NCBI RefSeq assembly: GCF_007971525.1
Contig: NZ_CP042437.1
Location: 2,666,001-2,730,000 of the forward strand
Length of the DNA: 64,000 nucleotides
Direction: 5' to 3'
Source of the DNA: Mucilaginibacter ginsenosidivorax
GTDB taxonomy: Bacteria > Bacteroidota > Bacteroidia > Sphingobacteriales > Sphingobacteriaceae
Position 1 is the stretch's first letter, and each line of letters begins with the position of its first letter. Positions 1 to 64,000 of this stretch are shown here, piece after piece. A program made the translations under genes and the position numbers. The notes beneath the pieces are model-generated. The model had not been told where the DNA came from, searched no databases, and saw only the letters and a list, made by a program, of their open reading frames with translations.

Positions 1-825
1 TGAGTAATAATCGCCGGCGCCGCTTGCCCGCACACCATAACGATTACTTATCAGGCTAAATTTACCACTGCTGATAACTGCCTGCGCCTGCTGTTCGGCC
101 AGGTCGTTTTTGCCCATGCGCAGGTAAGCCTCGGCCAAAAGCTGCATGGCCATGTACTTATTAGCCCTGTCAACAGGTTTGCCCTGTACGTTTAGTTTGG
201 AAGTTCCAGCATTTAAATCAGACAGGTTTGTACTTGCAAACGTAAGGTCGCTTATAATAAGGTTGTTGACCTGATCAAGCGGGGCACGTACAAAATCTGT
301 TTTTGGCGCCGTAAGCGGGGCCGTTACCAAAGGCACTTTACCAAATAATGTAGCCAGGTTATTGTAAGCATATGCCCTAAAAAACTTGGCTTCGGCATCT
401 ATCATATTTTTGCCTTTGGCGGTAAGCTTGGTGTTCGACGGATCTTCGACGGCCTTGATGATAATATTGGCATTGTTAATTAACGCGTAATACTTACCCC
501 AGATATATGAGGCTGCCCCATCTGTTGGGGTAAGCTGCGCATAATTATAATAAGGCACTTCAATACCTTGCTGGTTTGCGGTAGCATTGGCCACATCGGT
601 ACCTACCTGCCAAACACTTGGCCAGCCCTGCGCGCTTGAATAGGTTAAAATGGTGCTTTCATAATTGTAAAGGCCTACGGCAGCGGCTTCAAAGCCCAAT
701 GAATCGTTAAGCGTTAGCGGGGTATATGAAGAGTAAGGCTTTTCGGCCAGGTATGACTTTTTACAGGATGCAAATGCGATTATTAGCACTGATACAGAAG
801 CCACTATAATTGAATACTTTTTCAT
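1..825 (-). CDS. SusD/RagB-family outer-membrane glycan-binding lipoprotein, C-terminus cut by window edge
   Basis: The minus-strand frame is open from an ATG at 823-825 to the first base, giving 275 residues with no stop, so the gene continues outside the window. It begins with a lysine start, a hydrophobic stretch and an FASCKK lipobox, so it is predicted to be a lipoprotein. SusD-type features follow: helical TPR-like text with YNNLATLFG and AYLRMGKNDLAE. SusD proteins sit on the cell surface as the lid of a SusC channel and bind oligosaccharide. The start lies 21 bp after the SusC stop, the normal SusC-SusD order. The substrate cannot be told from the sequence. Confidence 0.9.
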   Translation of the reverse strand, partial: MKKYSIIVASVSVLIIAFASCKKSYLAEKPYSSYTPLTLNDSLGFEAAAVGLYNYESTILTYSSAQGWPSVWQVGTDVANATANQQGIEVPYYNYAQLTPTDGAASYIWGKYYALINNANIIIKAVEDPSNTKLTAKGKNMIDAEAKFFRAYAYNNLATLFGKVPLVTAPLTAPKTDFVRAPLDQVNNLIISDLTFASTNLSDLNAGTSKLNVQGKPVDRANKYMAMQLLAEAYLRMGKNDLAEQQAQAVISSGKFSLISNRYGVRASGAGDYYS

Positions 826-845
826 GTCGTTTATCTTTTATCAGT

Positions 846-3800
846 TTATTTTAATGAGATGTTGGCGCCAAAAACAAATGTGCGGGTAGTTGGATAGTTG
901 TTTGTCCAATCGCCAGATCCCCTGGTCGAGTAATTATTTTCAGGATCCCAGCCTATCCACTTGGTAAAAGTGTGCAGGTTGCGGCCGCTTACATAAAACG
1001 TTAAGCCGTTAATGTGCGCTTTATCTAACAACACCTGCGGCACAACATAGCTAAATGTTACATCTTTAATGCGGGTATAGCTGGCATCGCGCGGGTAGCC
1101 GTAACCCCTGGTGTTGGTATAAGCTAAAGACTGGAACGAGTTATTGCCGTTTGATGGTGTCCAGTATCCAATGGCTGCCGGTGTATTCCTCCTGCCCGAC
1201 TCATCAGCATAATTTAAATCGGCATTGTTTTTAAGCATACCTTGTGCTGTTTGTATAAATACACTCAGGTTAAATTGCTTGTAGTGAAAGGTATTGGTAA
1301 TACCGCCGGTCCACTTTGGCGTGGTTTGCCCCTGTATAACCCTGTCATCAGCAGTAATTTTGCCATCGCCATTGGTATCGGCAAATTTCAGGTCGCCCGG
1401 TTTCGCTCCTGGGTCTTGTTTAGAGGCATCCTCGCCGGTTTGCCAAACGCCTGTCATTTTGTAATCGTAAATTACGCTGATAGGTTTACCTATAAACCAC
1501 CTGTTGCCTATATCATCTTTACCATCGCCATAAAGGCTCACAATTTTATTCCTGTTGATGGCATATACGATGTTTGATTCCCAACGAAAATCCCTGCCAT
1601 CAATGTTTTTTGTATTCAAGGTAACCTCGATGCCTTTGTTGGCTACTTTACCAATATTATCCCATACTGATGAATAACCGGTAATTGCCGGCAGGCTTCG
1701 TTTTAACAGTAAACCAGATGTACGCGTTTTGTAAGCATCAACCGATCCGTTGATGCGACTGTTAAATAAAGAGAAATCTGCACCGATATTGGTGCCTACG
1801 GTGGTTTCCCAAAGCAGGTTGGCGTTACCCAGGTTACTGGCCTGCACCCCAATAGTGCTTACCCCGTTAAATGGCGACCGAACAGTACCATCTGTGGTTA
1901 TAGTTTGATAAACACTTATCGCCTCGTTACCGGTTTTTCCATAAGAGCCTCTCAGCTTTAAACTGTTAACTATTTTTGAATCTTTTAAAAAGTCTTCCTG
2001 GCTGATGTTCCAACCGAGCGCTGCCGACGGAAACACACCATACTTGGTTGTATTAGCGCCAAAAACCGACGATCCATCGCGGCGGGCGGTAACGGTGAAC
2101 AGGTAACGGCTGTTATAGGAGTAGTTGATACGGCCCATCTGCGAGGTAAGGGCATACCTATCTGAATATGACGATGAGGTTTGCGTTGCACCGGCGCCAA
2201 TGTTATTAAATGACAACTCATCATTTACGAAACCTGTGGCAGATGCTGTTGAAGTAAAATACCTGCGGCGCTGTGCGCTGTATAACCCCGTAAAATCAAA
2301 GTGATGCTTACCAATATCCCGGTTATAATACAACAGGTTTTCAATAGTATAGGCTGTAGTTTCGGAGCTTGCAGCACTGGCCGATCCTAAGGGCGTATTT
2401 GCCAAACGGCCACTGTAACTATCAACCCGTGTTGGCAAATAGGTGTAGCCGGCATTTACACGGTATTTTAATCCTTTAAGTACACCGCCAAATTTAATCT
2501 CGGCATACCCATTACCGTTTAAATTCACGCTACGGTTTATTTGGTCGGTAGTTAAGCCCAGCAAAGGGTTTGTATACAATTGTTCGGGCGCCATGGGGTA
2601 AATGGTATAGGTGCCATCGGCATTATACAAATTACCATAAGGGCTCATGGCTGTAGCGAATAACAGGTTGGCCCTGCCGCCATCGTAATTGTTGTTGGCG
2701 AAATAGGATGACATACCAACAGTTAAAAAATTGGTGACATTTACATCCAGGTTTGAGCGGATGCTTACCCTATTGTACTGATAGCCTTTTACCACGCCTT
2801 TTTGCTTCAGGTAATCGCCTGATATAAAATATTTAACGTCGGGGCTACCGCCAGAAACGCTCAGGTTATGATCCTGCATTACTCCCTGCTGAGTGGTCTC
2901 TTTAACCCAATCAATGGTTTTACCTGCCTGGTAATTGGGCAGTTCGGAACTGTTTGGCACCGGGCTGGTTTGTGTTTGACCTGTTTGCGAAAGGTAATCG
3001 GCATATTTTTGAATGTAGGAAGCAGGGTCGCGCGGGTCAAGAATATGCGCCAGGTTTTCGATGCCAGCATAACCGCTATAACGGATAACAGGTTTACCGC
3101 TGTTCCCTCTTTTGGTAGTAATCAGGATAACACCGTTTGAGCCGTTTGTTCCGTATATTGCAACCGCCGATGCATCTTTTAATATTTCCATCGAAGCGAT
3201 ATCATTGGGATTAATATCGTTAAGCGAACCACCGGTTTTACTCAGCGGGATACCATCCACAACAACATACGGGCCGGTGCCTGCGTTGATAGAGTTTTGC
3301 CCCCTTACAATTGAGCCGGGTACAGCACCCGGTACAGATGATGTATTGGTTATAGTAACCCCCGCCACAGCTCCTTCCAGGGCTTGCAGCACGTTGGTAA
3401 CCGGCAACTCCGATAAACGGGCCTTGGGCACCGATGCCACAGCGCCTGTTATATCCGATCGTTTTTGGGTACCGTAGCCAACTACAACTACTTCTGTTAA
3501 ATCCCTGGATGCAGGCTCTAACGAGACGTTTATAAGCTGCTCGTTACTATTTATAAGCTTTTTTATTGTTTTATAACCAATAAATGAAAACACCAGGGTT
3601 TGCCCTGCATTAGCCTTAATGGTATACTTACCATTATAATCGGTTGATGTGGCATTGGCAATACCTTCAACCGCTACGGTAACACCAGGCAAAGGCTCGC
3701 CCTTTTCGTCTTTAACAGTACCTGTAATGGTTATTAATACGTTATCGCTTTCCTGGCTATCTTTTTCTTTGATAACTATTGTGTTGTTGCTAATGGTGTA

Positions 3801-4118
3801 AGAAAGTGGCTGGTCATGAAATACTTTATCAAGAATATCGCCGATAGATGCATTGCTAACGTGGATGTTAACCGGGCGGGTATCTTTCATCATACCTTCG
3901 GTATAAATAAAATTGTAGCCGCTTTGCTTCCTTATCTCTTTAAATAGTTTTTTTAAAGGAGCATTTGTTGCCGAAAGATTTATTTTTTGCGCATAAGATG
4001 AAGCGCTGACGTGCATAATAGCGACAAAAAAGAGGAGTACAGTTATTTTCACAACTAATAATAACTTTTGAGGCATGCATAGTTTGGGCACACCTATGTT
4101 AAAAGTAGATATTTTCAT
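846..4118 (-). CDS. SusC/RagA-family TonB-dependent receptor with N-terminal STN domain
   Basis: The 1090-residue protein has a signal sequence (hydrophobic about 20-38, cleavage near SYAQ), a STN secretin/TonB short N-terminal domain at about 50-117, a carboxypeptidase-like regulatory domain at about 131-205 and the SusC plug beginning TEVVVVGYGTQKRSDITGAV, then the barrel ending in GANISLK. It would import glycan or another large substrate across the outer membrane with the SusD lid encoded next. The STN domain marks it as a transducer-type receptor that signals to an anti-sigma factor, and the FecR gene directly upstream fits. A CGCCG-GAA-CGGCG hairpin (4173-4185) lies in the 225-bp leader region. 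Confidence 0.93.
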   Translation of the reverse strand: MKISTFNIGVPKLCMPQKLLLVVKITVLLFFVAIMHVSASSYAQKINLSATNAPLKKLFKEIRKQSGYNFIYTEGMMKDTRPVNIHVSNASIGDILDKVFHDQPLSYTISNNTIVIKEKDSQESDNVLITITGTVKDEKGEPLPGVTVAVEGIANATSTDYNGKYTIKANAGQTLVFSFIGYKTIKKLINSNEQLINVSLEPASRDLTEVVVVGYGTQKRSDITGAVASVPKARLSELPVTNVLQALEGAVAGVTITNTSSVPGAVPGSIVRGQNSINAGTGPYVVVDGIPLSKTGGSLNDINPNDIASMEILKDASAVAIYGTNGSNGVILITTKRGNSGKPVIRYSGYAGIENLAHILDPRDPASYIQKYADYLSQTGQTQTSPVPNSSELPNYQAGKTIDWVKETTQQGVMQDHNLSVSGGSPDVKYFISGDYLKQKGVVKGYQYNRVSIRSNLDVNVTNFLTVGMSSYFANNNYDGGRANLLFATAMSPYGNLYNADGTYTIYPMAPEQLYTNPLLGLTTDQINRSVNLNGNGYAEIKFGGVLKGLKYRVNAGYTYLPTRVDSYSGRLANTPLGSASAASSETTAYTIENLLYYNRDIGKHHFDFTGLYSAQRRRYFTSTASATGFVNDELSFNNIGAGATQTSSSYSDRYALTSQMGRINYSYNSRYLFTVTARRDGSSVFGANTTKYGVFPSAALGWNISQEDFLKDSKIVNSLKLRGSYGKTGNEAISVYQTITTDGTVRSPFNGVSTIGVQASNLGNANLLWETTVGTNIGADFSLFNSRINGSVDAYKTRTSGLLLKRSLPAITGYSSVWDNIGKVANKGIEVTLNTKNIDGRDFRWESNIVYAINRNKIVSLYGDGKDDIGNRWFIGKPISVIYDYKMTGVWQTGEDASKQDPGAKPGDLKFADTNGDGKITADDRVIQGQTTPKWTGGITNTFHYKQFNLSVFIQTAQGMLKNNADLNYADESGRRNTPAAIGYWTPSNGNNSFQSLAYTNTRGYGYPRDASYTRIKDVTFSYVVPQVLLDKAHINGLTFYVSGRNLHTFTKWIGWDPENNYSTRGSGDWTNNYPTTRTFVFGANISLK

Positions 4119-4343
4119 ACTTTTGAATAGTTTGGGTTAAAACAAGGTTTATTGACAAATAATTTTTCTATGCGCCGGAACGGCGGACAGATTAATGGGT
4201 TAACTCAAATTTTTGGCGTGGAAGTGGTGGTACACTTTCACGTTTTTTTTAAGCTCCCGTTTCATGGTTACGTTCGTAGCTTTCTTCTCATTTTTCTCGT
4301 TTTTTAGGTTAGTATATCGGTTATTTATTGGCTTGGTTATAGC

Positions 4344-5495
4344 TTATTCTGATACGGTTATTTTTTTACCCGCTATTTTAAAATGCACTTTACGGGTAAG
4401 CTGCAGCGTATTCAACACTTCAGAAACATTGCTGAACCGGGATACAGAACCGCTGAATTTGTCGGCTGGTAAAGTACCGGTGTATGCCACATCTACATCA
4501 TACCACCTGGAAACCATCCGCATAATTTGCTGTATATCATTACTTTCAAAAACAAACAGACCATCCTTCCAGGCGGTTGCTTCGTCTACATCTACTTCGC
4601 CAATATTAAATGCAAGTGCATTTAAAAAAGCCTGCTGCCCTGGCTGCAAAATCCGGGTTTGATTTTTAGCGGTCGATATCACTTTTACCTTCCCTTCAAG
4701 CAGGGTGGTTTTAACGGCCGGCTCATCATCATAGGTATTGATATTGAAATGTGTGCCCAGCACCTCAACTATCTGCGATTTGCTGTAAACCCTGAATGGT
4801 TTGGCGGCATTGTGCGCCACTTCAAAATAAGCCTCGCCTGTAAGCTCAACTTTACGCTCGGCGCCGCTGAATGCGGTTGGATAAGTTAACGAAGAAGCCG
4901 CATTTAACAACACCCGGCTACCATCGGGCAAAACAACCCAATATTGCCCGCCGCGTGGCGTAGTCATGGTGTTGTACGCAGTTAATTTTGCATCATCAGA
5001 TGCTGATTTTTCGGATGAATCATAAACTATCCTTCCATCGGCGGTTTTATTAATTGCCACCGCGCCCTGTACAGCAAGAGTTCCATTGTGGGCGCCGGTT
5101 AAGGTAATCTGTTTACCGTTGGCCAGGGTCAGGATAGCTTTGTTGCCACCCGGCAAAATATCGTTTTGAGGATTATGCTGACGAACGAGCTGTTTAGGCT
5201 CCTGGTGTTTTTTAACAAACAGGTATGCACCAAACGAAACAAAAACAAGGATGGCTGCAGCCGAAGCGATGGAGTACCATTTTTTAAAATGCCTGACTTT
5301 AGCAGTTTCGGGAATTTCACTAACAATCCTGTTCCAGATCAACACCTCTTCCATTGACGGATCGGAAGGTCCATTGGGTACAGGTTGCTTAGCAGCTTCA
5401 TTCAAATACCAGCTATCCAGCATTTGCTGCTCTTCTGGTGTACAGGTGCCGAGTTGGTGCTTATTTAATAGTTCCTGTGCTTGTTCCCTGGTCAT
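4344..5495 (-). CDS. FecR-family anti-sigma factor
   Basis: The 383-residue protein has a cytoplasmic N-terminal helix region that should hold the sigma factor, one membrane segment at about 73-94, a periplasmic FecR domain at about 177-272 (GEAYFEVAHN and VLGTHFNINTY motifs) and a C-terminal DUF4974-like domain. In this family the periplasmic part senses the STN domain of a loaded SusC receptor and releases the ECF sigma factor. The SusC gene follows 225 bp downstream. The matching sigma gene lies upstream but is separated by an ATPase gene, an unusual order. ATG start at 5493-5495. Confidence 0.92.
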   Translation of the reverse strand: MTREQAQELLNKHQLGTCTPEEQQMLDSWYLNEAAKQPVPNGPSDPSMEEVLIWNRIVSEIPETAKVRHFKKWYSIASAAAILVFVSFGAYLFVKKHQEPKQLVRQHNPQNDILPGGNKAILTLANGKQITLTGAHNGTLAVQGAVAINKTADGRIVYDSSEKSASDDAKLTAYNTMTTPRGGQYWVVLPDGSRVLLNAASSLTYPTAFSGAERKVELTGEAYFEVAHNAAKPFRVYSKSQIVEVLGTHFNINTYDDEPAVKTTLLEGKVKVISTAKNQTRILQPGQQAFLNALAFNIGEVDVDEATAWKDGLFVFESNDIQQIMRMVSRWYDVDVAYTGTLPADKFSGSVSRFSNVSEVLNTLQLTRKVHFKIAGKKITVSE

Positions 5496-5618
5496 GGTTT
5501 ATTCTGGTTGTTATTAATGAAACGGCCAGCCAGGGAGGAAGTAGTAGATGAAATTAAAAAAAAGTGTGTTTTTAGTAAGTTTATAGCTCGCTATGTTACA
5601 TTTTTATAGTTCAGCTTA

Positions 5619-6800
5619 TTAGATTCCCTTGTATTCAAGCAATTTAGACATGATTTGATGCAGTGGGATTGCAGTGATATTTTCGCCTATATTGAATTGG
5701 TCCTGACCTGCATACACGACAAAGCGTTTATCCGGACCGATATCCTGACATGCCAGATAAAATCCTTTGGAAAGAGTGGGCGAAGAGCTTCGTTTGATTT
5801 CGATAGCCCATTTCTCCCGGCCGGAGAATTCTAACACCAGGTCAATCTCTGCCCCGTGGGCGGTCCTGTAGTAGTAGGGTATAACGCCATCGGGAACTGT
5901 CGATAAGATATTTTCGATTACGAAGCCCTCCCAGCTTCCACCAGCTACCGGATGCCCCAGCAGGTCATTATAGTTTTCAATGTTAAGCAAAGCGTGGGTC
6001 AATCCGCTATCCCTAACATATATTTTAGGGCTTTTTACCAATCGTTTTCCAACGTTACTTCCCCAGGGCTGCAAGCGCCGGACCAATAACAGATCAACCA
6101 TCAGGTCCAAATAGCGGGAGATAGTTGTAGCACTCACTTCAAGACTTTTCGCAAGCTGTGACGCGTTAGTTACGCCGCCCTGAACGTGTGCCAACATTGT
6201 CCAGAACCGTTCCAGTGTAACAGCTGGTATGCGCGGACCTAATTGCGGTATGTCTCTTTCCAGATAGGTTTTGATGAAATCTCGTCTCCATGCCAGACTG
6301 TTTCTATCGCTACTGGCCAGCAAACTATCAGGAAATCCGCCTCTAAGCCAAAGCTGATTTAACTTGTCGATTGTGCCTGTTCCAAATTCCAGGGCATCAA
6401 TGCCCTGAAGTTCCAAGTATGCAATCCTACCTGCCAATGACTCGCTGGATTGCTGTAGCAAATCTATCGAAGCAGAACCCAGGAACAAAAATAGTCCATA
6501 TTTATGGCCCTTTCTCCGTTCCTTATCAATGATTCCCCGAAGTGCTGCGAAAATTTGAGGAATACGTTGCACTTCATCCATAATGATGAGTTGTTGGCTA
6601 TTCTCTGCATGGAAAGCATTGATATCCTGTATTTTTTGAAGATCAAGGTTGTTTTCTAAATCCAGATAAACAGCCGTACCAGAATCGCTTATATTCAACG
6701 CTATAGTTGTTTTGCCCACTTGACGTGGCCCCATCAAGGCAACAGAGGCACTTCTACTGAGCGCTTCTTCAACTTTTTTTTCTATTCTTCTGGCAATCAT
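5619..6800 (-). CDS. AAA_14 / DUF4143 ATP-binding protein lying between sigma and anti-sigma genes
   Basis: The protein has a Walker A GPRQVGKTT at about residues 24-32, Walker B-like LIIMDE at about 71-76, then a winged-helix and DUF4143 nuclease-like C-terminal half (AEIDLVLEFSGREKWAIEIK). This AAA_14 family is widespread in mobile or accessory positions in Bacteroidota and its substrate is not established. I chose ATG 6800; a GTG at 6818 would add six residues but lies inside a strong inverted repeat. The gene splits the usual sigma/anti-sigma pair, with 91-109 bp and 123 bp spacers on either side, which suggests later insertion. A role in sigma signalling is possible but unsupported. Confidence 0.88.
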   Translation of the reverse strand: MIARRIEKKVEEALSRSASVALMGPRQVGKTTIALNISDSGTAVYLDLENNLDLQKIQDINAFHAENSQQLIIMDEVQRIPQIFAALRGIIDKERRKGHKYGLFLFLGSASIDLLQQSSESLAGRIAYLELQGIDALEFGTGTIDKLNQLWLRGGFPDSLLASSDRNSLAWRRDFIKTYLERDIPQLGPRIPAVTLERFWTMLAHVQGGVTNASQLAKSLEVSATTISRYLDLMVDLLLVRRLQPWGSNVGKRLVKSPKIYVRDSGLTHALLNIENYNDLLGHPVAGGSWEGFVIENILSTVPDGVIPYYYRTAHGAEIDLVLEFSGREKWAIEIKRSSSPTLSKGFYLACQDIGPDKRFVVYAGQDQFNIGENITAIPLHQIMSKLLEYKGI

Positions 6801-6839
6801 ACCGTGCAAATCTAACACTTAATGTTTGATTTACACGGT
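6801..6839. repeat. 39-bp imperfect inverted repeat abutting the ATPase start codon
   Basis: Reading the minus strand, two 17-base arms (ACCGTGTAAATCAAACA and TGTTAGATTTGCACGGT) flank a 5-base loop with two mismatches. The right arm ends directly before ATG 6800. It could be an operator for an autoregulator or a leader hairpin that hides the ribosome entry region. It also argues against the GTG at 6818 as start. Confidence 0.7.
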
Positions 6840-6909
6840 AATAAATACAAAACCAGAACCTTTTATAATATGATGAGCTATATAATTATCAATATCACAA
6901 ACTACTAAA

Positions 6910-7491
6910 TTACAACCCCGATAATATTAAAACAATTGCCGAAAGATGATTAAGCTTAGGCCTGATTATCCTGATAGCGTTGCTGATTTGTTTTTTAACT
7001 GTTTTATCGGATATATCAAGTTCGTCGGCAATTTCTTTGTAAGTAAAATGCTGATGGATACGCATTTCAAATATTTGCTTCATTTTAAGGGGAAGCTGCG
7101 CAATCTCTTTTTTCAGCGCTGCCATTATTTCTTTTTCTTCTATCCGCTCCAATGTCTGGTTGCTATTGGCTTCGGCAAAAGCAGCTAATGAATCAAGATA
7201 ATCCAAGCGTACCCGCTTGCGTGCTATCAGGTCGATCACCTTATTTTTAGTCGATATAAAAAGATATCCTGCTAAATTAGCATCTGAACTTATGCATTCC
7301 CTCTTTAACCATAATGACGTGAAAGTTTCCTGGATAATATCCCTGGCGTCATCCTCATCTCTTAGCATCTTCAGTGCATGCATATACATCACTGTCCAGT
7401 AACGCCTATAAATTTCGGCAAAAGCATCCCTATCGCCGTTTTTTAACAGCGCTATCAGCTCCTGGTCAATAAGCATCCGTTTAGAGGACAT
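6910..7491 (-). CDS. ECF RNA polymerase sigma factor of the SusCD/FecR system
   Basis: Region 2 is seen as RDAFAEIYRRYW...DDARDIIQETFTSLW and region 4 as LPLKMKQIFEMRIHQHFTYKEIADELDISDKTV with the helix-turn-helix. Length from ATG 7491 is 193 residues, normal for Bacteroidota FecI-like sigma factors. The open frame runs back to ATG 7626, but the extra 45 residues do not resemble a sigma N-terminus, and a CAATTTTTG box at 7527-7535 (similar to TAnnTTTG) lies just upstream of 7491. It is expected to be held by the FecR protein and to drive the SusC/SusD genes. The ATPase gene follows 109 bp downstream. Confidence 0.9.
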   Translation of the reverse strand: MSSKRMLIDQELIALLKNGDRDAFAEIYRRYWTVMYMHALKMLRDEDDARDIIQETFTSLWLKRECISSDANLAGYLFISTKNKVIDLIARKRVRLDYLDSLAAFAEANSNQTLERIEEKEIMAALKKEIAQLPLKMKQIFEMRIHQHFTYKEIADELDISDKTVKKQISNAIRIIRPKLNHLSAIVLILSGL

Positions 7492-7630
7492 AACTGGTTT
7501 AATTAACGAATGTAATGCATTTTTTACAAAAATTGCAATAGCTGTGAAACCGTTATGATCTTGGCCATTATTTTTAAGAATACTCTTTTTTGCAGCTCCA
7601 ACGGCGTACAATTCATCTGTTTTCATAAAT

Positions 7631-7669
7631 ACCTGGCTTAAAGCGACAAGTAGCGCTATGTAGCCAGGT
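7631..7669. terminator. Hairpin between SDR operon end and sigma gene
   Basis: ACCTGGCT (7631-7638) pairs with AGCCAGGT (7662-7669), with a second short stem (AGCG/CGCT) inside. It lies 71 bp past the stop of the upstream minus-strand SDR gene. The following T content is low, so terminator function is uncertain. Confidence 0.4.
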
Positions 7670-7711
7670 TACAAATGAGGCCGGAAACATATATTTCCGT
7701 TAAAATAAAAT

Positions 7712-7721
7712 GGGGGGGGGG
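7712..7721. repeat. Homopolymer tract of ten G
   Basis: Ten consecutive G on the plus strand in the 248-bp gap between the SDR stop (7740) and the sigma gene. Such tracts slip during replication; here it is non-coding. It may also be a sequencing length error. Confidence 0.85.
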
Positions 7722-7739
7722 AAAATTAAGGCCGTGATA

Positions 7740-8579
7740 TTATTCAAAATCTGCTGCAATGGTTGTTGATTTCCATTGTTCCAATTCTGCAGACATGGCG
7801 GCAAGCTTTTCTGAGGCCCGGTTATAGGCATCATTTCCCAGAAACAGATGTATTGGTGGCTCGGGACTTTCGGCCAGTTCAATAAATATCTCTGCGGCGC
7901 GACCGGGGTCGCCGGCCTGCTGCCCGTTCATGGATAGGTAACGATCCTGGGCGTTTCTTACGGCTTCATAACCTTCAATTTTGCTGGTAGTAAGGGCAAG
8001 TGAGTTTTTGGTTAAAAAGCCTGTACGGAAACCCGAAGGCTCGGCCACAGTAACCTTAATTCCAAATTCTTTTACATCCAACGCAATTACTTCCGAAAAA
8101 GCAGCCACAGCAGCTTTGGTAGCCGAATAAACCGACCAGCCAGGAGCACCCACAAGACCAGCCACCGAACCAATGTTTATAATGTAGCCTGATTTTTGAC
8201 TACGCATTACCGGCAGTACCGCCCGCACCACATTTATGGTTGCCAGCACGTTAACACTAAAAATATTACGGATCTCCTGTTCGGCTATTTCTTCCACTGT
8301 TCCTGCCATTCCGTAGCCGGCATTGTTAACTACTACATCAATCCGCCCGAATGCTGCCAGTGTTTGCTGTATAGATTCATCAATACAATCCGGGTTATTC
8401 AAATCGACAGCCAGTGCAAGAAAACGCTCGCTGTCTACCAACCCAACGGCCTGGTTTAATGCCCTGGCATCGCGCGAACTTGCGGCAACGCGGTAGCCGC
8501 GATCAAGCAGCTTTTTTACCAAGGTTAACCCCAATCCCTGGGAGGCCCCGGTTACATACCATACTTTTGAAGTGTTCAT
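7740..8579 (-). CDS. Short-chain dehydrogenase/reductase, classical type
   Basis: The 279-residue protein has the NAD(P) motif TGASQGLG at about 10-17, NNAGYG, and the active site Ser with YSATK (Y-x3-K). The longer C-terminal part (about 80 residues past the active site) resembles the oxidoreductase group of Bacteroidota that follows nitronate monooxygenase or tautomerase genes. Substrate is unknown. It is the last gene of a six-gene operon, starting 4 bp after the stop of the preceding nitronate monooxygenase gene. Confidence 0.88.
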   Translation of the reverse strand: MNTSKVWYVTGASQGLGLTLVKKLLDRGYRVAASSRDARALNQAVGLVDSERFLALAVDLNNPDCIDESIQQTLAAFGRIDVVVNNAGYGMAGTVEEIAEQEIRNIFSVNVLATINVVRAVLPVMRSQKSGYIINIGSVAGLVGAPGWSVYSATKAAVAAFSEVIALDVKEFGIKVTVAEPSGFRTGFLTKNSLALTTSKIEGYEAVRNAQDRYLSMNGQQAGDPGRAAEIFIELAESPEPPIHLFLGNDAYNRASEKLAAMSAELEQWKSTTIAADFE

Positions 8580-8583
8580 GATA

Positions 8584-9669
8584 TTATGCTTTTAAATGGT
8601 CAAAATATGCTGTGGTTTCTTCGATTACAGCCCCCATCAGTTCAGCGGCTTTTGTATGTTTCAGCACCGGCGCTATCTGCCCGCCCCAGAACAGGATCAT
8701 ATCCCATTTTTCCTGATCTATGGCAGCTTTCCGTAAATGCGACATAAACTGTGTTTGCAGCGGGAAGGGAAGAAAGCCGTTTTCCTTATGCACCAGCTCT
8801 TTTGCAATGCGGCTGGTTATGCCCCTGCCCAATCTACCGGTAAATGCCCGCGATAACGTGGTGTACTTAGCCGCATCCGAAAACAACATTTGCCGGTGAA
8901 CGGCTGTAGCATTCGACTCATCCGTTGCCAGGAAGGCAGTACCAATTTGCACGGCATCTGCGCCAAGTGCTAACGCCGCGGCAACACCTTTTCCGTTGGC
9001 AATGCCACCTGCCGCTATAACCGGGGTTTTTACCTTTTCCTTAATCAGCTGAAGCAATACAAAAGTCCCTATGGTAGATGATTCTGCCGATGCCAGGAAT
9101 GACGGCCGGTGTCCGCCGGCCTCAAAGCCCGAAGCGATAATCAAATCAACCCCGGCTGATTCCAGTACTATGGCTTCGTCAAGCGTAGTTGCCGCGCCTA
9201 CGGTAACAATGCCCAGCCGGCGGCATTGTTCAAGGATATCGGCAGATGGGATGCCAAACATAAAGCTGAATACCGGCGGTCTTTGGTGCAGGATAACCTC
9301 TACCTGGTTTTCAAAACGTGATGTAAACACCGCAGGCTTTTGGGGCAGGGGAATTCCCAACTCATCAAAATAAGGTTTAAATAAAGTTTGAGACTGTTTA
9401 AACTGCTCGTCCGATACTGTACCATCCACGGCATCTGTATCCGAAACCCATAAATTAATATTGTAAGGCTTATTGGTTGCTGCTTTAATCTGCTTATCTA
9501 CCTCAACTATCTCCTGCGGGCTTAACGTATAAGCCCCATAACCACCAAGCCCTCCGGCGTTAGATACCGTTGTTACCAGCTCAACAGATGACAAGTTGCC
9601 ACCGAACGGCCCTTGCAGGATAGGATACTGAATGCCCAGTATTTGAGATGCTTTTGTTTGATACCACAT
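8584..9669 (-). CDS. Nitronate monooxygenase-family FMN enzyme
   Basis: The 361-residue TIM-barrel protein shows the family pattern: QGPFGGNLSSVELVTTVSNAGGLG near the N-terminus, GFEAGGH, AAGGIANGKGVAAALALGADAVQIGTAFL for phosphate and FMN binding. The family oxidises nitronates (2-nitropropane dioxygenase type), though many members act as flavin reductases of other kinds. The His of GFEAGGHR corresponds to the catalytic His region. It lies between the NTF2-like gene (11 bp gap) and the SDR (4 bp gap), supporting a shared redox or detoxification role. Confidence 0.88.
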   Translation of the reverse strand: MWYQTKASQILGIQYPILQGPFGGNLSSVELVTTVSNAGGLGGYGAYTLSPQEIVEVDKQIKAATNKPYNINLWVSDTDAVDGTVSDEQFKQSQTLFKPYFDELGIPLPQKPAVFTSRFENQVEVILHQRPPVFSFMFGIPSADILEQCRRLGIVTVGAATTLDEAIVLESAGVDLIIASGFEAGGHRPSFLASAESSTIGTFVLLQLIKEKVKTPVIAAGGIANGKGVAAALALGADAVQIGTAFLATDESNATAVHRQMLFSDAAKYTTLSRAFTGRLGRGITSRIAKELVHKENGFLPFPLQTQFMSHLRKAAIDQEKWDMILFWGGQIAPVLKHTKAAELMGAVIEETTAYFDHLKA

Positions 9670-9680
9670 AACTTTATAAT

Positions 9681-10133
9681 TTATTCCGCCACATCGCTAA
9701 TCATTTTATTAACGATCAGCCAGCGGTTATCTATTTTATGAAACGACAGGAACTCATCATAATTAAAATCGTACATTTTTACGTGTACCATGGCTAAGGC
9801 TATAGAGTTAACTACATTGATAGAAATAATTGTCCCCTTAAAAGGCTTGCCAGAATCTTTGGGGCTTTGGCGGTGAGCAACACCATCAAGGTACTCATCG
9901 AGCGTTTTGGCATATGGCTGACCTTTAACATCGCCGAACAATAAAGTGCCGGGATGGTAAATCGGCTTCAGGGTATTAATATTACCTTCATAGATACCCT
10001 TGAAGTAGTAATTTTCCAGCACCTGGGTGATGGCTGATGAATCTTGCTGATTAGTTTCCATTTTCTTTAAATTTTGTGCTTTTAATGCCAGCAATGTGCA
10101 TGACAAAAAAGCTGTGAATAAAAGCGTTTTCAA
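9681..10133 (-). CDS. Secreted NTF2-like (lumazine-binding-type) protein, probable TTG start
   Basis: The product resembles the putative lumazine-binding / SnoaL-like NTF2 fold family (VLENYYFKGIYEGN, DEFLSFHKIDNRWLIVNKM). The in-frame ATG at 10169 lies inside the upstream SDR gene and gives a poor N-terminus. A TTG at 10131-10133, one base past the SDR stop, gives MKTLLFTAFLSCTLLALKAQ, a good signal peptide with a cleavage site, so I use it (150 residues). A third option is ATG 10061, which would make it cytoplasmic. Role unknown; it belongs to the six-gene redox operon. Confidence 0.75.
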   Translation of the reverse strand: MKTLLFTAFLSCTLLALKAQNLKKMETNQQDSSAITQVLENYYFKGIYEGNINTLKPIYHPGTLLFGDVKGQPYAKTLDEYLDGVAHRQSPKDSGKPFKGTIISINVVNSIALAMVHVKMYDFNYDEFLSFHKIDNRWLIVNKMISDVAE

Positions 10134-10134
10134 A

Positions 10135-10869
10135 TTAATTAAGATGGTGCCCGGCTCCCAAGCCACCATCTACGTTGATAATGGCACCGCTAATAAAGTT
10201 GCTCCTGGCAATCGTGTAAACCATTTCGGCAATGTCTTCCACTTCGCCAACGCGGTTTAGCAAATGTAAACCTGCAGTTTGGTCGGCATTTTCGCCGTGC
10301 ATCGGGGTACGGATTGTGCCGGGCGCAACTGTATTTACCCTAATGTTATCTTTACCAAACTCGGCCGCCAGTTGGATAGTAAGTGCATGTATTGCGCCTT
10401 TTGATGCCATTTGTGCTGTAATGGGTACCCCGCCAAGGCTGTGGTTAACCAGGGGTGTACCAATATTGATAACTACGCCATCATGCTGTTCCCGCATTTG
10501 CGGAATAATGGCCTGGGTTGTAAAGTAAGTTCCTTTAAGGTTTGTATTCAAAAAGCGGTCAAGATAGGCTTCATCCACTTCAAGGAAGGGTTTGGTTTCA
10601 AAAATACCGGCATTGTTTACCAGTACATCGGCCGAACCAAATCTTTCAATGGCAGTTGCTAAAAGCTGTTCACCGGTTCTTTTATCACTTACATCGCCGG
10701 CCACCATGGCCAGATTTTCACCACCGCCCAATTCCTGGTAAACCTGCTCCAGCTTAGTGGCTGTTGATGAATTGATGATTACATTGTCGCCCTTTGCTAA
10801 AAAGTGGCGGGCTATTTCTTTACCGATACCAGATGAGGCGCCGGTAACTATTATGGTTTGCTTCTTCAT
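10135..10869 (-). CDS. Divergent short-chain dehydrogenase lacking the catalytic Tyr
   Basis: The 244-residue protein keeps the SDR cofactor motif TGASSGIG (10-17), NNAG and the C-terminal PG..RTPM and NVDGG motifs. The catalytic Y-x3-K reads Q153-MAS-K157, encoded by CAA, and the usual Ser position reads NIGT138. Both catalytic side chains of classical SDRs are therefore changed. It may bind NAD(P) and use another chemistry or act as a partner. It is third in the operon, 4 bp after the tautomerase and 1 bp before the NTF2-like gene. Confidence 0.85.
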   Translation of the reverse strand: MKKQTIIVTGASSGIGKEIARHFLAKGDNVIINSSTATKLEQVYQELGGGENLAMVAGDVSDKRTGEQLLATAIERFGSADVLVNNAGIFETKPFLEVDEAYLDRFLNTNLKGTYFTTQAIIPQMREQHDGVVINIGTPLVNHSLGGVPITAQMASKGAIHALTIQLAAEFGKDNIRVNTVAPGTIRTPMHGENADQTAGLHLLNRVGEVEDIAEMVYTIARSNFISGAIINVDGGLGAGHHLN

Positions 10870-10873
10870 TATC

Positions 10874-11092
10874 TTATTTTCTATCAGCGGTAATACCTTT
10901 TTCTCTTAACACAGATACCTGTTCTCCATTATGTCCCCAGTCGTCCAAATCATATTCCTGGATCACCACGAAGGTTAGTTGCGGGTCTTTATTCAACACA
11001 TCACTCAACAGGTCGGTAACGCCTTTAATCAGTCTCTGTTTTTGTTCTCTTGTAACTCCTTCGCGGGTTACTTCAATTTTTACGTATGGCAT
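10874..11092 (-). CDS. 4-Oxalocrotonate tautomerase-family enzyme
   Basis: A 72-residue protein beginning MPYVKIEV; after Met removal the N-terminal Pro is the general base of this family. QLTFVVIQEYDLDDWGHNGEQVS matches the C-terminal beta region. Members tautomerise enol/keto forms or dehalogenate small acids; the true substrate is unknown. The size is typical. It lies 29 bp after the YceI gene stop and 4 bp before the SDR. Confidence 0.9.
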   Translation of the reverse strand: MPYVKIEVTREGVTREQKQRLIKGVTDLLSDVLNKDPQLTFVVIQEYDLDDWGHNGEQVSVLREKGITADRK

Positions 11093-11121
11093 GGCTTTAA
11101 TTTTTATGCAAAAGCTGCTTA

Positions 11122-11640
11122 TCAGGCAGCTTTTGCGGTTACAGTTACATTCAGTTCAAAATCATTATAAATCAAGGTGTCGCCCAGGTCTTTGAAGAAA
11201 TTACCTGAACGGAATTTCATTGCATATTTAGTACGATCAATTACCAACCTGCCTGTTGCAGTAAGCTGACCATTGTTAACACTGACAGCGGCATCAAAAC
11301 CAACAGGATGGGTGATGCCTTTAATGGTCAGGTCGCCCTCAACATGGTTGCCTGAAACTGAAGTGATATGCAAAGTTGCTTCGGGATATTTTTCAATTGA
11401 AAAAAAATCATCAGAAGCAAGGTGGCCTGCAAACTGCGCATTTGTTGCAGGGTCGGTTACATCCAATATTTTGATAGATGTGGTATCGATAGTGAATTTA
11501 CCTCCGGCAAGTTTGCCGTCGTTTAAAATAAATTCACCTTCTTTAACGGCTATGGTACCATTGTGTGCCCCGGTTACCTTACGGCCCACCCAATCAATAT
11601 TGCTTTGAGTGCTTACGATTTCAAATTTTTGAGTTTCCAT
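11122..11640 (-). CDS. YceI-family lipid-binding protein, cytoplasmic form
   Basis: From ATG 11640 the protein has 172 residues and starts METQKFEIVSTQSNIDWVGRKV, the YceI beta-barrel opening, followed by HNGTIAVKEGEF, VEGDLTIKGITHPV and the closing MKFRSGNFFKDLGDTLIYNDFEL. The family binds isoprenoid or polyprenyl lipids. The frame extends to 11694 but that part overlaps the operator region and is not a signal peptide, so the shorter start is preferred. It is the first gene of the operon under two Crp-type sites. A TACTTTG motif (minus, near 11670) resembles a -7 box one base short. Confidence 0.9.
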   Translation of the reverse strand: METQKFEIVSTQSNIDWVGRKVTGAHNGTIAVKEGEFILNDGKLAGGKFTIDTTSIKILDVTDPATNAQFAGHLASDDFFSIEKYPEATLHITSVSGNHVEGDLTIKGITHPVGFDAAVSVNNGQLTATGRLVIDRTKYAMKFRSGNFFKDLGDTLIYNDFELNVTVTAKAA

Positions 11641-11695
11641 TTTATTTGTGTTTTTAATTACACAACAAAGTACGGCAGGAAATTTCAGGGGCACG

Positions 11696-11711
11696 TGTGA
11701 CCTACATCACA
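11696..11711. promoter_or_regulatory. Crp-type operator TGTGA-N6-TCACA (proximal)
   Basis: TGTGACCTACATCACA is an exact TGTGA-N6-TCACA palindrome, 55 bp upstream of the YceI start. The adjacent regulator carries an R-E-T-x-x-R recognition helix like E. coli Crp, which contacts this half site. Confidence 0.8.
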
Positions 11712-11732
11712 TTTAAAATGAATAGATATTTA

Positions 11733-11748
11733 TGTGATGTACATCACT
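11733..11748. promoter_or_regulatory. Crp-type operator TGTGA-N6-TCACT (distal)
   Basis: TGTGATGTACATCACT contains the perfect 14-bp palindrome GTGATGTACATCAC. Its centre is 37 bp from the proximal site. It abuts the 3' end of the Crp-family gene (stop at 11750). Confidence 0.8.
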
Positions 11749-11749
11749 T

Positions 11750-12322
11750 TCAGGTGTTATAAAGCCGGCTAAGGGTTTCTCTCGAGACGCCTAAGTATGC
11801 TGCAATCAGGTTTTTAGGGACAATATTATAAAGCTCAGGATAAAGCTTCAAAAGTTCTTCATACCTGTATTTCACATTGTTATTCATGAAAGATAAGAGC
11901 CTTTTTTGGGCAGCTACATATCCTTTATTAGTTCTCCATCTAAAAAAATGTTCGGCATTGTGGAGTTCATTGCATAACTTCTCCCTATCATCATTGCTTA
12001 GGGAAAGCACCTCCGTATCGGTAATACAATCTACATTGATGGTGGCCTTTGTATTATTATATAACGCGTTATAATCTGATGCCCACCAGGTGGGCATGGC
12101 AAATTGCAGGATAAACATTTTGAGATCATCGTTGATAAAGAAGGATTTTAAACAACCGGAGAGCACAAAATATTCGCAATCTACCTTATCACCTTCGGTA
12201 ATAAGTGCCTGTCCTTTTTGAAAACGCTGTTGTTTAAAATGCGAAAAGAAATAGTCGAACTGCTCGTCGGTCAACGTGGCTATTTTAGCTACGTGAGCTT
12301 TTAATATTTCTTTGGCTTCCAT
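11750..12322 (-). CDS. Crp/Fnr-family transcriptional regulator
   Basis: The 190-residue protein has a cyclic-nucleotide-binding-like beta-roll (FQKGQALITEGDKVDCEYFVLSG) and a C-terminal winged helix with NLIAAYLGVSRETLSRLYNT. The RETLSR recognition helix keeps the Arg, Glu and Arg that read GTGA in Crp. There is no FNR-type cysteine cluster, so oxygen sensing by an Fe-S cluster is unlikely. Effector unknown. It lies directly upstream of the two TGTGA-type sites and the six-gene YceI operon on the same strand, so it is the likely controller of that operon. Confidence 0.9.
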   Translation of the reverse strand: MEAKEILKAHVAKIATLTDEQFDYFFSHFKQQRFQKGQALITEGDKVDCEYFVLSGCLKSFFINDDLKMFILQFAMPTWWASDYNALYNNTKATINVDCITDTEVLSLSNDDREKLCNELHNAEHFFRWRTNKGYVAAQKRLLSFMNNNVKYRYEELLKLYPELYNIVPKNLIAAYLGVSRETLSRLYNT

Positions 12323-12479
12323 TGGCAGTTATAACTGATACGCTGACAATTTAAAGTTAGGAATTAATTATAAATTCCTGGCCGGCGAGCAATATGAGGG
12401 CACCAAAAACATATCTTAAAAAGCACTTCCGCACTCCAGGCCGCCGATAACCGAGTTTTGGAATTACTCGATTTTCTTC

Positions 12480-14108
12480 TTATTCATAACTATAAAGCTT
12501 AATACGCTGAATGCCATATTCGCCCGTCGGGATCCTGAGGTGCCGGCCCTGGTGATCTTCATCACCGTTTAAACGACGGCCTGCCTGCCATTTACCGTTA
12601 ACAAAAGTGCCCTCATCAACACTTTTTATCCCCGCCCGCTGCGCCTGATTTTTGGGTTTAAAACTTATTACCAGCCCGGTGCCGCCTACGTAAAACTCAT
12701 CTTTTGATAAAGCGATGATGATGCCACCGGTTAGTGGCCAGGTAGTTTCTCTGGCGTTTGGCGACCAGCCCAAGGTTAAATCGTGTGCAACGGTTAGTAT
12801 ATAATCGCCCATTTCCAATTTAACCGTATCCGCAGCCTTACTTAACAATACCCCTTCCATCAAACCTTGTTTTTTGGCTTTGCTAAGCTCGCCCGATAAT
12901 TGGTTAATAATATCATAGCATTTACCCAACGATTCTGTTTCGGGTTTTTTGCCGGATTCAATAGAAAAAGGAGAAAAACCTAAGGCCTTGTAGTGGCCAA
13001 TTGCATAAAACGCTTTTGCATCCACCCCTTCTTCAAAGCGGTGTTCGGGAATCAGCAAAGCGTTGTCCGGCCGGGTATAACGGTCGTTCCAATACTTAAA
13101 ATTAGGGTTATAAAAATCGGGCGAAAGCAGGTCAACGGCCGGAGCGGCAGATTTCCAAATATCAATTAAATGCGGTAACGGCCCTCCGCTTGGGTATTGC
13201 CCCGGTTGTTTGCCCGGCGCATTGAGGGCAGCGTTTACATACATTGGCAGCGGATAAACGGCTTTACCCGCCCTGGCTACTTCATTGGCATAGCTGGCAA
13301 AATACCAGGCTATAAACATTTCATCGGTAGCCGCGCTTTTACCAAAAACAGTCTCCCAATCACCTGCTTTTTTATAGCCATTGCCCTCCCAGGCCTTTTG
13401 AATTTCGGGCACCAGTTTATCCCGATGCAAAGTCAAATAATTGATTAGCTTTTCCGGAACGGCATCGCTAAAAGCTGCATCGGCCGGCTTTGAATGATCG
13501 CGGGCACTGGGCAGCATACCTATTTCATTTTCTACCTGTATCATTACTACCGTGTGTTGCCGGCTATCTGTTTGTTTTAAGTGCTGCATAAGCGCGGTAA
13601 AAGCTTTACAATCGGCTTTCAATGCATTTTCAGAAAACGGCGTAATGATTTCCTCAGATCGGCCTTCGCTGCTTTGCACACGCGGAAACCGTTTTTGATC
13701 TGTTTTAACCCATGCGGGTGCGTAACAACTCATACTGTTTTTCCAGGTGCCAAACCAAAGTAATACCAGTTTAATTTGATGTTCCCTGGCGCTCTTTATC
13801 AGGTAATCAACCAGCATAAAATCAAATGTACCTTCCTTTGGCTCCATTAATTCCCAATATACCGGGGCTATCAAGGTATTCAGGTGCATTTTTTTGAGTT
13901 TGGGCCAAATAGGTTCCATGTACGCTGTACTTGAAGCGCTTGAGTTTCCTAATTCTCCGCCTGTCATCAATAAGGGCTTACCATTCACCAGCAATTCGGC
14001 ATTATCACCCCAATATTTAATTTGCGGCATTGCAGGGCTGCTGTTTTGCGCATTGGTTTCAAACGCCATCAAGCAACACCAAATAAATGCTAAAACAACT
14101 GATTTCAT
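12480..14108 (-). CDS. GH35-like beta-galactosidase with DUF5597 C-terminal domain
   Basis: The 542-residue secreted protein has a signal peptide ending near TNAQ, a TIM-barrel start (PVYWELMEPKEGTFDF), the acid/base motif QVENEIG with Glu195, and a later LIPEHRFEEG segment that probably holds the nucleophile. The C-terminal third matches DUF5597, seen with GH35/GH42-type enzymes of Bacteroidota and Caulobacter. It likely removes beta-galactose side groups from hemicellulose. It is the last gene of the GH67-GH43-esterase-GH35 set, 79 bp after the esterase. Confidence 0.85.
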   Translation of the reverse strand: MKSVVLAFIWCCLMAFETNAQNSSPAMPQIKYWGDNAELLVNGKPLLMTGGELGNSSASSTAYMEPIWPKLKKMHLNTLIAPVYWELMEPKEGTFDFMLVDYLIKSAREHQIKLVLLWFGTWKNSMSCYAPAWVKTDQKRFPRVQSSEGRSEEIITPFSENALKADCKAFTALMQHLKQTDSRQHTVVMIQVENEIGMLPSARDHSKPADAAFSDAVPEKLINYLTLHRDKLVPEIQKAWEGNGYKKAGDWETVFGKSAATDEMFIAWYFASYANEVARAGKAVYPLPMYVNAALNAPGKQPGQYPSGGPLPHLIDIWKSAAPAVDLLSPDFYNPNFKYWNDRYTRPDNALLIPEHRFEEGVDAKAFYAIGHYKALGFSPFSIESGKKPETESLGKCYDIINQLSGELSKAKKQGLMEGVLLSKAADTVKLEMGDYILTVAHDLTLGWSPNARETTWPLTGGIIIALSKDEFYVGGTGLVISFKPKNQAQRAGIKSVDEGTFVNGKWQAGRRLNGDEDHQGRHLRIPTGEYGIQRIKLYSYE

Positions 14109-14187
14109 AACGGTTGATTTACTTTAATGCTTAATCCCAATGATAAAACAAACAGTACCTTTAACGCCCAAACATCAAATGCTCCTG

Positions 14188-15024
14188 TTACTTGCCAGTG
14201 TATGCCCACTGCAGTGCCTTAAGCATTGTAACCGGCTTACCCGATAAATGGGTAACATTGTCAATAATGATGTGCTTAAAAACAAGCTTTTGGTAATTAC
14301 GCTCATCAAGTAAGGCAACCAGTTGCTTATTTGGCACTACCTGCCCCGGCGTTTCAAGCCCGCCTACCTCAATAAAAACATTTACAGGCAAGCTTTTATG
14401 TTTGGCAAAATAGCTTTTTTCGATATCGAAAACGCTGCCGTTATCATAACCTAAAGCCGGACTGCCAATAAGAATGTTTTTAAACAGGGATGGCTGCATA
14501 AACAAGGTATACGTGGCAAACAAGCCGCCCATAGAATAGCCATACAAGGTACGGTTAGCAGTATCTGTTTTTAAATCCACATCAATAGTGGGGATAAGCT
14601 CTTTTTCAATAAAAGCTAAAAAAGCAGGTGCCCCGCCACTTTCGGGTGTTGCAGGGTTTTTTGTCGGCGTAAAATCGCGATTACGTTTATTACCCGGCGT
14701 ACCAATTAAACCGCCATCGCCAATGGCTACCAATATTGGTTCGGGAATATGGTACTCCGCCATCAAAAGTCCAAGATATTCCAGCGAAGGCGAAAAATCA
14801 TTATCCCCGTCAACAACATACAATACCGGGAATTTTCGCTTTGCAGTATCATAACCTGCCGGGTAATGGATATAAATATCGTAGTTATTACCCGCCAGCT
14901 TGGAGTGCATCTGCAGATGATTGGAGTTGGGTATGGTAACCAGCCTTGCCTGCTGTGCAAAGCCATACCCGCACAGGATACAGCACAACAACAAAGTGAT
15001 TGATATAAATTTGAGCGCTTTCAT
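14188..15024 (-). CDS. Secreted esterase, alpha/beta hydrolase of esterase D type
   Basis: From ATG 15024 the product begins MKALKFISITLLLCCILCGYGFAQQ, a signal peptide. The serine nucleophile motif GYSMGG is clear; FPVLYVVDGDNDF and the C-terminal His region (VTHLSGKP) complete the fold. The family covers feruloyl and acetyl esterases and siderophore esterases; the hemicellulose neighbourhood favours a feruloyl or acetyl xylan esterase. The frame extends to 15075 inside the GH43 gene, which I reject. The gap to GH43 is 10 bp. Confidence 0.85.
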   Translation of the reverse strand: MKALKFISITLLLCCILCGYGFAQQARLVTIPNSNHLQMHSKLAGNNYDIYIHYPAGYDTAKRKFPVLYVVDGDNDFSPSLEYLGLLMAEYHIPEPILVAIGDGGLIGTPGNKRNRDFTPTKNPATPESGGAPAFLAFIEKELIPTIDVDLKTDTANRTLYGYSMGGLFATYTLFMQPSLFKNILIGSPALGYDNGSVFDIEKSYFAKHKSLPVNVFIEVGGLETPGQVVPNKQLVALLDERNYQKLVFKHIIIDNVTHLSGKPVTMLKALQWAYTGK

Positions 15025-15034
15025 AGCCACAGGT

Positions 15035-16144
15035 TTACAAAAAAGGATCAATGAGTTTAATTGAACCATCTGCATTATGCTGTAGCTCCGTCACCTTTAC
15101 ATTACGCAGGTGGGTTTTGCCCGATATTTGGGTATCATGGTAAAATATATACCATTTGCCTTTTATTTCGATAATGGAGTGATGGGTAGTCCACCCTTGT
15201 ACAGGCTTCATAAACACGCCTTTGTAGGTAAATGGTCCAAGCGGTTTATCTCCTATTGCGTAGCAAAGTAGGTGTGTATCGCCGGTTGAGTAGGTAAAGT
15301 AATATTTACCGTTGTATTTGTGCATCCATGAGCCTTCAAAAAACCGGCGGTCATGATCCTTAGTTAATAACGGTTTGCCAAGGCTATCTAAAATAACAAC
15401 ATCCTTTACCGCGCCATCAAAGCTTTTCATATCAGGTTTTAACAGGGCTACACGGCAGCTGATGGCCGGGGCATCTTCCTGCTTCGAATCTGTTTTTGAA
15501 CCATCGGCCTCATATTTTCCGGTCGACCAGCGCTGTAATTGCCCGCCCCAAATACCGCCAAAATACATATAGGTTTTACCATCGGTATCGGTAAATACAG
15601 CCGGATCAATGCTGTAGCTCCCGGCAATGGGTTCGGGCTCTGCCTTAAACGGCCCCACCGGGCTGGCCGATGTAGCTACGCCGATATGGAAAACGTCTTT
15701 TTTATCCTTTACCGGGAAGTATAAATAATAGGTGCCATTTTTATAAGCAGCATCCGGCGCCCAAAGCTGGCGGCCGGCCCAGGGAATATCTTTAATATCA
15801 AACCCAACGCCGTTATCAGTAACCTTGCCGCCAATGCTATCCATCGAAAGTATATGATAATCCTTCATGGCAAAATGATCGCCATTGTCATTTTCGGGGA
15901 TGCCTGCGTTGATGTCATGTGATGGATAAATATAAATTTTACCGTTAAACACATGTGCTGATGGATCGGCCGTGTAAATGGTGCTGATAAGCGGTTGCGA
16001 AAGGAATTTTACCTTTTTGCCGGTATCTGCTTTGCTGCTGTCTGCATCGGCCGTTTTTTTAGCGGGCGGGTCGCATGCACTTAACATGCCTGCGGCTATA
16101 AAAAGCGTAGTAATTAATTTTGCGGTGGTAAATTGCTTGCTCAT
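15035..16144 (-). CDS. GH43-family arabinofuranosidase/xylosidase lipoprotein
   Basis: The 369-residue protein has a lipobox LSAC24 and the GH43 five-bladed propeller catalytic set: base Asp60 in TADPSAH, pKa-modulating Asp180 in YSIDPAVF and acid Glu270 in FFEGSWM. It is expected to cleave arabinose or xylose residues from xylan at the outer membrane or periplasm. The next genes fit the same job: GH67 23 bp upstream and an esterase 10 bp downstream. The exact linkage cannot be read from sequence. Confidence 0.9.
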   Translation of the reverse strand: MSKQFTTAKLITTLFIAAGMLSACDPPAKKTADADSSKADTGKKVKFLSQPLISTIYTADPSAHVFNGKIYIYPSHDINAGIPENDNGDHFAMKDYHILSMDSIGGKVTDNGVGFDIKDIPWAGRQLWAPDAAYKNGTYYLYFPVKDKKDVFHIGVATSASPVGPFKAEPEPIAGSYSIDPAVFTDTDGKTYMYFGGIWGGQLQRWSTGKYEADGSKTDSKQEDAPAISCRVALLKPDMKSFDGAVKDVVILDSLGKPLLTKDHDRRFFEGSWMHKYNGKYYFTYSTGDTHLLCYAIGDKPLGPFTYKGVFMKPVQGWTTHHSIIEIKGKWYIFYHDTQISGKTHLRNVKVTELQHNADGSIKLIDPFL

Positions 16145-16167
16145 TGGCGTTTGATTTATGGTGATGA

Positions 16168-18351
16168 TTAATTGGTCATGTAATTGTTGCCCCCGATACC
16201 CGGCACGTAGTAAAACTTCATCTCTTTATAGTACGATAGCGGATGCTCCGGCTTAGGATATCCGGCCCCGACAGGCATTTTTGAAAAGGCTTGAAAATAT
16301 AAAACGCAGGCATCGCGCCAGGTAGTGGCTTCCGTTAGCTGAACTTTCATCAGCTGCTGTACCTGGTTAAAACGTTCCACATCTATTTTGCCCTGCATTT
16401 TATCCCATATTAAACCCATTTGCTTAACTGAATCGGCACCCATATAATAGTGGTAAACCAACTCGTCCCATAATGACCTGCCCGAACGCATTTTATAGGT
16501 CCAGCTTAAATGGTGGAACCATAAAAGGTATTCATCGGGGCAGGTTTGCAGGTTTTCCCAATGCAATTGTACCGGCTGTGCATATTGTGATAGCGCATTG
16601 CTGCCTGTGCCGGTACGGTTAAACCCAATGCCGGCCGAATCGGCCTTGTGGTAATAAGTAGCATTCCAATCGGGCCGGCCTGCGTTATCAACCCATGGGC
16701 CGGGGCCATAATGGGTAGATACACCCATGATATGATGCAGCCCCAATGGTGTCATATAATTAACCGTATTCTCCCTTGATTGCAGCATGACTTTTTTTAT
16801 GGATGATACAAAGCCAGCATCATTGGTAAAAGTCATTTTTAGCCAATCGCCTGCAATAGCTGATGATGATTGATCGGGGTTCCAGGCCATCCGCCCAAAG
16901 GCGTACCAGTTGGCCTGGGCAAAGGGATGCCCGCACCAGTTTAAATCTGTGCCAATATTGGCCACGCCGGCCATACCTGTTATTAGTTTTTTATTGAAAC
17001 TACCCTGGAGGATACGCGATACGGTTGAGCCCTTACCAGCCGTATACGTGTCTGATTGCAGGGTTTCGGCAAATAACGGCGCTTCGTAAACCAAATGTGT
17101 CGAAAAGCCAAGGTACTCCTGCGTTAGCTGGAATTCCATCATCAATGCGGTATTGGGCATAGCGCCAAACAGCGGATGGAAAGGTTCCCTCGGCTGGAAA
17201 TCAATCGGCCCGTTTTTTACCTGGATGATTACATTATCTTTAAATTTCCCATCAAAGGGCTTAAATTCATTATATGCCTGTTTCGACCGGTCGTCGGGCA
17301 CATTATTATCGTATACAAAAGCCCTCCACATCACAATGCCATGGTGCGGGGCCAGCGCATCGGCCAGCATGTTGGCGCCATCGGCATGGGTGCGGCCATA
17401 GGTTTGGGGCCCAGGCTGACCTTCGGAATTTGCCTTCACTAAAAAACCACCAAAATCGGGAATGTAACGGTAGATTTCGTCGATCTTATCTGCCCACCAT
17501 TTTCTCACATCGTCATTTAGCGGATCGGCTGTTTTCAGATGACCTAACTCTACCGGGCTGCTGAATTTTACCGATAGATAAAGTTTAATGCCATATACCC
17601 TGAAAACATTGGCCAGCGCCTGAATTTTAGTTAAATATTGAGGCGAGAGTATTAGCGCGTCGGCATTTACATTGTTGATAACCGAGCCGTTGATGCCTAC
17701 AGAGGCATTGGCACGCGCATAATCAATATACCGCTGGTCTATAATACCAGGCAGCCTATGCCAGTTCCAGATAGATGAACCTGCATAGCCACGCTCTACA
17801 GTACGGTTCAGGTTATCCCAATGATCAAGTACCCGGTACATTATACGCGGGCGATCTGCTATATTAAGTTTGTTGATAGGCTGCCGGGTTTGCAGCAGCT
17901 TTAAAAAATTAAAAACACCATACAGCACACCCACATCGGTTTTGGCTGTAATCAGGATACATTTTTTTTGATTAATCAGCGCTGTTTTTATAAGATATCC
18001 CTGGTTGCCTATGCTGTCCGGAACGATAACAGCCAGTCCTTTTAAGGATTGCGTTGTACCAATGATGATTGTTTGCCCGCCTGTTATGCTTTTAGTATCG
18101 GCAGGATGCATCGATAACATACCCTCCAACCCTTTTATCAGTTCAGCTTTGGCTGCCTTTAGCTGATCAGATTCCGCCGGAAAAATCATATACTTCAATT
18201 GCTGTTTATAAACCGCTGCAGCCGGCCGGTCGGCTATTTTGTTATACTCAAGCCAAAGTTTATAGCCCTCATCGGCACATGCGTTATTTACCATACCCAA
18301 TAAAAGCATGATCAATAAACACATGTTCTTTTTTACAAAATATTTGGCCAT
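16168..18351 (-). CDS. aguA: GH67 xylan alpha-1,2-glucuronidase
   Basis: The 727-residue length and motifs match GH67: EGQPGP with acid Glu310, KNGPIDFQPREP with Asp384 and QLTQEYLG with Glu412. The 28-residue spacing of the last two equals that of the paired catalytic bases of characterised GH67 enzymes. An N-terminal hydrophobic signal segment and an early beta domain precede the barrel. It removes (4-O-methyl)glucuronic acid from xylo-oligosaccharide ends, feeding glucuronate to the mannonate dehydratase pathway encoded next door. The LacI-type operator at 18484-18497 lies 133 bp upstream. Confidence 0.95.
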   Translation of the reverse strand: MAKYFVKKNMCLLIMLLLGMVNNACADEGYKLWLEYNKIADRPAAAVYKQQLKYMIFPAESDQLKAAKAELIKGLEGMLSMHPADTKSITGGQTIIIGTTQSLKGLAVIVPDSIGNQGYLIKTALINQKKCILITAKTDVGVLYGVFNFLKLLQTRQPINKLNIADRPRIMYRVLDHWDNLNRTVERGYAGSSIWNWHRLPGIIDQRYIDYARANASVGINGSVINNVNADALILSPQYLTKIQALANVFRVYGIKLYLSVKFSSPVELGHLKTADPLNDDVRKWWADKIDEIYRYIPDFGGFLVKANSEGQPGPQTYGRTHADGANMLADALAPHHGIVMWRAFVYDNNVPDDRSKQAYNEFKPFDGKFKDNVIIQVKNGPIDFQPREPFHPLFGAMPNTALMMEFQLTQEYLGFSTHLVYEAPLFAETLQSDTYTAGKGSTVSRILQGSFNKKLITGMAGVANIGTDLNWCGHPFAQANWYAFGRMAWNPDQSSSAIAGDWLKMTFTNDAGFVSSIKKVMLQSRENTVNYMTPLGLHHIMGVSTHYGPGPWVDNAGRPDWNATYYHKADSAGIGFNRTGTGSNALSQYAQPVQLHWENLQTCPDEYLLWFHHLSWTYKMRSGRSLWDELVYHYYMGADSVKQMGLIWDKMQGKIDVERFNQVQQLMKVQLTEATTWRDACVLYFQAFSKMPVGAGYPKPEHPLSYYKEMKFYYVPGIGGNNYMTN

Positions 18352-18798
18352 GGCGTTAATATTTCAGCATTGGTAAAGTTTTTTACCCGGTTATAAACAC
18401 AATAAAATGATGTATTAAAGTTTATGAAAGCACACGTGTTATACATGCCCTATCCACAATGGTTTACAATGATTTAAGCTTAATGCAATCGATTGCAAAT
18501 ATATAAACCTTTAATTATATTTAGCAATTCAAAACCAATTATTCAATTATTATTAAAATCATTCGGGTATTTATACCTATTCATCAATGGGCTGGTAAAA
18601 CGCTTACTAACATGCGTCGCCATAAATAAAAAGCGGCCCAACTAAACCCGCCCGGGATATGGGCCCTATGGTTAACGGGCAAAAGAACATCACCTTGTTT
18701 TTACCGGGCATTGCACGCAGGAGGTGGCCCCTCCATCTTACCACCTGCCCGCGTTTTACGAATTAGGCACTGCTCAACCGCTCACTTAATCAACCCAA
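18352..18798. other. Intergenic region with one operator
   Basis: This 447-bp gap holds the promoter side of the glucuronidase operon with the palindrome at 18484-18497. The half next to the mannonate dehydratase 3' end (18500-18798) shows no gene or clear hairpin that I can support. Confidence 0.6.
18484..18497. promoter_or_regulatory. LacI-type operator upstream of GH67 operon
   Basis: TGCAATCGATTGCA is a perfect 14-bp palindrome with the central CG typical of LacI-family operators. The same core occurs at 20031 and 26557 and nowhere else that I noticed in the window. Confidence 0.82.
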
Positions 18799-19995
18799 TC
18801 AACCACTCACTACACCTCCCTTTACCCCCATCTCTAAACCGCGCAATTCGGCAAGGCCTTTAAGCCTGCCGATTACTGAATAACCGGGATAAGTGCTGTA
18901 ATTGAAATCGTCCAATAACTTATGGCCATGATCTGGCCGCATAGGGATAGCAGCATCTAATCTGCCTGCATTTTTACGGGCTATTTGTTCGCTAATGATA
19001 GCCTTCATCACTGCATACATATCTACACTGCCTGCCAAATGTTCGGCTTCGTAAAAACTGCCATCGGGCAGCCTCTGCACGCTGCGCAGGTGCAGGAAAT
19101 GGATTTTACTACCCAATTCCCTTATAATACGTGGTATATCATTTTTACCGGAAGCGCCCAATGAGCCGGTACAAAGCGTAATGCCATTTGCTATTGACGG
19201 ACAACAATTTACGATATCCGTCAAATCAGCCAACGTGGATGCAATACGGGGTAGCCCTAATATCGGGAATGGCGGATCGTCCGGATGAATGCACATTTTG
19301 ATGCCTAAATTTTCTGCATGCGGAATAACGGCCCTTAAAAAGCAGAACAAGTTTTCTTTTAAAGTCGGGGCATCTATCTCACTATACTTGCGTAGGTGTT
19401 GTTTAAATTCGTTGATGCTAAAAACTTCATCGGTACCAGGCAGGCCAGCTAATATCGTATTAGTTAGCAGCAGCTTATTGCTACCCGTAAGGCTATCAAG
19501 GTAAAGCTTCGCTGCCTGTTGCTGTTCGGGGTTAAAATCATTAAATGCTCCCTCGCGTTCCAAAATATACAGATCAAATGCCGCCAAAGCCGTAGCGTTA
19601 TACAGTAATGCCGATGCCCCATTGGCTAAGCGGTAATCAAGATGGGTACGCGTCCAATCGAGTACGGGCATAAAGTTGTAGCATACGGTTAGCATTCCTT
19701 CAGCTGCCAAATTGGTAAGGGTTTGCTTGTAGTTTTCAATATACCGGTCGCGGCCGGGGCTTCCGGTTTTGATACTTTCATGGATATTCACACTTTCAAC
19801 AACAGCCCAGCTAAAGCCTTCTTTGTTGACCATTTCCCGCCTTTTCCTAACCTCCTGAACACTCCAAACATCACCGCAGGGCACCTGGTGTAGTGCCGTT
19901 ACTATACCTTTAGCACCCGTTTGTTTTATCGCGCTTAAAGTAACAGCGTCATCGGGGCCAAACCATCTAAAGGTTTGTAGTAAATCTGGTATCAT
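18799..19995 (-). CDS. uxuA: Mannonate dehydratase
   Basis: From ATG 19995 the protein has 398 residues and begins MIPDLLQTFRWFGPDDAVTLSAIKQTGAKGIVTALHQVPCGDVW, the UxuA opening; MCIHPDDPP and MRPDHGHKLL carry metal-binding residues. It dehydrates D-mannonate to 2-keto-3-deoxygluconate in glucuronate breakdown. The frame runs to 20046 across the operator, so the shorter start is correct. The operator TGCAATCGATTGCC (20031-20044) sits next to a TAAATTTA -7-like box, so repression of the promoter is likely. Glucuronate isomerase and KDG kinase/aldolase are not in the window. Confidence 0.95.
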   Translation of the reverse strand: MIPDLLQTFRWFGPDDAVTLSAIKQTGAKGIVTALHQVPCGDVWSVQEVRKRREMVNKEGFSWAVVESVNIHESIKTGSPGRDRYIENYKQTLTNLAAEGMLTVCYNFMPVLDWTRTHLDYRLANGASALLYNATALAAFDLYILEREGAFNDFNPEQQQAAKLYLDSLTGSNKLLLTNTILAGLPGTDEVFSINEFKQHLRKYSEIDAPTLKENLFCFLRAVIPHAENLGIKMCIHPDDPPFPILGLPRIASTLADLTDIVNCCPSIANGITLCTGSLGASGKNDIPRIIRELGSKIHFLHLRSVQRLPDGSFYEAEHLAGSVDMYAVMKAIISEQIARKNAGRLDAAIPMRPDHGHKLLDDFNYSTYPGYSVIGRLKGLAELRGLEMGVKGGVVSG

Positions 19996-20022
19996 AGTAT
20001 CTGATATTGGTATAATAAGGCC

Positions 20023-20044
20023 TAAATTTATGCAATCGATTGCC
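20023..20044 (-). promoter_or_regulatory. uxuA promoter -7-like box and LacI-type operator
   Basis: TAAATTTA (20023-20030) differs by one base from TAnnTTTG and directly abuts TGCAATCGATTGCC (20031-20044), a 13/14 match to the shared palindrome. The operator would cover the spacer of the promoter, 28-49 bp before the start codon. Confidence 0.75.
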
Positions 20045-20130
20045 AAAAATTAGCTAAACAAGCATTTAATTTTTACATTTATCCATTAAATAATCCGTTG
20101 GCCATTTATGGTACGGTTGCACAGTTAGTT

Positions 20131-20142
20131 TTAAGCGCTTAA
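20131..20142. promoter_or_regulatory. Palindrome in front of lacI-type gene
   Basis: TTAAGCGCTTAA is a perfect 12-bp palindrome with central CG, 8 bp before the regulator start codon. It differs from the shared operator, so it may be an autoregulatory site of lower affinity or chance. Confidence 0.4.
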
Positions 20143-20150
20143 TTAAACCC

Positions 20151-21182
20151 ATGCCCGGCAGCGAAAAAGAGATTACCATTTACGATATAGCCAAAAAGCT
20201 TAATGTTTCGGCAGCTACAGTAAGCCGCGCGCTTCAGAATCATCTACGGGTAAACAAAAACACCAAAAAGATGATTGTTAAAGCCGCCGAAGAAATGGGC
20301 TACCGTTCCAACTCCTTTGCCAGCAACTTACGTCGCAAAAACAGCAACATCATTGGCGTAATTGTACCAAGGCTCAATAGCAGTTTTACATCTGATGTGA
20401 TAGCGGGTATAGAGAAGGTAGTGAACGATAATGATTATAACCTCATCATCAGCCAATCATTGGAAACGATGAAAAAAGAAATTAATAACGCGAAGGCAAT
20501 GCTAAATAACCGGGTTGATGGCCTGCTGGTTTCGTTGGCCTATGATACTATCAATGTTGAACATTTTGAACCGTTTATAAAACGCAGGATCCCGGTAATC
20601 TTCTTCGACCGGGTGGTTGAGCATGACCATTATCCTCAAATTTATATTGATAATTTTAAAGCAGCTTATGAAATTACCGGGCACCTTATTGAGCAGGGTT
20701 GCACACGGATAGTGCATATTACGGCCAACGTTTTAAGAAATGTTTATTCGGAAAGGCTACGGGGATATAAGGCCGCGCTGGAAAAACACGGTATTCAATT
20801 CGACGAAAGTTTGTTGTTTATTAATGATCTTAGCGCCAACGCATCGGCTATAACTGCCCAGGAAATACTAAAAATGAACCCGCTGCCCGATGGTTTATTC
20901 TGCGCTAACGACGCAAGTGCAGTAAGCTGTATACAAGTCCTCAAAAAAGCAGGGATAAAAATTCCCGGGGATATTGCCGTTGCGGGTTTCAACAACGACC
21001 CGGTATCGTGCGTAATTGAACCCAATTTAACCACCATTAACTACAAGGGATTTGAAATGGGCGAAGTTGCCGCCAATTTGCTCATCAATCATTTGGTAAA
21101 CAAAAACGACCTGCAACAAACCCACAGCCTGATATTAAGATCGGAATTGATTATAAGGGAATCATCGGCAAGGGAAAAGTAA
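20151..21182 (+). CDS. LacI/GalR-family transcriptional regulator of the glucuronoxylan locus
   Basis: The 343-residue protein has the LacI helix-turn-helix ITIYDIAKKLNVSAATVSRAL at about 8-28, a hinge helix (SNSFASNLRR), and the periplasmic-binding-protein-like sensor (NIIGVIVPRLNSSF, DGLLVSL, VAVAGFNND-type text). It is divergent from uxuA and its neighbourhood carries three TGCAATCGATTGC(A/C) sites, so it is the prime candidate to bind them. The effector is probably a glucuronate or mannonate pathway intermediate; that is inference. Confidence 0.93.
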   Translation: MPGSEKEITIYDIAKKLNVSAATVSRALQNHLRVNKNTKKMIVKAAEEMGYRSNSFASNLRRKNSNIIGVIVPRLNSSFTSDVIAGIEKVVNDNDYNLIISQSLETMKKEINNAKAMLNNRVDGLLVSLAYDTINVEHFEPFIKRRIPVIFFDRVVEHDHYPQIYIDNFKAAYEITGHLIEQGCTRIVHITANVLRNVYSERLRGYKAALEKHGIQFDESLLFINDLSANASAITAQEILKMNPLPDGLFCANDASAVSCIQVLKKAGIKIPGDIAVAGFNNDPVSCVIEPNLTTINYKGFEMGEVAANLLINHLVNKNDLQQTHSLILRSELIIRESSAREK

Positions 21183-21204
21183 ACAGGCAATTAAAAATAG
21201 AATC

Positions 21205-21310
21205 AAGAGGTTAGAGTCAAGAATCAAGACGGCCTCGCACTATGGATAGCAAATTATTTCTTGTCTTTGATCATCGCTTCAAAGTCTTAATTCCTGACTC
21301 TAACTTCTTG
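21205..21310. repeat. Degenerate intergenic inverted repeat (AAGTC family)
   Basis: Left arm AGGTTAGAGTCAAGAATCAA and right arm TTAATTCCTGACTCTAACTT are near reverse complements about 55 bp apart. It lies between the LacI-type gene and the SDR, so it could form a hairpin in their shared transcript. Similar arms occur at 38.0, 46.7 and 48.6 kb. Confidence 0.65.
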
Positions 21311-21335
21311 GCTCTTTTAACGGTAATATATCATA

Positions 21336-22082
21336 ATGGAATCAAAAACTAAACTGGCTATAGTTACAGGAGGCGCGTCGGGCCTGGGTTTAGCCACGGC
21401 AAAAAAATTTATTGAACAAGGTATCAGGACAATTATTATTGGCCGTGATGAGCAGAAACTAGCTGCGGTAGCCCATGACCTTGGCGAACTTTGCAGTTAT
21501 AAACCCTACGATTTAAGCCAGACCGCCGGGATACCGGCTTTAGTAGCATCAATTGTTCAGGAGTTTGGCGCACCCGATATCCTGGTGAATAACGCCGGCA
21601 TCAACCATAAAAAGCCGTTCATCGAGGTTACCGACGACGATTTTCAGCAAATTATACAAACAAACCTGGTGGCCGTATTTGCACTGAGCCGCGAAGTTGT
21701 AAAAACTATGCTGGCTGAGGGCAGCGGCAGTATTGTTAACGTAAGTTCAATGGCGGCACAGTACGGCATCCCTTATGTAATAGCTTATACTGCATCAAAA
21801 ACCGCTATTGAAGGCATGACCCGCGCCATGGCTACCGAGCTTTCGCCGCAGGGCATCCGGGTTAATTGCGTGGCTCCAGGCTTTATCGCTACAGATATGT
21901 CGGCAAAGGCATTGGATAATGATCCCGCCAGGAAACAAAAAGTTTTAGGTCGCACCCCCATGGGCAAACTGGGCGAACCTGCCGACATTGCCGAGGCTAT
22001 TTATTATTTAGCCACAGATAGCGCCAAATATGTAACCGGCGTAATATTGCAGGTGGATGGCGGAAATTCGATTGGATTTTAA
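21336..22082 (+). CDS. SDR oxidoreductase, candidate fructuronate reductase or gluconate dehydrogenase
   Basis: The 248-residue classical SDR has TGGASGLG (cofactor), NNAG, catalytic Ser and YTASK, and C-terminal VDGGNSIGF. Similar FabG/KduD/gluconate-5-dehydrogenase-like enzymes are often found in uronate loci. Located 153 bp after the LacI regulator and opposite uxuA, it could supply the step from fructuronate to mannonate, which otherwise has no gene here. The substrate is an inference from context. Confidence 0.85.
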   Translation: MESKTKLAIVTGGASGLGLATAKKFIEQGIRTIIIGRDEQKLAAVAHDLGELCSYKPYDLSQTAGIPALVASIVQEFGAPDILVNNAGINHKKPFIEVTDDDFQQIIQTNLVAVFALSREVVKTMLAEGSGSIVNVSSMAAQYGIPYVIAYTASKTAIEGMTRAMATELSPQGIRVNCVAPGFIATDMSAKALDNDPARKQKVLGRTPMGKLGEPADIAEAIYYLATDSAKYVTGVILQVDGGNSIGF

Positions 22083-22180
22083 ATAGTTTTAACATTCCTG
22101 ATTTCGCCCCTATTCAAATTAGACATATGAGCCACATCTGCACCCAAATTCATAAACCTGCCCGATTGGCAGCAGGCTTA

Positions 22181-22978
22181 TCATTTTTGCTGATCGGCTT
22201 TGATGTAAGCGGCAACATCAACCATTGGCGCAACCCAAATTTCCTTTTGGTGTTGTTTAAGGTAGTGTAGTAACTTACTGTGCGCTTCCAGGCTAACATT
22301 AAGATTATGCCCGCCCCCAACGCCATGAAATAAAAACACCAGCAACGTGCGAGACTGCATGGCCTGTTTAACCAGGTTAATTAAATAATCGGCAGATTGC
22401 CCGTTAATCATAAAACTATCAATGTTATCCAGGTTTACCTGTTTTAATGTCTGTAGTCCTGGGGCAACGCCACGTGCGCCTGCAAAATCGTTTTTAAGGT
22501 AATCGTAAAAATACTTATCGCCTATTTTAAGATCACCACAAGGGAATGCAAAAGTACGCGCCGTTTTGCCGTCAATCGCTTTAAGCAGGGTATTGGTTGC
22601 TTTTATTTCTTTAACGGCACGTTCAAGCGAGTATTTACCCAGGTCAGTTTCGGCGGTTACAAAACCGCGGCCCGGCAAACTGCCATCGCAGGGATGATAC
22701 AGGGAATGATTGCCCAACTCGTGGCCCTGCGATGCCGCTTTTCGCCATTCTGCCATCCGGTTTACCACAACCGGCGACGAGCCGATAAGATAAAAAGTGC
22801 CTTTCAATTTAAGCGAATCGAGCGCGGGCAGCACGTTATCAAGGTCAACATCAATTGCGTCATCATAGGTTAATACAACTGCACACTGTTTATTATTCCA
22901 CAAGGGCTTGTCCTGCGACCTTGAGGTTAGCGCAAGCAGTAGTAAAAAAAATAGGATGGCGTATTTGACTGGTTTCAT
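22181..22978 (-). CDS. Secreted polysaccharide deacetylase (NodB homology, CE4-like)
   Basis: The 265-residue protein has a signal peptide (MKPVKYAILFFLLLLALTSRS), motif 1 VLTYDDA with the catalytic and metal Asp pair, and motif 2 NHSLYHP with the two metal-binding His. FAFPCGD and the late HGVGGGH segment complete the family pattern. It probably removes acetyl groups from xylan, in line with its operon partners (CE15-like esterase 23 bp upstream). A chitin-like substrate cannot be excluded. Confidence 0.88.
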   Translation of the reverse strand: MKPVKYAILFFLLLLALTSRSQDKPLWNNKQCAVVLTYDDAIDVDLDNVLPALDSLKLKGTFYLIGSSPVVVNRMAEWRKAASQGHELGNHSLYHPCDGSLPGRGFVTAETDLGKYSLERAVKEIKATNTLLKAIDGKTARTFAFPCGDLKIGDKYFYDYLKNDFAGARGVAPGLQTLKQVNLDNIDSFMINGQSADYLINLVKQAMQSRTLLVFLFHGVGGGHNLNVSLEAHSKLLHYLKQHQKEIWVAPMVDVAAYIKADQQK

Positions 22979-23001
22979 TTAATATACCGTTTTTGATTTT
23001 A

Positions 23002-24531
23002 TTATTTAGCTATGGGATTGCCGGCTTTCTCCTGCTCCATCATTTTTTTGGCCCAGGCAATAAAGTATTTTACGTTGGGGGCATCGGTATGGCCACCATC
23101 GTGCTGCCGCCAGGCCAATACGCCATCCAGCATACCGGTGTTTACCGGCGGCATTTTTTCTGTTTTGTAATCGTTTGATACACCTATGTCTTTTACGCCC
23201 AGTAATTTAAAAACCGCCCCGGCAGCAACGGTAGCCATATAACTCCCCTGCTGATCCAGCCATTTGGCGTCGCCCTGTTCGGGAATGCCATAGCTGATAA
23301 ATGTAAGCCTCGGCGCGCAAAGCGCTATCAGTTCATGCGCATCTACGGGCAAGTCTTTTGCTGTTTTAGCTCCAAAAGTGGCCTCGCTGGCCCCGTATTT
23401 CATAAAGTTGCCTGCCATCCAATAATACTCGCCACCGGTTAAACTTTCAACCGCTTCGCCAAAATTGCGGCGGTGTAATTTGGCGCCACCCTCGCCAGAC
23501 GAACCGATGAGGCCCATGGCAAAGCGCTGCTCAAAAGCAAGCGTCACCAAAGCGGCTTTGCCATAGCGCGATACCCCTTCAATGCCCACGTGTTTGGCAT
23601 CAACGGTGGGTTCCGTCTCCAGGTAATCCAAAGCCCTTGCGGCGCCCCATGACCAGGCGCGTAAGGCACCCCAATCATCGGGTTTACGGGGCTGCCCTTT
23701 ATTTACCAGGCCAATAATACCTTTGGTAAGCCCTTCGGCATTATCTGCCTGTATCGATGAAGGATCAATCAGCACATAGCCCCAGCCATTAGCTATCAGC
23801 TGCATGGCCGTAGGCGGATCGCCTTTTATTACCGGGAAGCCACCCGGCCCAAACGGCGATTGCTCTGCTACCGGGTTATAAGCGGGATATTGCTCAAAAA
23901 TGGCTTTCAGTTCAGGGTGTTCTTTTACAAGTAACTCTTTCAAAGCACTGTTTATCTTTTCCAGGTCGGCCGGCGATGGTTGCGCCGGCGCCGGAAGCGC
24001 ACTGCGGGCAAACATCATCAATACCGGAACCGGGCCCTTAGCATTAGCTGGCAGCACCAGCGTCATTTCAATATTTACATTGATTGACAGGCAAGCGGTA
24101 TTATCAACATGACCTATCAGTTGTTTGGCTGTTACGGGATAAAAACCTACGCGTTCTTTATCGGTTACCTTTACCGTCCAGGTTACTTTGGGCACATTTG
24201 CCGGGATCCTGCCGTATACTTCACGTTCCATATCCTCTGCAATTTCGGGGCGGCGTAGCTTCCACCACATGTCGGCATTGGCTACTTTTTTACCATTTTT
24301 TAGGGTAAGGGCATCCGGCAAATCAGGGAAAGGGTTAGCTAAAGCCTCATTGTAGTTAGCGTGGTTGGGGGCATTTTCGTCGCCGCTTGGGCCGTTACGC
24401 AATGTTTTAATACCCAACTGTTTCATCATATTCTGATGATCCTGCTCGGCCGTAAAATTTACCGGGGCCGGGCTTTGCGCACTAACCATTACGGGTAATG
24501 CAAATAAAAAAAAGAAAATGACAGTTTTCAT
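23002..24531 (-). CDS. CE15-like glucuronoyl esterase
   Basis: The 509-residue secreted protein has the nucleophile motif GVSRYGKAA with Ser321, a nearby acidic GSSGEGGA segment with Glu347 and the late HDGGHTDAP with His481. These are the features of CE15 4-O-methyl-glucuronoyl methylesterases, which cut the ester between xylan glucuronate and lignin. The GVSR form replaces the common GCSR. It lies between the SASA esterase (21 bp) and the deacetylase (23 bp), so all three are probably one transcript. Confidence 0.85.
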   Translation of the reverse strand: MKTVIFFFLFALPVMVSAQSPAPVNFTAEQDHQNMMKQLGIKTLRNGPSGDENAPNHANYNEALANPFPDLPDALTLKNGKKVANADMWWKLRRPEIAEDMEREVYGRIPANVPKVTWTVKVTDKERVGFYPVTAKQLIGHVDNTACLSINVNIEMTLVLPANAKGPVPVLMMFARSALPAPAQPSPADLEKINSALKELLVKEHPELKAIFEQYPAYNPVAEQSPFGPGGFPVIKGDPPTAMQLIANGWGYVLIDPSSIQADNAEGLTKGIIGLVNKGQPRKPDDWGALRAWSWGAARALDYLETEPTVDAKHVGIEGVSRYGKAALVTLAFEQRFAMGLIGSSGEGGAKLHRRNFGEAVESLTGGEYYWMAGNFMKYGASEATFGAKTAKDLPVDAHELIALCAPRLTFISYGIPEQGDAKWLDQQGSYMATVAAGAVFKLLGVKDIGVSNDYKTEKMPPVNTGMLDGVLAWRQHDGGHTDAPNVKYFIAWAKKMMEQEKAGNPIAK

Positions 24532-24552
24532 TTTTACGGTTTTTATAGCGAA

Positions 24553-26493
24553 TTATGGTTTATCAGTACGGAAAGGCGATGCAGGCAAACCTTCTTTGTT
24601 ATACAGGTTGGCCCCGTCGGGGTTATCGGCCCAGGCATACCTTACATATAATGGCGTTGATATCTTATCGCTCCATACCAGCACTTTATCGCCCTTAATA
24701 ACGGCACTGGCCCAAACAAACTTTTTATCGGCACCGGCTATAGCAAATTGCGATAGTTCATCCCCATTTTTAGCAACAAGCCCGGTGCCTGTATACTTAA
24801 ATGTCAGTTCAATTTTATTCCCATCTACCCGTGCCGATTGATAAACCGGACCGCAGGGGGTTATATTACTATCGCCATAAGCAACATTTTCGGCGGCTAT
24901 GGCCAGGCGCTCACCTACCGTTTTTTTATTAAGCGGATGAATATCGTTCCACTCGCCGGCATCAATGGTTACTGCCATACCTGTACCCGGTAACGTAAGC
25001 GCCTTCAGTTGCCCCTCCCGTAATTCGGCCCAGTCACTTTCTGCTGGTGCATATTGCGCCTCGTTGAAATTAGGGAGCTGGGCATATACAAACGGAAGGT
25101 TTCCCTGTTGCCATTTATCGCGCCAGTCGGCAATAAGGGCTTTTAATAAAATGCCATATGCTTTTGCGCTATTGACGCTACTTTCGCCCTGGTACCAGGC
25201 CATGCCTTTAATTGTGTATTTAATAACCGGCGCAACCATGGTATTATAAAGGCCGGTTGGTTCACTTTGGGCAATAAATTCGGCAACGGGCTTAACCGGC
25301 TCAAACACCTGCCCTACTTTATACTGCCAATCGCCGCGCAGGTCGATCGTGTCACTTGCTACGCTCAGGTAATATCTTTTATCGGGCACAAAACCGCCTT
25401 TGTCCGCGGTATTTACCACCCGCACAATTATTACATTTTTACCCGGCTTCAACAAACCCGCCGGCACATTATAACGCCGTGGCGGATACTGGTAGGTAAT
25501 GCTGCCTACAAGCCTGCCGTTAACATAAGTCTGATCGGCATCAATTATCCTCCCTAAAAACAATTTAGCTGCTTTGCCTTCAAAAGATGCAGGAAGGTTA
25601 ACTTCTTTCCGAAACCAAACCACGCCATTAAGGCCTTTAACGCCCTGGTCGGCCCAGTAACCGGGGAGCCAGTAATGGTGCCAGTTATGCGGCACATAGG
25701 CGGTATCGTACCATGGTTTAATTCCTGTTAAGCCCTTATCAATTCCTAAGGGGGATGTATTCAGCGGGTTATTAGGCGGCAAATGCTTTTTTAAAACGCT
25801 ATCTATAAAAGCGGCATCGCCAAATTGCTTTACCCTTTCATAATAGGGTTTGATATTCATGAGTCCTTGTTCACTAATCCAGGCTTCTATGGGAGTTCCC
25901 CCTACACTTGCGTTAATGATACCTATTGGCACATGGTATTTTTGATAAAGCCGTTTGGCAAAAAACCACGATGTGGCGCCAAAACCCAACACCGTTTCGG
26001 GACTTGCCTTCACCCATTTACCCGGTTGTAGATCGGTATGCTGTTTGGCTACATCGGCCTCGGTTTTTACAAAAAAGTTCCTGATTTGCGGGTAACTGGC
26101 AGTAGCTATCTCATCGGGGTATTTTTCCTTTACCCGCTCCATTTGTAAAGCCATATTCGATTGGCCCGAACAAAACCAAACATCGCCAACTAAAATATCG
26201 CTGATGGTGATGCGATTGCTGCCTTGTATATCCATTGTATAAGGCCCGCCCGCAGGCATTGCCGGTAAAACCATTTTCCATGAACCATTTTTATCAGTTA
26301 CCGTACGGAAAGCCTTGTGCTGAAACTGAATGCTGATTTTTTCGCCCGCATCCGCCCATCCCCAGATATTCACATGGGTATTGCGCTGCAGCACCATGCC
26401 GTTTGCAACCAGCTGCGGCAGCCGCACCAAAGCATAAGTAGGCATTATAAAACTGGTGCACAGCGCGATAAGCAATAGCTTCACTGATTTCAT
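24553..26493 (-). CDS. SASA-domain sialate/xylan O-acetylesterase
   Basis: From ATG 26493 the protein has 646 residues and a signal peptide. SGNH-type blocks are visible: CSGQSNM with the nucleophile Ser, WYQGESSVN, and GEWNDIHP with the Asp/His pair. A jelly-roll galactose-binding-like insert (GVVWFRKEVNLP...NGRLVGS) sits in the middle, as in many Bacteroidota acetylesterases of this type. In this locus it likely removes acetyl groups from xylan. The frame extends to 26571 through the operator and is rejected. First gene of its operon. Confidence 0.9.
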   Translation of the reverse strand: MKSVKLLLIALCTSFIMPTYALVRLPQLVANGMVLQRNTHVNIWGWADAGEKISIQFQHKAFRTVTDKNGSWKMVLPAMPAGGPYTMDIQGSNRITISDILVGDVWFCSGQSNMALQMERVKEKYPDEIATASYPQIRNFFVKTEADVAKQHTDLQPGKWVKASPETVLGFGATSWFFAKRLYQKYHVPIGIINASVGGTPIEAWISEQGLMNIKPYYERVKQFGDAAFIDSVLKKHLPPNNPLNTSPLGIDKGLTGIKPWYDTAYVPHNWHHYWLPGYWADQGVKGLNGVVWFRKEVNLPASFEGKAAKLFLGRIIDADQTYVNGRLVGSITYQYPPRRYNVPAGLLKPGKNVIIVRVVNTADKGGFVPDKRYYLSVASDTIDLRGDWQYKVGQVFEPVKPVAEFIAQSEPTGLYNTMVAPVIKYTIKGMAWYQGESSVNSAKAYGILLKALIADWRDKWQQGNLPFVYAQLPNFNEAQYAPAESDWAELREGQLKALTLPGTGMAVTIDAGEWNDIHPLNKKTVGERLAIAAENVAYGDSNITPCGPVYQSARVDGNKIELTFKYTGTGLVAKNGDELSQFAIAGADKKFVWASAVIKGDKVLVWSDKISTPLYVRYAWADNPDGANLYNKEGLPASPFRTDKP

Positions 26494-26545
26494 AATTTGC
26501 TGGAACTTTTTGTCTGGAGGTTTACTATTACGAAGTAACAAATAA

Positions 26546-26581
26546 AAAAAGATTTGTGCAATCGATTGCACAAATCTTTTT
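26546..26581. promoter_or_regulatory. 36-bp perfect palindrome: LacI-type operator and likely bidirectional terminator
   Basis: Two exact 18-base arms centre on TGCAATCGATTGCA (26557-26570). Outward runs of A and T make it look like an intrinsic terminator on both strands. It is 53 bp upstream of the acetylesterase start and 141 bp past the BatE stop, so it could both end the Bat transcript and bind the LacI regulator. Confidence 0.8.
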
Positions 26582-26721
26582 CAAAAACAACATACATATT
26601 AATACATGATGATTTGTAGGTAGGCTGGCAATAGCGGCAGGCATTGGCCTTAACGGCACTTGATGCGGCTACCTGTTTGTAGAAACCGGTGATTAATATG
26701 AATATGACTTTACCGGAAGGT

Positions 26722-27501
26722 TTATATCTCCCTTACATCAGCAGCACCAACCCAGCCTTCGTTGCCATTGGCCAGTTTAATTTTTACCCAGCTGGCGTTT
26801 TTATCAAGAATATTAACCTTGGTACCCTCGTGCAGTACAAAGCCATTTTTTGCGGTGTTGGATGGTGCGTTTTTAACGTTTACCGACGAATTAAAGATAA
26901 TACCATCATGATGGGCATCAAAGTAGGCCGCCTGCCTGCCCGAAATAAAAATAGTGCCGATACCCAGCAACAACATCAAGATAGCCGAGTAAAACGATAT
27001 CTTTTTCACGATCACAGAGCCCGAAAACCTGTAAAGGATAAGTAAGCATGAAGCTCCTATAAAAAGCAGCACACTGAAAACTGCAAGCGTATTGGCCGGT
27101 AAAGCAAGTATAAAGCCAGTCCACCATTTGGTGATAAAAAATTCGGGAGCTCCTTCAATTTTATCGGTAGTTTTTGAATTGGCAAACTGAATGTTTATAC
27201 GGATGTCTTCATCGCCCGGCGATAGCCGGTGTGCTTTTTCATAGTATAACAGGGCCGGCGCTATATCGCCATTTTTGTAATAGGCATTACCCAAATTAAA
27301 GTAAAGGCTGGCCGATTGATAGCCATCATCAACCATTTTTTGATAGGTTGCCGCGGCTTCTTTATAATTGGCCTTTTGGTACAGGCTATTGCCTTTTTTA
27401 AACAGGGCCGGGCCTGCATCATTGCTAAAAGCAAGCAATGGCGCTACAATCAACAGCAACAGGTATATCAGGCGCTTTAGCATGTTATATTTTATCTTCA
27501 A
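26722..27501 (-). CDS. BatE-like TPR and SH3 domain protein
   Basis: The 259-residue protein has a signal peptide, two to three TPR units (LFKKGNSLYQKANYKEAAATYQK, SLYFNLGNAYYKNGDIAPALLYYEKA), two membrane segments near 140-190 and a C-terminal bacterial SH3 domain (NILDKNASWVKIKLANGNEGWV). This is the usual BatE architecture at the end of Bat operons. It overlaps the BatD gene by 17 bp. Its role in the Bat complex is thought to be protein interaction in the envelope. Confidence 0.85.
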   Translation of the reverse strand: MKIKYNMLKRLIYLLLLIVAPLLAFSNDAGPALFKKGNSLYQKANYKEAAATYQKMVDDGYQSASLYFNLGNAYYKNGDIAPALLYYEKAHRLSPGDEDIRINIQFANSKTTDKIEGAPEFFITKWWTGFILALPANTLAVFSVLLFIGASCLLILYRFSGSVIVKKISFYSAILMLLLGIGTIFISGRQAAYFDAHHDGIIFNSSVNVKNAPSNTAKNGFVLHEGTKVNILDKNASWVKIKLANGNEGWVGAADVREI

Positions 27502-29317
27502 TGTTATTGATCATATTTTTTGCCTTATCAAAAACCTCCTGTTCCGATATGCCCGAAACCGGGGCAAAGCGGGCCATATCGCAAAGGTCTAATGTTTCCA
27601 GCAATTCGTTTATAGTTGGCTCGTCCAATTCCCGGGCCTTTAGTTCGGTAGCTATTTTTTCGCGGTTTAGGTCGGCAGCGGCAATATTCAGCTTGTCGCT
27701 TAAGTAACCGTATAGCCCTTTAAACACATTTTCATAAAATACCGGCTTATTATTTGCCGTTAGCTGCGCTTTTGCGCTGGCCAGGTGTTTGGCGGCAATT
27801 TTACCTGCCTTGCGGCTTTTTACCTTCACCACATCGCTGTTGTTCATTTCATATACTTTGCCGTAAACTAACGCACCAACAAACAGCAGCGGGCCCAGCA
27901 GCAGCAGGAAATAGTACAATCCCGACCCATAAAAACCTTCTTCATCTTTACTGATATCGCTTCCATCCGTTTTAATGTAGCGGATATCTTTATTCAATAG
28001 CTTAACATCCTGTTTATCGGCACCAAGAGAGGTAACGTTACTTTCGGTTGCACCCTTGGCCACATTAATGGTAAAGCCTTTGGTTTGCTGACTTACATAT
28101 TTGCCTGCCGATAAATCATAGTACGAAAACTTGATAGGGTCGATGTTGAATTTGCCGCCATGGCGTGGTATCAACAGGTAAGTGTACACACGGGTACCCG
28201 ACTCGCCGGTTTCATTATCGGTTATGGTATCAGTTACCTTCGGGTCGTACTTATCAAAATCAAGCGGAAACTCAGGTGCCATCGGCTTCAGCAGCTTCAG
28301 GTTGCCTTTACCCTTCAGGGTAATTTTGTAGTTAAGCGGCTCATTGGCCTTCAGGTCGGTTTTATCCACCGATGTAGTTACCGAAAAGCGACCAACCGCG
28401 CCGCTAAAGCTGGCAGGCTTACCACTTTCGGGCAATGGTTTTACGTGGATAACCACGGGGCTGCTTTTTATTTTATACTTAACATCATTATAGCTGCCTC
28501 CTCCAAAAAAGTTATCAAAAGGATCGGCCGATTGTACGGTTTCGCGCACAATAAAATCCATGATCATCGGGTCGATGGTGATATTGCCCGCACGCTCGGG
28601 AAAAAGAATGTTTTGCTTTATTTCGGTTACGTTGTACTTTATACCCTTTATGGTTTCAATACGCCATTGAACAGCATTAGGGTTATTAAGGCTTTTAATT
28701 TCCTGGCTATAAAAACCATTCTGGTCCGACATTTTTTCCAGTTCGCTGCCAACCAGCGCCACCCTGGTGTAAAGGCGGTAGCTTAAAGTGAGTTGCTCGC
28801 CTATGTAGGCACTGGTTTTATTTACATCGGCCCTTATAAAAAGATCCCGGTTGATATCTTTTGAGTGGCCGGCCACAATGCCCTGGCCTTGCACCTGCTG
28901 CTGTTGTTGCTGTTGCCTGGCTGCATTGGCCTGCGCTGCTGATGTGCCCTTTACAACTTTAATTTTAATTGGACTGGTGCTTAGCTGCTTACCGTTTACT
29001 ACAATTGTTGCCGCACCTATAGTGTAGGTGCCTTCTTTAACGGCAACAAGGTCATAGCTGTAAGCCATGCTTGATGATGAAGCACCGTTGATTACGGTCA
29101 TACTCTGGGAAACATTTGGCCCCGATTCCACCAAAAAGCCATTAAAGTTTGGCGGTACAAACCTTTCGCCATTGCTGTTTATGGTAAATGTAACCTCGAA
29201 TTGCTCGGTAGTGCCCACTTCGGTTTTATTAACAGAGGCGGTGAATTTTACACCCTGCGCAAAAAGCACGGTTGTACAAAACAGCAAGAGCAACAATATG
29301 TAGTACTTTAACTTCAT
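27485..29317 (-). CDS. batD: BatD-family envelope protein
   Basis: The 610-residue protein has a signal peptide, repeated immunoglobulin-like beta domains (VKFTASVNKTEVGTTEQFEVTFTI; ADVNKTSAYIGEQLTLSYRL; VDKTDLKANEPLNYKITLKG), a Q-rich linker at about 134-144 and a membrane segment near 475-495 followed by a cytoplasmic tail. This matches BatD (oxygen tolerance) of Bacteroidota. It is thought to work with the BatA/BatB VWA proteins in the inner membrane. It lies 18 bp after BatC and overlaps BatE. Confidence 0.9.
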   Translation of the reverse strand: MKLKYYILLLLLFCTTVLFAQGVKFTASVNKTEVGTTEQFEVTFTINSNGERFVPPNFNGFLVESGPNVSQSMTVINGASSSSMAYSYDLVAVKEGTYTIGAATIVVNGKQLSTSPIKIKVVKGTSAAQANAARQQQQQQQVQGQGIVAGHSKDINRDLFIRADVNKTSAYIGEQLTLSYRLYTRVALVGSELEKMSDQNGFYSQEIKSLNNPNAVQWRIETIKGIKYNVTEIKQNILFPERAGNITIDPMIMDFIVRETVQSADPFDNFFGGGSYNDVKYKIKSSPVVIHVKPLPESGKPASFSGAVGRFSVTTSVDKTDLKANEPLNYKITLKGKGNLKLLKPMAPEFPLDFDKYDPKVTDTITDNETGESGTRVYTYLLIPRHGGKFNIDPIKFSYYDLSAGKYVSQQTKGFTINVAKGATESNVTSLGADKQDVKLLNKDIRYIKTDGSDISKDEEGFYGSGLYYFLLLLGPLLFVGALVYGKVYEMNNSDVVKVKSRKAGKIAAKHLASAKAQLTANNKPVFYENVFKGLYGYLSDKLNIAAADLNREKIATELKARELDEPTINELLETLDLCDMARFAPVSGISEQEVFDKAKNMINNIEDKI

Positions 29318-29335
29318 GTGCTATAAATATAAGGC

Positions 29336-30118
29336 TTACCAGTCTTTTGAAATATTGGCTCTGGCGCCTTTTAACTTTTTATTTTTCAGTTTGTCCTGCG
29401 TTGCTTTCTCGTCGTTTTTCAGGGCTTCCAGCATACGCTCGGCATCATCTTTTGATACATTGTTGGGCTGCGGCTGTTGTTGCTGCTGGTCCTGCGGATC
29501 TTTATTATCAGGCTTGTTCTTATCCTTATTGTCTTTGTCCTTTTTATCCTGATCTTTCTTGTCCTGGTCTTTTTTATCTTTATCCTTGTTGTCTTTATCC
29601 TTATTCTTGTCGTCCTTGTTTTTATCCTTGTTCTGGTCTTTATCTTTGTTCTTATCGTTTTTGTTCTGGTTCTTTTTATCGTCCTGCTGCTTCTTTAGCA
29701 TTTTTTGGGCGTATGACAGGTTGTAGCGGGTCTGCTCGTCGTCAGGATTATTAAGCAACGATTTTTTATAGGCGGCAATACTCTCTTCAAGTTTTTTGTT
29801 TTCCAACAAGGAGTTGCCTATGTTATGGTAAGCATTGGCCAATACCTGCTTGTCTTTTGATGTTGCTGCTATTTTGGTAAACTGCTGCTGTGCATCCTCA
29901 AACTTTTTTTGTTTATATAGGGCATCGCCCAGGTTAAAATTTCCTTCAACCGTTTTGTTGTTGGATTTAGCCAGCGCCTTACGATAGTTATCCTCGGCCT
30001 CTTTATAATTTTTAGCCTGGTAAAGCTGGTTACCTTTCCTGATATCCCTTTTTTCCTGCTGGGCAAAAAGGAATGAAGCCTGCAGTACTAATAATACAAC
30101 TATAATTAATTGCTTCAT
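29336..30118 (-). CDS. batC: BatC-like TPR protein with long K/D/N-rich tract
   Basis: After a signal peptide come TPR units (RDIRKGNQLYQAKNYKEAEDNYRK, VEGNFNLGDALYKQKKF, AYHNIGNSLLENKKLEESIAAYK). A low-complexity tract of KDKDKN-type repeats follows at about 140-215 and then a Q/P stretch and a C-terminal LKGARANISKDW. The tract is charged and probably disordered. The gene starts with a 4-bp overlap with batB. The opposite strand shows an artificial open frame through the repeat, which is not a gene. Confidence 0.88.
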   Translation of the reverse strand: MKQLIIVVLLVLQASFLFAQQEKRDIRKGNQLYQAKNYKEAEDNYRKALAKSNNKTVEGNFNLGDALYKQKKFEDAQQQFTKIAATSKDKQVLANAYHNIGNSLLENKKLEESIAAYKKSLLNNPDDEQTRYNLSYAQKMLKKQQDDKKNQNKNDKNKDKDQNKDKNKDDKNKDKDNKDKDKKDQDKKDQDKKDKDNKDKNKPDNKDPQDQQQQQPQPNNVSKDDAERMLEALKNDEKATQDKLKNKKLKGARANISKDW

Positions 30119-31161
30119 GGCTTTTTTACTTCAAATAATTTAATCCCGCTTAAACGCATGTTTTTACGGTTTGATATAAAGAACTCAACCAGCAGCAACA
30201 CAAACGCAATGGCCAAAAAGAACTGGAAACGATCTTCAAAATCCTTGAACGACCGGCTATCAACCGTTTTACGCTGCAATTTGTTAATCTGGTCCATCAC
30301 AATACCCAGGCCGCTGTTGGAGTTATTGGCGCGTACATAAACGCCACCGCCTGCGGCCGAAATCTCTTTACACATATCCTCGCTCAGTTTACTTACCACC
30401 TGCTGGCCGGTTTCATGGTCCATATGGAAACCTGTCTGGTGTCCCTGCTCGTCATAAACCGGTATGGGCGCGCCGCTTTCCGATCCTACACCAACCACAT
30501 TTACTGATACATCTTTTGATTTGGCTGCCGCCGCGGCTTCAACGGCGTTATCCTCATGGTTTTCACCATCGGTAATAACTATCATGGCCTTGCCGGTGCC
30601 GTTTTTAAAATCGAACGACTGCATGCCCAGGTCAATAGCCGCGCCAATGGCAGTACCCTGGGTTGGCACCATCTCGGTATTAATGGTACTCAGGAATAAC
30701 TTGGCTGCCGAATAGTCGGTTGTAATAGGCAGCTGCACATAGGCCTGGCCGGCAAATACGATGATACCTATACGGTCGTCATGCATGCGGTCAATCAACT
30801 GAGCAATGGCGCGTTTGGCATTTTCCAGGCGGCTTGGGGCCAAATCCTGGGCCAGCATACTGTTTGATACGTCAAGCAGTATCATTAAATCGGCGCCTTT
30901 GCGTTTTACCTCTTCGGTTCTTGAACCAATTTGCGGGTCGGCTATGCCGATGATGAGCATGGCATAGGCCAGCAAAAAGAAAATAAACTTAAGCCATGGC
31001 CTTGATAAAGATACCTGCGGCATCATCATCATCACCACCTTTTTATCTCCTAATGACGAGATGGCTTTCTTTTTCCAGATACTTACCGCCAAAAACGCGA
31101 TGATAAACACCGGGATGATTACCAGCCCCCATAAATATTCTATATGTGCAAAACGTAGCAT
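30115..31161 (-). CDS. batB: BatB-like von Willebrand factor A membrane protein
   Basis: The 348-residue protein has two N-terminal membrane segments, a VWA domain with MIDAS motif DVSNS (97-101), further metal residues in TQGTAIG and ITDGENHED, and a C-terminal membrane segment (FFLAIAFVLLLVEFF). Same layout as BatA encoded 3 bp upstream. The pair is thought to form a membrane complex served by the MoxR chaperone. Translational coupling with batC is suggested by the overlap. Confidence 0.92.
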   Translation of the reverse strand: MLRFAHIEYLWGLVIIPVFIIAFLAVSIWKKKAISSLGDKKVVMMMMPQVSLSRPWLKFIFFLLAYAMLIIGIADPQIGSRTEEVKRKGADLMILLDVSNSMLAQDLAPSRLENAKRAIAQLIDRMHDDRIGIIVFAGQAYVQLPITTDYSAAKLFLSTINTEMVPTQGTAIGAAIDLGMQSFDFKNGTGKAMIVITDGENHEDNAVEAAAAAKSKDVSVNVVGVGSESGAPIPVYDEQGHQTGFHMDHETGQQVVSKLSEDMCKEISAAGGGVYVRANNSNSGLGIVMDQINKLQRKTVDSRSFKDFEDRFQFFLAIAFVLLLVEFFISNRKNMRLSGIKLFEVKKP

Positions 31162-31164
31162 CTG

Positions 31165-32166
31165 TTAGGTTAAAGCCCCTCTAAACAGGGTGTTTTTTAA
31201 TATAAATTCCAACGACAGGAAAGCCAGGGCTATAATTGCCCAGGGTAAAAACAGTTCTGTTTTTTTGTGATACTGGGTAACATCAATTTTGGCTTTTTCC
31301 AGCTTATCAATCTGCTCGTAAATATTTTTAAGTGTTTCGTTATTGGTAGCCCTGAAATATTTACCGCCGGTTAGGCTGGCAATTTTTGATAAGGTACCCT
31401 CGTCAATTACCACAGGCATTTTTTGGTATTGTATCCCTGCCGGTGTTTGTACCGGGTAAGGTGCAAAACCATTAGTGCCCAACCCTACCGTATACACCCT
31501 TACCCCAAACTGGCGGGCAATTTCGGCGGCAGTTATTGGTGGTATCGAACCAGCATTGTTTGATCCATCTGTAAGCAATATAATTACCTTGCTTTTTGCC
31601 TGGCTGGTTCGCAGGCGGTTTACTGCGGTTGCCAGGCCCATACCAATGGCCGTACCATCGGTTATCATGCCGTTACGTACATCGGCAAAAAGGTTTATCA
31701 ATACGCTATGGTCAATTGTTAAGGGGCATTGCGTAAAGCTCTCGCCGCTAAATATCACCAGGCCTATGCGGTCGTCGGGGCGGCCCTTTATAAAATCGAT
31801 GGCAATTTGTTTACCTGCTTCCAGGCGGTTGGGTTTAAAATCTTCGGCAAGCATACTGCCCGAAATATCTGAAGCAATAATGATATCGATACCTTCGGTA
31901 GTACTGTTTTGCCAGCTTAATGACGATTGAGGCCTGGCCAGCGCAACAATCATAGCCGATAAGGCTAACGACCGTAACACAATACCACTATGCCTGAACT
32001 TTGGCAGCGTGCTTTTTTTTAGGGTAAAGCCCCGCAGGGTAGGTACATTCAGGTTGCCCTGCAGTTGCCGCTGTTTCCATATATACCAACCAACCATGAG
32101 GGGTATACTGATAAACAGCCAAAAAAATCCCGGGTGGGCAAATTCTATTCCTTTAAACCAGCTCAT
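31165..32166 (-). CDS. batA: BatA-like von Willebrand factor A membrane protein
   Basis: The 333-residue protein has N-terminal membrane segments, MIDAS motif DISGS (100-104), TDGTAIGMG and LLTDGSNNAG metal-site loops and a final membrane segment (LFLPWAIIALAFLSLEFIL). It follows the DUF4381-like gene with a 4-bp overlap and precedes batB by 3 bp. Function by family: envelope stress or aerotolerance through the MoxR-Bat system; the exact biochemical job is unproven. Confidence 0.92.
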   Translation of the reverse strand: MSWFKGIEFAHPGFFWLFISIPLMVGWYIWKQRQLQGNLNVPTLRGFTLKKSTLPKFRHSGIVLRSLALSAMIVALARPQSSLSWQNSTTEGIDIIIASDISGSMLAEDFKPNRLEAGKQIAIDFIKGRPDDRIGLVIFSGESFTQCPLTIDHSVLINLFADVRNGMITDGTAIGMGLATAVNRLRTSQAKSKVIILLTDGSNNAGSIPPITAAEIARQFGVRVYTVGLGTNGFAPYPVQTPAGIQYQKMPVVIDEGTLSKIASLTGGKYFRATNNETLKNIYEQIDKLEKAKIDVTQYHKKTELFLPWAIIALAFLSLEFILKNTLFRGALT

Positions 32167-33119
32167 TTGCCCTCCTCTTGTTTATCGGCCAGCGGCTGGT
32201 AAGCCTGCTGGGTTTTGTTTACAAAGCTGATGGCATTATCCATACTTTGTTCGTTTTCAAAATGCAGCGGTTTTTCCTTGGCAAATTTTACCAAATCGGC
32301 AAGTATCAATACCTGGCGCAGCAGGTTTTTGTTATCGTCTGTAATATCCAGCGTGCGCAGGCTTGCAAAAATCTCGTCGGACGTTTGCTCATGGGTTTTA
32401 ATGCCATAGCGCTTTTCTAAATATTCGCGCAGTATTTCGCTCAGCTCAATATGGTATAATTTAACATCCTGCTCGTAAGCTTTCTTGCCACGCAGTTCCT
32501 GTAGTTTTTGCAGGGCGATTACATGCGGCGGCACTTTAGGTTTAGGCGGCTCAACCACCATTACCTTTTTAGGCCTGGTAACAAAATAATAAATAATGCC
32601 TGCTATAATCAGCAGTACCAAAAAGCCAATGGCTACCCACTGCCAGTTATCGTGCAGCCAGTCAAAAAACGAATAATTGACTACCAGCGGCTGCTTAATA
32701 TCATAAAATCCCTTGGTGGTATCAACAGCAACGGTTTGTACGGTTAGTGTTAATGGCTGCGTATAAACCGGGCCTGTGGTGGTTTTAAACGCGTAGGATG
32801 GTATAACATAGGCCCCGCTATCAAACGCGGTAATATTGTAAGCGCGATGAACGGTCTCGATGCTTTGATCCTGCTTATCAAAAATAGTATCGGCCTTGCT
32901 GCTTACAATCTGCACCTTACCGGCAATGGAGTCAACCAGCGCAGGGAACTCTATTTTATCCTTTATGTTATGCCTGATGCTTAGGTTAAGCCTGGTTTGC
33001 TGGCCAATTAAAATGGTGGCCCTATCCAGTTTTGCCTCGGCTTGCGGGGCTTGCGCAAAAGCGGTATAAAAAGTACCCGTAAGCAGCAATACCAGGAAAT
33101 ATTTAAAACACTTGATCAT
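32163..33119 (-). CDS. Bat-operon membrane protein with BatD-like domain and DUF4381-like tail
   Basis: The 318-residue protein has a signal peptide, a beta-rich periplasmic domain (AKLDRATILIGQQTRLNLSIRHN, like BatD), one membrane segment at about 160-182 and a cytoplasmic helical tail (HIELSEILREYLEKRYGIKTHEQTSDEIF) typical of DUF4381-like proteins. It is the standard third gene of MoxR/DUF58/Bat operons. It overlaps the DUF58 gene and batA by 4 bp each, indicating coupled translation. Confidence 0.82.
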   Translation of the reverse strand: MIKCFKYFLVLLLTGTFYTAFAQAPQAEAKLDRATILIGQQTRLNLSIRHNIKDKIEFPALVDSIAGKVQIVSSKADTIFDKQDQSIETVHRAYNITAFDSGAYVIPSYAFKTTTGPVYTQPLTLTVQTVAVDTTKGFYDIKQPLVVNYSFFDWLHDNWQWVAIGFLVLLIIAGIIYYFVTRPKKVMVVEPPKPKVPPHVIALQKLQELRGKKAYEQDVKLYHIELSEILREYLEKRYGIKTHEQTSDEIFASLRTLDITDDNKNLLRQVLILADLVKFAKEKPLHFENEQSMDNAISFVNKTQQAYQPLADKQEEGK

Positions 33120-33991
33120 CTCCTGCCTTCCCGTTTTTTAAATAGTGTCATTAATGGTTTTACGTATGATTCGTGTGTGCCGATGCTGGTAAAATCAACA
33201 CCGCATTTTTTAAAAGTATCGCCCATGGCTATGGTTCGGTTGCGGGCCTCGAGGCTGAATGCATAGCGCACCTGCTCATCAGCCGTATTTATCCACACCA
33301 CCTCGCCGGTTTCCTCGTCTTTCATCGGGATAAGACCCAGGTTGGGGAATACTTCTTCGTGTTTATCAAACAGCCTCACGGCAATGATATCGTGTTTTTT
33401 GTTGGCTATTTTCAGCTCGTTTTCAAATGCCGGGCTTATAAAATCCGACAGGATAAAAGCGGTGCATTTCTTTTTTATAACGCTGGTAAAGTACTTTAAT
33501 GCCACCCCCACATTGGTGCCTTTATTTTCGGGCTTAAAATCAATCAGTTCCCTGATGATCATCAATATGTGCGACCGTCCTTTTTTTGGCGGGATGAATT
33601 TTTCTATCTTATCGCTAAAAAATATCACCCCCACTTTATCGTTATTCTGGATGGCCGAAAAGGCAAGCACAGCACAAAGCTCGGTTGCCAGGTCCTGCTT
33701 TTGCTGCCCCTGTGTACCAAAGTTTTCAGAACCGCTCACATCCATCAGCAGCATTACGGTAAGCTCGCGCTCTTCGTCAAACACCTTTACGTAAGGGTGG
33801 TTAAAACGCGCGGTAACGTTCCAGTCGATGGTACGTATCTCGTCGCCAAGCTGGTACTCACGCACCTCGCTAAAGGCCATCCCCCGCCCCTTGAAAGCCG
33901 AATGATATTCGCCCGAGAATAAGTGGTTACTTAAACCCCTGGTTTTTATCTCAATCTTCCTTACTTTTTTTAAAAGATCCTTGGTTTCCAT
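33116..33991 (-). CDS. DUF58 domain protein of MoxR/Bat operon
   Basis: From ATG 33991 it starts METKDLLKKVRKIEIKTRGL and shows the DUF58 hallmark YQLGDEIRTIDWNVTARFNHPYVKVFDEERE followed by a VWA-like fold with DVSGSE. It is soluble and is thought to link the MoxR ATPase to the membrane VWA proteins. A GTG at 34003 would add four residues, but it belongs to the inverted-repeat element upstream. The 271-bp gap to moxR is filled by that element. Confidence 0.92.
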   Translation of the reverse strand: METKDLLKKVRKIEIKTRGLSNHLFSGEYHSAFKGRGMAFSEVREYQLGDEIRTIDWNVTARFNHPYVKVFDEERELTVMLLMDVSGSENFGTQGQQKQDLATELCAVLAFSAIQNNDKVGVIFFSDKIEKFIPPKKGRSHILMIIRELIDFKPENKGTNVGVALKYFTSVIKKKCTAFILSDFISPAFENELKIANKKHDIIAVRLFDKHEEVFPNLGLIPMKDEETGEVVWINTADEQVRYAFSLEARNRTIAMGDTFKKCGVDFTSIGTHESYVKPLMTLFKKREGRR

Positions 33992-33993
33992 AA

Positions 33994-34261
33994 GAAGCCT
34001 CACCTAAATCCTCTCCAAAGGAGAGGACTTTTGATTAGTATGTGTTTAATTTAACGAATGTCATTTCGAACGATAGTGAGAAATCTTATACGCCCTGTTC
34101 GCAAACTTTACTATACGAATTGCATGCGTGCATAGTCGTATAAGATTTCTCTTTCGCCCCCCTTGCTCATTCCTCCGCCGCTCTATCGAAATGACAATTT
34201 GGAGAAACGAAGATCTCGCTTTTTTCCTCCCTCTCCTTTGGAGAGGGCCGGGGTGAGGCTC
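33994..34261. repeat. Inverted-repeat element between moxR and the DUF58 gene (outer arms)
   Basis: The ends are near-inverted: AGCCTCACC plus CCTCTCCAAAGGAGAGG at 33997-34027, and CCTCTCCTTTGGAGAGG plus GGTGAGGCT at 34230-34260. The element fills the whole gap and stops against the moxR stop codon. A second inverted element is nested inside it. No coding frame is supported. Confidence 0.8.
34059..34196. repeat. Nested inverted repeat, TGTCATTTCGA family (copy 1)
   Basis: 138-bp element with ends TGTCATTTCGA and TCGAAATGACA and inner arms AGAAATCTTATACG / CGTATAAGATTTCT. The GGGGGGCGAAAGAGAAATC module (minus strand) also occurs in the 133-bp copy at 45737-45869. It looks like a non-autonomous mobile repeat. 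Confidence 0.8.
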
Positions 34262-34262
34262 C

Positions 34263-35318
34263 TTACGGTACCTCTATCGCGTTCAGTATCCCGGTGATAA
34301 TATTTTCGCTGGTGATGTTTTCTGCTTCGGCCTCGTAGCTTAGGCCAATGCGGTGGCGCATTACATCGTGGCAAATGGCGCGTACATCCTCGGGTATTAC
34401 ATAGCCGCGGCGTTTAATAAAGGCATAAGCCTTTGCTGCCAGCGCTAAACTGATACTTGCCCTTGGCGATGCGCCAAAAGTGATGAGGTTTTTGTAGTGC
34501 GCCAGTTTGTACTGCTCGGGGAAACGGGTAGCGAAAACAATATCGATGATGTACTGCTCAATTTTTTCGTCCATGTAAACTTCACGAACTATTTTGCGGG
34601 CACGTACAATTTCTTCGGGTTTAATAACAGGGGATGGTTTTGGCATACCGCCTGGTAATATGCTTGAACGGATAATTCTTTTTTCTTCTTCACGCTCGGG
34701 GTAGGTAATTACCACTTTCAGCATAAAACGGTCAACCTGTGCTTCGGGCAGCGGGTAAGTACCTTCCTGTTCAATTGGGTTTTGGGTAGCCAGTACCAAA
34801 AACGGGTTTGGCAGCGGGAAGGTGTTATCGCCAATAGTTACCTGGCGCTCCTGCATGGCCTCTAAAAGTGCACTTTGCACTTTGGCAGGTGCACGGTTAA
34901 TTTCATCGGCCAAAATAAAGTTGGAGAATAACGGCCCTTTACGAACAATGAACTCTTCTTTCTTCTGGTTGTAGATCATGGTACCAACCAAATCGGCTGG
35001 TAATAAATCGGGCGTAAACTGGATGCGGCTGTAATCGGCCTGGATACATTTGGCCAGCGTATTGATGGCCAAGGTTTTTGCCAGCCCCGGAACACCCTCC
35101 AGCAAAATATGCCCATCGGCCAATAAACCGATCAGCAAACGTTCAACCATATATTTTTGACCCACGATCACCTTATCCATCTCCATCTTAAGCAGATCGA
35201 TAAAAGCGCTTTCGCGTTGTATCATTTCATTAAGTGCCCTGATATCTGTTGAATACGATGTGCTGCCGGTAACAGCACCCGATGAAACATTTTCTGTACT
35301 ACTTTTAAATTCTTCCAT
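34263..35318 (-). CDS. moxR: MoxR-family AAA+ ATPase
   Basis: The 351-residue protein has Walker A EGVPGLAKT (74-82), Walker B LADEINRAP, sensor ATQNPIEQEGTYPLPEAQ and the AAA lid (GASPRASISLALAAKAYA). MoxR proteins act as chaperone-like ATPases that activate VWA-domain partners, here the BatA/BatB products encoded downstream. It is the first gene of the eight-gene operon. A perfect TAAGTTTG -7 box lies 22 bp upstream of the ATG. Confidence 0.95.
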   Translation of the reverse strand: MEEFKSSTENVSSGAVTGSTSYSTDIRALNEMIQRESAFIDLLKMEMDKVIVGQKYMVERLLIGLLADGHILLEGVPGLAKTLAINTLAKCIQADYSRIQFTPDLLPADLVGTMIYNQKKEEFIVRKGPLFSNFILADEINRAPAKVQSALLEAMQERQVTIGDNTFPLPNPFLVLATQNPIEQEGTYPLPEAQVDRFMLKVVITYPEREEEKRIIRSSILPGGMPKPSPVIKPEEIVRARKIVREVYMDEKIEQYIIDIVFATRFPEQYKLAHYKNLITFGASPRASISLALAAKAYAFIKRRGYVIPEDVRAICHDVMRHRIGLSYEAEAENITSENIITGILNAIEVP

Positions 35319-35339
35319 GAACCTTTTTTATTTCGAGAG

Positions 35340-35347
35340 CAAACTTA
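35340..35347 (-). promoter_or_regulatory. -7 box of moxR/Bat operon
   Basis: Minus strand reads TAAGTTTG, an exact TAnnTTTG. The predicted start of RNA is near 35334, leaving a leader of about 16 nt before ATG 35318. I found no TTG at the expected -33 spacing. Confidence 0.5.
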
Positions 35348-35566
35348 AACACACAAACTTTTTTCTGCTAAAAAAATTCCACGTTTAATTGTTAAAATTT
35401 GTTAAATCTTTAAGTGTTAGCTGTAAATATAGGTTTTTTATCGAGGGTTGAGGGATTTGGGGTCGGAGGTCTGATGCCGGGGGCCGGAGGTTGGGTTGGG
35501 GCGCTACTCTTGCAAAGGACTCGGCTTATTTAACCCGGCACACATTTGCCGTACTGTAATACCTAA

Positions 35567-35585
35567 AAGCCCGCAAAGCAGGCTT
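35567..35585 (-). terminator. Intrinsic terminator of DUF892 gene
   Basis: Minus strand reads AAGCCTGC-TTT-GCGGGCTT followed by TT, with one mismatch in the stem. It lies 74-92 bp past the DUF892 stop. Confidence 0.6.
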
Positions 35586-35591
35586 CAATTT

Positions 35592-35639
35592 ATAACACAA
35601 AACGCCATTGCTTTACATCGCAATGGCGTTTTGTGTTAT
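35592..35639. repeat. Perfect 19-bp stem hairpin downstream of DUF892 gene
   Basis: ATAACACAAAACGCCATTG pairs exactly with the arm at 35621-35639 around a 10-base loop. It starts 20 bp past the DUF892 stop. It is a strong RNA hairpin, probably for 3'-end protection or termination together with the second stem. Confidence 0.85.
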
Positions 35640-35658
35640 CAGATATAGAAAGGTGTTG

Positions 35659-36204
35659 TTAAGCCTTTTCTGTTTTTGATTTTTGGTTAATCCCGGCCTC
35701 AGCTATTTTGGTAAGCAGGCTATCGCAGTTTTTTTCTTCCTGTAAGGTCGAGTCCAAAAGCTCTGCGGCTTCATTGTAGCCTAATACGGTAGCTAATGTT
35801 TTTAAGGTTCCGTATGAAGCAATTTCGTAGTGCTCAATTTTTTGAGCGGCCGATATAATACCTGCATCGCGGGTAATGCTGCCTTTTTCAGTTTCGGTAA
35901 TAATTTCTTCACCTTCTTTAAGTAAACCAGCCATCGCTTCGCATTTTACAGCTACGGCTTTTTCGTCTATCGATGCAAAAGCATCTTCCAGGCGGGTAAT
36001 TTGCCTTTCGGTTTCGCTTAGGTGGTTTTCAATAGCGGCACGCAATTCATCAGATGTTGCTGCTTTTGCCATTTTTGGCAATGCTTTTGCCAAATGTTTT
36101 TCGGCCCAATAAATGTCTTTCAGTTCATCAATAAATAATTCATTCAATGCCGAGTCCTGTACATCTAATGTTTGCTCAGGAGCCTTTGTTTTGGTAGTTG
36201 CCAT
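35659..36204 (-). CDS. DUF892 (YciE/YciF-like) ferritin-like stress protein
   Basis: The 181-residue protein has the family core LNELFIDELKDIYWAEKHLAKALPKMAKAA, NHLSETERQITRLE, and KIEHYEIASYGTLKTLA, the four-helix ferritin-like bundle with acidic and His metal ligands. E. coli relatives are stress-induced (osmotic and stationary phase). It is monocistronic, with strong hairpins downstream and a TTGGCA-N6-TTG element 36-51 bp before the start that resembles a -24/-12 promoter. Confidence 0.92.
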   Translation of the reverse strand: MATTKTKAPEQTLDVQDSALNELFIDELKDIYWAEKHLAKALPKMAKAATSDELRAAIENHLSETERQITRLEDAFASIDEKAVAVKCEAMAGLLKEGEEIITETEKGSITRDAGIISAAQKIEHYEIASYGTLKTLATVLGYNEAAELLDSTLQEEKNCDSLLTKIAEAGINQKSKTEKA

Positions 36205-36240
36205 GGTAAATGTTTTTTAAGTTATGTGCTGATGTAAATA

Positions 36241-36255
36241 CAAAGGCAATGCCAA
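36241..36255 (-). promoter_or_regulatory. -24/-12-like promoter of DUF892 gene
   Basis: Minus strand reads TTGGCATTGCCTTTG. TTGGCA and TTG have the spacing of sigma-54 promoters, but the base after TTG is T where C is expected. RNA start near 36228 would give a leader of about 24 nt. The same layout appears at 59407-59423. Confidence 0.4.
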
Positions 36256-36493
36256 ATTTAGTTATTTATAAATAATATTAATTATTATGAAATAAACCAT
36301 ATAAAAAACTTTACTTTAGGCAATACATGGGTTATTTTGCAAACTACTGGTGTATTAAAATTAGTACCCTGTGTAATTAACAAACTTTCGGCATCATGCG
36401 CGCGACTATTAGCAGCACTCCTTTGCAAGTGGTTTATGGCGTTGTAAAAACCAGAATCACATATATTCCTGCATAATTGTTATTATTGCGGCA

Positions 36494-37327
36494 ATGGGTT
36501 TTTTACAGCTGCCCGGCCTGGGCAAAGTACATTTTCATGAATATGGTACCGGGAAACAACCATTAATTGCTTTCCATGGTTATGGTATGACCGGCAAGCA
36601 GTTTCATGTGCTCGAAAAATCGTTATTAACCAGATACCATGTTTACGGCTTTGATCATTTTTTTCATGGCGAGAGCCGCCTTGATGGCTGGACCGATAAA
36701 CAGATACGCGCCGGCATGACCAAGCAAATGATGTACAATTATTTGCAGGAGTGGTTTAAAATTTATGGCGAGCAACGGATTTCTGTATTGGGTTATTCGC
36801 TGGGGGCCAGCCTTGCGCTTACCCTGGTTGAGGAATACGCCCATTTAATTGACGACATAATACTGATGGCACCCGACGGACTCACTAAACGTACGGGTTT
36901 TCATATCATAACACACAACGTGTTTGGCAAATCTATCTTTCGCCTGGCCACCAAAAGCAGCTGGCTGGCCCCGTTTTTATTAAAGGTAGTAAAAGTGGTT
37001 GGGGTGATTGATGAGAGCCTTTACCAGATTGCTTACAACGAGATTGATACCCCCAAAAAAAGGCTTGATACTTATTATACCTTAAATTTGATAAAGCTGC
37101 TAAACCCCGATGTATCAAAAATAGCAGCGCTTGTTAACCAGTATAAAATAAAATGCACCCTGATATTTGGTACAGACGACCATCTTTTCCCCAAATCTGT
37201 AGCCAAAGATTTTTTGGCAGCTGCAGAAGATGTTGAAATACATCACGTTAAAATGGGGCATTGGCTGGTTACCAAAGCATTGGACGAATATTTATTAGAA
37301 GCTAAAAGCAAAATGCATAAAGCTTAA
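36494..37327 (+). CDS. Alpha/beta hydrolase
   Basis: The 277-residue protein has an oxyanion-side HGYGMTG, nucleophile elbow GYSLGAS, acid region FGTDDHLFP and catalytic His in MGHWLV. No signal peptide, so cytoplasmic. The substrate is unknown. It heads a plus-strand cluster (two acyltransferases, GT2, carotenoid synthesis protein) with an 81-bp gap to the next gene, so it may act on acyl or ester groups of the same product; that link is context only. Confidence 0.85.
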   Translation: MGFLQLPGLGKVHFHEYGTGKQPLIAFHGYGMTGKQFHVLEKSLLTRYHVYGFDHFFHGESRLDGWTDKQIRAGMTKQMMYNYLQEWFKIYGEQRISVLGYSLGASLALTLVEEYAHLIDDIILMAPDGLTKRTGFHIITHNVFGKSIFRLATKSSWLAPFLLKVVKVVGVIDESLYQIAYNEIDTPKKRLDTYYTLNLIKLLNPDVSKIAALVNQYKIKCTLIFGTDDHLFPKSVAKDFLAAAEDVEIHHVKMGHWLVTKALDEYLLEAKSKMHKA

Positions 37328-37408
37328 AACTAACACATGGATTTTTGATTTAATAAAAGCAATATAAGTGAAATTAATTAATAGATTCTGTATAACCGAC
37401 CTAAAAAA

Positions 37409-38032
37409 ATGATAACCCCACGCAGAAACGACCTGATAAGCGCCATTTATATGCGGATTGTACGCTTATGGCTGGGCCGTAATTTTAAGGAAATAAATAT
37501 TACACCTTTTGAACCAAGGCCCGGCCACTCGGTGCTGATGATGTGTAATCACTTTAGCTGGTGGGAGGCATTTTTATCAAACTATACCGCAGTTAAAATC
37601 ATGAAACGGCGCTGGTATGTAATGATGCAGCATGAAAATGCGCTTCAATATAGTTTTCTGCGTTATGTGGGTATGTTTTCGGTAGTAAAGGGAAAGCGCC
37701 AAAGCGATGAATCATTAACCTATGGCGCCAGGTTATTAGATGATAGCCGTAACCTGCTGATGATTTGCCCGCAGGGCGAGATCAGATCGAACCATGAAAC
37801 CTATATTGATGTTAAGAAAGGCACTTTTAAAATTATAGAACAAATTAAAGGCCCATGCCAGGTAGTTTACCACTGCATACTGATAGATTATTTTGAAAGC
37901 TTAAAACCACGCGCCTATATACACCTGTTTGATTGCGGCATAGCCGGTGAGTTTACGTTTGATGAACTTAAGGAACGAGTAAACAATTTTCATCAACAGG
38001 CACTTTTAAACCAAATAAATATGAAACACTGA
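37409..38032 (+). CDS. PlsC-like acyltransferase with HX4E variant motif
   Basis: The 207-residue protein belongs to the lysophospholipid acyltransferase fold: block I reads NHFSWWEAF, block III ICPQGEIRSN, and YHC-type later block. The usual HX4D catalytic dyad is H-FSWW-E here, so Asp is replaced by Glu. It is paired with a second copy 102 bp downstream whose motif is intact. Possible role: acyl transfer to a glycosylated carotenoid or a polar lipid made by this cluster. Confidence 0.82.
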   Translation: MITPRRNDLISAIYMRIVRLWLGRNFKEINITPFEPRPGHSVLMMCNHFSWWEAFLSNYTAVKIMKRRWYVMMQHENALQYSFLRYVGMFSVVKGKRQSDESLTYGARLLDDSRNLLMICPQGEIRSNHETYIDVKKGTFKIIEQIKGPCQVVYHCILIDYFESLKPRAYIHLFDCGIAGEFTFDELKERVNNFHQQALLNQINMKH

Positions 38033-38034
38033 TT

Positions 38035-38111
38035 GAAGTCGGAAGCCTGTAGAGCTAAGTATTAAGTCAACTTTTGCTTACTTAGAACTTTTGGCTGCGG
38101 ACTTCCGACTC
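38035..38111. repeat. Degenerate intergenic inverted repeat (AAGTC family)
   Basis: GAAGTCGGAAG and ACTTCCGACTC are inverted, with AAGT-rich sequence between. The left arm starts three bases past the first acyltransferase stop codon and the element fills most of the gap between the two acyltransferases. Confidence 0.65.
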
Positions 38112-38134
38112 GAAACTCACAACTCATAACTAAC

Positions 38135-38755
38135 GTGATTCGCAATAAAAAGAATATTTTCATAAACCGTATCATTCACTACTATGTAAAATGGATAGTG
38201 GCGCGGCAGTTTCATGAAGTGTTATTTAATGATGTGGGGCTTGATAAAAGCAAATCGGTATTGCTGGTAGCCAATCATTTTAGTTTTTGGGATGGGTTAA
38301 TATTGTATTGTGTAACCGAAAAACTGTTAAAAAAGCAATACCACGTAATGGTTGAGGAAAAAACGGTGCACATGCTGCAATACCTTAAATTTGCGGGGGC
38401 TTTTTCGGTCACCAAAAAATCGAGGGATATCATTAATTCGCTTGATTATGCTGCCCGGCTACTGGATGATCCGCAGAATCTTGTACTTATATTTCCGCAA
38501 GGAAAGTTGTTTTCAAATTATGTTGAAGATGTGCGTTTTGACAAAGGCGTACTCCGGATAATGCAAAAAGCACAAGGAAAATATCAATTACTCTTTGCTT
38601 CAACATTTATTCAGTACTTTAAACATAAAAAGAGCACGGCAACCGTTTATTTAAAAACAGATAACAATAACTATACAAACATTGCCGGTTTAAAAGAGGC
38701 TTATCAGCAACACTATAGCAGCTCAAAACTGCTTCAAACGCAATTTGATATATAA
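38135..38755 (+). CDS. PlsC-like acyltransferase
   Basis: A 206-residue paralogue of the preceding gene with the intact HX4D motif (NHFSFWDGL) and FPQGKLFSN block. It starts with GTG at 38135, giving MIRNKKNIFINRIIHYYVKWIVARQFHEVLF, aligned with the N-terminus of its neighbour. Membrane-associated acyl transfer is expected. It overlaps or touches the GT2 start, so the two are co-translated. Duplication with one altered motif suggests different acceptors or a regulatory partner. Confidence 0.84.
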   Translation: MIRNKKNIFINRIIHYYVKWIVARQFHEVLFNDVGLDKSKSVLLVANHFSFWDGLILYCVTEKLLKKQYHVMVEEKTVHMLQYLKFAGAFSVTKKSRDIINSLDYAARLLDDPQNLVLIFPQGKLFSNYVEDVRFDKGVLRIMQKAQGKYQLLFASTFIQYFKHKKSTATVYLKTDNNNYTNIAGLKEAYQQHYSSSKLLQTQFDI

Positions 38756-39845
38756 AGTGACAGTAATTATATTAATCACCCTTTTCTTCATCATCCTGCG
38801 TTTTACAGTAACCCTGTTCAACTTTATATCCGATCCTAAATTACGGCGTGTAGGCAAACACTATACCGATAAGGTATCCATACTGATCCCTGCCCGCAAC
38901 GAGGCCGGCAATATACTAACCCTGCTGCAATCCATCCACCAGCAGGATTATCAGCATTATGAAGTACTGGTGCTTGACGATGGTTCGACAGATGATACCT
39001 ATGCGGTGTGTTCAAAATTTGCCCAGGCGCATGCCCAGTTTAAAGTAATCAAAGGAGCGGAGTTACCTGCCGGCTGGATAGGTAAAAACTTTGCCTGTCA
39101 TCAGCTTGCCTTGCAGGCCGATGGCGATTATCTGCTTTTTTTGGATGCTGACGAGCAGGTGCAACCTGGTTTAATTAACAGCGCCGTACACCGCATGCAC
39201 ACCGGCAGCCTGGGCCTGTTAAGCTTGTTTGCTAACCAGCAAATGCAAACTTTAGGCGAAAACCTGGTGGTGCCGCTGATGCATTTTATCTTATTGAACC
39301 TGCTGCCAGTGCGGTTAATATCGCTGGTAAAAAATCCGTCTGTTGCGGCGGCCAGCGGGCAGTTTATGCTGTTTGATGCCCCTGTTTATCACCAGCAGCA
39401 ATGGCATAAAGCGGTAAAGGATAAAGTGGTAGAGGATGTAGAAATTATGCGGCTCATAAAAGCCAAAGCCTATAACGGCGAAGCGCTGCTGGCCAACGGC
39501 ATGATCAGTTGCCGCATGTACAAAAGCTATACCGAAGCCCTGGCCGGCTTTAGCAAAAATTTCCTGGCGGCGTTTAACTATAGCATCTTTGGTTTTTTGA
39601 CGTACCTGCTGCTGGTTATCATTTTCCCGATGATGTTGGTCATGACGCTAAACCTGCCGCTTATCCTGTTTATGTGCGGCCTCATCGTCCTTACCCGGAT
39701 AATGATCTCGCTTACATCCGGGCAAAATGCTTTGTATAACGTATTATTGCATCCGTTGCAAATGACCAACATGATGATCGTCGCTTTTATATCTATCCAA
39801 AAATATCTCACCAAAACCACGGTATGGAAGGGGCGCAGGATTTGA
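38745..39845 (+). CDS. Membrane glycosyltransferase family 2, CruG/CrtQ-like
   Basis: The 366-residue protein has an N-terminal membrane segment, the GT2 motifs VSILIPARNEAGN, VLDDGSTDD and LFLDADEQ, a VVEDVEIMRLIKAKAY segment at the acceptor site and two or three C-terminal membrane segments. GT2 enzymes of this type next to carotenoid-synthesis proteins glycosylate carotenoids (CruG, CrtQ). The start is TTG 38745 (overlapping the previous stop) or GTG 38757, which lies just after it. It overlaps the following gene by 22 bp. Confidence 0.85.
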   Translation: MIYKVTVIILITLFFIILRFTVTLFNFISDPKLRRVGKHYTDKVSILIPARNEAGNILTLLQSIHQQDYQHYEVLVLDDGSTDDTYAVCSKFAQAHAQFKVIKGAELPAGWIGKNFACHQLALQADGDYLLFLDADEQVQPGLINSAVHRMHTGSLGLLSLFANQQMQTLGENLVVPLMHFILLNLLPVRLISLVKNPSVAAASGQFMLFDAPVYHQQQWHKAVKDKVVEDVEIMRLIKAKAYNGEALLANGMISCRMYKSYTEALAGFSKNFLAAFNYSIFGFLTYLLLVIIFPMMLVMTLNLPLILFMCGLIVLTRIMISLTSGQNALYNVLLHPLQMTNMMIVAFISIQKYLTKTTVWKGRRI

Positions 39846-40498
39846 ACACGCAACTATCAACCGGCAATGTAAAAACCGAGCGCATTGCCATCATTATTAT
39901 TATACTTTTTCATGCTGTAGGCACCGTAGGGTTTAACCTATCGGGCTTCGATGCTAAATTTCTTAATCTGGTTCCCTGGCATTTATTGCTCATGGCCGGC
40001 GTTATCATCTGCAGTCACAACCGCCCCGATGCTAAATTCGGGTTGTTTGCGTTGCTGCTGTTTACATTAGGTTTTGTTGCCGAGCTTATTGGGGTGCATA
40101 CAGGCTGGTTGTTTGGCAGCTATAAGTATGGCGAAACGCTGGGCGTTAAATTATTTGGCGTTCCACTGATGATTGGTATCAACTGGTTTTTGCTTATTTA
40201 TGCTACCGGGGTGCTCACGCAGCGCAGCCGCATCAAAAATATTTACGTCCGCATTTTTGTAGGCGCATTGGTGCTGGTTTTACTTGATATACTCATTGAA
40301 CCCGTAGCTATCCATTTTGATTACTGGCATTGGGCAGGCAACACCATCCCCATAAAAAATTACGTGTGCTGGTTTGCGGTAAGCGCGCTGATGCTTTTTA
40401 TATTCGAGAAATTTAAATTTCCGCCTCAGAGTAAAGCCGGCCCTGCTTTACTGGCCATGGAGTTTGTGTTTTTTATGATTCTGGGCTTATTAAATTAA
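39824..40498 (+). CDS. Carotenoid biosynthesis membrane protein (CruF-like)
   Basis: The 224-residue protein has about seven membrane helices and the conserved segments FVAELIGVHTGWLFGSYKYGETLGVKLFGVPLMIGINWFL-type text and DILIEPVAIHFDYWHW. This is the Caroten_synth (DUF422) family, which includes the CruF 1',2'-hydratase. In cyanobacteria cruF neighbours the glycosyltransferase cruG, as here. It would make the hydroxyl group that is then glycosylated and perhaps acylated. Confidence 0.85.
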   Translation: MEGAQDLNTQLSTGNVKTERIAIIIIILFHAVGTVGFNLSGFDAKFLNLVPWHLLLMAGVIICSHNRPDAKFGLFALLLFTLGFVAELIGVHTGWLFGSYKYGETLGVKLFGVPLMIGINWFLLIYATGVLTQRSRIKNIYVRIFVGALVLVLLDILIEPVAIHFDYWHWAGNTIPIKNYVCWFAVSALMLFIFEKFKFPPQSKAGPALLAMEFVFFMILGLLN

Positions 40499-40509
40499 TA
40501 CGCCACTGC

Positions 40510-41013
40510 TTAGGCCGCTGCCTTTTTTGTTTTAAAGAAAAAATGCGTCTGACTAAAATAGCTGAAACAAGCGATAAACACCGTAGCTATAATTTTTGAT
40601 GGCGTGGGATAAATGCCCAGCCAATCAACAAGGATTTTGAGGAATATAACGTTTAAAACTATACAGATGGCGTTTACCAAAACAAAGCGCCCAAGCTGGC
40701 CTTTTTTGCTCAGTCCCGATTCTTTAAAAACGATATACCTGTTCAGGTAAAACCCGGTGCAAAAAGATATGCTGAAAGATAAAGCCAGCGACGCGATATG
40801 CGGGCTTAAAGTATACGCCCCGATGTGCAGGTTTTGCTTTTTAAAAATGAAGTTATAACAAAACGAAAACAGTGTTATATCAAACACCACATTGCCCCCG
40901 CCACATGCCGCGTAACGGAAGGTATGTAAGGGCATCCATTTTTTAAAGGGCTTGTAAAACAGATCAATAATGTAAAAAATAGTGCGCCTTATAAAATCAT
41001 GTACCTTTCTCAT
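40510..41013 (-). CDS. GtrA-family membrane protein
   Basis: The 167-residue protein has four membrane helices and the GtrA-like opening TFRYAACGGGNVVFDITLFSFCYN, with ISFCTGFYLNRYIVF. GtrA proteins are thought to flip polyprenyl-linked sugars. It converges with the CruF-like gene and may serve polysaccharide or glycolipid synthesis. A TACCTTTG -7 box lies only 10 bp before the ATG, so the leader is very short. Confidence 0.85.
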   Translation of the reverse strand: MRKVHDFIRRTIFYIIDLFYKPFKKWMPLHTFRYAACGGGNVVFDITLFSFCYNFIFKKQNLHIGAYTLSPHIASLALSFSISFCTGFYLNRYIVFKESGLSKKGQLGRFVLVNAICIVLNVIFLKILVDWLGIYPTPSKIIATVFIACFSYFSQTHFFFKTKKAAA

Positions 41014-41023
41014 AGATAATAGG

Positions 41024-41031
41024 CAAAGGTA
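41024..41031 (-). promoter_or_regulatory. -7 box of GtrA gene
   Basis: Minus strand TACCTTTG is an exact TAnnTTTG. A TTG lies 22 bp upstream. RNA start near 41018 leaves about 5 nt before ATG 41013. Confidence 0.45.
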
Positions 41032-41136
41032 AAATAATTAAAATAAAGTTGGGCAAGGTGGTTTGTTTACTAAAAATGGCCACTGATGGATAGCGACTTC
41101 GGCCTTCTATTTCTCCTGCGAGGCTCTCTATTTCTC

Positions 41137-41243
41137 CCGCGAGGTTAGCGCAGCGTAACTCGTGGGTAAAACTGATTGAAGCCTTTGGCTTCAGTTCAGC
41201 TGAAAGCTGAAACCAGGTTTAGCCACGAGTTGGAACCTCGCGG
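41137..41243. repeat. Intergenic inverted repeat (CCGCGAGGTT family)
   Basis: CCGCGAGGTT and TAACTCGTGG pair with CCACGAGTT and AACCTCGCGG on the other side of a GAAGCC/GGCTTC hairpin core. The element lies between the GtrA promoter and the folP 3' end and has no supported frame. Confidence 0.7.
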
Positions 41244-41286
41244 CAGTTGGTAATTTATGATTAATTTTGTCGCCGCATAATCTTAT

Positions 41287-42138
41287 TTACTGACACATCC
41301 CCCAAACCCTCACCGCCTCAACAGCCTCTTTTACATCGTGTACCCGCAAAATATTGGCGCCTTTGCTTAAGGCGATGGTATTCAAAACAGTTGTGCCATT
41401 TAATGCATCCGCAGCGGTACTTCCCAATAAGCCGTAAACCATCTTTTTGCGAGAGATGCCGGTTAATAACGGCAGTTCCAAAACATCAAAATCCTGCAGG
41501 CGCTTCATCAGCGCATAATTATGCTGCTGGTTTTTAGCAAAGCCGAAACCAGGATCGATGATCACGTCATGTACGCCCAATTGTTTCAGCTGCTGATACT
41601 TATTTACAAAATAATCCAGTACCTCGTTAAAAACATCATCGTACTGCGCCATTTGCACCATGTTTTGCGGCGTACCCTTCATGTGCATTAAAATATATGG
41701 AACCTGCAGCCGTGCCACGGTAGCAAACATATCGGCATCCAGCGTGCCGCCCGATATATCATTAATCATATGCGCACCCGCTTTAACTGCCGCTTCGGCA
41801 ACCGGCGCGCGGAAGGTATCTATCGATAAAACAGCATCGGGGAAAGCGGTTACAATTGCCTCAACAATAGGCAGCAGCCTGTCGGTTTCTTCGGCGGCGC
41901 TAATATCAACAGCACCGGGGCGAGACGAATAAGCCCCGATATCTAAAAACGCAGCGCCATCGGCCAGCATCTTTCCGGCCTGCTGCAAAGCTTCATCAAC
42001 AGAAGGCTTGCGGCTGGTGGCATAAAAAGAATCGGGGGTAATATTGATTATCCCCATTACCTTCGGCGTAGCGAGGCTTATAAGTTTCCCATCTGCATTC
42101 AGGGTTATCTTTTTACGAAAAAATGTATCTTTAGCCAC
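41287..42138 (-). CDS. folP: Dihydropteroate synthase
   Basis: The 283-residue protein has all family motifs: MGIINITPDSF, DIGAYSSRPG, LSIDTFRA, INDISGG, DPGFGFAK and GISRKKM. It joins p-aminobenzoate to hydroxymethyl-dihydropterin diphosphate in folate synthesis. It is divergent from the DUF1599 gene; a 17-bp perfect inverted repeat lies in the shared promoter region. Length and motifs are normal, no resistance-type insertions are visible. Confidence 0.97.
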   Translation of the reverse strand: MAKDTFFRKKITLNADGKLISLATPKVMGIINITPDSFYATSRKPSVDEALQQAGKMLADGAAFLDIGAYSSRPGAVDISAAEETDRLLPIVEAIVTAFPDAVLSIDTFRAPVAEAAVKAGAHMINDISGGTLDADMFATVARLQVPYILMHMKGTPQNMVQMAQYDDVFNEVLDYFVNKYQQLKQLGVHDVIIDPGFGFAKNQQHNYALMKRLQDFDVLELPLLTGISRKKMVYGLLGSTAADALNGTTVLNTIALSKGANILRVHDVKEAVEAVRVWGMCQ

Positions 42139-42173
42139 TTTGTTTGTTGTAATATTGACAGGGGTTAATGTGG

Positions 42174-42190
42174 TAAAGTTAATAACTTTA
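42174..42190. promoter_or_regulatory. 17-bp palindrome in folP/DUF1599 divergent region
   Basis: TAAAGTTA-A-TAACTTTA is a perfect inverted repeat, 36 bp before the folP start. It may be an operator; no regulator is adjacent. Confidence 0.45.
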
Positions 42191-42245
42191 TAGCGGTAGC
42201 ATATCCCCCTAATTACAACGCTCCAACTTTAAAATATTCAGACCA

Positions 42246-42785
42246 TTGGCTAACACATCAGCAGAATACGACGCGGTAATAAACAATTGTAAGGGCCTTT
42301 TTATGAAAAAGACCCGCGACTATGGTACCGCCTGGCGCATCCTTCGTTTGCAATCTATCACCGACCAGATTTTTATTAAAGCACAACGCATCCGCACACT
42401 CGAAGAAAAAAAGATCTCGAAAGTGGGCGACGATATTACCGGCGAATATATTGGCATTGTAAACTACTGCGTTATAGCCATGATGCAGCTGGATAGCTCG
42501 CCCGAAACACCGCAGGAACTGGCTGTTGACCATGTTGAACGCATGTTTGACGACAGGGTACTGGAAACCAAAGAACTCATGTTTGCCAAAAACCACGATT
42601 ACGGCGAAGCCTGGCGCGATATGCGCATCAGTTCATTAACCGATTTGATACTCATGAAGCTGTTGCGTGTAAAACAAATTGAAGACAACCAGGGCCTTAC
42701 CGAAGCATCTGAAGGGGTAAAAGCCAACTACCAGGATATGCTGAATTACGCGGTATTTGCCCTTATAAAACTTGGAGTAAAATGA
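42246..42785 (+). CDS. DUF1599 protein with two internal repeats
   Basis: The 179-residue protein carries a duplicated unit: MKKTRDYGTAWRILRLQSITDQIFIKAQRIRTLE near residue 20 and MFAKNHDYGEAWRDMRISSLTDLILMKLLRVKQIE near 107, each followed by a Y-x-x-hydrophobic helix. Function unknown; the family occurs mainly in Bacteroidota next to folP and DoxX genes. The start is TTG 42246; the next ATG (42303) would remove the first helix of the repeat. It overlaps the DoxX gene by 4 bp. Confidence 0.82.
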   Translation: MANTSAEYDAVINNCKGLFMKKTRDYGTAWRILRLQSITDQIFIKAQRIRTLEEKKISKVGDDITGEYIGIVNYCVIAMMQLDSSPETPQELAVDHVERMFDDRVLETKELMFAKNHDYGEAWRDMRISSLTDLILMKLLRVKQIEDNQGLTEASEGVKANYQDMLNYAVFALIKLGVK

Positions 42786-43933
42786 AAAATGCTTTGATTT
42801 GGTTTTGCAGGATAGCGGTAGGCTTACTGTTTATATTTTCCGGACTGATAAAAGCCAACGACCCATTGGGCTTTTCTTATAAACTGGTAGAGTATTTCGA
42901 GGTTTTCCATATCACGTTCCTGAACAATCTGTCGTTAACCATAGCTATTTTGCTTTGTGCCCTGGAAATGATCCTGGGATTTGCCTTGCTTATTGGCGTA
43001 CGGCCGGTAAAAATAGCCTGGGGCTTATTGCTGCTCATTATCTTTTTCGGCTTTTTAACTTTCTACTCAGCCTTTTTTAAAGTGGTGCAAACCTGTGGCT
43101 GCTTTGGTGATGCTATACCGCTTACCCCATGGCAATCGTTTAGCAAGGATATGGTTTTACTGGTTTTGGTAGCGGTAATATTTGTAAACCGATTTAAAAT
43201 AAAACCCTTATTTAGCGCCAAGGCCGGCGACAAATGGCTTATCGGCGCGGCCCTTGTATCGGTAGGGTTTGGCCTCTACACCTATAATTTTTTGCCGGTA
43301 ATTGACTTTTTGCCTTATAAAATAGGCGCCAATATTTCGGCCGAAATGGATACCCCGCCCAATGCGCCCAAAGATGTTTTCGTGCTTACTTATCATCTAA
43401 AAAATAAGAAAACTAAAGAAACCAAGGTAATGACCGATAAGGAATACCTGAGCACCGGCATATGGAAGGATGCCAATTGGGAGGTTGTTGGCGACCCGGA
43501 AAACCGCCTGGTAAAAAAAGGCTACGAGCCGCCAATCCGCGACCTGTCTATCCAGGATGCCCAACGCAATGATTTTACCAAAGAGTTGCTTGCAAGCCCT
43601 TTTTACAGTATCATCATCGTAGCTTATGATCTGGATAAAACCGACGAAGATGCGATAAACAAACTGAATGCCCTGGCCATCAACGCCACCCAAAACTTTA
43701 ATATCCGCACCATGCTGCTTACCGCAAATTCGCCGCAAAGTGCGCAGGCGTTTGTAAAAAAGCACCGGATGATCAGCGAAGTTTTTTATGCCGATGGCGT
43801 ACCGCTTAAAACCATGATCCGCTCCAACCCGGGGGTAATCCTGTTAAAGAATGGCTTTGTCATCAATAAATGGCATTATCATTCGGTGCCTAAGTATGAT
43901 GATCTGGCTAAAACGTATTTTCAAAAGCAATAA
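42782..43933 (+). CDS. DoxX/MauE-like membrane protein with thioredoxin-like tail (BT_3928 type)
   Basis: The 383-residue protein has four membrane helices in the first 135 residues with the DoxX start WFCRIAVGLLFIFSGLIKANDPLGFSYKL and a CGCFGD motif typical of MauE-like proteins, a fifth helix near 150-170, then a soluble periplasmic domain of about 200 residues. In Bacteroidota this family follows DUF1599 genes. It may act in quinone- or thiol-linked redox; the function is not established. The next gene starts 2 bp later. Confidence 0.83.
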   Translation: MKNALIWFCRIAVGLLFIFSGLIKANDPLGFSYKLVEYFEVFHITFLNNLSLTIAILLCALEMILGFALLIGVRPVKIAWGLLLLIIFFGFLTFYSAFFKVVQTCGCFGDAIPLTPWQSFSKDMVLLVLVAVIFVNRFKIKPLFSAKAGDKWLIGAALVSVGFGLYTYNFLPVIDFLPYKIGANISAEMDTPPNAPKDVFVLTYHLKNKKTKETKVMTDKEYLSTGIWKDANWEVVGDPENRLVKKGYEPPIRDLSIQDAQRNDFTKELLASPFYSIIIVAYDLDKTDEDAINKLNALAINATQNFNIRTMLLTANSPQSAQAFVKKHRMISEVFYADGVPLKTMIRSNPGVILLKNGFVINKWHYHSVPKYDDLAKTYFQKQ

Positions 43934-43935
43934 CC

Positions 43936-44994
43936 ATGATCAGCTACCTCATCCGCAAATTATTTTACGGGCTGGCCGTAATGCTGGGGGTGGTGCTGGT
44001 GGTTTTCTTTTTGTTTAATATTTTACCCGTTGATCCTGCCCGCATGACGCAAGGGCAGCGGGCCGACGTGCAATCGTTACAGGCCGTACGTAAGGAGTTT
44101 GGGCTGGACAAACCCAAGCCGGTACAATTTCTTTATTACATTAATGATCTTTCGCCCATAGGCATCCACTTAAATACTACCGAAGAACAGCAACGCTATC
44201 ATTACATAAAACTATTTGCGGTAAGCGATGCCAAAGTGCTTGGGTTAAAATGGCCTTACCTGCGCCGATCATACCAAACCCGTAAGGATGTGGCCAGTTT
44301 GCTGTTAGAGGTTATTCCCAATACTATGGTATTAGCAACTACCGCCATGATCTTCGCTATTGTTATTGGCGTATTTTTAGGCGTGCTGAGTGCCGTGCAT
44401 AAAGACACCTGGATTGATAAGCTGGCAATAGGATTTTCCACTTTGGGTATCTCCGCGCCGGCTTTTTTCGCGGGCATCATCATTGCCTGGATATTTGGTT
44501 TTGAGCTGAGTAAATACACCGGCCTCAACATGTCGGGCAGTTTGTATAGTTACGATCCTTTCCGGGGCGAGGTGATGACGCTTAAAAACCTGGTGCTGCC
44601 CATGATCACCCTTGGCTTGCGTCCGCTGGCCATTATTGTACAGCTCACCCGCAATGCCATGCTTGATGTTTTGGGGCAGGATTATATCCGTACCGCAAAA
44701 GCCAAAGGATTAAGCAACAATACCATCATTTATAAGCACGCGTTAAAAAACGCGCTTAACCCGGTAATAACCGCCATTGCCAACTGGTTTGCATCGCTGC
44801 TGGCCGGTTCATTTTTTGTGGAATACATTTTTGGCTACAACGGCCTGGGCAAAGCCACGGTTGATGCGCTGGAAATGTCGGATTTTCCGGTAGTGATGGG
44901 TTCAATACTCTTTATTGCCTTTATATTTGTAGTGATTAGTATCCTGGTAGATATCATTTACGTTTGGATAGATCCGCGGGTAAAATTAAGCTGA
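43936..44994 (+). CDS. ABC transporter permease, DppB/OppB type, without partner genes
   Basis: The 352-residue protein has the N-terminal MISYLIRKLFYGLAVMLGVVLVVFFLFNILPVDPAR and a C-terminal permease domain with the EAA loop (RTAKAKGLSNNTIIYKHALKNALNPVI). It matches peptide/nickel transporter permeases with a family-specific insert near 75-115. No second permease, ATPase or binding protein lies nearby, so partners must be elsewhere. It is co-transcribed with DUF1599 and DoxX genes. Confidence 0.9.
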   Translation: MISYLIRKLFYGLAVMLGVVLVVFFLFNILPVDPARMTQGQRADVQSLQAVRKEFGLDKPKPVQFLYYINDLSPIGIHLNTTEEQQRYHYIKLFAVSDAKVLGLKWPYLRRSYQTRKDVASLLLEVIPNTMVLATTAMIFAIVIGVFLGVLSAVHKDTWIDKLAIGFSTLGISAPAFFAGIIIAWIFGFELSKYTGLNMSGSLYSYDPFRGEVMTLKNLVLPMITLGLRPLAIIVQLTRNAMLDVLGQDYIRTAKAKGLSNNTIIYKHALKNALNPVITAIANWFASLLAGSFFVEYIFGYNGLGKATVDALEMSDFPVVMGSILFIAFIFVVISILVDIIYVWIDPRVKLS

Positions 44995-45040
44995 GGTATA
45001 GTGCGGCTTAATTAAGCTTAATAGCGTAGGCCCATGTGCG

Positions 45041-45150
45041 AATCCCCTCTTGAGAGGGGCGGAGGGGTGTGTTGTACGACTAAAAAGAACGCTGGCTAAC
45101 ACACCCCTGCCACCACCCATACCTAACGCGCCCCCTCTCAAGAGGGGAAT
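45041..45150. repeat. Long-hairpin inverted repeat (CCCCTCTTGAGAGGGG family)
   Basis: The ends AATCCCCTCTTGAGAGGGGC and GCCCCCTCTCAAGAGGGGAAT are inverted, and inside GGGGTGTGTT (45064-45073) pairs with AACACACCCC (45098-45107). Total 110 bp, located between the permease and aroK. Confidence 0.78.
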
Positions 45151-45184
45151 TTGGAAATAACTGTTATCGAATAAAGATATTATT

Positions 45185-45697
45185 ATGAAGTACTTTTTAG
45201 TCGGGTTTATGGGTTGTGGCAAAACCACCTGGAGCCGTAAGCTGGCTGCCAAATTAGGCTACGAATTTATTGATCTTGACCACGCGCTGGAAGCTAACGT
45301 AGGCATGAGCATAGCAGAATATTTTTCGAGCTTTGGTGAAGATGCCTTCCGCCGGATGGAATCAGATCTGCTGAAGCAAACCGAATATCCCGAAAACGTA
45401 GTGGTATCAACCGGTGGCGGCCTGCCCTGCTTTTTTGACAATATGGACTGGATGAATGCCAACGGCAAAACCCTGTACGTAAAACTATCGCCCAAAACAC
45501 TGGCCGACAGGCTGGAAAACAGCAAAACCGTACGCCCGGTACTGCAAGGCAAAAAAGGCGATGACCTGGTTGAATTTATTACCGGCAAACTGGCCGAGCG
45601 GGAAAGCTTTTATTTGAAAGCACACCACCATGTAGATGGTATCGACATGTCGGTTGAGAAACTGGAAAGCGCTTTGGGCTTGGGCGAAGTGGTGTAG
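45185..45697 (+). CDS. aroK: Shikimate kinase
   Basis: The 170-residue P-loop kinase has Walker A GFMGCGKTTW (residues 8-17), IDLDHALE for shikimate binding, the FRRMESDLL motif, VSTGGGLPC and RPVL with the lid Arg. It phosphorylates shikimate in the chorismate pathway. ATG start at 45185 is 35 bp past a repeat element, so it is probably transcribed from its own promoter. Confidence 0.95.
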   Translation: MKYFLVGFMGCGKTTWSRKLAAKLGYEFIDLDHALEANVGMSIAEYFSSFGEDAFRRMESDLLKQTEYPENVVVSTGGGLPCFFDNMDWMNANGKTLYVKLSPKTLADRLENSKTVRPVLQGKKGDDLVEFITGKLAERESFYLKAHHHVDGIDMSVEKLESALGLGEVV

Positions 45698-45736
45698 ATG
45701 GAAGTTGAACGGTTGACAAGAGCTAAATAAAAAAAA

Positions 45737-45869
45737 TGTCATTTCGATAGAGTAGAGAGGGCCGGTAGCGAGGGGGGCGAAAGAGAAATCCTGAACGCCC
45801 TGCATTCTGATAGGCTGGTTTGGATGCAGGGCGTTCAGGATTTCTCCTCGTTCCTCGTTCGAAATGACA
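45737..45869. repeat. Inverted repeat, TGTCATTTCGA family (copy 2)
   Basis: 133-bp element with TGTCATTTCGATAGAG at one end and CGTTCGAAATGACA at the other; GAAATCCTGAACGCCCTGCAT pairs with ATGCAGGGCGTTCAGGATTTC. It shares ends and the GGGGGGCGAAAGAGAAATC module with the copy at 34059-34196. The longer frame of the next gene starts inside it, which argues for the later ATG. Confidence 0.82.
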
Positions 45870-45908
45870 ACAGGGTTAGGATTTTATCACACCAATAAAT
45901 TTATCACC

Positions 45909-46742
45909 ATGGAAAACCGCGTTGAAGTAAGGCATCTTTTTAAACCATTGGATGGAAAACTGATGGAACTGCTGGAATCATTAACCCCGGCAGATTGGAA
46001 CAAGCAAACGGTGGCCAAAGCTTGGAAAGTAAAGGATGTGGTATCGCACCTGCTGGATGGCAACATTCGCGCCTTATCCATTCAACGCGATAAATATTTT
46101 GGCGACCTTGCACCTGCCAACAACAACTATCACGACCTGGTTGACTGGCTAAATAAACTTAATGCCGATTGGGTGAACGCTACCAAAAGAATAAGCCCCG
46201 ATATATTGCTTCTGCTGCATAAAACAACCGGGCGGTTAGCATCTGCCTATTATGAGTCGTTGAACCCTAATGACACCGCCATATTTTCTGTTGGCTGGGC
46301 AGGCGAACAGGAAAGTCTTAACTGGATGCACCTTGCCCGCGAATACACCGAAAAATGGCATCACCAGCAGCAAATAAGGGAAGCAACCGGCCGCGATGGT
46401 ATCATGACGCGCGAGTTTTTTTATCCTTTTATTGATACTTTTTTCAAAGGACTACCCCATACTTTTAAAAATACGGGCGCACCTGTAAACACCCTCATCA
46501 AAATTACCATCACATCCGGCATTGGTGGCAACTGGTACCTTAAGAAAATAAAAGACGGATGGCATTTATTAAAAGATGCCGATACCGACAGCTTTGCTGC
46601 CACCGTAAAAATACCACCGGATATTGCCTGGAAATTGTTTTCTAAAAGCATCCGCCCGGACGATGTAAAAACGCGGGTTGAAATAACCGGGAATGCGACG
46701 CTTGCCGGGCAGGTGCTCCAAATGGTATCGGTAATGGCTTAG
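45909..46742 (+). CDS. DinB/maleylpyruvate isomerase-like metal-dependent protein
   Basis: From ATG 45909 the protein has 277 residues with the helix-bundle text LESLTPADWNKQTVAKAWKVKDVVSHLLDGNIRAL and REYTEKWHHQQQIREA, the His-rich metal site of the DinB/MDMPI_N fold. The C-terminal half looks like the small alpha/beta domain often found with it. Relatives use mycothiol or other thiols as cofactor; the role here is unknown. The frame reaches 45864 inside the repeat element, which I reject. Confidence 0.8.
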   Translation: MENRVEVRHLFKPLDGKLMELLESLTPADWNKQTVAKAWKVKDVVSHLLDGNIRALSIQRDKYFGDLAPANNNYHDLVDWLNKLNADWVNATKRISPDILLLLHKTTGRLASAYYESLNPNDTAIFSVGWAGEQESLNWMHLAREYTEKWHHQQQIREATGRDGIMTREFFYPFIDTFFKGLPHTFKNTGAPVNTLIKITITSGIGGNWYLKKIKDGWHLLKDADTDSFAATVKIPPDIAWKLFSKSIRPDDVKTRVEITGNATLAGQVLQMVSVMA

Positions 46743-46746
46743 CAGG

Positions 46747-46827
46747 AAGTCCAAAGTCTATAGCCTTTAGTCGCGAGTTTGAAGTAATGCTATTATTTTC
46801 TGACTAAAGACTCCCGACTTTGAACTT
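46747..46827. repeat. Degenerate intergenic inverted repeat (AAGTC family)
   Basis: AAGTCCAAAGTC...CTTTAGTCGCGAG pairs with CTGACTAAAGACTCCCGACTTTG. It lies between two convergent genes, where it could stop transcription from both sides. Confidence 0.65.
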
Positions 46828-46838
46828 AAGACTATAAA

Positions 46839-47024
46839 TCAGGCCTCGTCTTTAGTATTGCGCACGAGGCTGATGCCCGTAAAGAAAAATAAAATAGCTA
46901 TTATACCTACTACAATTAGTGTGGTAACCTGGCTACTATGGTTAATAACACCAATGCCTGCATAAATTAAGCCGATGATACCGAGTACGGTAAGTATGGC
47001 GCCGAAAGTACGTTTTAAGTTCAT
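46839..47024 (-). CDS. Small two-helix membrane protein, unknown function
   Basis: From ATG 47024 the product is 61 residues: MNLKRTFGAILTVLGIIGLIYAG, a polar link, VTTLIVVGIIAILFFFTGISLV and a charged tail RNTKDEA. Two membrane helices fill nearly all of it. Similar short proteins are common in Sphingobacteriaceae but no function is known to me. The frame extends to 47051 with a less likely N-terminus. It is divergent from the SPFH gene. Confidence 0.75.
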   Translation of the reverse strand: MNLKRTFGAILTVLGIIGLIYAGIGVINHSSQVTTLIVVGIIAILFFFTGISLVRNTKDEA

Positions 47025-47114
47025 GATTTGATATGCTGTTTTAGTTAGCATTTTATAAAAACAAATAACACACCAATAATTTATCTATATTTATTTAATT
47101 AATAATAAACCCTC

Positions 47115-48053
47115 ATGACAGGTTCAATCATCACATTACTCATTGTATTTATTATTTTGGTAATCATACTATCATCCTTTGTGTCTGTAAAACAGGGCAC
47201 AATAGTGGTAATTACCATCTTTGGCAAGTACCGCCGCATACTTACGCCGGGGCTTAATTTTAAGCTGCCATTTATCGAAAATATTTACTCCAAAATTTCT
47301 ATCCAGAACCGCTCTGTCGAACTGGAATTTCAGGCAGTAACTTACGATCAGGCTAATGTTTACTTTAAGGCGATGCTCCTGTACTCGGTATTGGACCAAC
47401 AGGAAGAAACCATCAAAAATGTGGCTTTTAAATTTGTTGACGAACGCAACCTGATGCAGGCGCTTATCCGCACGGTTGAGGGCTCTATCCGTGCTTTTGT
47501 GGCCACCAAACGCCAGAGCGAGGTTTTGATACTGCGCCGCGATATTGTGGAGCACGTAAAGGAACAACTGGATGTGATACTGGAAGGCTGGGGCTACCAC
47601 CTGCAGGATTTGCAGCTGAACGACATCACTTTTGATGATGTGATCATGAAATCGATGAGCCAGGTAGTGGCATCAAATAACCTGAAAGCCGCCGCCGAAA
47701 ACGAAGGCCAGGCCCTGCTGATCACCAAAACCAAAGCGGCGGAAGCAGAGGGTAATGCCATCAAAATTTCGGCCCAGGCCGAGCGTGAGGCTGCACAGCT
47801 GCGCGGCCAGGGTATAGCCTTATTCCGCGAGGAAGTTGCCCGCGGTATGACGGTTGCCGCCAAAGAAATGGCTGGCGCCAACATGGATACCTCGGTGATA
47901 TTATTTACCATGTGGACAGAATCTATCAAACACTTTTCTGAAAACTCAAAAGGAAACGTGATTTTCCTGGATGGATCAACCGATGCCATGCAGCATACAT
48001 TAAAAGAAATGATGGCCTTAAACCTTTTACATACCGACGACGTCAAAAAGTGA
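47115..48053 (+). CDS. SPFH/band 7 (slipin/stomatin-like) membrane protein
   Basis: The 312-residue protein has one N-terminal membrane helix (IITLLIVFIILVIILSSFVSV), then the band 7 domain (KQGTIVVITIFGKYRRILTPGLNFKLPFIENIYSKISIQ), and a coiled helical part (KAAAENEGQALLITKTKAAEAEGNAIKISAQAEREAAQ). Such proteins form membrane scaffolds. The DUF922 gene follows by 21 bp, probably in one transcript. Confidence 0.92.
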   Translation: MTGSIITLLIVFIILVIILSSFVSVKQGTIVVITIFGKYRRILTPGLNFKLPFIENIYSKISIQNRSVELEFQAVTYDQANVYFKAMLLYSVLDQQEETIKNVAFKFVDERNLMQALIRTVEGSIRAFVATKRQSEVLILRRDIVEHVKEQLDVILEGWGYHLQDLQLNDITFDDVIMKSMSQVVASNNLKAAAENEGQALLITKTKAAEAEGNAIKISAQAEREAAQLRGQGIALFREEVARGMTVAAKEMAGANMDTSVILFTMWTESIKHFSENSKGNVIFLDGSTDAMQHTLKEMMALNLLHTDDVKK

Positions 48054-48074
48054 AAGTTTTAACCCCTACACTTA

Positions 48075-48626
48075 ATGGAAGTACGATTAGTGAAGTTGAT
48101 TGGCGCCGCCGCCATATGTTTAATGACGATAACCGCCAATGCGCAGCAGTACCAGCGCTATCATCCCCTAACTATTAATGATTTTTTGGGCACCCCACGG
48201 GCAAATGCCGGTGGGGTTGTAGCCTATACCAACTGTACCATCGATTTTAAATACGAAGCCAGTAACCGCAGCGGATCCTATATCCTTACGGCAACCGTAA
48301 ACCTGCTGCTCAACAACTATAAATCATGGCTCGACAGGAGCCGCGTAACCTCGCAGGAGATGCTTTCCGAAATACTGAAGCACGAACAGGGCCATTACCT
48401 GATTGCTTACCTGGAGCAACAGGAGATATTAAGGCAGATAAGCAAAACCCGTTTTAGCTACAATTACCGCAATGAGGCCATGGCGCTTTTTAACCGCATA
48501 GATGCCAAATACAAGCAGCTTAACTCCAATTACGACGAAGATACCCAGCACATGACCAACCGCCAGCAGCAACACAGCTGGGACCTATACTTCCAAAAAC
48601 GGCTGGAATATGAACCGGAAGAGTAG
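48075..48626 (+). CDS. DUF922 secreted protein, putative Zn-dependent protease
   Basis: The 183-residue protein has a signal peptide (LIGAAAICLMTITANAQQ) and the motif EILKHEQGHYLIAYLEQQ, an H-E-x-x-H-like metal site (HEQGHY) seen in DUF922. The family is listed as secreted and probably metal-dependent; peptidase activity is not proven. It is downstream of the SPFH gene and convergent with the PIG-L gene. Confidence 0.8.
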   Translation: MEVRLVKLIGAAAICLMTITANAQQYQRYHPLTINDFLGTPRANAGGVVAYTNCTIDFKYEASNRSGSYILTATVNLLLNNYKSWLDRSRVTSQEMLSEILKHEQGHYLIAYLEQQEILRQISKTRFSYNYRNEAMALFNRIDAKYKQLNSNYDEDTQHMTNRQQQHSWDLYFQKRLEYEPEE

Positions 48627-48629
48627 TAT

Positions 48630-48719
48630 TTAAGTCGAAAGTCCGAAGTCAAAAGTTCTAAGTCAAAAAATAGCAGGTTAACATCCGACTTAAGTCTCAG
48701 GACTTAAGACTTCGGACTC
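48630..48719. repeat. Degenerate intergenic inverted repeat (AAGTC family)
   Basis: Tandem AAGTC units (TTAAGTCGAAAGTCCGAAGTC) pair with GACTTAAGACTTCGGACTC. It fills the gap between two convergent genes and ends next to the PIG-L stop codon. Confidence 0.7.
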
Positions 48720-51174
48720 AATTCCCCGGTTTACTCAGTAAATTTACAAACAAACGATATGCCCCCGGCACACCGGCAGGCAGCTCCCTGAAAAAGGCCA
48801 GCGAGGTATAAACAAACCGGCCCTTGCCATAATCGCCAACTATGAGCGATCCGTTTAGGGGCGATTCTCCTTTATCATTCATCTGTAAAATGGCTTTGTA
48901 TTTAGGGTCTGCATCGCTTACAAAGTACAGGCCGCGTTCCTGGATCCAGCCTTTAAAATCGTCCTGGGTAATTTTGTTGGGGTAGTTGAGTACCGGGTTG
49001 GGCTGGTCTAAAACAGTTACAACCGCGTCCTCGTCGGTAACCCTCCTGTTAACTACGGTAAAAGGATACGGGCCAATTTGCTTGGTAACCAGGCCCGAGT
49101 TATTGTTGTATTGGACTACCAGGTTGCCGCCATTTTTTACGTACTCCATTAACTTAGGCTGCTCAAAAGCAAGGCGCTCGTTTACGTTGTAGGCGCGAAC
49201 CCCGGTAATAATGGCATCGTAAGCCGATAAATCGCCGTTCATGATCTCGTTTTCTGATAGCATGTGCACATCATAACCTACCTGGCGCAGGGCCTCGGGC
49301 ATCAAATCGCCGGCACCGGCAATGTAGCCTAGTTTTTTGCCCGCGGTTTTCAGATCAAGGTTTACCAGTTTAGCTTCGGCGGCGGGGAACAGGGTAATGG
49401 CAGGCACATGATCGTACCTTATTCTGCGTAATGCTAATGAATACGGCTTGCCGTTTGCCATAACAATAACCTGTAAATCGGCAGTTCTTGGCTTATTATC
49501 TGCCGGTGCTACAGTAAAAGAAACCGTCCACTCGTCGTTTTTATTTTTATCGCCAAACTCAATTTTTTCCGGGCTTATATTCCAGCCATCTACAGGTTTT
49601 ATGCTCACGTTGCCGCTGGCGACAGTAAAGCTTTTGAGTTTAACCTGGATGCTTTGCGGTTTCTGGCTGTTAAAAATGTAGTCTTTCCCGTCGATATTGG
49701 CGGTAACCGGCGGGGTAATTTCCAATGGCTGATAAACTTCGCCACGTACCGGGTCAACATATTTGTATACCAGGCGGCGCTCAAAGTTTACCGGCTTTCC
49801 CTCAATAATAAACTGAAAACTGGCGGTAAGCAGATCCGGATTTTCGGGGTTGCCGGCCATTGCATCATCAGCGATATTGTAGGTACCTATCTTATGATCT
49901 GATGCTAACCAATAAGGTTGTGTTATTTTATCGGCTACAGTCGAGCCTTCAAAGCTCTGCTGTTGGTTGGCAGGGATAACTTTCGATCCCAGGTCCAACA
50001 CATCGCTACCAACGCCTATTTTATTAATCTTCACCTTATCATTGTATCGGTTCACCACTACCGACCGTACCTGGATCTTATCCCCTACCGCATAAGTAGC
50101 TTCAGCAGCATAAGCCTCAAACCACAAGCCTGCGCAGGCAGCTATCAAATCGTCCAGTTCTTTTGTTTTCTGTGCGCGCCAGTATACATCTGGTATCTTT
50201 TCAACTTTACCCAGCAATGCCACTAAAGGGGTTACTGATTTTTCGGGGGCTTCCGCATCAAAATTCCGCCTGATCACTTTTATCGATTCGCCAATATCCG
50301 CGCCGTCTTTAACACGTTTCCAGCCGGTTTCTACACCATCCATCAGGTCGGTTTGCGGGGCATCGCCCAAAATAGTTTTAAAAAATTCAAAGGACTCGCC
50401 CCTTTGTTTTGCCGAGCCAAAGCCCTGGGTTTTATGGTTGCTGCGGCTTTCGGCGGCTATTTCGCCATAGCTTTTGCCAAGGGTGGTGTTGTATACGCCA
50501 ACATCTATTTTAAACTGATCGGCGGCAGTAGTATTGGTACTGCCAAAGTTAAAAGTGTTCCACATGAGGCGTTTGGCCTGCCATGGCTTTACATATTTTA
50601 ATTGTTCGGGATACCTGGCGGGGTCGGCAGCGGCGCTAAAAGCCTCCTGGGCCAATATAGCCGATGAGGTATGGTGGCCATGGCCGCCCTCGCCTGTAGT
50701 AGGGAAACGGCAAATGATCACATCGGGCCTAAACTTGCGGATAACCCAAACCACATCGCCCAAAACTTTTTCTTTATCCCAAATTTTCAAAGTTTCTTCG
50801 GGCCCTTTAGAAAAGCCAAAGTCGTTGGCACGGGTAAAAAATTGTTCGGCACCGTCCACTCTGCGGGCGGCCAGCAACTCCTGCGTACGGATAAGCCCCA
50901 GCAGTTCGCTTTGCTCGTTGCCTATTAAATTTTGGCCCCCATCACCACGGGTAAGCGACAAATAGCCCGTACGATAATGTTTTTCCTGCGCCAGGTAGGC
51001 CAGCAGGCGGGTATTTTCATCGTCGGGATGAGCGGCTACGTACAATACGCTGCCCAGGGTGTTAAGCTTTTTAAGGTTTTGCTGAATAGTGCCGATATCG
51101 GTAGGCGGCGACGTTTGGGCAATTACACAGTTATAAAAAAATAATAAGGCTATAAAAAGGGCGGTACGCTTCAT
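48718..51174 (-). CDS. Secreted PIG-L family deacetylase with C-terminal amidotransferase-like domain
   Basis: The 818-residue protein begins with a signal peptide (MKRTALFIALLFFYNCVIAQ). The PIG-L metal motif AAHPDDENTRLLAYLA and GEGGHGHHTS give the zinc ligands. The middle has beta-sandwich parts and the last 200 residues resemble a class I glutamine-amidotransferase-like fold (AYDAIITGVRAYN). PIG-L enzymes de-N-acetylate GlcNAc-type substrates. Its promoter box lies so close to the ATG that the mRNA may be leaderless. Confidence 0.9.
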   Translation of the reverse strand: MKRTALFIALLFFYNCVIAQTSPPTDIGTIQQNLKKLNTLGSVLYVAAHPDDENTRLLAYLAQEKHYRTGYLSLTRGDGGQNLIGNEQSELLGLIRTQELLAARRVDGAEQFFTRANDFGFSKGPEETLKIWDKEKVLGDVVWVIRKFRPDVIICRFPTTGEGGHGHHTSSAILAQEAFSAAADPARYPEQLKYVKPWQAKRLMWNTFNFGSTNTTAADQFKIDVGVYNTTLGKSYGEIAAESRSNHKTQGFGSAKQRGESFEFFKTILGDAPQTDLMDGVETGWKRVKDGADIGESIKVIRRNFDAEAPEKSVTPLVALLGKVEKIPDVYWRAQKTKELDDLIAACAGLWFEAYAAEATYAVGDKIQVRSVVVNRYNDKVKINKIGVGSDVLDLGSKVIPANQQQSFEGSTVADKITQPYWLASDHKIGTYNIADDAMAGNPENPDLLTASFQFIIEGKPVNFERRLVYKYVDPVRGEVYQPLEITPPVTANIDGKDYIFNSQKPQSIQVKLKSFTVASGNVSIKPVDGWNISPEKIEFGDKNKNDEWTVSFTVAPADNKPRTADLQVIVMANGKPYSLALRRIRYDHVPAITLFPAAEAKLVNLDLKTAGKKLGYIAGAGDLMPEALRQVGYDVHMLSENEIMNGDLSAYDAIITGVRAYNVNERLAFEQPKLMEYVKNGGNLVVQYNNNSGLVTKQIGPYPFTVVNRRVTDEDAVVTVLDQPNPVLNYPNKITQDDFKGWIQERGLYFVSDADPKYKAILQMNDKGESPLNGSLIVGDYGKGRFVYTSLAFFRELPAGVPGAYRLFVNLLSKPGN

Positions 51175-51179
51175 GAAAA

Positions 51180-51208
51180 CAAATATATTGAAAGATACCT
51201 ATTTACAA
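51180..51208 (-). promoter_or_regulatory. Promoter TTG-N18-TATATTTG directly at PIG-L start
   Basis: Minus strand: TTG at 51206-51208, an 18-bp spacer and TATATTTG at 51180-51187, an exact TAnnTTTG. RNA would start about 6 bases on, at the ATG (51174). Confidence 0.55.
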
Positions 51209-51275
51209 TTTTCTGTATCAATAATATAACAATACGCCGACTTTTGGTGAGCCATAGAGAGTCCCCCGCTATCTT

Positions 51276-52625
51276 TTACTTTATCCCCGGCAACCCCGTA
51301 ACTGCCTCTAACAATCCAGCCTCGCTCGTTGCGTTCACATTCACCAGGTAAAATGGCTTGCTGTCCTGGGCTGCTGCCCATCGCCATTCAAGCTGGCTAA
51401 CAGTTTTCAGCCTGCCATTATCAAACCACCAGGCCGAGTATATCTTATCCGCGCCTTTGGTAAGGATGCCCGAGTAAACTTCGCGCCCGGCTATAGTTTG
51501 CTTGCGGATGCTGGTAAAATTGTACCCACTGCCCTGCCAGCAAATCATGGGGTTATGTTCGGGGCCGTAAAAGGGTGTGGGCTTCAGGTACACCAGTTGG
51601 CCGGGTTTATCAAACTTAATAACGCCGCTTTCCAGCAGTTGCTTTTTGTAGCCGCTCAGGGTTACCGCATAGGCCCCTTTATTGCTCAGTACATCCATGC
51701 TTTTTAAATTGCATGAGATAACGATGAGTGCCCCGGCAAATAGCAAATGAATAAAAGGATACCTTACCTCATCAGGCACCAGCCGGATAAGCTGATCCTG
51801 GCGCGGGTGCCTCTCCACTTTTGCCGATTTTTTCAGGTAAAAATTACTCAGCCACAACAAGGGGAGTACAACATATACCAACAGGCAAATAACGCCTGTT
51901 ACATCATGAAAAATACTGGCTGCTGGTATTTTAAACAATACCAGCAGCATAATACGGCATAGGTTGACTGCAATATTCAGCAAAAAGGTAAGCGCCAGCA
52001 GCAGCACAATTTTAATAAAACCAAGCTGATTGACCTTTTGACGCTGACAATGGGCTATTATAAACAGGCATATAATAAACGACATGCTCAGCATATGCAG
52101 CCCGGCACAGGCCTGGTCTACAGAAAACTCCCTGCCGTTTAGCTCAATAATATTGCCCGATGCATGGGCGGCAATTCCAACCCTGCTTAAAATGCCGGCC
52201 ACTACCTCGCTCAGCCAGATCCTGATGGGGAAGCTGATCGCATTGCTGAGATACATAAACAGCGGCGAAACCAGCAATAGCAGGAAAAATAAAACCAGGC
52301 TCACTTTCCCTTTAAAATTCTCAAAAAACAATAATACGGCAAACAACAAGGCAACAAACAGCGTGGTTTTAACCGGAAAAACAAGCGCGATAACACTAAA
52401 TATTGTTGAGGGTAAAAAGTACCGCATGGAGTATTCCCCTGCCTTTACACGGCAGATATAAGGGGCAAGTACTATCCCCATTAACAAATCGGCATTCCAC
52501 AAAAAATAAATGGAAAGTAATTTAATGCCGATAACCAGATAAACCAGGCAGCAGCCATTTATCAGCAAACGACTGCTGCCCCAGGCCCGCCCCGCAAAAG
52601 GTGGCTTAAATATCCTGCTTAGCAT
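51276..52625 (-). CDS. xrtN: Exosortase N with C-terminal EpsI-like domain
   Basis: The 449-residue membrane protein has about eight helices and the exosortase catalytic set: Cys173 in QACAGLH, Arg224 in NLCRIML and His240 in IFHDVTG. Exosortases cut a C-terminal PEP-CTERM-like tail and pass the protein on to the surface. After a helix near 291-306 there is a soluble domain with NPMICWQGSGY (Cys about 362), like the EpsI/DUF3485 domain fused to some exosortases. The gene overlaps its probable substrate, the VIT protein, by 20 bp, which is the recognised XrtN arrangement. Confidence 0.9.
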   Translation of the reverse strand: MLSRIFKPPFAGRAWGSSRLLINGCCLVYLVIGIKLLSIYFLWNADLLMGIVLAPYICRVKAGEYSMRYFLPSTIFSVIALVFPVKTTLFVALLFAVLLFFENFKGKVSLVLFFLLLLVSPLFMYLSNAISFPIRIWLSEVVAGILSRVGIAAHASGNIIELNGREFSVDQACAGLHMLSMSFIICLFIIAHCQRQKVNQLGFIKIVLLLALTFLLNIAVNLCRIMLLVLFKIPAASIFHDVTGVICLLVYVVLPLLWLSNFYLKKSAKVERHPRQDQLIRLVPDEVRYPFIHLLFAGALIVISCNLKSMDVLSNKGAYAVTLSGYKKQLLESGVIKFDKPGQLVYLKPTPFYGPEHNPMICWQGSGYNFTSIRKQTIAGREVYSGILTKGADKIYSAWWFDNGRLKTVSQLEWRWAAAQDSKPFYLVNVNATSEAGLLEAVTGLPGIK

Positions 52626-55104
52626 ATTTGGCGCGGTATACTAAAAAGTTAATTACCGCAAGCGCTATGAGCACCAACAGCCACTCGCCCGGTTCGGGTA
52701 CTGCGCCTGATGATTTCATGGAGGCATTTTTAAGACTATCCTTATTTTCATCAATTCCGAAACGCTCATAATCTGCCTGGGTTTCCAGCACGATAAGGCT
52801 GGATACCGGCGAGGCTATATAGGCCTGTTCGGCCTCCCGGATGATATCCGGCTGCACATAGGTTTTATCAAAATAATGCGGACCAACCTTTTTCATAACA
52901 TCGTTATAGGCAAACAAACGCAGCAAATGATCGGGGGCGTTACTTTTCAGGGTATCGGTGGTTTGACTGATGATAAACCCCGATTGATCCAGCACTACAT
53001 GCCCGGCATCTTCCTGCGATTGAATAAACCGGTGCTGGTTAAGTTTATCTAACAAGGCCGGCAACTCGCCGTTATCGTAAACAAACACCCGCATTTCTTT
53101 TAAAGCTTTCAGGTAAGGGGTTATTTTGGTGCCAATATTGAACATCCGTACAGGTTTTGCGGTTGCCAGGTAAGCGGTAAGGCGCCGCTGAAATTCCGAT
53201 TCGTCCAAATCTCCCAGGTTGGGTGCTATATCGGCGCATTTGGTAATTATCAAGGCCTTTTCGGCATCTTTAACCTCGTTAACAGGGAACAGGCTAAAAT
53301 TCAGTTTCTGCGCCCTGGCAAATACTTCAGCCTTGTTTTCTTCTGTCACTTCTTTTAGTTCTCCATCGTAGTAATACACCTTTTTTGTTTTGATGGCCTG
53401 CCATAGGCTATCAAATTCGGTTATATTCCAGGAGCTGTTCAAATCAAGGTACACAGCTGCGGGGTCGAAAGCGGCATACTGCGGCTTATAGTTTTCCAGC
53501 TTGTAGCCTGCCCCCGCAAAGGTAAATGGCATATTGGCAAGTGGCGGAGCGGCAAAAACAATCTCATCATCGGCCTGGTATTTTCTGTCGGCTGTAAAAA
53601 CACCTTCGCTCAATTCTTCAAAACCAGGCAGGCTAAACAGCGGTGGCTTTTTCGAAAACGCTACTTGTAAGGTTTCATCGGCGCCGGTAGCCGGCGGCCC
53701 GTCAAAATAAATACTTTCATAAACCAGCTGTGTGCCCTGCTGCCTGAGCGGGCTGGTAACGCCTATCCTGAACTTACGGGCCTCGGTCGTTGTAACCGGG
53801 AAAATCCTTACACTCACAGTATTGCCTTCCTGCCAATGAATTACCGATGGATCGTGCCGCTCAACGCCAACCACTGTTTTATAAGCCGAATCGGCTTTAG
53901 CCTTGGTAGTTAACCGCGACTTTGCTTCCCTGCCATCTATCCATAATGATAACGAACTCACAACCGAGCCCTCGGGCAGGTGAAAAGTATAAATGGCCTC
54001 TTCGCCGGGCCACCAGGTGCGGGTTTCGCTGCTTTTTATAAACAAGTTTTTTTCGGTGTAAGCCAGCCGGTATTCGGGGAATATTTTAACGTTGGTTACT
54101 ACCGATGCGGTTTTCAGTTTATCGCCGCTCCATAACCTGTCCTGCGCCTTGTGCCGCGCATCGTACATGGCCTCCAGTATTTTGATGCGTTCGTGCTCCT
54201 CTAAATTGGTTTGGCCGCAAAACAGGCTGGCCAACACCACAAGCGGATCGTGCTTTAAAGGTTCGTCGAAAGATGCTTTATGAAAATCGGTATTCCATAG
54301 CCAGTTTTCCTGCAGGTTTACGGTTTTGTAAACCAGGTTGGCTTTAATAATACGCTCGGCTATACTGTTTTTAGGAATATTTTGACTGATAACCACCCAC
54401 GACGGCAATTTACCTTCGGCCAAAGTATTGTGGTTAACGGCCAGGTTAACCTGTTTGTTGATGCTGTGCCATTGCCCGATAAACAAGGCGCACACTAAAA
54501 CCGGAACAAACACACCCGCCGCAAGCGCCATTTTTAACGACCGGCTGCCTGCCACATTCCTTTTAATTACTATAAAAGTGACGATAGCCAATGCTACCGG
54601 CGCAAAAACATGTAGCGAGATACCGATGGCTATGGCGGCTATGAGGCCAATAATATACATAGAGGTAAGGTAAAGGCTGTAATAAACAAACAGCAAAAAG
54701 GCTGCCCCCAGCAAAAACACTACAACGTGTTTACCCGCGGCAGTCAGCTGCTCCATAAACAAGGCCATTATTAACGCTACACACGATAGGCAAATAACCA
54801 CACAAAGCCAGGGTACCGAAATATCAAACACATTCATGCTGCGGTTTAAAGCAAACGCGCTGATAAACCAAAGCATAAAAAGCATTACCCAGTAGGCCAG
54901 CCGCTTTGGCCGTTTAAACACTACAACAAAAAAATAGGTTACAGAAAATAAATAGTTGATAAAAAACACGCCAAAAGCGCCTCCATCATTCAGTTCAAAC
55001 AAGCTGGTTTCGGTAATACCAAACAAGGCAGCCGAGGCCAGTATCAGCACCAGCCCGATTTTAATCACCCTATCTTCGGATAAAATTGCTTTAAGAATTT
55101 TCAT
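52606..55104 (-). CDS. XrtN-system VIT domain protein with PEP-CTERM-like sorting tail
   Basis: From ATG 55104 it has 832 residues: about seven membrane helices in the first 210, a long soluble region with a VIT domain at about 345-465 (AIYTFHLPEGSVVSSLSLWIDGR, HWQEGNTVSVRIFPVTTTE) and a C-terminal tail with VPEPGEWLLVLIALAVINF followed by basic YRAKYAK. The tail is a classic sorting signal: motif, helix and positive end. It is the dedicated target of the adjoining exosortase. VIT domains otherwise pair with VWA, absent here. Confidence 0.92.
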   Translation of the reverse strand: MKILKAILSEDRVIKIGLVLILASAALFGITETSLFELNDGGAFGVFFINYLFSVTYFFVVVFKRPKRLAYWVMLFMLWFISAFALNRSMNVFDISVPWLCVVICLSCVALIMALFMEQLTAAGKHVVVFLLGAAFLLFVYYSLYLTSMYIIGLIAAIAIGISLHVFAPVALAIVTFIVIKRNVAGSRSLKMALAAGVFVPVLVCALFIGQWHSINKQVNLAVNHNTLAEGKLPSWVVISQNIPKNSIAERIIKANLVYKTVNLQENWLWNTDFHKASFDEPLKHDPLVVLASLFCGQTNLEEHERIKILEAMYDARHKAQDRLWSGDKLKTASVVTNVKIFPEYRLAYTEKNLFIKSSETRTWWPGEEAIYTFHLPEGSVVSSLSLWIDGREAKSRLTTKAKADSAYKTVVGVERHDPSVIHWQEGNTVSVRIFPVTTTEARKFRIGVTSPLRQQGTQLVYESIYFDGPPATGADETLQVAFSKKPPLFSLPGFEELSEGVFTADRKYQADDEIVFAAPPLANMPFTFAGAGYKLENYKPQYAAFDPAAVYLDLNSSWNITEFDSLWQAIKTKKVYYYDGELKEVTEENKAEVFARAQKLNFSLFPVNEVKDAEKALIITKCADIAPNLGDLDESEFQRRLTAYLATAKPVRMFNIGTKITPYLKALKEMRVFVYDNGELPALLDKLNQHRFIQSQEDAGHVVLDQSGFIISQTTDTLKSNAPDHLLRLFAYNDVMKKVGPHYFDKTYVQPDIIREAEQAYIASPVSSLIVLETQADYERFGIDENKDSLKNASMKSSGAVPEPGEWLLVLIALAVINFLVYRAKYAKQDI

Positions 55105-55155
55105 TTTTTGTTTATTTAAAAGAACTTTGAAATACAAAGTATATGAGTAAAAAAA

Positions 55156-55458
55156 TTACAGCTTTTGCTGTTTTATTAAATTTTCGAGGGCAAGCAGGTG
55201 CAGCCTGAATGCCGCCCGGCCTTTCTCGGATGCAAGGTATTTGGTATTGGGCTTGCGGCCAATAAAACTCTTTTGCACCTGAATGTATTCTTCCTTTTCC
55301 AGCGCTTTCAGGTGCGATGCCAGGTTGCCGTCGGTAAGGTTAAGCAACTCCTTAAGTGCATTAAAATCATAACTTTCATTGGCAACCAGTACGCTCATAA
55401 TTTGCAGGCGTATCCGGTTTTCAAAAGCTTTATCAAATTGTTCTAACGAGATCTTCAC
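55156..55458 (-). CDS. Winged-helix transcriptional regulator of the XrtN operon
   Basis: The 100-residue protein is an ArsR/MarR-like single winged helix: FENRIRLQIMSVLVANESYDFNALKELLNLTDGNLASHLKALEKEEYIQVQKSFIGRKPNTKYLAS, close to the HTH_34-type family. It starts with GTG that overlaps the stop of the membrane protein upstream (GTGA), so translation is coupled. It probably represses this operon; a short inverted repeat CTTTG-TTTTT-CAAAG lies at the predicted promoter. Confidence 0.9.
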   Translation of the reverse strand: MKISLEQFDKAFENRIRLQIMSVLVANESYDFNALKELLNLTDGNLASHLKALEKEEYIQVQKSFIGRKPNTKYLASEKGRAAFRLHLLALENLIKQQKL

Positions 55459-56060
55459 TTATCGTATTTAAAATGCATTACCGTGCCGTAAATAATGTGG
55501 AGCAAGCCAAAACCTATCGCCCAGCATCGTAAGCCATAGCCAGGCATTAATGCACACAGCAAACCTAATAAAATCTCGATTATCCCCAAGCTTTTTACGC
55601 CAGAATACGTGTAATGACTACCCGCAACCAGTGCCATACCATAAAAAATGAGTGTAGCAGGCGCAACAACGCCGTAATAACCGCGATATATTAAAATAAA
55701 AGTAAATAAGCCCCCGCTCACCAAAGGGATGGCCATATTGATAAGTAAGCGCTGGCTGCCGGTATTCCAAAATGGCTGCCCAAGTTTTTTTGCCTTACGG
55801 ATAGAAAGCCAAACGCCTGTGCCAATAGAGAGGACAAGAACGCCAAACGCCACTATACATAACTGAATAATTACTGCAAAATCGTTACGCAAAAGCCCGA
55901 CACTTTCATGTGTTAATATTTCCCAGCCTAAAAATGCACCTATAAGGGCATATATCCCAGCCATTACGCCCGACAGGCCGCTCAGCGAAATAAATTTGGC
56001 CGACCGCTCCATCAGGTCCCGGATAGAGCTTAATTCTGCATGAATGTCTTGATCTTTCAT
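55455..56060 (-). CDS. Six-helix membrane protein, first gene of XrtN operon
   Basis: From ATG 56060 the protein has 201 residues with about six membrane helices (GLSGVMAGIYALIGAFLGW, IIQLCIVAFGVLVLSIG and others) and a short polar N-terminus. I do not recognise a function; proteins of this type often precede a small HTH regulator in Bacteroidota, suggesting a signal-sensing pair. The start at 56060 is supported by the promoter box at 56079-56086, which the longer frame (56081) would overlap. Confidence 0.8.
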   Translation of the reverse strand: MKDQDIHAELSSIRDLMERSAKFISLSGLSGVMAGIYALIGAFLGWEILTHESVGLLRNDFAVIIQLCIVAFGVLVLSIGTGVWLSIRKAKKLGQPFWNTGSQRLLINMAIPLVSGGLFTFILIYRGYYGVVAPATLIFYGMALVAGSHYTYSGVKSLGIIEILLGLLCALMPGYGLRCWAIGFGLLHIIYGTVMHFKYDK

Positions 56061-56078
56061 TAAAAGCACTTTGTTTTT

Positions 56079-56108
56079 CAAAGCTACATATTAAAATCAA
56101 AAATGCAA
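56079..56108 (-). promoter_or_regulatory. XrtN operon promoter TTG-N19-TAGCTTTG
   Basis: Minus strand: TTG at 56106-56108, a 19-bp spacer and TAGCTTTG at 56079-56086, an exact match to the Bacteroidota -33/-7 layout. RNA start near 56073 gives a leader of about 12 nt. CTTTG-TTTTT-CAAAG (56069-56083) overlaps the start site. Confidence 0.7.
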
Positions 56109-56215
56109 GAGGCGGGGAGATATTTTTTTCAGAGGCTATTAAGAAAAACCATTATTGAGCGCTAAAGTCTGGCTAAACGTAGGGGTGTGGAATGTGGTAT
56201 ATCGCATGTCGGCGA

Positions 56216-56383
56216 CGACTCACCCGGTCGGGGCTACGCCCGACCACCCTCTCTCCGGCTAAAGCCGCAAAGAGGGTTTCAGGAATTTAAATTTAATAAA
56301 TTATTGACTATCAATATACTAAACCCTCTTTCCACCGCAGGTAAAGAGAGGGTGGCCCAGCGCAGCGTCGGCCGGGTGAGTCG
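56216..56383. repeat. 168-bp inverted-repeat element, copy 1
   Basis: Ends CGACTCACCCGG and CCGGGTGAGTCG are exact inverse repeats. Inside, ACCCTCTCT...AGAGAGGGT forms a second stem and TTTCCACCGCAGGT lies near the right arm. The copy at 58932-59099 has the same length and orientation. Confidence 0.85.
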
Positions 56384-56562
56384 TAGCCGGCGTTCAACCG
56401 AACGGTTATATATATTCAAACAGGTGATGGTGTGTATAAAGCCACAACATTTTTATCTTATGATTTTTTAGACAGCTTTTCAGAAATAAGAAGTTTTTTT
56501 GAAGACAGCCTATGCGGATGCTTTTTCTGAGCCAGTTATTAATAACAGCTCAAAAAAAATGG

Positions 56563-57021
56563 CTACATAAGTTTGGCTTCCAACACCATCTCAATATGCT
56601 CAATACCGTCTTCGTCATACACCTCGCCTTCCGAAACAAAGCCGAGCGATTGGTAAAATGCAAGTGCATAAGTTTGAGCACCAATGCGTATGGGCACCGG
56701 GCCAAACAGCTCATGGCAGCTTTGAATGGCAAGTTCCATAATCTTGCGCCCAAGGCCGGTACCACGGGAAGCAGGCGATGTAACTACCCGCCCTATCGAG
56801 ACTTCGGGGTAGGATATGCCTGCCGGTACCAGGCGGCTATAAGCCGCCAGCTTGCCATCGGCGTACAATAAAAGATGATAGCATTGCTGGTCTTTATTAT
56901 CCTGGTCTAAAAACACGCAGTTCTGTTCTACAACAAATACTTCGCTGCGCATGCGGAGCAAATCATATAGTTCATTAACGCTGAGCTGACCGAAAAGCTT
57001 TATTTGATGGGTTAAGTTCAT
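56563..57021 (-). CDS. GNAT acetyltransferase, ElaA-like
   Basis: From ATG 57021 the protein has 152 residues: MNLTHQIKLFGQLSVNELYDLLRMRSEVFVVEQNC is the ElaA-type opening and VGRVVTSPASRGTGLGRKIME is the acetyl-CoA-binding motif A (R-x-x-G-x-G/A pattern). Substrate unknown. A TAACTTTG box (57039-57046) just upstream supports this start over 57039. It is the only gene besides the S41 peptidase between the two 168-bp repeats. Confidence 0.9.
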   Translation of the reverse strand: MNLTHQIKLFGQLSVNELYDLLRMRSEVFVVEQNCVFLDQDNKDQQCYHLLLYADGKLAAYSRLVPAGISYPEVSIGRVVTSPASRGTGLGRKIMELAIQSCHELFGPVPIRIGAQTYALAFYQSLGFVSEGEVYDEDGIEHIEMVLEAKLM

Positions 57022-57038
57022 GGGGATATGAGATAGCA

Positions 57039-57046
57039 CAAAGTTA
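57039..57046 (-). promoter_or_regulatory. -7 box of GNAT gene
   Basis: Minus strand TAACTTTG is an exact TAnnTTTG; RNA start near 57033 gives a 12-nt leader. No TTG at -33 was found. Confidence 0.4.
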
Positions 57047-57246
57047 ATTGTTTGGTCGACTTTGAGGCAGCGCTCAGGGCATTTTCCCGGGAAACTTTTA
57101 AACTTTTTCGGTTTCGGTCTCTATGTCATCATTGCATTAAACGATATCAGATTTGATTAAGCCGGTTATTTTTTTTCGTGCAAAAACGCCGGAACGCTAA
57201 ATTACGGGTCACTCTTTATATCAATGCTTTAGTTCAGCTGCAGCTA

Positions 57247-58749
57247 TTAATTTTCTATCACCGACTGTGTGTAGTCGATCCAGTCGGTTTCGCTAATGGA
57301 CTCGTCGATAAAATAATCTGGCTGAATACCTACACCATCTATCATAAAGCCGGGAATCCGGAAACTTTTACTCATGCAATAACCCAACTGAAATTTTTTA
57401 TCGGGGAAATCGATATAATTCATATTCGAAATATCCAGCTCACCAAATGTCGGGCGGCCAAATACTTTTACTTTGGCGCTTTGTTTTGCCGCCAGCAGGA
57501 ATTGTTCGTCAGTGCTGCCGTTGTTCTGATTACAAATAACCGCCACTTTTTGAGGATATGGCAAAACTTCTTTCAGGGTGTCATTATCGGCTATACGATC
57601 AGACATGGTTATGAAAGCTCCCGGATGCTCGCGCATCTTTTTGGCAACGCGTAAACAGTAGTTCCTGTTGGCTGTATCATCGTACTGCTTTGCATATTTT
57701 TCGTGTGCTGCGGCGTTCAGTTCCGTTGCCAGCAATTGCACGCCAACCTCCCTTATTGGCGATGTATAAAGATATGGGATGATCTTTTCATAAGAAGCAT
57801 CTGAGCCACCTGTACCATTCCTGATATCGATGATAAGATTAGGCACGGATTTGATCATGGCATCATATTTCAACAAAGAGCTATCGATGATCCGTTTTTG
57901 ATCGGCCCGGAACGAGGGAATACGGATGTACACGGTTTTATCGCTCAGCTTTTCGATGAATGGTACCTGCGATCTTGAAAAGGATGTTACTATCGATTCC
58001 TTTTTTGTGGGCGAATTTTCAGGATGTAGCCTGGTCCAGTAGGTGTTATACAATATCAGTAAATTATTGGTTCCGGCTACAAGGTTGGCCTGGGTTGGCT
58101 GCGTTGAATGGTTTTGCATATAGTAGCTGGCAGTGAATCCTTTTTTATTGGCATTTAGTATCATGTCAACTTTTATTTGTTTGGGCATCCAGAAAATACT
58201 GTCGGCTTTAATGATAAAGCCTGTATATTTCATAGCGTCTTTGCTATCGCCAATTATACCTATCACGTACCGCCCGTCTGTCCAGATGCCTTCAATGGGG
58301 TTCTTATTTTTTTTCTTTGCTAAAACTGAAATAAACTGTGCTTCGGTGAGGTTTACAACTTTTGTATTCTTGTACAACTGCCTAACAGAATCGGCATTAA
58401 ATTTTGTGTTGTTAGCCGATTGCGGCTGATTTGGAACCGAGATGCCGATATGCCCTGGCCTGAAATACCTGAGCCAGTTATACAGCGCGGCCTGGCAGTC
58501 AACTACTTTCGTAATGTTTTTTACTTTCTCTCTAAACGCGGCGTTGTGCTTTTGATAATCGTCCATTCCTTTCTTATCTACTACATATTGGAAACCAGCA
58601 TCGTTCTTCTCGAAGGTTGTTACCATCCACTCAAAATTGGTGGCGCAATTGCAATCTTGTGCCGGCGATGCAAACGGACAGCAAAGCATCAAACCGGTTA
58701 CTAATAAAAATGCAGCGGTAAAACAGAAAAATGAGGGCTTTTTTTTCAT
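57247..58749 (-). CDS. Secreted S41-family peptidase
   Basis: The 500-residue protein has an N-terminal signal segment ending near ASPAQD and the S41 (tail-specific protease) core: LIIDIRNGTGGSDASYEKIIPYL, then NNGSTDEQFLLAAKQ with the catalytic Ser region and FGRPTFGELDISN. No PDZ domain is obvious. It probably acts outside the cytoplasm on unfolded protein ends or peptides. It is monocistronic, flanked by repeat elements on both sides. Confidence 0.88.
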   Translation of the reverse strand: MKKKPSFFCFTAAFLLVTGLMLCCPFASPAQDCNCATNFEWMVTTFEKNDAGFQYVVDKKGMDDYQKHNAAFREKVKNITKVVDCQAALYNWLRYFRPGHIGISVPNQPQSANNTKFNADSVRQLYKNTKVVNLTEAQFISVLAKKKNKNPIEGIWTDGRYVIGIIGDSKDAMKYTGFIIKADSIFWMPKQIKVDMILNANKKGFTASYYMQNHSTQPTQANLVAGTNNLLILYNTYWTRLHPENSPTKKESIVTSFSRSQVPFIEKLSDKTVYIRIPSFRADQKRIIDSSLLKYDAMIKSVPNLIIDIRNGTGGSDASYEKIIPYLYTSPIREVGVQLLATELNAAAHEKYAKQYDDTANRNYCLRVAKKMREHPGAFITMSDRIADNDTLKEVLPYPQKVAVICNQNNGSTDEQFLLAAKQSAKVKVFGRPTFGELDISNMNYIDFPDKKFQLGYCMSKSFRIPGFMIDGVGIQPDYFIDESISETDWIDYTQSVIEN

Positions 58750-58931
58750 GTGATTAATTGTTTGGTTGTTGAGTAAATATAAGTCGAAACTGGCCCCGAA
58801 AAAGTTGCACCAAGGTTAATAAATAATTCGGAGCAAATTTAAAACAGCTTCTAAGACGCTGTCTAAATTTGATTTGCTAATGTTTTTATGCTTCTAATGA
58901 ATAGACAACAACGTATTCGCATGGCAGCGAA

Positions 58932-59099
58932 GACTCACCCGGCTACGCTGCGCTGGCCACCCTCTCTTCGGCTTCGCCGGAAAGAGGGGCCTGAAAATTC
59001 TTTGTTTTTTTTCGATACAATGTATTGATAATCAACGTTAAATCCCCTCTTTCCACCGCAGGTGAAGAGAGGGTGGCGGGCGCAGCCTCGCCGGGTGAG
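58932..59099. repeat. 168-bp inverted-repeat element, copy 2
   Basis: Ends GACTCACCCGG and CCGGGTGAG; inner ACCCTCTCTTC and GAAGAGAGGGT. CCTCTTTCCACCGCAGGT is shared exactly with copy 1 in the same orientation, while the AT-rich centres differ. Confidence 0.85.
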
Positions 59100-59312
59100 C
59101 CTTAACCGTCATGCGATATTCCGCATTCCCGCTCCTACGTTTCGCCAGGTTTTGATTTCAATCATGGCCCTCCTTTTCAAATTTAAAACAGCTTCTAAGA
59201 AAAATGCTTTGCGCCTTTGCTTCTTACCGTTTTTGAGCGAAATAAGCCATCCTTTTTACGTGCCCTTATTAATTGAGATGTTTAAAAGGGACTACCTTGA
59301 TTATTTTCGATA

Positions 59313-59396
59313 AATAAAACAGGCCGTACAAACCCTCGCGATCTGTACGGCCTAACCTAAACCTTATAAAAAAAATTCTTTAACTATGAAAGAACA
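59313..59396 (-). ncRNA. Candidate small RNA, about 85 nt
   Basis: Downstream of a -24/-12-like promoter the minus strand has a 5' hairpin (TTCTTT-CATAGTT-AAAGAA, 59376-59394), a run of eight U, a purine-rich AUAAGGUUUAGG and then a GC-rich terminator stem with a U-rich tail. No protein frame fits. The 5' end is predicted from the promoter spacing. It could instead be the far 3' end of the transporter transcript that stops at 59649. Confidence 0.45.
59321..59353 (-). terminator. Strong intrinsic terminator
   Basis: AGGCCGTACA and TGTACGGCCT (10-bp perfect stem, 13-base loop) followed on the minus strand by GTTTTATTT. Confidence 0.8.
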
Positions 59397-59406
59397 TTGA
59401 TAACAA

Positions 59407-59423
59407 CCCAATTGCTGTGCCAA
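59407..59423 (-). promoter_or_regulatory. -24/-12-like promoter of candidate small RNA
   Basis: Minus strand reads TTGGCACAGCAATTGGG. It matches TTGGCAC-N5-TTG of sigma-54 promoters, with G where the consensus has C at -12. No rpoN or activator gene is in the window. Confidence 0.4.
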
Positions 59424-59472
59424 CGGCATAAAATGGCTTAAAACGGCAAAAAAACAAGGCCTTTAAAAAGGT

Positions 59473-59512
59473 ATTTTCCGTTTTTGGGAGAAAAACGCAT
59501 TTTTTGGAAAAT
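59473..59512. promoter_or_regulatory. Palindromic site upstream of the small RNA promoter
   Basis: CGTTTTT-GGGAG-AAAAACG (59479-59497) is a perfect inverted repeat, with ATTTTCC and GGAAAAT outside it. It is 56-90 bp upstream of the -24 element, a normal distance for an enhancer-binding activator. Confidence 0.4.
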
Positions 59513-59648
59513 TGCCCCTTGTCGCTTACCTGTGTCCAGGTATGCGGCACATTCCTGGGTAATAAAGATGCTTTGGCCTGCAATTAAATGAGTCTTTCCC
59601 GCCTTTATCAACCAGGATGCTTAAAAACTACAAAGGCACTTCATTAAA

Positions 59649-60623
59649 TTACGCCAGGTACATAACCGCATACAAAGTAGCCACCGAAATAATAACCCAT
59701 AGAGCAATGCCCTGGAACAGCGGCCTGAAGCCGACTGAAGCAAGTACCTTTCTGGATAATCCGGCACCGATTAGGAACAACGTAAGTGTTAACCCAGCTT
59801 TGGCAATGATAACCATATAAGGGCCAACCAGCTTTGTAACCGGGATATAGGTATTGGCAACCATTGCCAGCACAAACAAGGCAATGAAATAGGGTACCCT
59901 GATTTTTTTTGACTGATTTTTGAAAGTAAAAGTTGATATAAAAGCTACCGGTATAATCCATAAGGCCCTTGCCAGTTTCACCGTGGTGGCCACCTCCAGC
60001 GCATGGTTGCCATATTTACCGGCAGCCCCAACCACCGAGCTGGTGTCATGTATCGCGATAGCGCACCATAGGCCGAACTGCGTTTGGGAAAGGTTAAAGT
60101 GATGCCCTATTACCGGAAAGACAAACAAGGCTACCGAATTGAGAATGAATATGCAGCCTAATGCAACCGATATTTCCTTCTCTCCCGCCTTAATTACCGG
60201 CGATATAGCCGCAATCGCGCTTCCGCCGCATATGGCGGTGCCCGAGGATATCAGGTAGGATGTTTTCTTTTCAATGTTTAACCATTTCCCTATAAAATGC
60301 CCGAATATAAATGTGCAGGCAATAGAGGCTATGGTGAATAATACACCCTCCCTTCCGGCTTGTAAGGCACTATGCACATTCATACCAAAGCCTAAGCCTA
60401 CTACAGAAATTTGCAGGAGCAGGTGTGTGGCTTTATGATTCAGGTGCAAATAAGGATGCCCTGTGAGCTGGGCGACAACCAGGCCCATGATCAAAGCGAG
60501 GGCCGGGCTTATATACGGTGTAATACAAAGGAGGATACAGGTAATAAAAATAGCTTTGCGGATATTTTCATTGGTGTTTAATATTAACCCGGCAGGCGCA
60601 ATGGATGGTGGCGTTGTATTCAT
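59649..60623 (-). CDS. YeiH-family putative sulfate exporter
   Basis: From ATG 60623 the protein has 324 residues and about ten membrane helices. Family text includes VVGLGFGMNVHSALQAGREG, SSGTAICGGSAIAAISPVI and AIAIHDTSSVVGAA. YeiH proteins are annotated as sulfate or sulfonate exporters, although transport has been shown for few. The family is usually divergent from a LysR gene; here only a LysR-type palindrome is present upstream. Confidence 0.9.
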   Translation of the reverse strand: MNTTPPSIAPAGLILNTNENIRKAIFITCILLCITPYISPALALIMGLVVAQLTGHPYLHLNHKATHLLLQISVVGLGFGMNVHSALQAGREGVLFTIASIACTFIFGHFIGKWLNIEKKTSYLISSGTAICGGSAIAAISPVIKAGEKEISVALGCIFILNSVALFVFPVIGHHFNLSQTQFGLWCAIAIHDTSSVVGAAGKYGNHALEVATTVKLARALWIIPVAFISTFTFKNQSKKIRVPYFIALFVLAMVANTYIPVTKLVGPYMVIIAKAGLTLTLFLIGAGLSRKVLASVGFRPLFQGIALWVIISVATLYAVMYLA

Positions 60624-60690
60624 TATTCGTTTTTCTACGCCGCAAAACTCCACAATCAACTATGCAAATTTTCATCACATTATGCAATGT

Positions 60691-60711
60691 TCGATAACCA
60701 AAAGTTATCGA
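60691..60711. promoter_or_regulatory. LysR-type operator upstream of YeiH-family gene
   Basis: TCGATAAC-N5-GTTATCGA is a perfect 21-bp inverted repeat, 68 bp before the start codon, with the T-N11-A layout of LysR sites. No LysR gene is adjacent. Confidence 0.65.
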
Positions 60712-60821
60712 TGGAGAGGAAATGCCGCTGCCAAATTCAATGGCTGGCAAATACTAAAGCAGGAAAATCTGCGGTTTGGATTCAATTACAATAAGGAATA
60801 TACTGCTGTTGGGGCAATCTT

Positions 60822-60839
60822 AGCGCGATTTGGCGCGCT
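60822..60839 (-). terminator. Weak hairpin after SUKH-like gene
   Basis: AGCGCG-N6-CGCGCT, 29-46 bp past the stop of the minus-strand gene. There is no U run, so termination is uncertain. Confidence 0.35.
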
Positions 60840-60867
60840 CATAATCAAGGAGGAATGGGAGTCAGCC

Positions 60868-61461
60868 TTACAAAAATTTCTCTTGTCTAAAAACAAGCAT
60901 CAGTTCCAGTTCTTCATTCCAAAAGCCACTTTCTGTTACTGCCCCGCTATCTACGGAAAACATTTTACTTTTAAGCCGTTCAAACTGTTCGTCTGTAAAA
61001 TTATAACACTGAAAATTGTCGTTGGGGTCTTTACCTTGTAATACCTCTGTTTCAAAATCCCGGTAAAGAATTAAAAACTCGGCTAATGTTTCTATAGAAC
61101 TGTTAAAGTACATTGAGCTGAATAAATCTTCGTGATCAAGCTGAACAATTTTGTCATTATCGGTTGTATCAATAGCAATAGCATCTCCATCACGGCAAGA
61201 GCCAATTACAATATATTTAGCAAACTGTAGTTCATCTTCTTCAAAATCATATTGCTCGGTTAGTTTACTTATGCCATAATAAGTATCGTCGGTATCGTTG
61301 GCAAAAGACAAATGTGGTTCGCAATAACCTGGCAGACCGGCTACGTGAAGAAAGTCAAAGGTTGGCTTCTGTAAATCAAACCTGTCAAGACGTGATTTGC
61401 TCACAGGCGAAAGCGGTTCGTCTGTGTTTGTCCAGCTATTTTTAAATGCCTGTGGGGTCAT
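60868..61461 (-). CDS. SUKH/SMI1-KNR4-like protein
   Basis: The 197-residue protein has no signal peptide and the pattern of the SUKH superfamily: DFLHVAGLPGYCEPHLSF near the N-terminus, FAKYIVIGSCRDGDAIAIDTTDNDKIVQLDHED and SSIETLAEFLILYRDFE. SUKH proteins are immunity proteins against contact-dependent toxins or housekeeping scaffolds. No toxin gene lies next to it, so an immunity role would be orphan. The match is by eye and moderate. Confidence 0.6.
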   Translation of the reverse strand: MTPQAFKNSWTNTDEPLSPVSKSRLDRFDLQKPTFDFLHVAGLPGYCEPHLSFANDTDDTYYGISKLTEQYDFEEDELQFAKYIVIGSCRDGDAIAIDTTDNDKIVQLDHEDLFSSMYFNSSIETLAEFLILYRDFETEVLQGKDPNDNFQCYNFTDEQFERLKSKMFSVDSGAVTESGFWNEELELMLVFRQEKFL

Positions 61462-61546
61462 GTTGTTATTATCAGGTAGCTGGTAATTATACGCAATATT
61501 TCATAAATGCAAGGGGGGCAAAACTGAATGGGTATCAATCACCTTA

Positions 61547-62593
61547 TCACTTCCTGTAAACAACAAACGGCAACGGCCGACTGGTTTTAGTTTTTGCCCA
61601 TGTTGCAATTATCGAATCGGCGGTTACCCTGCCAATGATATGCGGCTTGGTTTTAAGGCCATCGCTTTCTTCCTCTACATTTATTTGCCCGTTTACAAAA
61701 TCGCCCCGTACGGTAATGCCCCGGCCATATTTCTGGTAGCAATAAATACCTTCACAGGTCTTTTCCTCGGGCCATAGCACAAATAATATGGCAGATTTAT
61801 CGATTTTCCCTGTAAAAAGCTGGTGCAGCGATTTTGATTTGTATTGGGCTACCGGGCCGCTTTTTAACCCAAACACGCATTTTCCGTAATCACTCAGATA
61901 TTTACTAAATGTGGGGAGGTTAAATTGAATCTCCATATCCCACCCTTTTTGTCGTTTCGACAGTCGGTTTTCGCCATCTAAAATGATGGAGTGGCCTTTG
62001 ATATAAAAATCGTCGGCAATATCGTTGTTCAAATCGTCGATGACTTCTTGCCATACACTGTCCTGCTCGCCGGCGTCATGAATTTGTTTTTTAAACGCGC
62101 TTACACTTTTCTTAATAGCCTGCCTTTTAAACTGTTTAAATCCGGCTGGGGTAAACAGGTCTGGCAGTTGCACCAGGTCGCCATTGCCGGGATTAAAGTT
62201 ATAATAACGAAGCCAGGAGGCAGTTGTCATTCCGCTGCTTGCTTCATTAAAACCAAGGCTCAGTACCTTGCTGTTATTGGTATATATGGTATAGGTCAAA
62301 TCTGTTTTGCCGCCGTAAATAGTGCCGTTGTTATAGTTAACGCGCTCAAATATGGTTTTGGTTTGATACCCTTTCAGCATCTCCAATTCGGATAGCTGTA
62401 GTAGCTGATTTATTTTTGTAGTAGGTAACGCCCGTGTCGAATCGCTGTAAAACACTGGGAAATGAAGTTCGCGCGCAAACGCTTCATATTTAAGGGATTT
62501 AACAGTAAAATAATAATTTTGAGCATTGGCACTTTCAGGCGCAATTGTACAGAGCAACAGGATGATGAGCAAAAGCCCGGATAAAGGTTTCAT
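61547..62593 (-). CDS. Secreted hypothetical protein, DUF3298/RsiV-like C-terminal pattern
   Basis: The 348-residue protein has a signal peptide (LLLIILLLCTIAPESANAQ). The middle (TYTIYTNNSKVLSLGFNEASSGMTTASWLRYYNFNPGNGDLVQLPDLF) resembles the DUF3298/RsiV fold, where a YN(F/L)D phrase precedes a bound-peptide groove. The C-terminal part contains two cysteines (CEGIYCYQ) that could pair. I do not recognise the family with certainty and assign no function. Neighbours give no clear clue. Confidence 0.65.
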   Translation of the reverse strand: MKPLSGLLLIILLLCTIAPESANAQNYYFTVKSLKYEAFARELHFPVFYSDSTRALPTTKINQLLQLSELEMLKGYQTKTIFERVNYNNGTIYGGKTDLTYTIYTNNSKVLSLGFNEASSGMTTASWLRYYNFNPGNGDLVQLPDLFTPAGFKQFKRQAIKKSVSAFKKQIHDAGEQDSVWQEVIDDLNNDIADDFYIKGHSIILDGENRLSKRQKGWDMEIQFNLPTFSKYLSDYGKCVFGLKSGPVAQYKSKSLHQLFTGKIDKSAILFVLWPEEKTCEGIYCYQKYGRGITVRGDFVNGQINVEEESDGLKTKPHIIGRVTADSIIATWAKTKTSRPLPFVVYRK

Positions 62594-62729
62594 GTTGGCT
62601 ATTCCCGGTAAAAGGCCGTGAAATATGATTTAAATATAAGCAAATTTAAACCGCGCAAATCGGGACCGAATAAAATTTTCATGCAATAACATTCTTCAAT
62701 TTTGCCGGGCACCATATAACAGATTGCTA

Positions 62730-62737
62730 TATATTTG
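62730..62737 (+). promoter_or_regulatory. -7 box of 4HBT thioesterase gene
   Basis: TATATTTG is an exact TAnnTTTG; the expected RNA start near 62743 gives a leader of about 21 nt. A TTG at 62702 is 25 bp upstream, longer than usual. Confidence 0.45.
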
Positions 62738-62763
62738 CGGACTACCTGTTAAAATCAACTACC

Positions 62764-63180
62764 ATGGAATACTCAAAAACTTACGTTGCCAAAGACGAAC
62801 ACATAGATGTGCAGCAAATTATGGATGGCCTGTACTACCCTTTTTATATGGAATACTGCCGCCATGATTATATCAGAGAAGTGCTGGGTTTTGATTTTGA
62901 AACCGAGGCTAACAACGGCGTTTATATGGTGTTATCCAACTACAGCATCAGTTTTTTACGGTCGTTAAAAAAGGGCGATGAATTTACCGTTACCTGTACT
63001 TTATATACCGATAAGGCAGGCCTGCCCAAACTGCACTTTAAACAATCCATCATTTTTAATAACAAGGTAATGACCAAAGCCGTATTCACCGGCACCTGCG
63101 TACCCGCCACCGGCGGCCGCCCCTACCTGCCCGCATCGGTATTGGAAAAAATTAAAGATGCCCCGGTATTGGAGGATTAG
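62764..63180 (+). CDS. 4HBT-family acyl-CoA thioesterase
   Basis: The 138-residue hotdog-fold protein has DGLYYPFYMEYCRHDYIREVLGFD, the central helix region of YbgC-like 4-hydroxybenzoyl-CoA thioesterases, with Tyr/Asp near the active site, and VTCTLYTDKAGLPKLHFKQSIIFN strands. It hydrolyses acyl-CoA; the chain specificity is unknown. It stands alone, with a degenerate repeat downstream. Confidence 0.85.
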   Translation: MEYSKTYVAKDEHIDVQQIMDGLYYPFYMEYCRHDYIREVLGFDFETEANNGVYMVLSNYSISFLRSLKKGDEFTVTCTLYTDKAGLPKLHFKQSIIFNNKVMTKAVFTGTCVPATGGRPYLPASVLEKIKDAPVLED

Positions 63181-63218
63181 GCAGATTGGGGATTAGTTAA
63201 GGAATTAAAATCGGATTT

Positions 63219-63300
63219 AATATTGAACACCGAATATCCGATATCGAATAATGAATAAAAAACTTCGGTGTTGGATATTCGAAATTCAGTGTTCGATATT
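63219..63300. repeat. Intergenic inverted repeat (GAACACCGAATATCC family)
   Basis: AATATTGAACACCGAATATCC pairs with GGATATTCGAAATTCAGTGTT and CGATATT further on. It lies between convergent genes. Confidence 0.7.
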
Positions 63301-63362
63301 ATTTGCCCTTCTGTTATTCTTAACTCAATTACATCGGTGGTAATTTTATCGGTCATTTTTTT

Positions 63363-63400
63363 AAAGTCCTCCCTACCGGGGAGTATTTAGGTGGGGCTCC
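63363..63400. repeat. Repeat module overlapping a coding 3' end
   Basis: Minus strand AGCCCCACCTAAATACTCC...GGAGGACTTT resembles the left arm of the element at 33997-34031 (AGCCTCACCTAAATCCTCT...). It contains the stop codon of the AI-2E family gene. Confidence 0.6.
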
Positions 63401-64000
63401 CCGATGGCTCTACATCCTCAATAATTGCCTTCTTGTTTTTTACACTGTTGCCTTTAGCCAGTTTGTTTTGTTCCTTTTCCTCGTCGCCCAGGATAATGCC
63501 CCAGGGTTGCAGGCTTTCTACCCGGTCGAAAATAATTTTCAGCACCGCTATGCTGGGGATAGACAGGAACATGCCTGGTATACCCCATATCATTTCGCCC
63601 ACTACCACGCCAAGCACGGTAATCAAAGCGTTGATCCTTACTTTCGAGCCAACAACTATCGGCAGCAGTACATTGCTGTCAATTAAATGGGTAACCACCA
63701 GCGTAACCATCACCCAGATAACTTTGCTGCTATCCGGCGAGGTGCCCAGCGTAACCACGGCGCTTACCACCAGGGCGCTAAAAATACCTACGTAGGGGAT
63801 AATATTGAACACCCCTGTAATTAAGCCCAGCAAAATGGCATACTGCACCCCCATAAAACTAAATGCCACGCTTACGCCTGTTGCTATAATACCCATTTCA
63901 ATAAGCAAACCAATAATGTACTTGCGGATAATGCGCTGCACCTGCTCAATCACCTCATGCACTGTGGTTTTATTTTCGGGCAAAAAAACAGATACCAGGA
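63387..64000 (-). CDS. AI-2E/PerM-family transporter, N-terminus beyond window
   Basis: The frame is open to the last base with no start, so only the C-terminal 204 residues are seen. Membrane helices are visible with GVFNIIPYVGIF, VTHLIDSNVLLPIVVG and WGIPGMFLSIPSIAVLKIIFD, the conserved end of AI-2E exporter/PerM-type proteins. A charged tail (EEKEQNKLAKGN...) follows. The last residues GSPT and the stop codon lie inside a repeat module, which may have altered the natural end. Transport substrate unknown. Confidence 0.88.
   Translation of the reverse strand, partial: LVSVFLPENKTTVHEVIEQVQRIIRKYIIGLLIEMGIIATGVSVAFSFMGVQYAILLGLITGVFNIIPYVGIFSALVVSAVVTLGTSPDSSKVIWVMVTLVVTHLIDSNVLLPIVVGSKVRINALITVLGVVVGEMIWGIPGMFLSIPSIAVLKIIFDRVESLQPWGIILGDEEKEQNKLAKGNSVKNKKAIIEDVEPSGSPT

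Follow-up and report, generated by a model that had tools for sequence, protein, structure and literature searches.

An exosortase N-VIT pair linked to a widespread MEM-HTH cassette and its palindrome in Bacteroidota

Exosortase N (XrtN) and its VIT-domain protein are an already known pair, since both are curated NCBI families (TIGR04476 and TIGR04477), and they represent the arrangement of an exosortase with one adjacent, dedicated target. The locus studied here lies in a window of 64,000 nucleotides from Mucilaginibacter ginsenosidivorax (contig NZ_CP042437.1, positions 2,666,001 to 2,730,000) and, judged from its sequence, adds a new member to this pair: its proteins match the two families over their full length and far above the cut-offs and are no different, so that the addition made here is the regulatory context. 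In the MSEP-CTERM system (TIGR04286), whose exosortase is XrtK, the target likewise has a region that corresponds to the VIT protein, with 62.9 bits over residues 82-455, but this match stays under the 150-bit cut-off and the tail motif is another one. Nor is the fusion of an exosortase with an EpsI-like region new as such, as EpsH proteins with fused EpsI regions have been described (Haft et al. 2006, PMC1569441) and XrtD and XrtO are similar. These exosortases share with XrtN a C-terminal domain (TIGR02914/DUF3485) that follows the membrane core and carries the motif H-x-x-x-x-C-x-x-x-x-G, whereas the window protein reaches the EpsI models directly only below their cut-offs. In the open literature we found no paper on XrtN, PF13601, Mucilaginibacter exosortases or CreD with a winged-helix regulator, and no account of the MEM-HTH cassette described below.

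The XrtN-VIT pair and its locus

All four minus-strand genes proposed in the initial annotation of this DNA were verified at their positions (Table 1). The genes for a six-helix membrane protein (MEM) and an HTH regulator overlap by 4 bases, and the VIT gene overlaps that of XrtN by 20 bases and indeed ends in the PEPGEW motif, helix and basic tail ascribed to it. No Rfam match was obtained in the region. A single transcript for all four genes is putative, with the caveat that a T-run and a second operator separate HTH from VIT.

Table 1. Features of the XrtN locus (positions in the window)
Feature	Position	Strand	Description or basis
MEM	55455..56060	-	ATG 56060; 201 aa, six hydrophobic segments; signature MERSSRFISLSGLSGVxAG
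HTH	55156..55458	-	100-aa winged-helix regulator, PF13601 HTH_34
VIT protein	52606..55104	-	ATG 55104; 832 aa; TIGR04477
XrtN (exosortase N)	51276..52625	-	449 aa; TIGR04476; C173/R224/H240
-33 element TTG of MEM promoter	56106..56108	-	sequence and related MEM promoters
-7 box TAGCTTTG of MEM promoter	56079..56086	-	final five bases form the O1 left arm
Putative operator O1, CTTTG-N5-CAAAG, 5' of MEM	56069..56083	.	sequence and conservation in loci
T-run, immediately 3' of HTH stop codon	55149..55155	-	ends exactly 9 nt ahead of O2
Putative operator O2, CTTTG-N5-CAAAG, 5' of VIT	55125..55139	.	sequence and conservation in loci
VIT ectodomain, residues 327-779	52768..54126	-	AF2 model and PDB comparison
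Sorting tail: PEPGEW, helix, basic end	52606..52698	-	P803, E804, P805, E807 and W808 invariant in 54 homologues
EpsI/DUF3485-like domain of XrtN	51276..51698	-	about residues 310-449; invariant H357, P359, C362, G367, W399, W400

For comparison we used 80 loci (79 named loci and the window), which were picked by a pattern scan favouring conserved XrtN and are mutually related, so that their counts are not independent trials. In 78 of the 80 a VIT gene immediately precedes that of XrtN, which bears out the known pairing with one target, and the gene-order comparison recovered the MEM-HTH pair upstream of xrtN on the same strand in 52. While the four genes are contiguous in the window and in many Mucilaginibacter, in many relatives HTH and VIT are separated by 1.2-3.8 kb of other genes; in many loci of Pedobacter, Pontibacter, Niastella and others these include CreD and diacylglycerol kinase.

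XrtN matches TIGR04476 with 407.2 bits over residues 24-427 of 449, passing the curated cut-off of 200 bits, and is the only exosortase above cut-off in the M. ginsenosidivorax genome. Its C173, R224 and H240 were found where the initial annotation had put them and are invariant among 58 XrtN sequences. The TIGR04476 model already spans the C-terminal part of the protein, and by this family model the EpsI-like extension is a normal part of XrtN. Its proposed relationship to EpsI stood up as a distant homology. In Chlorobia-like genomes the stretch equivalent to the XrtN C-terminus matches separate proteins adjoining exosortases, and these stand-alone counterparts exceed the DUF3485 (PF11984) cut-off; a profile-profile comparison of the XrtN domain with stand-alone DUF3485 proteins gave 93.7% (E 1.9e-7, 59 columns), a control comparison with MEM 0.3%. 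The isolated domains of the 58 homologues match XrtD in 43 cases (best 6.6e-6) and XrtO in 30 (best 6.4e-6), and four weakly match EpsI_fam. The profile search envisaged in the initial annotation succeeded in this profile-profile form, but the direct HMM search did not: the domain of the window protein matches neither EpsI model (TIGR02914, PF11984) above the curated cut-off, and the best E values among XrtN homologues are 0.0035 and 0.0041, respectively. With a second, classical EpsI set from Chlorobia-like genomes the motif alone aligns, and not significantly. The comparisons thus support the domain as a distant EpsI/DUF3485-like homologue. An AF2 model of XrtN (pLDDT 90) had no strong match in the PDB, and the membrane core was part of none of the matches listed; for the C-terminal domain the matches were coherent but weak, namely Mog1, PsbP, DcrB and SciW, and with Z up to 7.2 they lie below the level of a claim and are taken as a hint at the modelled fold only.

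The VIT protein, encoded directly upstream of XrtN, matches TIGR04477 with 985.6 bits. Its N-terminus comprises seven hydrophobic segments or membrane helices, followed by the ectodomain and the PEP-CTERM-like tail; the PEP-CTERM model PF07589 itself matches neither this tail nor the controls. In the AF2 model (pLDDT 87.9) the N-terminus is helical, and the ectodomain aligns with inter-alpha-inhibitor heavy chain 1 (6fpz_A) at Z 15.0 over 383 residues, so that the modelled fold resembles a VIT domain with a vWA-like domain. Cleavage at the tail would presumably not release the protein into a free form, since the seven N-terminal helices remain in the membrane.

The MEM-HTH cassette and its palindrome

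The HTH protein matches PF13601 (HTH_34) with 94.4 bits, well beyond the gathering cut-off of 27, and is the only HTH_34 protein above cut-off in the M. ginsenosidivorax genome. MEM belongs to no curated family in Pfam or NCBIfam and has no sensor-family match. Among 392 Bacteroidota genomes, MEM occurs in 139, CreD in 95 and XrtN (above cut-off) in 5. In 43 of the 128 genomes with a strong MEM match, CreD is encoded no more than 10 kb downstream of MEM, and the two genes occur together more often than by chance (p = 4e-10, uncorrected for kinship). Given that MEM is so much commoner than XrtN and is often followed by CreD, MEM-HTH is, from its gene neighbourhoods, better read as a general cassette of which XrtN-VIT is one guest, or output.

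The promoter TTG-N19-TAGCTTTG assigned to MEM was found at 56108-56079, and its -7 box fits the sigma-A box TAnnTTTG described for F. psychrophilum (PMC9723704). Every one of 50 related operator-bearing MEM promoters keeps a TTG 19-20 nt 5' of the corresponding box, which backs the assignment and argues that the TTG is more than chance. A perfect palindrome, CTTTG-N5-CAAAG, has its left arm in the -7 box of the MEM promoter, so that the copy here termed O1 overlaps this box, and a second copy (O2) lies 5' of VIT. Over the 80 XrtN loci (1.39 Mb) the palindrome occurs 136 times, compared with a mean of 1.9 copies and a next highest count of 9 for 320 arms of equal GC. It is placed at MEM in 50 of 52 loci, 3' of HTH in 49 of 52 and near VIT in 46 of 74, with only about four copies elsewhere in the loci. 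As the copies contain 47 different spacers, their conservation is not mere sequence relatedness.

The palindrome follows the cassette beyond XrtN. When MEM loci were chosen regardless of XrtN, 24-25 of 30 had two copies, and among 56 distinct cassettes 48 contained O1. It also often precedes VIT where MEM-HTH is elsewhere in the genome: 19 XrtN-VIT loci far from MEM-HTH carry it, all in MEM-bearing genomes, and the two assessable XrtN-VIT loci in MEM-free genomes (L223 of G109, and L102) lack it. Such control of VIT would not be universal, since the palindrome is absent from four unlinked VIT loci (L084, L100, L109 and L114) despite MEM in the genome. Similarly, CreD loci have a palindrome outside creD in 10 of 20 MEM genomes versus 0 of 10 MEM-free ones (p = 0.011; three CreD loci of one genus with a copy within creD were left out of the count). 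From this co-occurrence and from its position, we infer that HTH binds CTTTG-N5-CAAAG.

A pattern search of the 7.8-Mb M. ginsenosidivorax genome located ten exact copies. Four lie within genes and were discounted as chance occurrences, the backward-read pattern giving 6; the six intergenic ones precede MEM, VIT, a CreD homologue (PF06123, 490 bits), an MpaB-like oxygenase, a B12-binding radical SAM protein and a 162-aa membrane protein. Independent support for these sites comes from counterparts near MEM-HTH in relatives, where radical SAM genes of the same type and CreD adjoin the cassette and genes resembling that of the 162-aa protein lie between HTH and VIT. XrtN-VIT is most likely an accessory of an inner-membrane regulon repressed by HTH_34, and a gene set marked by this palindrome and presumably switched by one small DNA-binding protein is apparently undescribed.

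Proposed control of XrtN-VIT and alternative readings

The genes and their families, the palindrome with its conservation, and the genes adjoining it can be read from the sequence itself; on this footing we consider it fairly probable that the known XrtN and its single VIT substrate are controlled by a widespread Bacteroidota HTH_34 repressor cassette. HTH would bind the palindrome and, at O1, repress its own operon, repression being the simplest reading as the site covers the -7 box, while O2 just 5' of VIT would give a second block on the downstream genes. By analogy with SdpI and SdpR, MEM probably senses the state of the inner membrane and then removes or inactivates HTH. This would release VIT-XrtN, CreD, the MpaB-like oxygenase, the B12-radical SAM protein and the small membrane protein, and in relatives also DUF4153, diacylglycerol kinase and an LpxG/YaeI-like phosphoesterase. 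XrtN, through its Cys, Arg and His and helped by the EpsI-like domain, would then cut the PEPxEW tail of VIT, as follows from its family membership, and VIT would thereby lose its C-terminal anchor and gain a new end, perhaps through transfer onto an acceptor.

The initial annotation had instead proposed a self-contained four-gene XrtN operon with MEM and HTH as its sensing part, dedicated to the state of VIT and XrtN. The contiguity of the genes here and in many Mucilaginibacter and the linkage in 52 of 80 loci agree with this, but the cassette is far commoner than XrtN and often followed by CreD, the palindrome also marks CreD, the radical SAM gene and others in the same genome, and in many relatives other genes intervene between HTH and VIT; we regard the idea as improbable and superseded by the wider regulon. 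Only slightly less improbable is that another factor uses the palindrome as its site, or that the palindrome is a mere promoter variant, with HTH_34 acting elsewhere. HTH is a predicted binder, and the left arm doubles as the sigma-A -7 box, so that part of the conservation is the promoter's; however, the right arm and the fixed 5-base spacing lie outside the promoter consensus, O2 copies keep the palindrome without a -33 element, and the presence of the palindrome tracks MEM-HTH.

Indeed, O1 and O2 appear to be two kinds of site. At O1 of other cassettes a TTG lies 17-22 bases 5' of the box in 43 of 48 cases, while at O2 the -33 TTG is found in 0 of 49 XrtN loci and 2 of 37 other cassettes. 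O2 may therefore not work as a promoter-operator. A T-run that ends exactly nine bases ahead of O2 is seen in 46 of 49 XrtN loci and 33 of 37 other cassettes. Where VIT is unlinked, O1 and O2 are often separated by a short leader that has a terminator-like hairpin and a T-run. Across linked loci no hairpin 5' of O2 is conserved (mean z 0.11). These features at O2, including the hairpins in several unlinked loci, would suit a reading with the same regulator and sites in which HTH activates, or in which VIT-XrtN is expressed solely by read-through from the MEM promoter and O2 is a control site tied to termination rather than the operator of a separate promoter. We hold this to be possible, if clearly less probable than repression, which the position of O1 over the -7 box suits better than activation. 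A repressor at O2 that stalled polymerase would leave it about on the T-run, as expected from roadblock geometry, and O2 could accordingly be a repressor-dependent terminator, at which bound HTH stalls RNA polymerase over the T-run nine bases upstream; we rate this specific mechanism as rather unlikely. If it were true, one small repressor would both block starts at O1 and end transcripts at O2 across Bacteroidota, with an exosortase among the outputs.

Relation to other known systems

The MEM-HTH cassette has in common with SdpR/SdpI of Bacillus subtilis (PMC1626106) a small autorepressor, here a putative one, encoded together with a polytopic membrane protein. The two may work alike, but the likeness ends at this analogy: no SdpI model is among the Pfam and NCBIfam matches of MEM or among the 25 families shown for MEM relatives, and HTH reaches 14.4 bits with the SdpR model, far under its 100-bit cut-off. 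Among exosortases, deletion of XrtF in Flavobacterium johnsoniae lowers surface colonisation and biofilm (PMC10936215). There too an exosortase of the Bacteroidota is accompanied by an associated protein of its own, yet it belongs to another exosortase subfamily and has another target.

Placing XrtN-VIT in a defined regulon would provide a handle on an exosortase kept for a single protein, namely a short DNA site, a regulator, a membrane protein and a list of marked genes. With the cassette in roughly one third of the Bacteroidota genomes sampled, the regulon would also tie CreD to its control in this phylum. In E. coli, CreD belongs to the CreBC regulon and is controlled by the two-component pair CreB/CreC, whereas here its probable control lies with HTH_34 and the palindrome.

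The T-run and leaders at the operators

The T-run ahead of O2, the putative operator before the gene of the VIT-domain target, is kept at its exact 9-base distance in 46 of 49 XrtN-linked loci and in 33 of 37 other O2-bearing cassettes; a T-run of at least 6 never occurred at O1, the putative operator before the membrane protein gene MEM. Two operators separated by a short leader precede VIT in L062, L069, L072, L049 and L086, and these leaders contain terminator-like hairpins with T-runs.

Window positions of the features discussed
Feature	Position	Remark
Stretch with inverted-repeat-like blocks	56200-56390	intergenic, upstream of MEM promoter
T-run	55149-55155	last base exactly 9 bases ahead of O2
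EpsI-like domain of XrtN	51276-51698	predicted structure

Upstream blocks and locus variants

The blocks CCACCCTCTCTCC and AGAGAGGGTGGCC perhaps mark their stretch as a small repeat element. In the L110 and L114 contigs XrtN appears to fall into two reading frames, through either a genuine split or a sequencing error. Envelope-type genes, among them DUF4153, Coq4-like and LpxG/YaeI-like phosphoesterase genes, occur in some MEM-HTH (membrane protein-regulator) clusters, those of L213 and L215, with neither CreD nor XrtN nearby.

Fold of the EpsI-like domain

In structure comparison, the modelled C-terminal domain of XrtN lies near Mog1/PsbP/DcrB/SciW (Z up to 7.2). Because SciW binds membrane helices, this predicted likeness hints at how EpsI might handle a PEP-CTERM helix.
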